DNA from: a virus
Strand: one strand, 5' to 3'
Length of the DNA: 28,813 bases
IMG/VR virus record: IMGVR_UViG_3300021961_000453
Location: 1 to 28,813 of that record
Part shown: positions 1 to 28,813 of the stretch, piece by piece
Layout of the letters: the number at the start of each line of letters is the position of its first letter
Numbering within the stretch: the stretch's first letter is position 1
The notes under the pieces: generated by a model
The model's input: only the letters and a program-made list of their open reading frames with translations
What the model was told of the DNA's origin: nothing
The model's database searches: none
Made by a program: the position numbers and the translations under genes

Positions 1-1
1 C

Positions 2-238
2 GCTGAGAATGCTGTCGTCATGGCTCCGACGATGAAAGTCACGACGGTGCGTGTCGCTGGTCAGCAGCACGGCGACCTCCCGCAGTGGCTCATCGCAGCA
101 TGCCAGAAGGCTGGCGTTAGCAAGGTGTGGGACAACCGTGACAAGGCTGTCGGCACGAAGCGCCCGTGGTTCAAGCAGGCAGACGCACCCGAAGGTGCTG
201 AGCCTGCAGCGTTCTGGCCTCCGAAGGGACAGGGATGA
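2..238 (+). CDS. C-terminal part of an unrecognised protein (5'-truncated)
   Basis: The frame is open from the left edge of the window to a TGA at 236-238, so this is probably the end of a longer gene. A methionine at base 20 could be read as a start, but nothing marks it as one. The visible part (79 codons) has a basic middle and a Pro/Ala-rich tail ending in FWPPKGQG. Its stop overlaps the start of the helicase gene (ATGA at 235-238), so it is the upstream member of the replication operon and likely translationally coupled to it. I do not recognise the family; a DNA-binding or recombination role would fit the position but is only a guess. Confidence 0.6.
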   Translation, partial: AENAVVMAPTMKVTTVRVAGQQHGDLPQWLIAACQKAGVSKVWDNRDKAVGTKRPWFKQADAPEGAEPAAFWPPKGQG

Positions 239-1284
239 CCACACTCGGCAAGGATGAACTCCTTCGTCGTTGGGAAGGGTTGGACGGGGGCGATGCCCCC
301 GTCAACCTGACCGCCCCAGTAGAGCAGAAGCAGATGTTGTACTACCGCCCACTGGAAGACGCCGCACACGAGTTTGTGCGGTGGGCGCAATCCCCACACG
401 AACGGATTTACACTGGGTTCACAGACCTAGACAGAGAGATGCGAGGCATCGCCGCAGGCGAGATGTGTCTCGTCATCGGCTACTCGCACTCAGGCAAGAC
501 GCTCACCATGTTGCAGATGCTGATTGCTAACCGCAACAAGAACGTCATCTACTTCGTCCCCGACGAACCTCGCACCTTGGTACTCATCAAACTGGCATGC
601 GTTCTACATGGCGTGAACGCAATTGACTTGGAACGCCAAGTTGCCGCTGATGAACCCGAGGCTATTGAACTGTTAAAGAACACGGCAGTTGAATGGTTCC
701 CGAACCTTGCCGTGTTTGACCAGTCAATGGCGCTGTCGGACATGGAGAAAGCAATGGCTGAGGTGTCAGACATGTGGGGTCAGAAGCCCGACCTCGTCGT
801 GTTTGACTATCTGGAATTGTTGCAGGGCGGCGGTGAAGACGTGCCGTCCAAAGCGAACACATTGAAAGCGTGGGGTCGTAGGCATGACGTTCCTCTTCTC
901 GTACTTCATCAGACTTCTCGTTCGTCGGGTGCGGACGGGAAGAGAATGACCATCTCGTCTGGTTCATTCGGTGGTGAACAGCAAGCGACGCACATCATCG
1001 GTGTGCGCCGCAAGCGGTTTGAGATTGAGTCACAGATTCGTGAACTGGAAGCCAAACTGGACAAGTCATCCGCTAGTGAGCGGGCGATGGAACAACTGGA
1101 CTTCCTGCGATATGAAGCACGTATCCACGCTCACACGTTGACCATCAACCTCGTCAAGAACAAGCGTCCCGCTGGTACGCTCATTGACGACATTGACTAC
1201 GAGATTGAGGAAGGCAGCGGTCGGTTGACCCGTCTGCGCGACGGCGAACTGCCGCAACAGTTCCTTAATCAAATCAAGCATTAG
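235..1284 (+). CDS. DnaB-like replicative helicase / RecA-fold ATPase
   Basis: A 349-residue RecA-fold ATPase. The Walker A motif GYSHSGKT lies at residues 82-89. It is preceded by a DnaB/RadA-type lead-in (YTGFTDLDREMRGIAAGE, 59-76). The Walker B strand is LVVFDYLELL at 187-196, with Asp191. A later LVLHQTSR segment (222-229) matches the sensor strand of SF4 helicases, and a basic KNKR (308-311) sits near the C terminus. It lacks the N-terminal primase-interaction domain of full-length DnaB (about 450-470 residues), as do many small phage versions. The primase gene follows two bases after its stop, so the pair probably forms a helicase-primase unit at the phage fork. A recombination (RadA/Rad55-like) ATPase is the main alternative. 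Confidence 0.85.
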   Translation: MTTLGKDELLRRWEGLDGGDAPVNLTAPVEQKQMLYYRPLEDAAHEFVRWAQSPHERIYTGFTDLDREMRGIAAGEMCLVIGYSHSGKTLTMLQMLIANRNKNVIYFVPDEPRTLVLIKLACVLHGVNAIDLERQVAADEPEAIELLKNTAVEWFPNLAVFDQSMALSDMEKAMAEVSDMWGQKPDLVVFDYLELLQGGGEDVPSKANTLKAWGRRHDVPLLVLHQTSRSSGADGKRMTISSGSFGGEQQATHIIGVRRKRFEIESQIRELEAKLDKSSASERAMEQLDFLRYEARIHAHTLTINLVKNKRPAGTLIDDIDYEIEEGSGRLTRLRDGELPQQFLNQIKH

Positions 1285-1286
1285 TC

Positions 1287-2183
1287 ATGTTGACCGATGA
1301 CATCATTGACGGATACGTCACCTTGTTCCGTGGCCGTGGCGACGCCTACGGCGCATGGGAAGGCGGATGCGTCAAAGAAGCATTGAACCGTCAGCATTAT
1401 GTTGAGCATCTAACTAGCGGCCCATACATCGGCGTCTACCCGTGTGTCCCATATCGGGGAGAAACGATGTGCGTGTGGGGATGCACCGACATTGACTATG
1501 ACGGGCCTGATGATGCGTGGCTACTGCACGATGCGCTTGTCGCCGTAGACGTGTACTCGTGGGTGGAGAAAACTCGCCGTGGCTACCACGTGTGGGTGTT
1601 CTGCCCCGACCTGATTCCAGCCAAGGACATGCGACGCATGTTCCTAGCCGCCCATCAGGTTGTTGAGTTGAACCCGAAGGAAGTTAACCCGAAGCAGGAG
1701 TCGCTGCTCCCCAATCAGGTTGGCAACTACGTTCGGCTTCCTTACCCTGCGGGTGGAGCCGAACGGTTCATGGTGGACAGGCAAGGCAATCCACTACCCC
1801 TAGAAATCTTCGTTCAGACGGCTCTAGAACGCCGTGTGAGCGGCGATAGGGTCGCCGCCCTAGCCGCACACTATAAGCCACCTCAGGTGGACGTGGGGGC
1901 GCTCCTGCCCCCGTCCGCCTCACTCAACGAAACCGTCCGTCTACTTACCCCATTGGGTCGTGCTATCTTTAGAAGCGGCCCCATTGAAGGGCGCGACAGG
2001 TCAACAACACTCACCCACCTAGCACACGAATGTAGGAAAGCATCCCTCAACCCGAGTGATGCTCTAGCGATTCTGGAGGACGCTGATATACGATGGGGCA
2101 AGTACATGATTCGGGGACAAGCGGGACAGAAAGAACTCGTAAAATTGTTGGAACGGGCGTACGGTCACATTCCATCTTCGTAG
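1287..2183 (+). CDS. Archaeo-eukaryotic primase (PrimPol/TOTE-type) domain protein
   Basis: This 298-residue protein carries the hallmarks of the archaeo-eukaryotic primase fold. Catalytic acidic residues sit in CTDIDYDG (Asp68 and Asp70). A nucleotide-binding His lies in KTRRGYHVWVF (His101). The third block NPKQESL...GNYVRLPY (134-153) matches the PKQ...GNxxxLP pattern of TOTE/PrimPol primases. The C-terminal third (about 205-298) is helical and may be a PriCT-like or helicase-contact region. It most likely makes primers for phage DNA replication. It starts two bases after the helicase stop, and its 3' end overlaps the resolvase gene by about 90 bases. No DNA polymerase is visible nearby, so a combined primase-polymerase activity is possible but not shown. 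Confidence 0.85.
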   Translation: MLTDDIIDGYVTLFRGRGDAYGAWEGGCVKEALNRQHYVEHLTSGPYIGVYPCVPYRGETMCVWGCTDIDYDGPDDAWLLHDALVAVDVYSWVEKTRRGYHVWVFCPDLIPAKDMRRMFLAAHQVVELNPKEVNPKQESLLPNQVGNYVRLPYPAGGAERFMVDRQGNPLPLEIFVQTALERRVSGDRVAALAAHYKPPQVDVGALLPPSASLNETVRLLTPLGRAIFRSGPIEGRDRSTTLTHLAHECRKASLNPSDALAILEDADIRWGKYMIRGQAGQKELVKLLERAYGHIPSS

Positions 2184-2509
2184 AAGGACGCCCCCACCCC
2201 AAGGGGAGGCCTCGTGCAGGTCAGTCAAAAACTGGCAAGACCTACATGTACACACCGAAAGACACCGTTGAAGCGGAGAAGCGAATCGCTGCCGCATGGG
2301 ATGGCCCAGTGTTTGAAGGTGAAGTAGCAGTACACATCGTTGTAGACAACGAAGGTACAGCCATCATCGTAGAACGAATTGATTTGGATGTTAAGTCTAA
2401 ATTAAGAGGCGACCTAGACAACTACATCAAGACCGTCCTTGACGGCTTGAACGGTGTCGCTTGGAAGGACGACTCTCAGGTCGTCCGCATCACAGGGATA
2501 AAGGTATGA
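2093..2509 (+). CDS. rusA: RusA-family Holliday junction resolvase
   Basis: This is a clear RusA-type endonuclease, which cleaves four-way DNA junctions as a dimer, usually to clean up replication or recombination intermediates before packaging. The N-terminal PKGRPR (36-41) is the family signature. The catalytic block has GDLDN with Asp107 and Asp109, Lys113 in YIKTVLDGLNG, and the paired Asp126-Asp127 in WKDDSQ. The ORF is 138 residues, but homology begins near residue 28, and the first 30 residues overlap the primase gene by 91 bases in another frame. I keep ATG 2093 because GGAGGA lies at 2075-2080 and I found no later ATG, GTG or TTG before the conserved core; a non-canonical start is possible. 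The stop overlaps the next gene (ATGA). Confidence 0.93.
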   Translation: MGQVHDSGTSGTERTRKIVGTGVRSHSIFVEGRPHPKGRPRAGQSKTGKTYMYTPKDTVEAEKRIAAAWDGPVFEGEVAVHIVVDNEGTAIIVERIDLDVKSKLRGDLDNYIKTVLDGLNGVAWKDDSQVVRITGIKV

Positions 2510-2760
2510 GTGCTGACATTGTTACCCTGCTCCGTGAACTCATGTACTACGGGACATTCCCCGATGAGTCGGTGTACGGGCGAGCAGTACTTGCCGCCGC
2601 CGACGAGATTGAACGGCTACGGGAACAGAACGATTACCTGAGCAAAGCAGGCGATGTGATGGCAGAGTGGGTGGCTGTAGACCATTCAGTAGAACAATGT
2701 GAAGATGGGTGCGAGTATTTAATCGCACTCCAAGACTGGAAGGCGGTGCGTGGTGACTAG
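2506..2760 (+). CDS. Small hypothetical protein with helical heptad segment
   Basis: An 84-residue protein of unknown function. The ATG at 2506 overlaps the resolvase stop (ATGA) and has a GGGATAAAGG-like ribosome site, so I prefer it to the in-frame ATG at 2461, which would lie deep inside rusA. The middle (EIERLREQNDYLSKAG) looks like a short amphipathic helix or coiled coil, and Cys-containing EQCEDGCEY follows. Small helical proteins of this type are common between phage replication genes. No catalytic motif is visible. The stop overlaps the next gene's GTG start, so it belongs to the same transcript. Confidence 0.7.
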   Translation: MSADIVTLLRELMYYGTFPDESVYGRAVLAAADEIERLREQNDYLSKAGDVMAEWVAVDHSVEQCEDGCEYLIALQDWKAVRGD

Positions 2761-3184
2761 CGCCTACGACATCAGGCAACCCAACTGGACAGAAGACCTG
2801 AAGTACGGCAAAGTTGGAGAAGAACTCGTACAAGGATTCCTCAACGACATCTCCTCGGGTCACCTAGAAGTCAAGACAGACCGCTATCGCAACGGGCGTA
2901 TGGTTCTAGAAATAGAACAGAACCCACGCAACCGAGGGTGGAAACCCTCGGGCGTTATGGTCACCGAAGCCAAATGGTGGGTCTACCAATACAACCTAGA
3001 CGGCGCATTCACCGTCGTCTCAGTGGATAGAATCAAACGCTACATCAACATCCACAAAGACAAGATGGAACTGCGCATGTTCGGAACCAAAGGCGACAAC
3101 GCATCCCGAGGCTACCTGCTCCAACCCGACCAAGTAACAGACCTACTCATCAACCCAGACTACGACGAGCAGAGCAATGACTAA
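2750..3184 (+). CDS. PD-(D/E)XK nuclease-like protein
   Basis: This 144-residue protein looks like a compact PD-(D/E)XK phosphodiesterase. An N-terminal helix holds GxxGEE (23-25). It is followed by a strand with LEVKTD (Glu40, Lys42), which matches the E-x-K active-site signature. NGRMVLEIEQ (48-57) and SGVMVTEAKWWVYQ (67-80) match strands seen in phage nucleases of this superfamily. Such proteins cut or resolve DNA, or process ends. The start is GTG at 2750 (a second GTG follows at 2753), overlapping the end of the previous gene. Lying directly after a RusA resolvase and a primase, it probably acts on phage or host DNA. The motif assignment is by eye, so substrate and activity are open. Confidence 0.65.
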   Translation: MVTSAYDIRQPNWTEDLKYGKVGEELVQGFLNDISSGHLEVKTDRYRNGRMVLEIEQNPRNRGWKPSGVMVTEAKWWVYQYNLDGAFTVVSVDRIKRYINIHKDKMELRMFGTKGDNASRGYLLQPDQVTDLLINPDYDEQSND

Positions 3185-3953
3185 GTTTGACATGGACTAC
3201 CTAGCGGCCAAGCCGCGCACGGAATCCGAATGGATGCTCCAATGGGGCGAAGCACCGACAGACTTCAGCCGAGACCACATAGAAGCAGTCCAAGAAGCCA
3301 TAGAGAACCTGTCGCCGCAATCACGCTACTGCGTAGAAGCAATCTTCTACGAAGGAGTCGCCTACTCCGAACTAGGCAAACGTCTCGGAGTGAGCAAACC
3401 GCACGCTTGGAGACTATCCAAGCGTGCAATGGCAGAACTCCAACGAACACTACTCAACAACCATTCCATCAACCTGAGGTATCAGATGTTTGACAACTGG
3501 GACGACGCAGCCCTCGCAATCCTAGAAGACATGGACAACTTCGTCCCATCAGGCAAGGCAATCATGGCTCACATGAAGTCATTCCAAAAGAAACTTGCCG
3601 CACACGTCCGCGACCAGCAAGACATCCCCATCACCCTCTTCGGAGACGTAGGGGACATGGCCTGCGGGCAACTCAAACACGATGGCAACTGGCATTGCGA
3701 ACGCATGCACGACCTGCTCGTATCCAAACAACATGACTACGGCCATCAGAACATCCTCATGTTCGGTCACGTAGGAATCGCCATCCGCATGTGCGACAAG
3801 ATTGCGCGCCTCTTCACGCTAGTAGAAGACGGCGCTAAACCCGCCAACGAATCACTCCTAGATACATGGCGTGACCTTGTCGGCTACTCTGTTATCGCCA
3901 TGATGCTATGGAACGAAACATTCACCCTCAACCTGAAAGACAGCAATGACTGA
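3177..3953 (+). CDS. Fusion: sigma-70 region-4-like HTH plus DUF1599/Nmad1-like domain
   Basis: A 258-residue two-part protein. Residues about 33-92 hold a sigma-region-4-like helix-turn-helix: an IENLSPQSRYCVEAIF helix, then YSELGKRLGVSKPHAWRLSK. A linker spans about 95-170. The C-terminal part (about 176-248) has the pattern KQHDYGHQNILMFGHVG, then IRMCDKIARLFTL, then ESLLDTWRDLVGYSVI. This resembles the DUF1599 or nucleotide-modification-associated domain 1 family, which is related to MazG-like nucleotide pyrophosphohydrolases; the acidic/His residues (His186, Asp187, Asp207, Asp230, Asp233) would bind metal and nucleotide. It may hydrolyse or sense a nucleotide and regulate transcription. 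Both domain calls are by eye. Start and stop overlap the neighbouring genes, so it is fully inside the operon. Confidence 0.75.
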   Translation: MTKFDMDYLAAKPRTESEWMLQWGEAPTDFSRDHIEAVQEAIENLSPQSRYCVEAIFYEGVAYSELGKRLGVSKPHAWRLSKRAMAELQRTLLNNHSINLRYQMFDNWDDAALAILEDMDNFVPSGKAIMAHMKSFQKKLAAHVRDQQDIPITLFGDVGDMACGQLKHDGNWHCERMHDLLVSKQHDYGHQNILMFGHVGIAIRMCDKIARLFTLVEDGAKPANESLLDTWRDLVGYSVIAMMLWNETFTLNLKDSND

Positions 3954-4134
3954 CACACCTAACGCATCCGAACTCACCATCCAAGATGCCATCTCGCTAG
4001 CGATGGGCATCATCATCTGGTTGTCACGCGACGACAAAGAGATTGCCGCAGAGATTGCCATGGTGGCCGACACCCTGAAGGAAGAACTGTTCAACACACC
4101 AGCCGCAGGGAGCGAAGAAAGTGAACAAGGCTGA
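3946..4134 (+). CDS. Small hypothetical acidic protein
   Basis: A 62-residue protein whose ATG overlaps the previous stop. It has a hydrophobic helix (AISLAMGIIIWLS, residues 15-27) followed by an acidic, helical C terminus ending in EESEQG. The hydrophobic stretch is short for a membrane span, so either a peripheral membrane peptide or a small helical bundle is possible. Function is unknown. It is a real gene by its tight packing in the operon. Confidence 0.6.
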   Translation: MTDTPNASELTIQDAISLAMGIIIWLSRDDKEIAAEIAMVADTLKEELFNTPAAGSEESEQG

Positions 4135-4279
4135 ACTAAGAGACGTTCGCAAATCCCTAGACAAAGTCAAACTAGACCTCGTTGCCAAAGGGATGCCCTA
4201 TTCGCTTGTGCGACGCATGGACGACGCACAAGCAGCCATAGACAAACTGCTAGAAACAGGAGGTAAGAAAAATGCTTAA
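4121..4279 (+). CDS. Tiny hypothetical protein with GTG start (52 aa)
   Basis: A 52-residue frame that begins with GTG at 4121, inside the end of the previous gene, and stops with TAA at 4277-4279. It fills a gap of about 140 bases that would otherwise be empty in a gene-dense operon. The product is charged and helical (MNKAELRDVRKSLDKVKLDL at the start), ending in GGKKNA. The GGGAGCGAAGAAA run just upstream can serve as a ribosome site. The next gene's ribosome site and start overlap its 3' end. No family is recognised. Confidence 0.6.
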   Translation: MNKAELRDVRKSLDKVKLDLVAKGMPYSLVRRMDDAQAAIDKLLETGGKKNA

Positions 4280-4535
4280 CAACATCATCGCTATCGTCAT
4301 CGTTATCATGTCCATCATTCTTTTTCGCAGCGTTTCTAACGCCATCAAAGAAGAACGGCACAACAACGAAATCGTCCAAGACCAGTGGGCGTGGATTAAC
4401 CATGGCCTACGTCAAGATTGGATACGTAGTTACTGCGCTACGCACGACCTCTGGACGACACACGAAGAAGAACTCCTTTACGACGAAGTTGACGACCCCT
4501 GTATCACCATCTTTCGGCTCATCTACACCGACTGA
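4272..4535 (+). CDS. Small single-span membrane protein
   Basis: An 87-residue protein with a strong N-terminal membrane segment (MLNNIIAIVIVIMSIILF, residues 1-18) followed by a soluble, acidic tail. A near-perfect ribosome site AGGAGGT at 4259-4265 lies seven bases before the ATG. The topology could be a signal anchor with the tail in the cytoplasm or outside. Phage early regions often encode such small membrane proteins that affect the host envelope or exclude other phages, but no motif shows that here. It overlaps the previous gene by 8 bases. Confidence 0.7.
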   Translation: MLNNIIAIVIVIMSIILFRSVSNAIKEERHNNEIVQDQWAWINHGLRQDWIRSYCATHDLWTTHEEELLYDEVDDPCITIFRLIYTD

Positions 4536-4539
4536 TAAC

Positions 4540-4806
4540 ATGAGCGACCTAGAAGGCTTTGACCCTGAAGACATTGCCGACCTCGCTGCCCGAGCACGCA
4601 AAATAGAAGAAGACCTTCTCACCTCATACGAACTGACAATCATCATCAGTCACGAATCAGCCGTAGACTTCGTCAACCAATATCAACGAGCACGAACAGG
4701 CGACATAAACGCCCTTTACGACATGATGGTAGTTCTACACACCATCGCACTAAGCGTGCAGACAGCGTTAGAAGCAGACTACGACGACAACGATGAAGGC
4801 TTATGA
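4540..4806 (+). CDS. Small acidic hypothetical protein, end of rightward operon
   Basis: An 88-residue acidic protein (MSDLEGFDPEDIADLAARAR at the start, DYDDNDEGL at the end) with a predicted all-helical middle. I take ATG 4540, four bases after the previous stop. An in-frame ATG at 4402 would overlap the membrane-protein gene by 134 bases, and that extra segment is Ser/Thr-rich and unlike the rest. It is the last rightward gene. Its 3' end overlaps the end of the leftward endolysin gene by 28 bases, so the two operons run into each other. Function unknown. Confidence 0.65.
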   Translation: MSDLEGFDPEDIADLAARARKIEEDLLTSYELTIIISHESAVDFVNQYQRARTGDINALYDMMVVLHTIALSVQTALEADYDDNDEGL

Positions 4807-5282
4807 CCCGCTGTCGGAGCCAACAGTAGCGAGAACACCCAATCAATATAGGCTGCATCACCAGCAACCTCAGGGCTAATCTCCACATGGAACCACTTGC
4901 CTGACGGAGCGCCAGCGACAGTCGGCTTCTTATAATCCGACCACGCTAGACGTGTCACGTTCCAACCCCGCCCGTAAGGAGCGGGGAAATAATCCACAAT
5001 CAGTTCCAAACCGAACGCTTCCCAATTGCGGATAAGGAAATCCATAACAACCAAAGCATCCTCACGATGCTTATAACCGAAATCAATAGCACGCCCCGTA
5101 CCATGAATGCTGGGCTTACCCTCATGGCCACGCTGGTCACGCACCACAAACGTACCAAGATTCGTAATCTTGCCAGCGTTCAAGAACCGCACCCAATCAA
5201 CCAACTTCTGCGTGCCAGCCAAACGCCCCTTAGCAACACCATCAAAACCAGTGTACTTACGCTTCCCACGCCACAACTTCAT
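4779..5282 (-). CDS. Endolysin, M15-type peptidase (D,D-/L,D-peptidase)
   Basis: A 167-residue peptidoglycan peptidase of the M15 (VanY/endolysin) type. The zinc-site pattern is visible: SIHGTGRAIDFGY gives His60 and Asp67, and GKWFHVEI gives His132 with Glu134 close by. The length suits a single catalytic domain without a wall-binding domain. There is no signal peptide, so it needs a holin to reach the wall. ATG 5282 overlaps the stop of the giant virion gene (TGATG); a GTG three bases earlier is also possible. GGGAGAGG just upstream is a good ribosome site. As the last gene of the leftward array it would be made late. A virion-associated role is less likely. Confidence 0.83.
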   Translation of the reverse strand: MKLWRGKRKYTGFDGVAKGRLAGTQKLVDWVRFLNAGKITNLGTFVVRDQRGHEGKPSIHGTGRAIDFGYKHREDALVVMDFLIRNWEAFGLELIVDYFPAPYGRGWNVTRLAWSDYKKPTVAGAPSGKWFHVEISPEVAGDAAYIDWVFSLLLAPTAGHKPSSLSS

Positions 5283-8200
5283 CACGCCTCTCCCTCACGA
5301 GTACGTCGCCGCAACTCAGCCTCACGCTGAGACTCAGTCACCTGACGAACAGGAATACCAAGATACGACAAGATGCTGCCCAACTGCCTGTCGCTGTACA
5401 ACTCCGTATTCGGGGCAAGCCGCTCAGCCTGACCAATAAACGGAATCGCACTCATCAACGAATAATTCAACTTCGGACTCACACCAGTCCCACCAGTCTC
5501 CAGTTCTCTCGTCTGGCCCAATAGGCCAGCGAGAGCCTGAACAGCAGGAGCAAGCGGCCCACCAACAGGCTGCTCACCCTTCTGCCCGAACGGAACATCG
5601 TTATAGAACTTCGTGTTGCTGAGACCGACCTCAACAGGGAGGCGAAGCAACGGGTTCACATCCGACAACAAACGCTTCGGATTCTCCAACATCTTGAACG
5701 TCTCACCAAGGCGGTTGAAACCCAAATCCAACGACAGATACCAGCCGTCAGCAATCTTCACAGCACCCTGCTCCTTCAACCACGAAGGAACAATCTCGCC
5801 CTCTTCAGGCTGACCGAAGTTCTTAATGAAGTTGTTGTAGATAGCATACGCACGCGGGTTCGTCCACTGGTTAATCATCTGCAACGGAAGGTTGCGGGAC
5901 ATCCACATCCAGAACGGAACAATCGCACGGATACGCTCATCAGCCGAACCGACATCCATGTAATCAAACAAGTAGCGCCGCACCCGCGCTGTCGCCGCAC
6001 TGAAATCCATTCCCGATACAGCCGAATCGTACGCCAACATGAAACGCGCCGAACCTTCAACACGTTCACCAATCTGCCGTGACTTACGAAGAATACGGTT
6101 ATCACTCAGGCGCTGACCGCGGCGAGCGAAATCAGCAAACGCTTCCTCCACACGTCCACCGCCTGCCGCCTCCATGGCGCGCAGAGCGGTATTCACACGC
6201 TCCAACTCCGTGCCACTGAACTTAGCCAGCCAATCCTCAATCTTGCCCTGACCACGAATATGCTTCATCAAAGACGTGTACAGTTCCAAACCACGAGCAG
6301 CATTCTTCGGGCTAGCACCAGCAGCAAAAATCATGAACGTGTTACTGATAGCGTTGCGCACATGGAATCCGGGGCTTAACGTCGCATACGCCTTAAAGAA
6401 CTTCGTATACCTAGCCAACAACTTGCCAGCATACGTCTTATTAACACCCGAAGTAGCGCGACGAACATTAGTCAGCATGTCGTAAACTTCACGGGGAGCC
6501 TGCATCCCCGGAAGTCCAATCTTCTCCAACGACTCAAAGCCACGCTCCGTGTACTGCTTAATCTTTTCAACCGTGTCGCCGCGTTGCAACCGTTCAAGAA
6601 TCATCTGCTCACGGTTCAAATCAAACCGCGTGCTCCACAGAGCAGACTCAGCATCTGAGGCTGCGACAAGCACCTTGCTAATCAAACTATTCGGGTCATC
6701 ATTGAACTGCTTCAACGCACGCTGCGCACCCTCACGCCACTCCATCAAAGCGTTGAACTCTTCATCAGTAAGACGTGCCTTCTTAAGGCGGCCAGCGGCA
6801 GCCTTCGTGCCAGCAGCACGGTCAGCAGCCGTCTGCGCCGCACGCTCACGCACCGAAGCAGGAACACCCGTAACAGTCGGACGAGGCCCGAACTTGCCAT
6901 CAATACGGGGCTGAGGAAGAACAGTTGTGCCCTCAAGCAGACTGTTCGCCATAGCAACATTCCTCTCCAGCGAAGGAATCACACTCTCAGCAAACTCGTC
7001 ATAACTCATCGCCACTGCTTGCGCTTGGTCGTAAGCAATCTGAGCCTTAATAGCGGTCTCGCGCAAGGTTTCAACCCGTTGAGTTGCCTTACCAATCTTC
7101 CCGTCAAAGCCAGTAACACCGCCCAAGTCCTTGACCAGACGGCTACGAGCCGACTCAACGGCCTTCTGCAACGAACGCAACTCACGCTCAGCACCCTTGA
7201 TGTCTCCAGCCACAGCGGTACGTTCAGCAGAGATGCCTTCAATCCTGTCCATGATTGCACTAATGCGGGAACGGTCAGGTGCGGCGGCAGGAGCCACAGT
7301 CTCCGCCGCCTTCTGAGCAGCCTCAAACTCGCGCTGCTTAGCGGCAGCCTCGGCAGCCTCATCGGCAGCAGTCTTCAACCTGTCGGCGTGAGTTTCAACA
7401 GCCTGCTTGGAAGAAGAGAAACTGCGCTGTGCCGACTTCTCGGCACGAGCAGCCAACTCATCAACAGTGCTCAACAACTTGAACTCTTCCGTCGTTTCCC
7501 AAGCAGCCTTCAAATTGGCGCGACGCTCAGCAACGACAGAGGCATTGCCAGACAACACGCCCGAAATGTCGTTGCCAGACTTATACCATGCTGGCTGAGT
7601 ACCATTGCCATGGACAAGAATGCGCATCTTCTCAAGGGCAGCAGCCTGCACTTCAGGGCTTTCCACATCTAGCGTAGCGCGAAGACGCGAAGCCTTGCTC
7701 TGCAAATCTTCAATCTCCTGTTGCACCTTGACCATCGCACCACGAACCTTGGCGTACTTGGTCATGTCATCAGGTGTGGCCTTGCCGAAACTCTTCTTGC
7801 GCTCAATGTCGGCAATCATTGACCGACCATTTTCAAGCAACTTGGCTTTATTCTCAATCTGGGAATTAACCCTATCCAACGAATCTCGCGCAGCAAGATA
7901 CGCATCAAAGGCCTTATCTCCCTCGTCAAACTCAGGAGTGGTCTTGCGATACAGAGAACGCCACTCTGCCTCCGTGAAAGACAGCGGCGTACCATCGGGC
8001 ATCATGAGAAGGTCAGCATTGCCAGCCTCATCTTCAACAATGAAACCCTTGACACCATTCGGCAACTCATAGTTGAACAAATCGGTATCAGCCAAATCGT
8101 TCATGGCGTTAACCATGTCCCTATCGTTCAACGCCTTGCCATACAACGGGTCTGTCTTCGCATTGTTCAACGCATCCGTAGCATCATCCATCGCCTTGCG

Positions 8201-11200
8201 TGCAGAACCATCCAAAGGATTCAGACGACCGTTATCGGGCAGAGCAGCGCCAGCGGAACGCAAACGCTGCTCGGCATCAGTCAACATGCGCGCATACAAA
8301 TCATCGGCAGGATTCTGCGCGAACGCCTCCAAAGCATTCAGCACACGCTGAGCACGTTCCAACTCGGGGCCACCTTGCGCCGACAAGCGGGTCACCTCAG
8401 CCCGCCACGACTGACGCATGCTTGCTGTCGCCGCAGAAGCAGCATCAGACAACATCTCTTTAGTGGGCGTCAAGCCCACCTTGCCAAGAGTCGCAACAGT
8501 ATTCACAAACCGCTGATACGTCTCTGACAACGCCTGATACAACGACAACTTCTCGGCCACATCAGCAGCCGACTCGGCAGCCGTACGACCCGACACCACA
8601 GCGGCACGTTCCGCCTCACGAGCGGACGTGCGAGTAAGAGCACGGTCAATATTGCTCAGCCCATCAACAGAGTTGGGCGCAACAATCGCATCCCGAACCG
8701 TGTACACCCTCTCCGAAACGCCCTGACCAACATTCCACTGGCGTTCACCGATGGCGGTCTCAATCTTCCGCAACGCATCATGCAAATCTGCATACGTATC
8801 AATCTTGTTCTTAATGGCAGAATTGATAGCGGCAGCAAAATCGTTATCCTCCGATGTCGCTTTCCTAGCAGCCTTAACATCTTCAGTACGTCCACCAGTC
8901 CCATAACCAGTAACGTCGCTTTCGTCAACCATCTCATCGGACAACTGCGTGAAGGAAGCATCATCAACTTCTGCGGCATTCATCTCAGCCGCAATGCGGG
9001 CAGCAGGGTCTTCGCCTACATCATTCGCAGTTGCGCGAGCGGCACGCTCAGCAATCTGCTGCTCATCCAGAAGCACAGTAACAAGCACGTTCTTGTCCGC
9101 ATCGGAAATCAATTCTTCAGATGTCGCCAACCCGCGAGACTCCAAAGACTCGCGGATAGAACTGAACTTCTTCAAACGCTCAGCGTAAGACTTCGCTTCC
9201 TGCGCCACCAACTCAACATCGGCAGCACGCTGAGTGGCCTGACTGACAGACTGCTCATTGCCAACAATCTCATTAGCGACCTTTTCAAGGTCAGCGCCCT
9301 TCTTGGCATCGGCAACATCAACCGTCTTCGCCGAAGCAGCAGCCTTCTCACGCAACACAGCCTGCTGCGCGCCGTCAAGAGTATCCTCCAACTCCTTGCG
9401 AGCACCACCCAACACATCAGGAATGTCGCCGTCAAAGAACATCTCATCACGAGCAACAACCCACAAACTCGCAGCCCGACCATCCTCAAGACCGCGAGCG
9501 CCATCATTCAACAGAACAGTAACAGTTCCTTCAACACGCTCGGTGTTGAACGTCGCCACACGCGACGGAGACACCTTCGCATCCCCAGCAACCTTCTTGA
9601 AAATAGGGCTGTCTTTGAAACGCTGCTGAATGAAATCAGTAATAGAACCACCAACACGAGCACGCATCGGAGCACGGCCACGCTTAGCCTGACTAATCGG
9701 AGCAGCACCCAACCACTGACCAATATCATTCAAGAACGCAGACTTGCCACTGAACTTCGTGCCGTTCTTAGCAATCTCATAGTTATCAGTCAGCAACTGG
9801 TTGTAACTAACAGAGTCACGCAAACCAGTAATATCTGAATCAATCTTCTTCGCAGCCTCACGAGCCTCAGCCTGAACCTGCTTGCGAGCAGCAACACGCT
9901 CGCCGCTAGCAATGCCACCCTTCGCACGTAAAGCAGTTTCCTCATCAATCAACTGCTGCATACGGGCCTGCAACCCAACAAGACGGGCCTGCACCTCATC
10001 AACCTTCTTCATCACAGGCCCAACAGCAATCGGGAGCGAACCATCAGCACCGACAAGCGCGGTCAGAGTCTGACGATAATTATCCAATTCGTTAGCGGCA
10101 GCGCCCAGTTTCCCTGTCGTCGCCCTCAACGAATCCAAAGCATCAACAGTGGCTGCTCCGCGAGCGGCACGCTCAGCGCCGATAGACGCAATCGTTTGGG
10201 CGGACTCACGACCCAACGTATCAATAGCCTCAACAGCAACCTGTACGGCGTCCTTAGCGCCTATAGCGGCGGACGCCACAGCATCATCCATGCCACCGAC
10301 AACTTTAGCCTGCGCCTTAATGTGCTTAGGGTTAAGAACAACTTCTTCAAGACTCTTCTCGGAGAGCATCTTGATGACTCCGCCGTCAGCCAAATCTTGC
10401 AGACGTGCGACGACACCCATCTGGTCGGCATACTGCTTCACATACTTCTCGGCGACAGCGAGGATGTCCGTCTCAAAGAAGTCACCGACAAACCCGCCAG
10501 AACGAGCCAACTCGTTCAGGCGGTCAACGGTCAAATCGTCCGCAGTCAACTTGACTCCGAACCAGTCGCTGCCCTTCTTCAACTTACGATGATTAAAAAC
10601 AGCAACAGGGTCTAGAGGATTATCAAGGAACTCTGCCACTTCTTTGGAGTAGGCATTGAGACCTTTGTCCATCCACTTGCGCGCATCATCGGTAACCATG
10701 TGCGGGAAGTAATCCTGCACCTGACCAACGCCACCTTCAAAGCCTTGAATCTTTGCGAAACCACCATTGATGTCATCCCAGAAAGAACGGAACACATTAG
10801 TCCAACGCTCGTAAGCCTTCTGCATGACAGGCGAAGCAGTGGCGAGCAACTGCGGATTCTCCAACACCGTGTGCAATGTTTTGCGCACGGACGCCAACTC
10901 GGCTTCTCCACCCTCAGCAAGTGCGGTAGCCACACGACGCTGACCTTCCGTAGATGAACGAGCGGCAACCTGCCGTTCAACATCACGAGAAGTAACGGTC
11001 TTAATAGCAGTGGCAGCCTTTTCGGGAAGCACATCACCGCGCGCCAAAGCAAGACGCATCTCCTTATAATCCAAAGGCGTGAACGCCTTCTGGAAAGCAC
11101 GACCCATCTTCGTGTCCGACAAAGCAACACGAGCCATAGCAAGCGACTTCTCAGCCAGTTCGCCCAACTTGTTAGTTGCGGGCAACTTCTTGCCAAACAT

Positions 11201-11818
11201 GTAAAGCCCAGCACGATTAATGCCGAGACGCTGAATGTCTTCGGCATCCAACGCCGCACGCCCAAAGCGTGCCACCTTGGCCACCTTCGCTCCATCAAGG
11301 CCAGCCTTCTCGGCCATACGAGCCAAAGCGAACCGACCACCCTGCCCAGCAAACTTGCTAGCCCCAAACGTCACATACGTCAACGGGTCAATAGCAACAT
11401 CACCAATGAAACCAAGCGCCCTGTCAACCCACTTGTTGCCAGTCAAATCACCAATGACAGTTCCAAACCCGAACGTCGGGTCACCAATCTGCTTAGTGAA
11501 ATCACCCCAAGACGCAGAAGTCTTAGGGTCAGTGTCAAGAGTGTCAGCAATTTCTTGAATGCCCGACGCAACAGCACGGCCACCCATAGACAGAACGTCA
11601 AGACCCTTGGTGGCAACCTTGCCAATGGGGCTGTCAACGATGCTCTCAACAAGACCGCCCCAGCCACCCTTATCGGCTGCTGGTGTCGGCGCAATCTGCC
11701 CCTTGAAAGCAGAAGAAAGAATGTCTTGGCGGCGGACTACGGCCGAAGCGGGAGTTCCGCCACCTAGAGCCTTCTTATCTTTTTCTAGTTGAGCAAGAAT
11801 CTCATCAAGAGATGCCAC
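5282..11818 (-). CDS. Giant internal virion / ejection protein (2178 aa)
   Basis: A single uninterrupted 2178-residue protein, by far the largest in the window. The N-terminal part (about 100-175) has Gly-rich and hydrophobic segments such as RALGFIGDVAIDPLTYVTFG. The long middle (about 300-1750) is Ala/Glu/Lys/Arg-rich and mostly coiled coil. The C-terminal part (about 1795-2050) holds a conserved core with LSPGFHVRNAISN, then RRYLFDYMDVGSADERIRAI and VPFWMWMSRNLPLQM. This core is familiar from large phage virion and 'polyvalent' proteins. By position (after nozzle and smaller internal proteins) and size it matches T7 gp16-like proteins carried in the head and ejected with the DNA to form a channel. 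I see no lysozyme motif. It starts with GTG (TAGTG overlap) behind GGAGGG. Confidence 0.8.
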   Translation of the reverse strand: MASLDEILAQLEKDKKALGGGTPASAVVRRQDILSSAFKGQIAPTPAADKGGWGGLVESIVDSPIGKVATKGLDVLSMGGRAVASGIQEIADTLDTDPKTSASWGDFTKQIGDPTFGFGTVIGDLTGNKWVDRALGFIGDVAIDPLTYVTFGASKFAGQGGRFALARMAEKAGLDGAKVAKVARFGRAALDAEDIQRLGINRAGLYMFGKKLPATNKLGELAEKSLAMARVALSDTKMGRAFQKAFTPLDYKEMRLALARGDVLPEKAATAIKTVTSRDVERQVAARSSTEGQRRVATALAEGGEAELASVRKTLHTVLENPQLLATASPVMQKAYERWTNVFRSFWDDINGGFAKIQGFEGGVGQVQDYFPHMVTDDARKWMDKGLNAYSKEVAEFLDNPLDPVAVFNHRKLKKGSDWFGVKLTADDLTVDRLNELARSGGFVGDFFETDILAVAEKYVKQYADQMGVVARLQDLADGGVIKMLSEKSLEEVVLNPKHIKAQAKVVGGMDDAVASAAIGAKDAVQVAVEAIDTLGRESAQTIASIGAERAARGAATVDALDSLRATTGKLGAAANELDNYRQTLTALVGADGSLPIAVGPVMKKVDEVQARLVGLQARMQQLIDEETALRAKGGIASGERVAARKQVQAEAREAAKKIDSDITGLRDSVSYNQLLTDNYEIAKNGTKFSGKSAFLNDIGQWLGAAPISQAKRGRAPMRARVGGSITDFIQQRFKDSPIFKKVAGDAKVSPSRVATFNTERVEGTVTVLLNDGARGLEDGRAASLWVVARDEMFFDGDIPDVLGGARKELEDTLDGAQQAVLREKAAASAKTVDVADAKKGADLEKVANEIVGNEQSVSQATQRAADVELVAQEAKSYAERLKKFSSIRESLESRGLATSEELISDADKNVLVTVLLDEQQIAERAARATANDVGEDPAARIAAEMNAAEVDDASFTQLSDEMVDESDVTGYGTGGRTEDVKAARKATSEDNDFAAAINSAIKNKIDTYADLHDALRKIETAIGERQWNVGQGVSERVYTVRDAIVAPNSVDGLSNIDRALTRTSAREAERAAVVSGRTAAESAADVAEKLSLYQALSETYQRFVNTVATLGKVGLTPTKEMLSDAASAATASMRQSWRAEVTRLSAQGGPELERAQRVLNALEAFAQNPADDLYARMLTDAEQRLRSAGAALPDNGRLNPLDGSARKAMDDATDALNNAKTDPLYGKALNDRDMVNAMNDLADTDLFNYELPNGVKGFIVEDEAGNADLLMMPDGTPLSFTEAEWRSLYRKTTPEFDEGDKAFDAYLAARDSLDRVNSQIENKAKLLENGRSMIADIERKKSFGKATPDDMTKYAKVRGAMVKVQQEIEDLQSKASRLRATLDVESPEVQAAALEKMRILVHGNGTQPAWYKSGNDISGVLSGNASVVAERRANLKAAWETTEEFKLLSTVDELAARAEKSAQRSFSSSKQAVETHADRLKTAADEAAEAAAKQREFEAAQKAAETVAPAAAPDRSRISAIMDRIEGISAERTAVAGDIKGAERELRSLQKAVESARSRLVKDLGGVTGFDGKIGKATQRVETLRETAIKAQIAYDQAQAVAMSYDEFAESVIPSLERNVAMANSLLEGTTVLPQPRIDGKFGPRPTVTGVPASVRERAAQTAADRAAGTKAAAGRLKKARLTDEEFNALMEWREGAQRALKQFNDDPNSLISKVLVAASDAESALWSTRFDLNREQMILERLQRGDTVEKIKQYTERGFESLEKIGLPGMQAPREVYDMLTNVRRATSGVNKTYAGKLLARYTKFFKAYATLSPGFHVRNAISNTFMIFAAGASPKNAARGLELYTSLMKHIRGQGKIEDWLAKFSGTELERVNTALRAMEAAGGGRVEEAFADFARRGQRLSDNRILRKSRQIGERVEGSARFMLAYDSAVSGMDFSAATARVRRYLFDYMDVGSADERIRAIVPFWMWMSRNLPLQMINQWTNPRAYAIYNNFIKNFGQPEEGEIVPSWLKEQGAVKIADGWYLSLDLGFNRLGETFKMLENPKRLLSDVNPLLRLPVEVGLSNTKFYNDVPFGQKGEQPVGGPLAPAVQALAGLLGQTRELETGGTGVSPKLNYSLMSAIPFIGQAERLAPNTELYSDRQLGSILSYLGIPVRQVTESQREAELRRRTREGEA

Positions 11819-13056
11819 TACGCATTCCCTCCACCAGCAAGCATGTTGGACATCAGTTCAATCTCGGCATCGCTTAACGTGCGCATCGCAGGACGCGATG
11901 GCGCGCGTGGTGTTGGCGCGACAGCAGCACTAGCGAAAGGCAAACCCTGCGACAAGATGCTCATAGCAAGAGGACTGCCCTTGGCAAGTGCTTGCTTGCG
12001 TGCTTCTTGCGCACGGGCAAGAGCCTCAGCGGAAGCCTTCTGCAAATCAGTAATGGGCTTTTTGCCCTGTTCGTACTGCGCGCGAGCAGCATACGAACCA
12101 GCCATCTTCGCCCACATATCATTGGCTGGCTTGTTCTTGTCCGTCGTAACAGCCTTGACTCCACCACGGAAATTAGGAACACCAGTGTATGGGTCGTTAT
12201 ATTGAGTTCCCGGAACTACATACTGAAACTTGGTTTGCATCTCAGGCTTCTTCGCCTGAGTTTCCAAGAAGTTCTTATAAGCAGACTCGCCAGCCTTCTG
12301 GGTGGCGGCATTAACTTCCTTGGCCTGAGCCTTCAGTCTTTCTGTAGCAACCCGTTCTTTCGGGTCTTCAATATCCTTGGTCGGTGTAAGAAGAAGATTG
12401 TACTGCTTCGCTAATGAAGCGGCCTTCTCTTCACCAGCAACAGCATCCGCTAGCAGCGTAGGGTCAGGAACAGTTTCCCAAAGAAGAGGGTTCTGCAAAT
12501 ACTTAGGCAAACCCATGGCGGCAAGAATGCCTTGAGCCTCATCCAACGGCTTCGGCTTATAAACAACACCGCCACGCTCAAAGTATTCGTTGTTAGCAAC
12601 CTTGTCGGCGACATCGTTGGCGGCATCCCAAGCAGCCTTGAAAGCATTCAAATCGCTTTCAATAGAGTTGATATCAAACGCAGCCTTCTCACTAACTTTG
12701 CCTGCCGTGCCAGCAGCCTCGCCATACAATGCACGCATAGTGCTGCCAACAGAAAAGCCTTGCTTAATCAAATCAAAAGCAGACATCAACAAAGGTTCGC
12801 CAACAGCACCCTGCTCTAATGAAACATAGTCAATGGTGCTCGTATCAATAGGTTCAGAAGTTTGCAACCTAATGTTTTCAACAAGCGACTCAGGCGTAAT
12901 GATTCCCTGCTGCAGAAGGAACACAGGATTACCGACCATGCCGATAACGCTGTTATACAGGCTGGCATTGCTACCGCCTGTCTTGCCACCACCGATATAA
13001 TCCCAAAAGGCATTCACCTCTTCGGGAGTCATCTCAATGCCGTTGCCGTCCGACAT
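11818..13056 (-). CDS. Putative internal virion protein
   Basis: A 412-residue protein of the internal-virion block. The ATG at 13056 is preceded by GGAGG with an eight-base spacer, so I prefer it to an in-frame upstream start (13110) inside the previous gene. The N terminus has MTPEEVNAFWDYIGGGKTGG. The middle is helical, and a Pro/Ala-rich C terminus ends near MSNMLAGGGNA. A stretch with FQYVVPGTQYNDPYTGVPNFRGG may be a conserved turn-rich segment. No enzyme motif is seen. It lies between a Gln/Ala-rich helical protein and the giant 2178-residue protein, the position of T7 gp14/gp15-type ejection proteins. The assignment rests on context. Confidence 0.65.
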   Translation of the reverse strand: MSDGNGIEMTPEEVNAFWDYIGGGKTGGSNASLYNSVIGMVGNPVFLLQQGIITPESLVENIRLQTSEPIDTSTIDYVSLEQGAVGEPLLMSAFDLIKQGFSVGSTMRALYGEAAGTAGKVSEKAAFDINSIESDLNAFKAAWDAANDVADKVANNEYFERGGVVYKPKPLDEAQGILAAMGLPKYLQNPLLWETVPDPTLLADAVAGEEKAASLAKQYNLLLTPTKDIEDPKERVATERLKAQAKEVNAATQKAGESAYKNFLETQAKKPEMQTKFQYVVPGTQYNDPYTGVPNFRGGVKAVTTDKNKPANDMWAKMAGSYAARAQYEQGKKPITDLQKASAEALARAQEARKQALAKGSPLAMSILSQGLPFASAAVAPTPRAPSRPAMRTLSDAEIELMSNMLAGGGNA

Positions 13057-13057
13057 C

Positions 13058-13990
13058 TCAGTAGCCTCCAGCCCAACGGTTGGAATTAATCTTCGCCCAC
13101 GTAGACTCAATCAACTTAAGAACAGATTCAGGAGCAACATTCTGACCGCTGAACAAACTCATAATTTGATTGGTTAGCGAATTGCGGAGATTCATCTCGT
13201 TCTCCAAGTTGCGCTGCTGAATACCCGAGATGTCGCCGATACGTGACTTCTCCAAAGCCAACCGCAGCATCTGCTTGTTGGCTTCCAAATCCTGCTGAGC
13301 GCCCGTACGAATCAAACCAATGTCAGCCATGCGTGACGCATTCGCAGCCTCCTGCGAAGTGCGCATAACATCAAGCATGTTCTGAGCAGCACGCTGATAC
13401 TGGTCAGCCTGAGCGTTCGCCAAAGCCGTCTGAGCAGCCGCCTGATTAGCAGACAGTCCAGTAGCAGCCGCATAATCCGCAATCGGATTGGCGGCGACAG
13501 TCGGGGCTACAGCCTGAAGGGCGGCGTAAGCGTTAGCCGTGTTATACGGGTCTGCTTCCATCCGTCCGATAGAACCAAGAACATTTTCGTAGCCTCGGGC
13601 ATACTCATCTTCAAGAGCCTTGAGAGCATCACGGTAAAGATTGCTGATGGCGGTCGTGTTAGTGCGGTCTTCACGGTTGCGTCCACCACCACCACCACCA
13701 CTATCGGTAGGAGTGTTAGAGGTTGTTGCCCCTCCCATGCGGGCAAGAGCGTCCCAGTCCACCTTGTCAAGAGCGGCCTTACGTTCCGAATCATTCATCT
13801 CGTCCCACGTCTTGTCACGACGAGTAGTGTTAGGGCTACTCGTGGTCGTTCCCACACGACCCGAACCCTGACCGCTAGTTGTACGCGCTTCACGCGCAGC
13901 ACCCCACGCGGGTGCGTTGGCGCGCGTCTGCGCTGCACGAGCGCGCTGCTGCGCCTCACGTTCACGCTGCATCTGGTCTGCTGTAGCCAT
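13058..13990 (-). CDS. Putative internal virion protein, Ala/Gln-rich helical
   Basis: A 310-residue protein with a low-complexity N terminus: Gln/Arg/Ala repeats, Thr/Ser-rich linker, and a run of six glycines near residue 100. It is followed by a long Ala/Gln-rich helical body (about 110-290) with GLSANQAAAQTALANAQADQ, which looks like a coiled coil. AGGGAG lies seven bases before the ATG at 13990. The composition is typical of proteins packed inside podovirus heads and ejected with the genome. It is flanked by two other helical small or mid-sized virion proteins. No sequence motif identifies a precise homologue, so the call is by composition and neighbourhood. Confidence 0.6.
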   Translation of the reverse strand: MATADQMQREREAQQRARAAQTRANAPAWGAAREARTTSGQGSGRVGTTTSSPNTTRRDKTWDEMNDSERKAALDKVDWDALARMGGATTSNTPTDSGGGGGGRNREDRTNTTAISNLYRDALKALEDEYARGYENVLGSIGRMEADPYNTANAYAALQAVAPTVAANPIADYAAATGLSANQAAAQTALANAQADQYQRAAQNMLDVMRTSQEAANASRMADIGLIRTGAQQDLEANKQMLRLALEKSRIGDISGIQQRNLENEMNLRNSLTNQIMSLFSGQNVAPESVLKLIESTWAKINSNRWAGGY

Positions 13991-13992
13991 AA

Positions 13993-14427
13993 CTAACTCC
14001 CTAAGAACGGACGGAAACGGTCAAGACTTACTGCGGCCTCAAGAATGCGACGCTCCTTCTCACGATTCAACTGCTGAATCATCGCGTCATACTCGGCATT
14101 AGCCGCAGCATCCTGCAAATCAAACCCCTGAATATCCTGAGCCATCTGGTCAAGAACATCCTGCTTCTGTCGCTGCCACCCAGCGCCATACTCACCAGTA
14201 CCCGCAGAACGAATACCACTGTTGGCTAGTCCACGCTGAGCGTAGGACGACGCCAACTTGCCGAGACCCTTCGTCCCCTGCACGTCAATATCCATAGCCT
14301 GACGGTTCCCTCGCTGCTGCGACAGGAAACGGGCGTACGAGTTCATAGCCAGACTGGCGTCCCGCTTCTGCTGAGCGGGTCGCCTTTGCTCCTCATACCA
14401 TAGGGACAAATCAGGATAAAATGCCAT
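13993..14427 (-). CDS. Small virion-associated helical protein
   Basis: A 144-residue protein beginning MAFYPDLSLWYEEQRRPAQQ, helical and Gln-rich. A Gly-rich hinge (GLANSGIRSAGTGEYGAGWQ, near residues 68-87) precedes a long C-terminal helix. Its internal pattern (long helix, GLxxSG turn, long helix) continues in the next gene, suggesting both belong to one virion substructure. I take ATG 14427; a GTG lies directly before it at 14430. The gene sits between the small beta-rich protein and the internal virion proteins. Likely a T7 gp14-like small ejection protein; confidence is limited because only context supports it. Confidence 0.55.
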   Translation of the reverse strand: MAFYPDLSLWYEEQRRPAQQKRDASLAMNSYARFLSQQRGNRQAMDIDVQGTKGLGKLASSYAQRGLANSGIRSAGTGEYGAGWQRQKQDVLDQMAQDIQGFDLQDAAANAEYDAMIQQLNREKERRILEAAVSLDRFRPFLGS

Positions 14428-14447
14428 CACTAATACCTTTTAGCGTT

Positions 14448-14813
14448 TCACGAGGTAGCGGGCATGAAATGGATACAAACCTCAATATTATGAGTTGCCC
14501 TGTCCTGCCCTGACTTGGTTAGAAAATGAAGGTCAATGGTCGTAGCATCCAGAACATGGATATGAAATGGCCCCATATCGTGGGGCGCAGTGTCCACATA
14601 GTGCTCCGTGACGGTCGCCACAATCGGCTCAAAGCCACATCCATGAGTAATAACCAGACGACCATTAGCGTCCGTCGTCCCCGTATACCGCCCCCAGAAA
14701 CCAATATGAGTACGGAAATACTCGTTCAACGTACGAAAAATAATACCCAAACCCTTGGCATTATCCCCCGTCAAAAACTGCTGCATCGGAGCAGTCCACA
14801 ACTTACGCGGCAT
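14448..14813 (-). CDS. Small beta-rich tail-associated protein
   Basis: A 121-residue protein. After a helical N terminus (to about residue 40), the sequence GTTDANGRLVITHGCGFEP, VTEHYVD and HIHVLDATTIDLHFL looks like alternating beta strands. This pattern (DANG...THG.GF.P...V.....TATT..V.F) is often seen in small phage tail or receptor-binding domains with a lectin-like or jelly-roll fold. Several His residues (HDMGPFHIHVL) could bind metal. Its ATG overlaps the nozzle gene's stop (TGATG). It could be a tail tip or a fibre-attachment protein; no specific family is certain. Confidence 0.55.
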   Translation of the reverse strand: MPRKLWTAPMQQFLTGDNAKGLGIIFRTLNEYFRTHIGFWGRYTGTTDANGRLVITHGCGFEPIVATVTEHYVDTAPHDMGPFHIHVLDATTIDLHFLTKSGQDRATHNIEVCIHFMPATS

Positions 14814-16462
14814 CAGATACGCACCCGCCGAGGATTAAACTTATACGAGATAGCATTAATACCCCACGGAGTGGCACTTGAGGAATACAACTTCAACTGG
14901 ATGCTGTTAGCCAACCCAAGATTATGCCCCTTAGTTAAGTCAGCCCCAAGGTCAGGAATAGTCGTAGACCCATAACCGCCACTGATGTCGTCGCCCACCA
15001 AATCAATAGTGAACGTCCTATCAACAGAAGACCTATCCCAATTGTGGTAGACATCCACATTGATAGAAGTGTCCTGACCCAATTGGCGGACGACCATCTC
15101 AGGTCGCCGCCAGAACTTCTTAGACGTAGTCAAACTAGCGTCCTGCCACTTCGTCAAATAGTACGCAGTGAACTGATAAATAGTCCCGCGAATAGTGTCC
15201 GCATACGTATTCGGCTGATTCAACTTCAACAACGCAGCCTTATGCGCATGGGCAGCGACAGCAATGCGCTTGCCATTGGACTGCAGGAAGTCCACACCAT
15301 GCGTCAGACCGTACCCGTCGCCGCACACATACTTTGTCCAAGCGCCACCAGTACGAATAGTGGCATCCCACACAAACGTTGCAGTCGGCGTAGTACTCAA
15401 CGTGCTACCGCCGTACTGCTTGCTTTCCGAATCGTAAGTAATACTTGACGTATCGTACGTGTCCGTCGTGGACGGCGCAGCGCCCACAGGTGCTGACAAA
15501 TAAATCTTGCGACCAATCCACGACACAAAGATTCCATCAGTAGAAGTCTCATTCAACTGCGCCGTATCAATCAACGGACGCAACGGAGCAAACAAGTCGC
15601 TGAAACCCTGACCGTTATAAACAAACAATCCTTCAGGCCACGAGAAAAAGAAAACGCCCTGCTCGGTAGCAACAACACACTGCGGATTAACGCAACCAAT
15701 CTCCTGCGTCAACGGAACTAACTGGAACGTCTCCTCGTCGTAACCGAGAAGCGCATAGACTGCGTTCTTTTTGAAGATAAGCAACTGGTCGCCGAATGGA
15801 ACAAGCGCAGTAATTCCAGACCCACCGCCAACAACATCAATGTAATCCTCTTCCCGCCACGATTCGGCAACAGTAGGATGCGACCATCGCACCCGATTCG
15901 GATAAGCCGTAGCGTTCTCATACGTATCAGCCACCCACAAACGGTCAATATGCGTAGCGCACAAATTAGCGCGCGGCATATGCGTACCAGTCGGCGAAGC
16001 ATACGAGTTCTGCCAAGCACCAGTACCAGAATCAGTCAACGTCGTTGTCGTCGTCCCACTCCACTTAGCGCCAGAATTACCATGGCCTGCAGCCATGTAG
16101 ACAAACGAAGTGGAAGACGTAGCCCACGGGGCAAACGAAGCACCATACGGATTATTCGTCGTCTTAATGGACGACGAAATCACACCATCAGCAGTCCAGA
16201 ACACCTTGTCATTAGCGGCGACAAGAAGATGCTTATACGCACCACCCCAAGCAAACAAACGCTTTGGAGAGAACGCTCCAGCCCCGTAGCCGCCAACGGC
16301 AGAGGTGCTGTACTCAATCATCCCGCTACGAGTGGAGAAACCACCACGCGGGTCAACATCAATGTTCTGCATGTCAGGAGACTCGTTGTCAGCCAACTGA
16401 AAAGCATCAGCACGATAGTTGATGCCGCCAGTAAAGTCATTAACAACGATAGTATTAATCAT
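14813..16462 (-). CDS. Nozzle-like tail protein (T7 gp12 / P22 gp10 type)
   Basis: A 549-residue, beta-rich protein. The N terminus NDFTGGINYRADAFQLADNE followed by SPDMQNIDVDPRGGFSTRSG is characteristic of podovirus nozzle or stabilisation proteins. Repeated Gly/Thr/Ser and aromatic blade-like segments (for example RLFAWGGAYKHLLVAANDKV and RLWVADTYENATAYPNRVRW) suggest a beta-propeller. These proteins form the tube below the adaptor ring through which DNA leaves the head. It is encoded directly after the adaptor with a one-base TGATG overlap, the same order as T7 genes 11 and 12. The family call is by pattern and order. Confidence 0.78.
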   Translation of the reverse strand: MINTIVVNDFTGGINYRADAFQLADNESPDMQNIDVDPRGGFSTRSGMIEYSTSAVGGYGAGAFSPKRLFAWGGAYKHLLVAANDKVFWTADGVISSSIKTTNNPYGASFAPWATSSTSFVYMAAGHGNSGAKWSGTTTTTLTDSGTGAWQNSYASPTGTHMPRANLCATHIDRLWVADTYENATAYPNRVRWSHPTVAESWREEDYIDVVGGGSGITALVPFGDQLLIFKKNAVYALLGYDEETFQLVPLTQEIGCVNPQCVVATEQGVFFFSWPEGLFVYNGQGFSDLFAPLRPLIDTAQLNETSTDGIFVSWIGRKIYLSAPVGAAPSTTDTYDTSSITYDSESKQYGGSTLSTTPTATFVWDATIRTGGAWTKYVCGDGYGLTHGVDFLQSNGKRIAVAAHAHKAALLKLNQPNTYADTIRGTIYQFTAYYLTKWQDASLTTSKKFWRRPEMVVRQLGQDTSINVDVYHNWDRSSVDRTFTIDLVGDDISGGYGSTTIPDLGADLTKGHNLGLANSIQLKLYSSSATPWGINAISYKFNPRRVRI

Positions 16463-17142
16463 CAGTAGTAAGTCGGGTACTGGTAGCCTGCGCTACTTTC
16501 ATGGAACGGTTGACCACTGAAAATAAGCGGACGATGCGACGAAGGCTTCATGATGTCACGCGCAACAAGACGCACATTCTCATCAAACGAATTGCGATAG
16601 AACGCAGCCAACTCAATGTCTTCCTGCAACTGATACACCTGAGCCACCGCATAATAAACAAGCGCCTGATGCAGACGCTCATCGGCGTCCACCTCAGTCG
16701 TATCATTCGCCAACCAATCAGCAGGCTTGCGATAGCCACGCACCGACAGCGAGTACACGGCGTTAGGCTTGGGCCACAGATGAATCTTCTGCTCCCACAC
16801 AGAGAAATGCAGGGGGCGACCAGACTGGTCAGCCCCACCCACCCATGTCGCCTCAGCATCATCATGCGACACCAAAGTCAAACGGATGCCACCACTCGTC
16901 ACATCAACAATAGAAATGATATCCGAGAAGTCGCCCGCACCAATTGTGCTCAACGCATACTCGCGCTGGTCAACAACAGTGCTGAGCGTAGCCGACTTCT
17001 GCAGAGTTGGCCAGCGACGCTCAACCGACATCATGCGGTCAAAGCCATCACGAATGTACATTTCCAGCAGGTCGTCCGAAAGGTCAACCGTGTCCATGTC
17101 CACAATCGCCCTGACCTTATTGCGAATGTCAGCGAGATTCAT
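16462..17142 (-). CDS. Head-tail adaptor (T7 gp11 / P22 gp4 type)
   Basis: A 226-residue helical protein starting MNLADIRNKVRAIVDMDTVD. The order is N-terminal helices with IRDGFDRMMSVERRWPTLQK, a small beta segment (about 90-140) with HFSVWEQKIHLWPKPNAVYS, then helices with LHQALVYYAVAQVYQLQEDI. This arrangement is typical of podovirus adaptors that bind below the portal dodecamer and carry the nozzle and fibres. The gene starts within the 3' end of a small zinc-binding gene (14-base overlap) and is followed at once by the nozzle gene. A siphovirus head-tail connector is less likely since no tail-tube or tape-measure genes follow. Confidence 0.85.
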   Translation of the reverse strand: MNLADIRNKVRAIVDMDTVDLSDDLLEMYIRDGFDRMMSVERRWPTLQKSATLSTVVDQREYALSTIGAGDFSDIISIVDVTSGGIRLTLVSHDDAEATWVGGADQSGRPLHFSVWEQKIHLWPKPNAVYSLSVRGYRKPADWLANDTTEVDADERLHQALVYYAVAQVYQLQEDIELAAFYRNSFDENVRLVARDIMKPSSHRPLIFSGQPFHESSAGYQYPTYY

Positions 17143-17359
17143 TCAGGCTCTCCTTAGCCATCTGCCGTAGATGACCAATGCAGAAATCGGTTCCCTTCGC
17201 TCGTGCTCCCTGACAGGTCTCGCCATTAGCCCGACAGCGGGTATGCCCCTCAAAGGGCATACCGCCAGCGGGCGCTTGACGAGCATCAGCAGTAGCGTAG
17301 GGACGCGAGCCACGCGACGCGGACTCGCCGTAATATGAATAAACAGGTACTCCAGCCAT
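17129..17359 (-). CDS. Small putative zinc-binding protein
   Basis: A 76-residue protein. The first 35 residues are Gly/Ser/Ala-rich and flexible. The C-terminal half has Cys and His in the order CRANGETC, GTDFCIGHLR, giving a possible C-C-C-H zinc site. Such small C..C...C..H proteins are found near head-tail genes in many phages of environmental origin, with unknown role. The likely start is ATG 17359, with a GTG three bases upstream; the ribosome site is weak. It overlaps the adaptor gene by 14 bases. It could be a virion cofactor or a DNA-binding peptide. Confidence 0.6.
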   Translation of the reverse strand: MAGVPVYSYYGESASRGSRPYATADARQAPAGGMPFEGHTRCRANGETCQGARAKGTDFCIGHLRQMAKESLNESR

Positions 17360-17377
17360 CACTAGATGGCGGAATCG

Positions 17378-17572
17378 TTACTTCTTCTTGGAAGGCTTAT
17401 AGGGAAGCGTCACCATTCTGCCGCTCCCAGCAGGCGGGGTTGGCATCTTGCCAAACCCAACATTGATGCCACGAGCCTGACTGGCTGCACCCTTCTTAGT
17501 CGGAGGCTTCTTGCCTCCACCAACAGGGGGACGAGGCGTACGATTATCTGTCGTGATACGACGACTAGCCAT
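17378..17572 (-). CDS. Small basic protein (64 aa)
   Basis: A 64-residue, Lys/Arg/Pro/Gly-rich protein (MASRRITTDNRTPRPPVGGG at the start, LPYKPSKKK at the end) that looks disordered. Its ATG overlaps the stop of the preceding basic gene (TAATG). A similar Lys-rich tail occurs in that neighbour, so the two may be an old duplication or may act alike. Possible roles are DNA condensation in the head or a virion glue; none is shown. Confidence 0.55.
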   Translation of the reverse strand: MASRRITTDNRTPRPPVGGGKKPPTKKGAASQARGINVGFGKMPTPPAGSGRMVTLPYKPSKKK

Positions 17573-17763
17573 TACTTCTTACCTTTCTTAGTGGACTTCT
17601 TCATTGGAGGACGGATGTAGTCACTGGAAGACTTAGCACGCCGAGTCACGCCAGCCCCCGGATTGCCGACAACTTCTTCCTTGCCGTAACGCTCACGGTA
17701 GCGTCCACCTTCCTTCAGATACGGTGGGCGCGGGGGTTGAACCTTCTTCTTGGCTGCCATCAT
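17572..17763 (-). CDS. Small basic protein (63 aa)
   Basis: A 63-residue, very basic protein with an N-terminal MMAAKKKVQPPRPPYLKEGG segment and a Lys-rich end (PPMKKSTKKGKK). It is the first gene after the capsid terminator, so it opens the portion of the operon that is read only after partial termination. It is coupled to the following basic gene by a TAATG overlap. Function is unknown; nucleic-acid binding is plausible from its charge. Confidence 0.55.
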   Translation of the reverse strand: MMAAKKKVQPPRPPYLKEGGRYRERYGKEEVVGNPGAGVTRRAKSSSDYIRPPMKKSTKKGKK

Positions 17764-17810
17764 AATCCTTCCGTAGGCATCTACCTATAAGCAGTTCGTT
17801 ACAAAGCAAA

Positions 17811-17840
17811 TGGCCCGCCTGTCCAAAGACAAGCGGGCCA
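17811..17840 (-). terminator. Hairpin terminator after the major capsid gene
   Basis: Just downstream of the capsid stop (about 17-47 bases) lies an inverted repeat: TGGCCCGC pairs with GCGGGCCA (8 bp), then a single C-A mismatch and four more pairs around a CAAA loop. On the leftward transcript it is followed by TTTGCTTTG, a modest U-rich tract. This is the expected form of a partial rho-independent terminator, which would raise capsid mRNA relative to the tail genes downstream. Confidence 0.75.
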
Positions 17841-17857
17841 CCTGCGACTAGCAGGAA

Positions 17858-18799
17858 TCAGGCGGTCTTAGCCGTCAACTTGCCCTGCTTCTTGGCGTTA
17901 CGCACAGTCAGGTTGCCGTAGCACATGATGAGCGCGTAGCGGGCATCCATGTTCTCAGGGCGGACGAAATCCGTCTGAGCGAACCACTTGCCCGAGTGAC
18001 CCACGAGGGTGAGGTACTTGCTGTTAAGGAAGTACACAACACCAGCGGTGCAGTGGGTGTCGTAGGCCACGGGAGCAGCCTTGAACAGGAGGTTCTGGAA
18101 GCCAGCGTCAGCCGTCTTCGTGTCGGTGTAGCGCAACTGCGGCTGGAGCAGCGACTCATACTTCTCAAAGAGAGTCTGGGTCGTGAGCACCATGTCGGGA
18201 TGGTCGTTACCAACCGACACCGTGTTGTACGCGGTGGTCATCTGGGCGAGAGTAAGAGCACCAGCGGTGTTCTCCTCATACGACTGCCAGAACTCGTTAC
18301 CAGCGGTCGCGCGGTTGATACCGCCGACCGTTCCCGAAGCCTCAACGAGGTTTCCGAGACCGTTCCAGTTCTTGCCCGAGTTGCCCGTGCCGTCACCGAA
18401 GAACATCTGGTTGAAGCCTTCCTTCATGGACTCTTCAGCCTGCATCACCTTAGCCTCAAGGAGGTTCAGGATAGCCTGCTCGCCATTGTTCTTGGCTTCT
18501 TCAATGCCCGAGATGGCGATAGAAACAGCGTACTGCTTCCAATCGTACTCAGCAGCCGAAATGCCTTCCTGAGCGGTCAGCGACAAGGTGTCGTAGCCCG
18601 AGTACGAAGCAACAGTGCTGTTGGTTCCGTAGATGAGCGGCTCAACAATCTTCGTGCCACCGTCAAGCATCCGAATGCGACCCTTGTCCATAAGGAAGTA
18701 GGTCAGCGGACGAGCCGTGAACACGTTGTCAGTGAGTTGCTTGCGATAGTTCGCAAGGGTAGTTGAAAGCAATGCGTCAAAGTTAGCGTTGCCTGCCAT
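17858..18799 (-). CDS. Major capsid protein
   Basis: A 313-residue HK97-fold-type capsid protein beginning MAGNANFDALLSTTLANYRK. The N-arm is followed by a segment with KIVEPLIYGTNSTVASYSGY, an acidic/helical spine-like region (SGIEEAKNNGEQAILNLLEA, about 97-116), MFFGDGTG, then a C-terminal P-domain-like half with DHPDMVLTTQTLFEKYESLL and a final ALIMCYGNLTV strand. Length and pattern fit small phage capsid subunits. It is encoded directly after scaffold and before a terminator hairpin, the standard arrangement. AAAGGT lies before the ATG. No protease is seen, and the separate scaffold argues that the capsid protein is not cleaved. Confidence 0.92.
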   Translation of the reverse strand: MAGNANFDALLSTTLANYRKQLTDNVFTARPLTYFLMDKGRIRMLDGGTKIVEPLIYGTNSTVASYSGYDTLSLTAQEGISAAEYDWKQYAVSIAISGIEEAKNNGEQAILNLLEAKVMQAEESMKEGFNQMFFGDGTGNSGKNWNGLGNLVEASGTVGGINRATAGNEFWQSYEENTAGALTLAQMTTAYNTVSVGNDHPDMVLTTQTLFEKYESLLQPQLRYTDTKTADAGFQNLLFKAAPVAYDTHCTAGVVYFLNSKYLTLVGHSGKWFAQTDFVRPENMDARYALIMCYGNLTVRNAKKQGKLTAKTA

Positions 18800-18817
18800 G
18801 ATAGTTACCTTTCGTTG

Positions 18818-19612
18818 TTAGGAGATGCCGTAGGAACGCTTCGCGGCGTTCCACGCATCAGAAATTGAACGGATTGGGCCAGATTCTTCCGTGCCGCCCT
18901 TAGCAGATGAACCTCCAGAAACGGCGCTAGCAGCCTTCTTGGATTCAATAACTGCTTTCTCCTGAGCGACTTTGTCGGCTGCAACCTTCTTGGCGGCTTC
19001 AGCCTTCGCTGCCACTCTGTCAAAAGCAATCTGCTTATAGACAGCCTCAAGGTTATTAGTGCCTTGCGCCAATGCCGCAGACACCACTTCCTGAGGGTCA
19101 AAATCCTCCCCATATTTGGTTTGCAACGACTGGATACTACGCTCCAACTCGGCATAAGCCTGCTGCTCCTCAAACGCCCGAATACGTTTATCCAACTCGG
19201 ACATTTTAGATTCAACAGGGTCAGACCAAGTCTCTTCCAAAACACTATAATCATCGGCGATACGCTGCGCTTCTGCACGAGAAACCCCGTAATGCTGAGA
19301 TAGCAAGTCAATTGTCTGAGACGGATTGTTCTCCAAAGCCATGCGAATCGCATTAGCCCACTGGAGTTCCTGTCGCTGCTGAGCCAGTTCCTGCGTCTTG
19401 CGGGTATAATCCGCATGCCGACTGTAACCAGCCACCGCCTCCGAGAGTGGAACCCTTACATCCTCACCGTCTACCTTCACTGTCACATAGTGGTCAGCGA
19501 ACTCGTCAATGTTCAGTTCGGGGATATCAGCCTCGGGGGCTTCACCGTCCACCTCTGCGACTTGTCCGTCAACAACGGGGTCAATTTCGGGGACTTCTTG
19601 TATGTCACTCAC
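18818..19612 (-). CDS. Capsid scaffolding protein
   Basis: A 264-residue, acidic, helical protein. The N-terminal 60 residues are Glu/Asp/Pro-rich. Then comes VTVKVDGEDVRVPLSEAVAG followed by YSRHADYTRKTQEL, a pattern common to phage scaffolds. A long coiled coil runs from about 70 to 230, ending with a basic tail (WNAAKRSYGIS) that would bind the capsid protein. It starts with GTG 19612 behind AGGAGT. It directly precedes the capsid gene and follows portal, as in many podoviruses. It probably directs procapsid assembly and leaves before DNA packaging. Confidence 0.85.
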   Translation of the reverse strand: MSDIQEVPEIDPVVDGQVAEVDGEAPEADIPELNIDEFADHYVTVKVDGEDVRVPLSEAVAGYSRHADYTRKTQELAQQRQELQWANAIRMALENNPSQTIDLLSQHYGVSRAEAQRIADDYSVLEETWSDPVESKMSELDKRIRAFEEQQAYAELERSIQSLQTKYGEDFDPQEVVSAALAQGTNNLEAVYKQIAFDRVAAKAEAAKKVAADKVAQEKAVIESKKAASAVSGGSSAKGGTEESGPIRSISDAWNAAKRSYGIS

Positions 19613-19650
19613 TTTTACTCCTAGAGTCCATAGCAGGTTGCTCTATATAT

Positions 19651-19675
19651 TGATATCAGGCGTTACCTGATATCA
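19651..19675 (-). promoter_or_regulatory. Perfect palindromic hairpin between portal and scaffold
   Basis: TGATATCAGG and CCTGATATCA form a perfect 10-bp inverted repeat around a five-base loop, and the stem includes the portal stop codon. On the leftward strand it is followed by an AT-rich stretch with TATATAG rather than a clean U-run. It may be an mRNA-processing or stabilising hairpin, an attenuator, or an operator, setting scaffold and capsid expression apart from portal. The structure is seen; the role is inferred. Confidence 0.6.
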
Positions 19676-21496
19676 AAGATTCGGTAGCCCAATACCCAGC
19701 CGCGACGACAAAGCGGCAAGCACAGCGGGGTCAACCCCACTCAACTCATTGGGATTAGCGGCGGGCGGGGCAATGATGTCAGGTGACGGCATCGGGCTGC
19801 CAGCAGCACCCATCATCTCGGGTGGCATCCCAGCAGGGCCAGCACCCATCTCGGGCGGAACGCCAGCCGCACCAGCCTCAGGCATGGGCGGCGGCGGAGC
19901 CTGCAAGAACTCGTCAGGGTTCTTGACACCGAAACCAAACTGGAGAACATGAGCAGCCAACTGCTGCATGTTCACAATGCCAGCACCAGCAAACGGAGCC
20001 ATAGCATCCACCATCTGAAGCGCCATCTGGCGTCGGAACGACTCGTTCACTGGAGCGGTAGAGCCAGCCTCAACCTCAAAGTCAAACTGGCCTGCGATAT
20101 AATCGCGGTCAAACGTGACCCACATCGGCTCACCATCACGCCCCACCACACGGGCTACTTGCTCGCCAGTCAAATACTGCTGAGCCAACGCCACCAGACG
20201 CTCGGCCACATTAGCGATAACAACCTCAATAGTAGCCAACTTGTCCGCCGCACGAGCGTTAGCGGCATCCTGCATGATGGCTGCCTCTGTTGCCGTACGA
20301 CGAATCTCAGGTAGACCGCCACGCTGATATTCGGTCACACCCGAAATCTGTTCCACGTCAGCCTGAATCATATTAGACTGGTTGTAGAACTCGGGTGGCG
20401 TGATGACCGCAGGAAACGGAGCCACAACATTGCCAAGGTTCTCATCGGAAGCAACAGGAACCATCACGTTGTCGTAATCGGACTCCAACGCACTGCGACC
20501 ATCAGCATCAAATGCAGACTCCTTGAACAGGTACTTGCGCGAGAACCGCTTACGGTGATTCATCATCTGCGTACGAGTTTCATTCAACTCGCGCTGCAGA
20601 GGCTCAATCGCCTCAAGGTCACCCATCGGATAGAAGTAGTCGGGGATGTCGTAGTTGCGGAGCATCACAAACGGATGACCGAACGCATACGGCATCTTCG
20701 TCGGCTTAATCAGGAACTGGTCTCCACCCTCTGCGAAAACGGCCATACGGCCATTTCGCAAATCGTAGAATTCCCAAATGTCCGAATACTGCATGGACTC
20801 ATCCCAAGTCCTACGGTCAGACGGGTCATCAACATGGCGGGTTACACTCGTTGGCGACACGTTCTCGCGTGCCGCCTTGTTGTACCGCTTGTCCGCCTTA
20901 ATCTCTTTGATGGGACGGCGGATACGCTGAGCAATCCACTTGATGTCACTTTCTGCTGTCCCATCGGGGTCAACATAAACATCAAACGGCGACACGCGCT
21001 CAACGAACGGCCTGTCCTCACGAACAATGATGGTCGGTGTAATCAGATTGTTTTCATCAACAGTTGACACATCGTCACTGTCGCCAATCTGTTCCTCTTC
21101 AACATAACGATAGCCGACCTTCAACCACGCATGGCCAACAACAAGGAAGTCCTTAACAGCCCGACGAAACTCGGGCTTCACCTTGTAGTGCTTCCACCAG
21201 TAGTTAACAATAGCCTCAGTAATGATTGCACGCGGCGCGTCCTCAGGACGGCGCGCGTTAACAGCAATCTTCGGATAGTTCACCGACACACTCGGGCTAA
21301 TCACGTTCACCGTAGAGAACGCAATATTCACCAGCAGACGGTCTTCATCTGTTGCATACTCGTAGTGCCGTCCACGATACATGTCAATAAGGCGACGCCA
21401 AGTATCGTCGTAGCCTTCTTCACGCCGCCAACGCTTAGACTTGGCGACGTGCTGCTTGTAGCGTGCGAGAATCTCGCTATTAGGAGTCCGAGCCAT
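19673..21496 (-). CDS. Portal protein
   Basis: A 607-residue portal subunit. From ATG 21496 it begins MARTPNSEILARYKQHVAKS. It has the typical portal order: N-terminal helices, a WKHYKVKPEFRRAVKDFLVV clip-wing region, DVYVDPDGTAESDIKWIAQR, LEAIEPLQRELNETRTQMMN and a stem/crown region with EQISGVTEYQRGGLPEIRRTATEAA split over the junction. The C-terminal 60 residues are Pro/Gly/Ala/Met-rich and probably disordered. It forms the dodecameric ring through which DNA is packed and ejected, and binds the adaptor. I use 21496 because the in-frame upstream Met at 21544 lies inside the holin-like gene. The stop is within the palindrome at 19651-19675. Confidence 0.95.
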   Translation of the reverse strand: MARTPNSEILARYKQHVAKSKRWRREEGYDDTWRRLIDMYRGRHYEYATDEDRLLVNIAFSTVNVISPSVSVNYPKIAVNARRPEDAPRAIITEAIVNYWWKHYKVKPEFRRAVKDFLVVGHAWLKVGYRYVEEEQIGDSDDVSTVDENNLITPTIIVREDRPFVERVSPFDVYVDPDGTAESDIKWIAQRIRRPIKEIKADKRYNKAARENVSPTSVTRHVDDPSDRRTWDESMQYSDIWEFYDLRNGRMAVFAEGGDQFLIKPTKMPYAFGHPFVMLRNYDIPDYFYPMGDLEAIEPLQRELNETRTQMMNHRKRFSRKYLFKESAFDADGRSALESDYDNVMVPVASDENLGNVVAPFPAVITPPEFYNQSNMIQADVEQISGVTEYQRGGLPEIRRTATEAAIMQDAANARAADKLATIEVVIANVAERLVALAQQYLTGEQVARVVGRDGEPMWVTFDRDYIAGQFDFEVEAGSTAPVNESFRRQMALQMVDAMAPFAGAGIVNMQQLAAHVLQFGFGVKNPDEFLQAPPPPMPEAGAAGVPPEMGAGPAGMPPEMMGAAGSPMPSPDIIAPPAANPNELSGVDPAVLAALSSRLGIGLPNL

Positions 21497-21677
21497 CACT
21501 GTTCCAAACCTGAGCCGAACGGCCCAACCAGTTCCATACCGCAATCAGACCAGCAATACCCGCGGCCTTCACAAACGAAATATTGAACACTGCCGCTGTC
21601 GCAGGCGAAGCGGTAGCACCAGCAATAAAGGTGGCAACAGCCCGCTTGAAAGCATCCTTATAACCCACGTCAATCAT
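21480..21677 (-). CDS. Holin-like membrane protein
   Basis: A 65-residue protein with two hydrophobic segments (about 10-30 and 32-52), starting MIDVGYKDAFKRAVATFIAG and containing FVKAAGIAGLIAVWNWL, with a short charged tail. This matches the pattern of small two-span holins in actinobacteriophages (FxRAV-TF...KAA..AG..A). ATG 21677 is preceded by AGAAGG; the longer in-frame version from 21800 would overlap the neighbour in another frame. It would open the inner membrane for the endolysin, which is encoded 16 kb away at 4779. It overlaps the portal start by 17 bases. Confidence 0.65.
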   Translation of the reverse strand: MIDVGYKDAFKRAVATFIAGATASPATAAVFNISFVKAAGIAGLIAVWNWLGRSAQVWNSDGSDS

Positions 21678-21864
21678 CCTTCTGGCCAATATGCCACTCA
21701 ATATGACCGTGCAAACGGTCATCAACCTTGTCAATCTTTTTCTCAATACTCTTGAGAACCTGCATGTTCTGACCATGCTGTTCGGTATTCCGCTTGTCAA
21801 AGCGGTGCAACCCCCACATCAAAGGGCCACCAATAAGCGCCACGACAATCGGAACCCACCACAT
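21670..21864 (-). CDS. Small membrane protein with coiled-coil tail
   Basis: A 64-residue protein with one N-terminal membrane span (MWWVPIVVALIGGPLMWGL) followed by a basic patch and a heptad-like helix with IEKKIDKVDDRLHGHIEWHI. The final HxxWH pattern resembles the DUF2746-type membrane proteins of actinobacteriophages, often located beside the holin. It may act as a second holin, an antiholin or a host-envelope factor. Its end overlaps the holin-like gene by 8 bases, so the two are probably made in a fixed ratio. Confidence 0.6.
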   Translation of the reverse strand: MWWVPIVVALIGGPLMWGLHRFDKRNTEQHGQNMQVLKSIEKKIDKVDDRLHGHIEWHIGQKDD

Positions 21865-21870
21865 GTCAAA

Positions 21871-22104
21871 TCACACCCACCGCGACCCGACAGGTTCAGC
21901 CTTAATCCCAGCATCAGCAGCCTGCTTCTCCTGCAGGCGCTGCCGCTCCACAATGGTGGGGCCATGGAAATCTTGTTTGCCATGGGTAAATCCAAGGCGA
22001 ATGCCCTGCAAATGGCATTTAAAGCACAATGCGCCACGCCGAGGCATGACATCAAACGTGAACAAGTTGCCGCATTCCTGACAGTTAATCGCACCCATCA
22101 CCAT
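21871..22104 (-). CDS. Small zinc-ribbon protein
   Basis: A 77-residue protein with two CxxC pairs (CQEC at residues 8-11 and CFKC at 27-30), enough for one zinc ribbon, followed by LGFTHGKQDFHGPTIVERQR and a charged tail. The zinc site and conserved HG/FHG motifs suggest a compact nucleic-acid or protein-binding module. It lies between terminase large subunit and the membrane proteins, six bases from its downstream neighbour. A competing frame (21819-22094) lacks a zinc motif and is a shadow. The function is unknown. Confidence 0.65.
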   Translation of the reverse strand: MVMGAINCQECGNLFTFDVMPRRGALCFKCHLQGIRLGFTHGKQDFHGPTIVERQRLQEKQAADAGIKAEPVGSRWV

Positions 22105-22116
22105 TAAACCCCTGCG

Positions 22117-23709
22117 TTACCTCTCGCCACGGACATTATATGCCCCAATAGGAACACGTTTAAATGGTGCTTCTTCGCTAATAATGAACTTTTCAAACCA
22201 ACCAAGACTGTAAGCGGGCGGGGGTGCGTCCACCCGATACTCGGGCAGCCATACATACTTCATCATCTGCCACCCAATAGCCAGCGACATGACACGGTCG
22301 TCATGCGGAGAACCATTCATACGCCCGTTCGCATTGCGAACAAACGTAATCAACTCCTGAATTGTATGGTCATCCGACAGGGCAATATCCCCATCTCGGA
22401 TAGCAGCAGCCAACTCGTCAATCGCCAGCGGCTTCGTCGCTGTCGTCGTACGCCAACCAAGAATCTCTGTAGCCTCAGGGTTCCGCTGCTGCAAACGACG
22501 GGTGCGGTAGAGGTTCTTGTAGCCATACCGTTGAAGAGCCTTCAATGTGGTCAGACCATGGTTGTTGTTCTCAACACCGAGTAGTGCGCCGTTGTACCAG
22601 AAACCTATTTCGGCGAGAAGGTCGCCGAAAAGGTCAGGCTCAATATGACCATGCCAATGCGCAACTACTTTGTGCGATTGTGCTTCAATTACATGGGCAG
22701 AAGAATAGTCGCCATACGACAAACCCTCAGCAACGTCAGCGCCAATCACATACACAGCATCAGGGCGAGGACGCTCATAAACAGCGAACTCGCCATCAGG
22801 AGTTATCCTCAACTCAATATTCTTCTTGCTGAGCACATGCACATAACCCCGCTCAGGATGCTCAACCTGCAAAGCACGTAGAGCATCCACATCAAACACG
22901 GGGTTACCCGACTTGATGAACGCTTCCTCGGGGCTACGCGGATATTCCTGATGCAACTGCCATGAAGGCATAGATTTCTCTTTAGCCTCATACCAGTCGT
23001 CGTCACGGTCGCCAGCCGACCACGGCCAGAAAATACCCTTAAAGTTGTTCGTTCCAGTTTGCGACCCAGTCCATAGATGATGAAAGAAGTTGCCCGAACC
23101 GTTCGCCGTACTCAAACAAATAACACGACCACCAACGTCAGCAATAGGCTCAATAGAAGCCCACGCCTCTTCGCTATTCGGCAAGAACGCCATCTCATCC
23201 ACAATCACCAAATACACCGACTCACCACGAGCAGGGTCATTGCCAGACGGCAACGACTCAATAGCCGACTCGTTAGCAAACGTCATCTTCAACTGGTTAT
23301 CCGAAGTTAACTGAGGGCCACGTTGCTTCATCCACTGCGGAAGAAACTTGTAGCCATACTTGGACTTCTGCAACAACTTCGCTGCTTCACGCTCCGTGCG
23401 TGAAAGCATGACGATGAACCTATCGGGCCAGAAGAACCCAAGCCAGAAAGCGTAGGCGGCAGCCAGAGTGGAGAAACCAATCTGACGTGCCTTCAGAACC
23501 ACGCTATAACGGTTGGACATCCAAGCACGAATAGTTTCTGTCTGCGCTTCACGCAACTCAAATAGAATACGTCCACGTTCTGGATGTTTAATCGCCCAGT
23601 AGTTCTCACAGAAGTAAGCAAACGCGCTTACAAGTTCGTCAATACTGGCGTCGGAAGGGCCGCGACAAGCGCGCCATTCCTTCTCGTTGAGAAGTTCAGA
23701 TAAATCCAT
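22117..23709 (-). CDS. terL: Terminase large subunit
   Basis: A 530-residue packaging motor with both domains intact. The ATPase has a Walker A-like LKARQIGFST (72-81), Walker B YLVIVDEMAF with Asp171/Glu172, and the coupling motif STANGSGNFF (200-209). The RNase H-like nuclease has Asp325 in GADVAEG, Glu380 in GVENNNHG, and Asp470/Asp471 in GSPHDDRVMS. It pumps DNA through the portal and cuts concatemers. It follows the repeat protein gene by one base and is separated from the small subunit by the tail-fibre block, an uncommon order. Confidence 0.97.
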   Translation of the reverse strand: MDLSELLNEKEWRACRGPSDASIDELVSAFAYFCENYWAIKHPERGRILFELREAQTETIRAWMSNRYSVVLKARQIGFSTLAAAYAFWLGFFWPDRFIVMLSRTEREAAKLLQKSKYGYKFLPQWMKQRGPQLTSDNQLKMTFANESAIESLPSGNDPARGESVYLVIVDEMAFLPNSEEAWASIEPIADVGGRVICLSTANGSGNFFHHLWTGSQTGTNNFKGIFWPWSAGDRDDDWYEAKEKSMPSWQLHQEYPRSPEEAFIKSGNPVFDVDALRALQVEHPERGYVHVLSKKNIELRITPDGEFAVYERPRPDAVYVIGADVAEGLSYGDYSSAHVIEAQSHKVVAHWHGHIEPDLFGDLLAEIGFWYNGALLGVENNNHGLTTLKALQRYGYKNLYRTRRLQQRNPEATEILGWRTTTATKPLAIDELAAAIRDGDIALSDDHTIQELITFVRNANGRMNGSPHDDRVMSLAIGWQMMKYVWLPEYRVDAPPPAYSLGWFEKFIISEEAPFKRVPIGAYNVRGER

Positions 23710-23710
23710 T

Positions 23711-24526
23711 TTAGTTCTGTCTAAGCCAAATCTTATCCTTGGGCGGATAGCCCACTGGAACGATACGCCTCATCATGATTGTGCTATCCAAACCTTGCCC
23801 GCCATTTACCCAAAGAGCAACATCCACGCCACCAGCACCATCGCCAGATGCGGAACGCTCTATCAGTTTCCCGCTGACAACATCAGAAGTGCCGCTACCG
23901 CTAGAAGTTGCGTCACGGTAAACCGTGCGCAACTGAACAACAATAGAAGAACCAGTGCCAAATGAACTGGCCGTAACTACTGCGATGCGAACGCCCGTGG
24001 CGGACGAAGAACCAGTGCCACTGCCAGAAGCAGAAGCAATAGTTAACTTCAGTCCACTAGCACTAGCAGTACCAGCGCCAGAACCAGTGGCGGAACGAAT
24101 AGAAACAACAATCCGTGTCGCTGCACTGGAACCAGTACCGCTAGCGGAAGCATCAACAATTGCGGTACGTAGACCAGTTGCTGTTGAGGAGCCAGTGCCA
24201 GAACCAGATGCTGATTCTAGATGGGACACAGCACCGTCAGCGGTGCTTGTTCCTTGCCCACTCGCCGTTGCGGTACGCAACCTAGTGATTAGACCAGAAG
24301 CGGAAGACGTTCCAGCGCCAGAAGCGGTCGCTGTAGCGACGACAGTGCGAAGACCTGAGGCGGTTTCTGTTCCCGTGCCACTGCCAGAGGCATCGCGGAG
24401 TTTGGTTACAACTCCCGTTGCCGACTGGGTTCCTGCGCCACTGCCCGTAGCAGTGCGCAATGGCATACCCTCATACGTGAACGATGTGTTCTCGTATAGT
24501 TCTAAGGAATCGTATAATGCCGCCAT
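23711..24526 (-). CDS. Tail-region protein of eleven tandem 20-residue repeats
   Basis: A 271-residue protein. Residues 21-240 are eleven consecutive repeats of exactly 20 residues with no insertion or deletion. The consensus is roughly L-R-x-A-[ST]-[GA]-S-G-[TA]-G-[TS]-x-[ST]-A-[ST]-G-[LV]-x-x, with Gly at 30, 50, 70 and so on to 230. Regular Ser/Thr/Gly turns and alternating small hydrophobics suggest a beta-solenoid with one 20-residue coil per turn. The first 20 residues and the last 30 (IVPVGYPPKDKIWLRQN) are non-repetitive caps. It lies in the fibre block, so a fibre shaft, decoration or host-surface binding protein is likely. AGGAAT lies before the ATG. I know of no named family. Confidence 0.7.
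   Translation of the reverse strand: MAALYDSLELYENTSFTYEGMPLRTATGSGAGTQSATGVVTKLRDASGSGTGTETASGLRTVVATATASGAGTSSASGLITRLRTATASGQGTSTADGAVSHLESASGSGTGSSTATGLRTAIVDASASGTGSSAATRIVVSIRSATGSGAGTASASGLKLTIASASGSGTGSSSATGVRIAVVTASSFGTGSSIVVQLRTVYRDATSSGSGTSDVVSGKLIERSASGDGAGGVDVALWVNGGQGLDSTIMMRRIVPVGYPPKDKIWLRQN
23807..24466 (-). repeat. Eleven 60-bp coding repeats (20-residue period)
   Basis: The codons for residues 21-240 of the repeat protein form eleven units of 60 bases in perfect register. Units share protein sense (GSGTGSS/GAGT cores) but have diverged at synonymous and many other positions, so this is an old array kept by protein structure rather than a fresh DNA expansion. Similar units could still recombine and change the array length. 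Confidence 0.8.
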
Positions 24527-24527
24527 G

Positions 24528-24734
24528 TTAGATTCCTAGCGGTAGAGACTCCTGAGTGCCGAACAAATCATATTTGACAATGATTTCTTCAGCCCATGCA
24601 CGCGCGCCTTCTTCGTTGTCCCACGGTCCAGGCCAGTCGATGAGTTTGTCGTTGTTGTAGACATTGACATAAAAGGTATCGGTAACTTCTGCCCGATATG
24701 GACCGCTAACGAACGAATGAATAATCATGTTCAT
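24528..24734 (-). CDS. Small hypothetical protein
   Basis: A 68-residue protein from ATG 24734, which overlaps the stop of the upstream gene (ATGA). The sequence has a strand-rich first half (GPYRAEVTDTFYVNVYNNDK) and a helical second half (NEEGARAWAEEIIVKYDLFG). This looks like a small alpha/beta domain with conserved Trp residues (WPGPWDNEEGARAWAEE). A longer frame from 24818 would lie inside the neighbouring gene. It sits between tail propeller genes and the repeat protein; the role is unknown, possibly a fibre chaperone. Confidence 0.55.
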   Translation of the reverse strand: MNMIIHSFVSGPYRAEVTDTFYVNVYNNDKLIDWPGPWDNEEGARAWAEEIIVKYDLFGTQESLPLGI

Positions 24735-24994
24735 CGTGACGAAACAACTCCTGCCGAATGACAAAGCCCATTCGGTACTGGCATGGTAATACCATTCAAA
24801 CTTCCAGCAGTCACCCATGCAGTGCCGTTGGCTGATACCTGAAAATCACCATCATCCTGCAATACCAAAATGCGGTTTGCATCATCAACAGCAATAGAGT
24901 TATAAATCAGATTGCCGCCCGTATCTGCGGGTGTTCTATCTCCCCACGATGTTCCATTAGTCGAACTTTGGATATTGAATACTGACCCAGGCAT
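24731..24994 (-). CDS. Small beta-propeller-like fragment protein
   Basis: An 87-residue protein starting MPGSVFNIQSSTNGTSWGDR. The pattern (SSTNGTSWGDRTP, then ILVLQDDGDFQVSANGTAWV) matches one to two BNR-like propeller blades of the kind filling the upstream 254-residue gene. It is in a different frame, and a stop lies just upstream in its own frame, so it is a separate gene now. It may supply missing blades to the upstream protein or form an oligomeric propeller. GAGGGAT precedes the ATG. Confidence 0.6.
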   Translation of the reverse strand: MPGSVFNIQSSTNGTSWGDRTPADTGGNLIYNSIAVDDANRILVLQDDGDFQVSANGTAWVTAGSLNGITMPVPNGLCHSAGVVSSR

Positions 24995-25004
24995 TATCCC
25001 TCAC

Positions 25005-25769
25005 TTAGTTATTTGTAGCAATAATGATTGTTGAACTATTAGATGCGAACTGTTGGTTTACTGCCGCGCTATTAGGAAGACTTCGGGCTGTCCATGTGTT
25101 GGGCGTAGATGCACTGGCTATGGCGTTTGTCGTTGAGTTTGTGTCTGAACCAATCACCCAAAGTGAAACATTTGAGAAATATTCAGACACAACATTCTCG
25201 CCAGTTCCCAATGTTGTGCCTCCCGAGCCAGAGGCTACCCGTGTCCATGTCCCAGTTACACTTGTTGCATAAATCAAGTCGCCGTTATTCCCACCGACAA
25301 CCCAATAGCCATTACCATACTTGGGGGCAGAACCAACAGAGGTCGCGGGAGAAAACGATGCGACAGAAAACTGTGTCCATGTTGCACCATTATCTGTTGA
25401 ATACGCAAGTTTGCTTGTACCAACAGCAACCCATTCTTTATTTCCATACCCAACTGAAAAGATTGATGTTGTGCCACCAAACGACGATGTTCGTTGAGTC
25501 CAATCTATGCCATTGTCGCTTGTAGCCAACTTGCCACTCGCGCCAACAGCAACGAATCTACTTCCACTAGAAGCAATGTTATAAATCGCAGTACTACCAA
25601 AACTGGATGTTCTGTCTGTCCAAGTCATTGACGATGAGGGCAAATCCGTTGATGTTTGCATCGCGCCAGACGACCCGACGACGACCCACATATACGGCAG
25701 TTTGCCCTTCTTCGCACCAAATCCTAAAGCGCCAGCCGAAGCGTTCGCACGAGTACCAACAAGCGGCAT
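25005..25769 (-). CDS. BNR-type beta-propeller tail fibre/spike protein
   Basis: A 254-residue protein built from repeats of the type RFVAVGASGKLATSDNGIDW, TQRTSSF and EWVAVGTSKLAYSTDNGATW, which is the BNR/Asp-box pattern (S-x-D-x-G-x-x-W). At least four blades are visible between residues 28 and 230. The N terminus (MPLVGTRANASAGALGFGAK) is a short linker. Asp-box propellers occur in sialidases and in phage spikes that bind surface sugars. I see no clear catalytic set, so a binding role is more likely. It follows a fibre protein and precedes a small gene with similar blades. Confidence 0.65.
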   Translation of the reverse strand: MPLVGTRANASAGALGFGAKKGKLPYMWVVVGSSGAMQTSTDLPSSSMTWTDRTSSFGSTAIYNIASSGSRFVAVGASGKLATSDNGIDWTQRTSSFGGTTSIFSVGYGNKEWVAVGTSKLAYSTDNGATWTQFSVASFSPATSVGSAPKYGNGYWVVGGNNGDLIYATSVTGTWTRVASGSGGTTLGTGENVVSEYFSNVSLWVIGSDTNSTTNAIASASTPNTWTARSLPNSAAVNQQFASNSSTIIIATNN

Positions 25770-25778
25770 AAACGACCC

Positions 25779-26462
25779 TTACTTGAACTGTGTCTGCGAA
25801 GCAAACACCGTATACGTCGGGGCCGTAGTACCCGGATTTGGGTCAGCAGTTTTCACAATCGTCAATGAATAAACATCAATAGACGACGCATTTCCAGCAG
25901 TCGGGGCCGTGCCACCCTGCCATTTGGCGGTTACTGTTACCTCATAGTTGGTGGAAGCGTTATCAATCTTGATGACGTTTGGATAGTAGGCGGTGGTGCC
26001 ATTTGTGTTCGCCCACACAACAGTAATTGAGTCACCAATCGCAAGCAAACTAGAAAGCGTGGTTGACGAGTTGCCACGAATATTCAACGTGTGGTTTGCC
26101 GTCGCATTGCTGGTGTAATACCAGACGCTTGCAGTATTGACATCCATGTTCACAGTGCCAGTAGCGGCAGTAGCCGAAACGTTCCAAGTCTCCTCGGTTT
26201 CCTTCAGCACAGCACCATTGATAACAGGGGCAGTCAAAGTCTTATTTGTCAACGTCTGCGTACCAGTCAATGTCGCAGCCTGAGCAACCTTATAATCCAA
26301 ACTGGTAGTAACGGCAGAACTATCAACACCAACCTTGGCTTGCAAAGCCTCAATAGCGTCGTTCGCATTGGCGTGCTGCGCCGAATGCGACGGGTTATTA
26401 AGCGCATCACCGCTCGCAGGGTTAGTTAGCGCATCAAGCGACGTGGGGAAGTTAGTGGCCAT
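25779..26462 (-). CDS. Tail fibre protein
   Basis: A 227-residue fibre protein with a widespread environmental-phage N terminus: FPTSLDALTNPASGDALNNP then SHSAQHANANDAIEALQAKV. A short trimer-like helix is followed by LTGTQTLTNKTLTAPVING, a beta-rich linker typical of fibres, and a C-terminal beta domain (about 95-227) rich in Thr, Asn and Ala with WYYTSNATANHTLNIRGNS. The N terminus likely attaches to the tail and the C-terminal domain reaches outward. It is encoded between two other tail proteins. Receptor specificity cannot be read. Confidence 0.8.
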   Translation of the reverse strand: MATNFPTSLDALTNPASGDALNNPSHSAQHANANDAIEALQAKVGVDSSAVTTSLDYKVAQAATLTGTQTLTNKTLTAPVINGAVLKETEETWNVSATAATGTVNMDVNTASVWYYTSNATANHTLNIRGNSSTTLSSLLAIGDSITVVWANTNGTTAYYPNVIKIDNASTNYEVTVTAKWQGGTAPTAGNASSIDVYSLTIVKTADPNPGTTAPTYTVFASQTQFK

Positions 26463-26465
26463 TGA

Positions 26466-26828
26466 TTAGTCCAGCGTCAATGTGAGGCTAGTAATCTGGA
26501 AAGTGTCGCCAGCCGAAACGGAGGCTGACGACGAAAGAGCGCCCGACCACAGGCAGTTGCCAGCAGACGAAGCATCCCACAGCGAGAAATGAGAATACGT
26601 TTCAGTTGCAGAGACGTTCGTCCACGTAACCGAAGCCGACGAAGCCATAGACCCGCTAGCAGCAGACGAAAACGAAATAGCCTGACGAGTCGTATTGGAC
26701 GCGGCGTTAGCCGTCCCATCCTCACCAGCGTCGCCAGTATGCAACTTCACATAGACGGCTGCCACCGCCAAAGACTGGTTGCGGAGCGTATCCAGCAACT
26801 TGTTCTCAAGATAGTTAGAAATGCTCAC
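26466..26828 (-). CDS. Putative tail-associated structural protein
   Basis: A 120-residue protein starting with GTG at 26828 (MSISNYLENKLLDTLRNQSL). The order is an N-terminal helix, VYVKLHTGDAGEDGTANAAS, TRQAISF, then VTWTNVSATETYSHFSLWDA, GNCLWSGAL and DTFQITSLTLTLD. This follows a common small phage family (helix, LHTxDPGE, Y.RQ.I.F, H..L.DA..G..L..G.L, GDTF.I) usually found beside tail fibres. It forms a single beta-sandwich-like domain. It may be a fibre-base or baseplate-like component. Its start overlaps the stop of the zinc-ribbon gene before it. Confidence 0.65.
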   Translation of the reverse strand: MSISNYLENKLLDTLRNQSLAVAAVYVKLHTGDAGEDGTANAASNTTRQAISFSSAASGSMASSASVTWTNVSATETYSHFSLWDASSAGNCLWSGALSSSASVSAGDTFQITSLTLTLD

Positions 26829-26965
26829 TCAAAGTCTCCACAAGAATCATCGGCGGGTTCACCATCACAACACGAATCCTTAAACCCACAGTTAGGACAC
26901 CGCCAACGGCAAGCCGTGGGCGGATACTCCTCACCACAGTTCAAGCATTCAACTAAAGAACCCAT
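26825..26965 (-). CDS. Tiny zinc-ribbon protein (46 aa)
   Basis: A 46-residue frame from ATG 26965 to TGA 26825-26827, reading MGSLVECLNCGEEYPPTACR and continuing with a CPNCG motif. The pairs CLNC and CPNC make a complete zinc ribbon, followed by SCC and a short acidic tail. It fills the 140-base gap between the terminase small subunit and the tail-associated gene and overlaps the latter's GTG start (GTGA). The coding case rests on the paired Cys motifs and fit; function unknown. Confidence 0.65.
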   Translation of the reverse strand: MGSLVECLNCGEEYPPTACRWRCPNCGFKDSCCDGEPADDSCGDFE

Positions 26966-26968
26966 TCG

Positions 26969-27403
26969 TTACATCGCCTTAAGGTGCGAAACCCGAGCCT
27001 CCCGCTCACGGGAAGCCATAGCAGAAATCAGTTCATCCAACTCTTGGTCAGACAACTCCGCTGTAGCACGTTCAGACTTAACAGTCACCGTAGGCGGAGC
27101 CATACGGTTAGTCGCCTGAAGATACAACTGGGCGGCCTTGATATCCCCAGTCAACGCCCTGTCGTAGAGCGTATCCAACAGTCGTTGGCTCCGCTCAGGC
27201 GACCCTTGAACGTCGTCTACGCGGGATTGCCATGCTTTGCGGAATACGTCCTTTTTCTCCCATCGGCGGAGCGTGGTGACATTCACACCGATGGAAGCGG
27301 CGTAAGCCTCTTTGCTGGCTGGCTCACGTTCCTGAGGGGGTGTGCAAAGCCACCCGATGTACGCCTCTTGGCGGGCGTCCAAAATGTTTTCTTCTAGTGC
27401 CAT
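26969..27403 (-). CDS. terS: Terminase small subunit-like HTH protein
   Basis: A 144-residue helical protein from ATG 27403 (TTG codons lie upstream in frame). Near residues 30-55 is a helix-turn-helix with SKEAYAASIGVNVTTLRRWE. It is followed by helices with SQRLLDTLYDRALTGDIKAA and QLYLQATNRM, a pattern found in small terminase subunits that read GDxxAAxLxLxxTGRM. The C terminus (QELDELISAMASREREARVS) is a charged helix. It would recognise the packaging site and recruit the large subunit. It is the first gene of the leftward array. A transcription regulator is the main alternative. Confidence 0.78.
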   Translation of the reverse strand: MALEENILDARQEAYIGWLCTPPQEREPASKEAYAASIGVNVTTLRRWEKKDVFRKAWQSRVDDVQGSPERSQRLLDTLYDRALTGDIKAAQLYLQATNRMAPPTVTVKSERATAELSDQELDELISAMASREREARVSHLKAM

Positions 27404-27564
27404 CAACAACAGGATTCCTCGTTACCTCGGTCTCCTGTTTCACTTGTTCACTATGTAACGGGTAACGCTAAGGATAGGGGCCATATAGTTATCCAGTCGC
27501 TAGCCCAGCGCCGCGACTGGATACAGTAACTAGTTAAACGAGAGCGACGACAGGAGCGGCGACA
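27404..27564. promoter_or_regulatory. Divergent intergenic control region
   Basis: About 160 bases between the leftward virion array and the rightward small-protein genes. It must hold promoters for at least one direction. CGTTACC (27420-27426) and GGTAACG (27461-27467) form a 7-bp inverted pair, with a further GTAACG at 27455-27460, so these may be operator half-sites. TATAGT at 27484-27489 is a possible rightward -10 element, but I see no good -35. A hairpin lies at 27490-27523. The ribosome site of the first rightward gene is AGGAG before 27565. Confidence 0.5.
27490..27523. other. Inverted repeat with 11-bp stem in the divergent region
   Basis: TATCCAGTCGC and GCGACTGGATA pair perfectly (11 bp) around a 12-base GC-rich loop. 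Neither side has a U-run, so it is unlikely to be a simple terminator. It may be an operator, a transcript leader structure or part of a packaging/replication site. Confidence 0.6.
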
Positions 27565-27765
27565 ATGGCAACAAAGAAAACACCCAAAGGAATGCATCGC
27601 ATGCCTGACGGCTCCCTCATGAAGGGAGCCTCCCATAAGGAAGGCGCGAAGCATGAGCGCCGTGAATCCAAGGCTGAGAAGCGGGCCGAGTACGGGCCGC
27701 GCCCCAAGAAGAAAACAGCCTCCAAGAAGATTTCACAAACGCGCAAGAACAACATGGACTACTGA
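27565..27765 (+). CDS. Small basic protein (66 aa)
   Basis: A 66-residue Lys/Arg-rich protein: MATKKTPKGMHRMPDGSLMK at the start, then GASHKEGAKHERRESKAEKR and a basic end. AGGAG nine bases before the ATG is a good ribosome site. The KGMHRMPDGSLMKG pattern recurs in small proteins of environmental phages, usually near other small basic genes; its role is not known. It could bind DNA or be packed in the virion. It is the first rightward gene after the divergent region. Confidence 0.6.
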   Translation: MATKKTPKGMHRMPDGSLMKGASHKEGAKHERRESKAEKRAEYGPRPKKKTASKKISQTRKNNMDY

Positions 27766-27774
27766 GGCGACGAC

Positions 27775-27957
27775 ATGGCAGCCAAAAAAAAGCATCGCGG
27801 ATTCAAAGCAGTCCAAAAAGAAATCGCCCAAAAACAAGGCATCAGCATGGAACGAGCAGGAGCCATCCTCGCAGCAGGAGCACGCAAAGCCAGCCCCGCT
27901 GCCGTCAAAGCCAACCCGCGCCTCAAGCGAATCTCAGGGGTACGCCGTGGCAAATAA
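27775..27957 (+). CDS. Small basic helical protein (60 aa)
   Basis: A 60-residue basic protein with a helix-turn-helix-like core: AVQKEIAQKQGISMERAGAI then LAAGARKASPAAVKANPRLK. The QKEIAQKQGIS...AGAILAAGARKASP pattern could be a small helical bundle that binds DNA or a virion partner. It starts nine bases after the previous stop, and its end overlaps the next gene by 11 bases. The role is unknown. Confidence 0.6.
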   Translation: MAAKKKHRGFKAVQKEIAQKQGISMERAGAILAAGARKASPAAVKANPRLKRISGVRRGK

Positions 27958-28231
27958 AGACCCACGCCTCACCAGAGCAGGAGTCACAGGCTACAACAAG
28001 CCGAAACGCACCCCCAACCACCCCACCAAATCCCATGTGGTGGTCGCCAAACAAGGCGACCAAATCAAAACCATCCGCTTCGGCCAACAAGGCGTCAGCG
28101 GCTCACCCCGCAAAGCAGGAGAAACAGCCTCCTACCGCAAACGACGCGAATCATTCCAAGCACGACATGCCAGCAACATCGCCAAAGGCCCGATGTCCGC
28201 AGCGTACTGGGCAAACAAGGTGAAATGGTGA
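27947..28231 (+). CDS. Conserved small phage protein (94 aa), GTG start
   Basis: A 94-residue basic protein starting with GTG at 27947, six bases after AGGGG. It reads MANKDPRLTRAGVTGYNKPK, HVVVAKQGDQIKTIRFGQQG, then RKRRESFQARHASNIAKGPM and SAAYWANKVKW. The IRFGQQG and RHASNIAKGPMSAAYWANKVKW-type motifs recur in many tailed phages as a small conserved protein of unknown role. A longer frame from 27653 would overlap two other genes and has non-conserved sequence, so I reject that start. Placement with other basic genes suggests shared timing. Confidence 0.7.
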   Translation: MANKDPRLTRAGVTGYNKPKRTPNHPTKSHVVVAKQGDQIKTIRFGQQGVSGSPRKAGETASYRKRRESFQARHASNIAKGPMSAAYWANKVKW

Positions 28232-28488
28232 ACGAACACAAAACACCCCCCATCCACATCATAGAATGGTGGGACTCCTTCAGCATAGAAGACGAATGGT
28301 ACGACCTAGACACCAAACACCCCCACAGACATATCTTCAGCACAGGTTATGTAGTCGGAGAAGACGAACACTACCTCCATCTAGCAACAACATTTGACCC
28401 ATTCAGCGCCACCTACAGTGTCGCCATCGCCATATATAAGCCCTGCATAGTAGCCAGAACACCCATCGCCACCGCAGGCTTCCACTAA
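28225..28488 (+). CDS. Small hypothetical protein, Trp/His-rich
   Basis: An 87-residue protein starting MVNEHKTPPIHIIEWWDSFS. Its ATG overlaps the previous stop by 7 bases, with AAGGTG as ribosome site. The pattern EWWDSFSIEDEWYDLDTKHP then GYVVGEDEHYLHLATTFDP resembles a small mixed alpha/beta domain found scattered in phages; the mostly acidic, aromatic-rich sequence contrasts with its basic neighbours. No catalytic motif is seen. Confidence 0.6.
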   Translation: MVNEHKTPPIHIIEWWDSFSIEDEWYDLDTKHPHRHIFSTGYVVGEDEHYLHLATTFDPFSATYSVAIAIYKPCIVARTPIATAGFH

Positions 28489-28560
28489 CCCCACCCCCAA
28501 CATATCCACAACTATAGATTTGGCCCTCCGTGGGGGGACTCCTTTTGCAGTTGACGGGGT

Positions 28561-28581
28561 AGGGGGGCCATGCACCCCCCT
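28561..28581. other. G6/C6 inverted repeat
   Basis: A-G6 (28561-28567) and C6-T (28575-28581) form a perfect 7-bp stem around CCATGCA. No U-run follows on either strand. With the neighbouring G-runs it gives a very strong local structure that could block polymerase or mark an origin. Confidence 0.6.
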
Positions 28582-28662
28582 CGCATGCCGGTCGCATCAC
28601 ATCGCACCCTGAAACAGGCTGCTACCAGCATAATCCGAAATCCTGAACCCGACCCGATAGTG

Positions 28663-28719
28663 TCCCGACCAATACCATCGGGGCGGTTAAGACAAACTTA
28701 ATCCGATGGAAGGTCGGGA
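28663..28719 (+). ncRNA. Compound stem-loop, possible leader RNA or origin element
   Basis: TCCCGACC (28663-28670) pairs with GGTCGGGA (28712-28719), CCATCGG (28675-28681) with CCGATGG (28703-28709), and TTAAG (28687-28691) with CTTAA (28697-28701) around ACAAA. The three stems stack into one 57-base hairpin with small internal loops. It ends 45 bases before the ATG at 28765, and no U-run follows. A second CCCGACC at 28648-28654 could compete for the right arm. This is drawn by eye; an RNA role is inferred. Confidence 0.5.
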
Positions 28720-28764
28720 GGAGAGTATCAACGATAAACCTAGATTACATAGAAGGAGAGTACG

Positions 28765-28813
28765 ATGAGTACTAGTACTGTTAATACACTTGCCACGTTC
28801 AAGGCGGTCGCCA
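28765..28813 (+). CDS. Start of an unidentified gene (3'-truncated by window)
   Basis: ATG 28765 is preceded by AAGGAG with a seven-base spacer, a strong ribosome site. The frame is open to the window edge and reads MSTSTVNTLATFKAVA. Too little is present to identify it. Its position after a long structured leader suggests a well-expressed, probably early, gene that may head the operon leading to replication genes. Confidence 0.6.
   Translation, partial: MSTSTVNTLATFKAVA

Follow-up and report, generated by a model that had tools for sequence, protein, structure and literature searches.

Analysis of a 28,813-nucleotide stretch of uncultured-virus DNA (IMG/VR record IMGVR_UViG_3300021961_000453, positions 1-28,813; hereafter the window) revealed that the gene at 23711-24526 on the minus strand belongs to a real, conserved repeat family without a named function, whose repeat type is new but of an ordinary kind. 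Judging from the sequences of the 271-aa product and its relatives, we consider it probable, at roughly 60%, that this protein is a structural part of the virion, forming a beta-rich shaft or spacer of variable length in a neck or tail appendage. Three parts can be distinguished along the protein: a Tyr-rich N-terminal segment with the pattern Y-x6-Y-x-G (residues 1-20, 24467-24526), an array of eleven 20-residue units, the last of which is half degenerate (residues 21-240, 23807-24466), and a lineage-specific C-terminus that starts with DVALW and overlaps the end of unit 11 (residues 235-271, 23714-23824), all on the minus strand.

The sequence-only reading had divided residues 21-240 into eleven blocks of exactly 20 residues without an indel, and this division was confirmed. 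We found zero indels in the array and autocorrelations of 0.44, 0.41 and 0.50 at lags 20, 40 and 60, far above the best value at any lag from 5 to 40 in 2000 shuffles of the same residues, which never exceeded 0.23. That every block carries the same core and end held only in part: the core S-G-x-G-[TS] is exact in nine of the eleven units, but the end A-[ST]-G-[LV] in only six. A6, G10 and G12 are invariant in all eleven. At its end, unit 11 has already passed into the C-terminal motif conserved in the window's lineage, and the family profile scores ten units in this protein. As had also been proposed, the DNA of the units has diverged while the period persists in the protein. Unit-to-unit DNA identity is 0.53 at codon positions 1 and 2 but 0.31 at third positions; since the latter equals the 0.305 expected from composition, the DNA repeats must be old and the period kept at the protein level. 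An antisense open reading frame of 194 aa runs across the array (23955-24539, plus strand) and is likely a by-product of repeat codon use.

We compared the period with those of known fibrous and repeat proteins. Collagen-like fibres carry Gly at each third residue, and the autocorrelation at lag 3 was 0.04. The T4 gp5-type triple beta-helix has an octad period and the adenovirus-type triple beta-spiral a 15-residue period. Both are beta shafts built from repeats, as proposed for the present protein, but the period here is 20, with no peak at lag 8 (0.14, below the 0.19 and 0.20 at lags 6 and 10) or at lag 15 (0.08). RTX repeats recur every nine residues and pentapeptide repeats every five; the values at these lags were 0.05 and 0.08, and neither type was matched in Pfam. 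A two-times-ten pseudo-repeat within the unit was rejected, as the lag-10 match was no better than other even shifts.

The sequence-only reading had not recognised the repeat family. No function has been assigned to them, but the family itself already exists as PHROG 23524, which lacks functional annotation. The window protein matches this profile over its repeats (E 2.4e-30), as do all 24 members of our alignment A1; the last part of the profile matches a stand-alone C-terminal domain of another lineage, which the window protein does not have. Neither the window protein (Pfam, NCBIfam) nor the 24 members of A1 (Pfam) gave a match above cut-off, and searches of Pfam, NCBIfam and PDB sequences turned up neither a named relative nor a homologue of solved structure for the repeat protein. 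The PDB sequence search with the repeat protein returned two weak chance matches (E 0.2 and 1.3), and those with the C-terminal profile and with the relative L179 returned nothing of use. Searches of INPHARED found nothing, either with three repeat proteins as tblastn queries, for which the BLAST low-complexity filter may hide repeats, or with one C-terminal-domain query. None of 265 pattern stretches in GTDB genome contigs was confirmed as a relative. A literature search by peptide, repeat description, PHROG numbers and UniProt accession, subscription journals being outside its scope, found no paper on the family.

Profile searches of viral metagenomes, by contrast with these databases, yielded many relatives. 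In IMG/VR, the window protein retrieved 53 loci, an alignment of the main C-terminal domain 424 confirmed loci (of which the best 80 were used), and an alignment of the repeats at least 363 confirmed loci (again the best 80 were used). Merging gave 209 loci with 138 unique repeat ORFs, 127 of them complete; two loci, L001 and L054, carry the window's own repeat gene. The number of units per protein ranges from 5 to 21 among the 127 complete proteins. Of the 1059 unit spacings in these proteins, 900 are exactly 20 residues, so that the absence of indels holds for the window protein but not for the family, in which 46 spacings are 22 and six are 21 residues. Among longer spacings, 45 of 42 residues and nine of 41 probably each contain a unit that escaped detection; most of the others reflect inserted modules. 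Across 1016 unique units, which were chosen by the family profile so that the conservation figures lean high, we counted G10 in 996, G12 in 916, R4 in 870, A6 in 865 (with Gly in 105 more) and G8 in 837. Positions 6, 8, 10 and 12 are small in 97-100% of these units, and the odd positions 5, 7, 9, 13 and 15 are mostly Thr or Ser, position 11 in about half. The unit thus alternates Gly/Ala at 6, 8, 10, 12 and, less strictly, 16 with a mostly Thr/Ser opposite set, followed by a more hydrophobic stretch (positions 19, 1 and 3) and a near-constant Arg4.

In the window, the repeat gene lies in a minus-strand fibre block (22117-27409) flanked by a probable small terminase gene (26969-27409; phrog_2538, E 2e-6) and the large terminase gene (22117-23709), the latter directly downstream of the repeat gene. 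A fibre block between small and large terminase genes is an uncommon arrangement. The order is probable small terminase, a Gp80-family virion protein (26466-26828; PF23140, named GP4 fibre I in Pfam, E 1e-30), a fibre-like protein (25779-26462; phrog_5906), a BNR-like gene in two pieces (25005-25769 and, in another frame, 24731-24994), a 96-aa protein (24528-24818), the repeat gene, large terminase and portal. Towards its C-terminus, the phrog_5906 protein is similar to cyanophage proteins whose annotation reads sericin 1 precursor-like or tail fibre. A BNR propeller gene had been reported beside the repeat gene; the BNR, DUF6242 and sortilin matches of the gene concerned are weak and all below Pfam cut-offs, and it is split into ORFs of 254 and 87 aa (24731-25769), whereas its counterpart in L002 is a single open frame of 326 codons (1329-2306). 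Elsewhere in the window, a 2178-aa ORF (5282-11818, minus strand) perhaps encodes a large internal virion protein, to judge by its size and place.

Linkage to Gp80 is conserved in the family. Among loci retrieved with the repeat protein, the repeats or the C-terminus, 98 unique ones have 2.5 kb or more of upstream sequence; in 96 of them (all but L136 and L088) a Gp80 homologue lies upstream of the repeat gene, in 52 within 100 bp of it. Gene maps of 12 relatives place Gp80 before the repeat gene in every case, directly in L024, L150, L182 and L196, whereas further genes intervene in the remaining eight. Where the stretch extends far enough, Gp80 is itself preceded by a capsid-like gene, only that of L013 being identified by profile. 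We found the L013-type capsid gene in 113 of the 138 unique loci; among the 65 that have over 3.5 kb of upstream sequence it occurs in 60, the exceptions being L001, L005, L141, L148 and L171. A window-type terminase or portal was detected in five of the 138 (L001, L002, L141, L148 and L171), while 20 show neither the L013-type capsid nor window-type genes in the stretch covered. With one capsid type in so many of the loci, much of the Gp80 linkage reflects shared descent within a single lineage, to which one further context is added.

The two genome contexts differ in the C-terminus of the repeat protein. Of the 127 complete unique proteins, 117 have the domain of the main lineage (...NVYKLTDGTY...YGGH...AGYGAYIT) fused to the repeats, one (L008) has it in a frame of its own, and nine lack it. 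The window protein lacks it and so falls outside the main lineage. The five loci with window-type genes also lack it and have in common another C-terminus starting with [DE][VL][AG]LWxNxG; the domain is further missing from L005, L006, L180 and the short L043. On these comparisons, two phage lineages have both the repeats and Gp80, each with a C-terminus of its own. In 10 of the 12 maps, the gene immediately downstream of the repeat gene encodes the main C-terminal domain by itself, at about 94-98 aa (for example L025:6816-7100 and L003:2564-2854; 158 such ORFs before clean-up). In L013 a glycosyltransferase-like gene (7383-8498; phrog_2170, E 2e-18) follows the repeat gene, and ORFs of like length and place were seen in L004, L024, L025, L028, L150, L182 and L196.

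The relatives of Gp80, although distant, suggest where on the particle the repeat protein may be located. The window Gp80 matches PDB 8jou (E 3e-9), which we take to be the podophage GP4 entry, 9c39 chain K (E 6e-9) and 9mt4 (E 4e-8). Chain K of 9c39 is 100% identical to FDI99_gp126 in the Sf14 record, which Table 1 of PMC11821841 gives as gp31, the whisker protein; according to that paper, gp31 dimers complete whiskers of the Sf14 neck that are attached via gp30 and the adapter (PMC11821841). As these Gp80 relatives belong to neck or tail-side appendages, the repeat protein is likely a partner there and may bind Gp80. GP4 fibre I and Sf14 gp31 are akin to the present system in that their homologue is the usual partner of the repeat gene, but Gp80 and the repeat protein are separate proteins. 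We detected no repeat ORF in the examined stretches of Godines (L057), Manatee Spring podovirus (L055) and CRP-738 (L056).

A short aromatic N-terminal segment is shared beyond the repeat proteins. The pattern F..[PAFG][FY].{3,6}[FY][FY].[GS] gave 124 matches in 210 repeat ORFs, duplicates and inner copies counted, and 91 in other forward ORFs. Of these 91, 88 lie at the start of a protein of about 617 aa (phrog_11667), two in cut pieces of it and one elsewhere; shuffled ORFs gave none in 904,176 residues. These counts document sharing rather than unbiased discovery, since the pattern was written after both sequences had been inspected. The phrog_11667 protein (L013:9523-11364, L025, L028 and others) opens with F..PF....FY.G and carries no functional annotation. 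Among the 127 complete repeat proteins, 48 N-termini match the pattern, 31 a looser one and 48 neither. The window N-terminus matches neither and holds Tyr-x6-Tyr-x-Gly; it is closely similar in four of the five proteins of its lineage, the exception being L148. Docking at one and the same site might explain why repeat proteins and the phrog_11667 protein have this segment in common.

Between two close relatives, the repeat protein is less conserved than capsid and terminase. Between the window and L002, identity is 97% for the capsid, 87% for large terminase, 84% for the portal and 82% for Gp80, but 59% for the repeat protein; other diverging genes are scaffold (71%), fibre (70%) and BNR (43%). 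Both repeat proteins have 271 aa. Identity is 100% for unit 1, 95% for unit 2 and only 25-80% for units 3-11; at the DNA level, only window units 1, 2, 5 and 11 have the L002 unit of the same number as their closest counterpart. Such fast unit divergence with the register kept is what would be expected of an exposed part. Relatives can differ by whole units: a single 22-residue unit, flanked on either side by matching DNA (89-92%), separates L145 from L153, and an extra 102-residue block (4x20+22) is present in L171 relative to L141, with flanks at 77% and 84%. In 31 gene pairs that share a segment of at least 250 bp at 85% or more and differ in length by at least 18 bp, no difference was an exact multiple of 60 bp and four were a multiple plus 6, so that clean whole-unit changes account for the smaller share of these pairs. 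More often the change is of another sort, for example an exchange of N-terminal or inserted modules. In L179 (3065-4921), a CBM_4_9 domain follows the first unit in frame (E 7e-13, above cut-off). No other insert in the 127 complete proteins exceeds 62 residues; the Pfam domain scan of relatives covered A1, L179, L044, L150 and parts of L010 and L025.

The beta-solenoid put forward by the sequence-only reading, with one coil per 20 residues, was not established, and as a monomeric fold it is a tentative possibility that falls clearly short of even odds, although such a fold could still serve as a shaft. Structure prediction of the monomer, evaluated by AF2 secondary structure and VIA-align matches, cut both ways. 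The AF2 model of the window protein, built from 24 sequences, aligns to parallel beta-helices (tailspikes and SufB, Z 13-14), but its mean pLDDT is 44.3 and its pTM 0.34, with no residue above 70. In the relative L025 (34 sequences), only the C-terminal domain comes near a pLDDT of 80; the repeats are at about 30. The best matches of this model, both presumably solenoids, are 4opw (Z 8.0, rmsd 7.5) and 3ult, an ice-binding protein (Z 3.2, rmsd 8.4). According to PMC11795689, AF2 turns perfect random repeats into beta-solenoids that it predicts with confidence but that are unrealistic, among them a case with a 20-residue S/T-rich unit at pLDDT 90. In view of this bias, low-confidence solenoid models count for little, although the repeats here are imperfect. 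Foldseek against BFVD gave three matches at E <= 0.001 for the L025 model (A0A1B0XU09, A0A6J5N885 and A0A1B0XUF0) and none for the window model, the top one being A0A1B0XU09 at 1.1e-3. We take the A0A1B0X accession series to come from uncultured freshwater phages; the BFVD model of A0A1B0XU09, a likely family member, agrees poorly (TM 0.39 and 0.28). The likeness of the window protein to phage tailspikes with a parallel beta-helix, such as that of 9NA, consists in this low-confidence alignment and extends neither to a sequence match nor to a confident fold.

The units themselves give a similarly divided answer. The strong period and the alternation of small with Thr/Ser residues suit a solenoid, and at variable columns a unit resembles its immediate neighbour slightly more than units farther off (0.243 versus 0.218-0.227 at two to four units apart). 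Covariation between adjacent units is strong for chain neighbours, with some same-column signal (column 2, z 11.9; column 18, z 6.4), but these two columns also covary three units apart (6.0 and 6.8), and we found no general coil-stacking signal in adjacent units (same-column mean 2.6 versus 2.4 for the rest). The two-residue inserts appear to fall between positions 10 and 15, inside an AF2 strand, which also speaks against a solenoid. The alternation of Gly/Ala with Thr/Ser fits beta-strands with one tightly packed face. Small-residue beta folds of silk-like and insect antifreeze proteins have one face of Gly/Ala and the other of Thr/Ser, as do the repeat units, but show no sequence match to the window protein. 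We rank an oligomeric beta shaft level with or above a single-chain solenoid, and either of them above a disordered linker. A flexible, unstructured S/T/G-rich linker from anchor to tip would agree with the low-complexity composition, the low pLDDT and the varying repeat number; it would not need a near-constant G10 (996/1016), exact 20-residue spacing (900/1059) or mostly even-numbered inserts, and we regard it as unlikely. More doubtful still is that the array is a receptor- or sugar-binding surface in its own right, a Thr/Ser ladder rather than a spacer. Thr/Ser at alternate positions from 5 to 15, less so at 11, the CBM in L179 and the unit divergence between close relatives could be read in this way, but no ice- or sugar-binding family matched the window protein in Pfam or PDB sequence searches, and the L179 CBM suggests that binding can fall to inserted domains. 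We think it improbable that a gene within the fibre block encodes something other than a virion protein, such as a host-modifying protein: no enzyme family in Pfam or NCBIfam matched the repeat protein, and adjacency to Gp80 is kept in two different genome contexts.

A virion shaft is our preferred reading. The role of fibre shaft that had been suggested for the protein is backed as that of a probable virion appendage part by linkage to Gp80 and often to fibre genes, by CBM_4_9 in L179 and by identity below that of capsid and terminase. In such a shaft, the Tyr/Phe-rich N-terminal segment would probably be the docking end. The array would form a stiff rod whose length is set by the number of units, which does vary among relatives, and the lineage-specific C-terminus would join or end the rod. 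The Gly/Ala faces may allow tight packing of beta-strands, perhaps between the chains of an oligomer, on the model of other phage fibres, and not only within a single-chain solenoid. More speculatively, and at long odds, the family could represent a novel type of viral fibre shaft. Its 20-residue units would assemble into an oligomeric beta rod in which Gly/Ala forms a packing face like that of silk while Thr/Ser faces outwards; the rod would change in length by units, could carry inserted sugar-binding domains, and would dock via an aromatic N-terminal peptide common to many members and the phrog_11667 protein.

The family is widespread in IMG/VR, with hundreds of confirmed loci at least and no named function, and is good material for structural work. 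If the protein is indeed a shaft built from exchangeable units, with a place at which binding domains can be carried, it would be a clear case of phages tuning the length and reach of their appendages, and would offer a compact test of how far structure predictions for short, glycine-rich repeats deserve trust.
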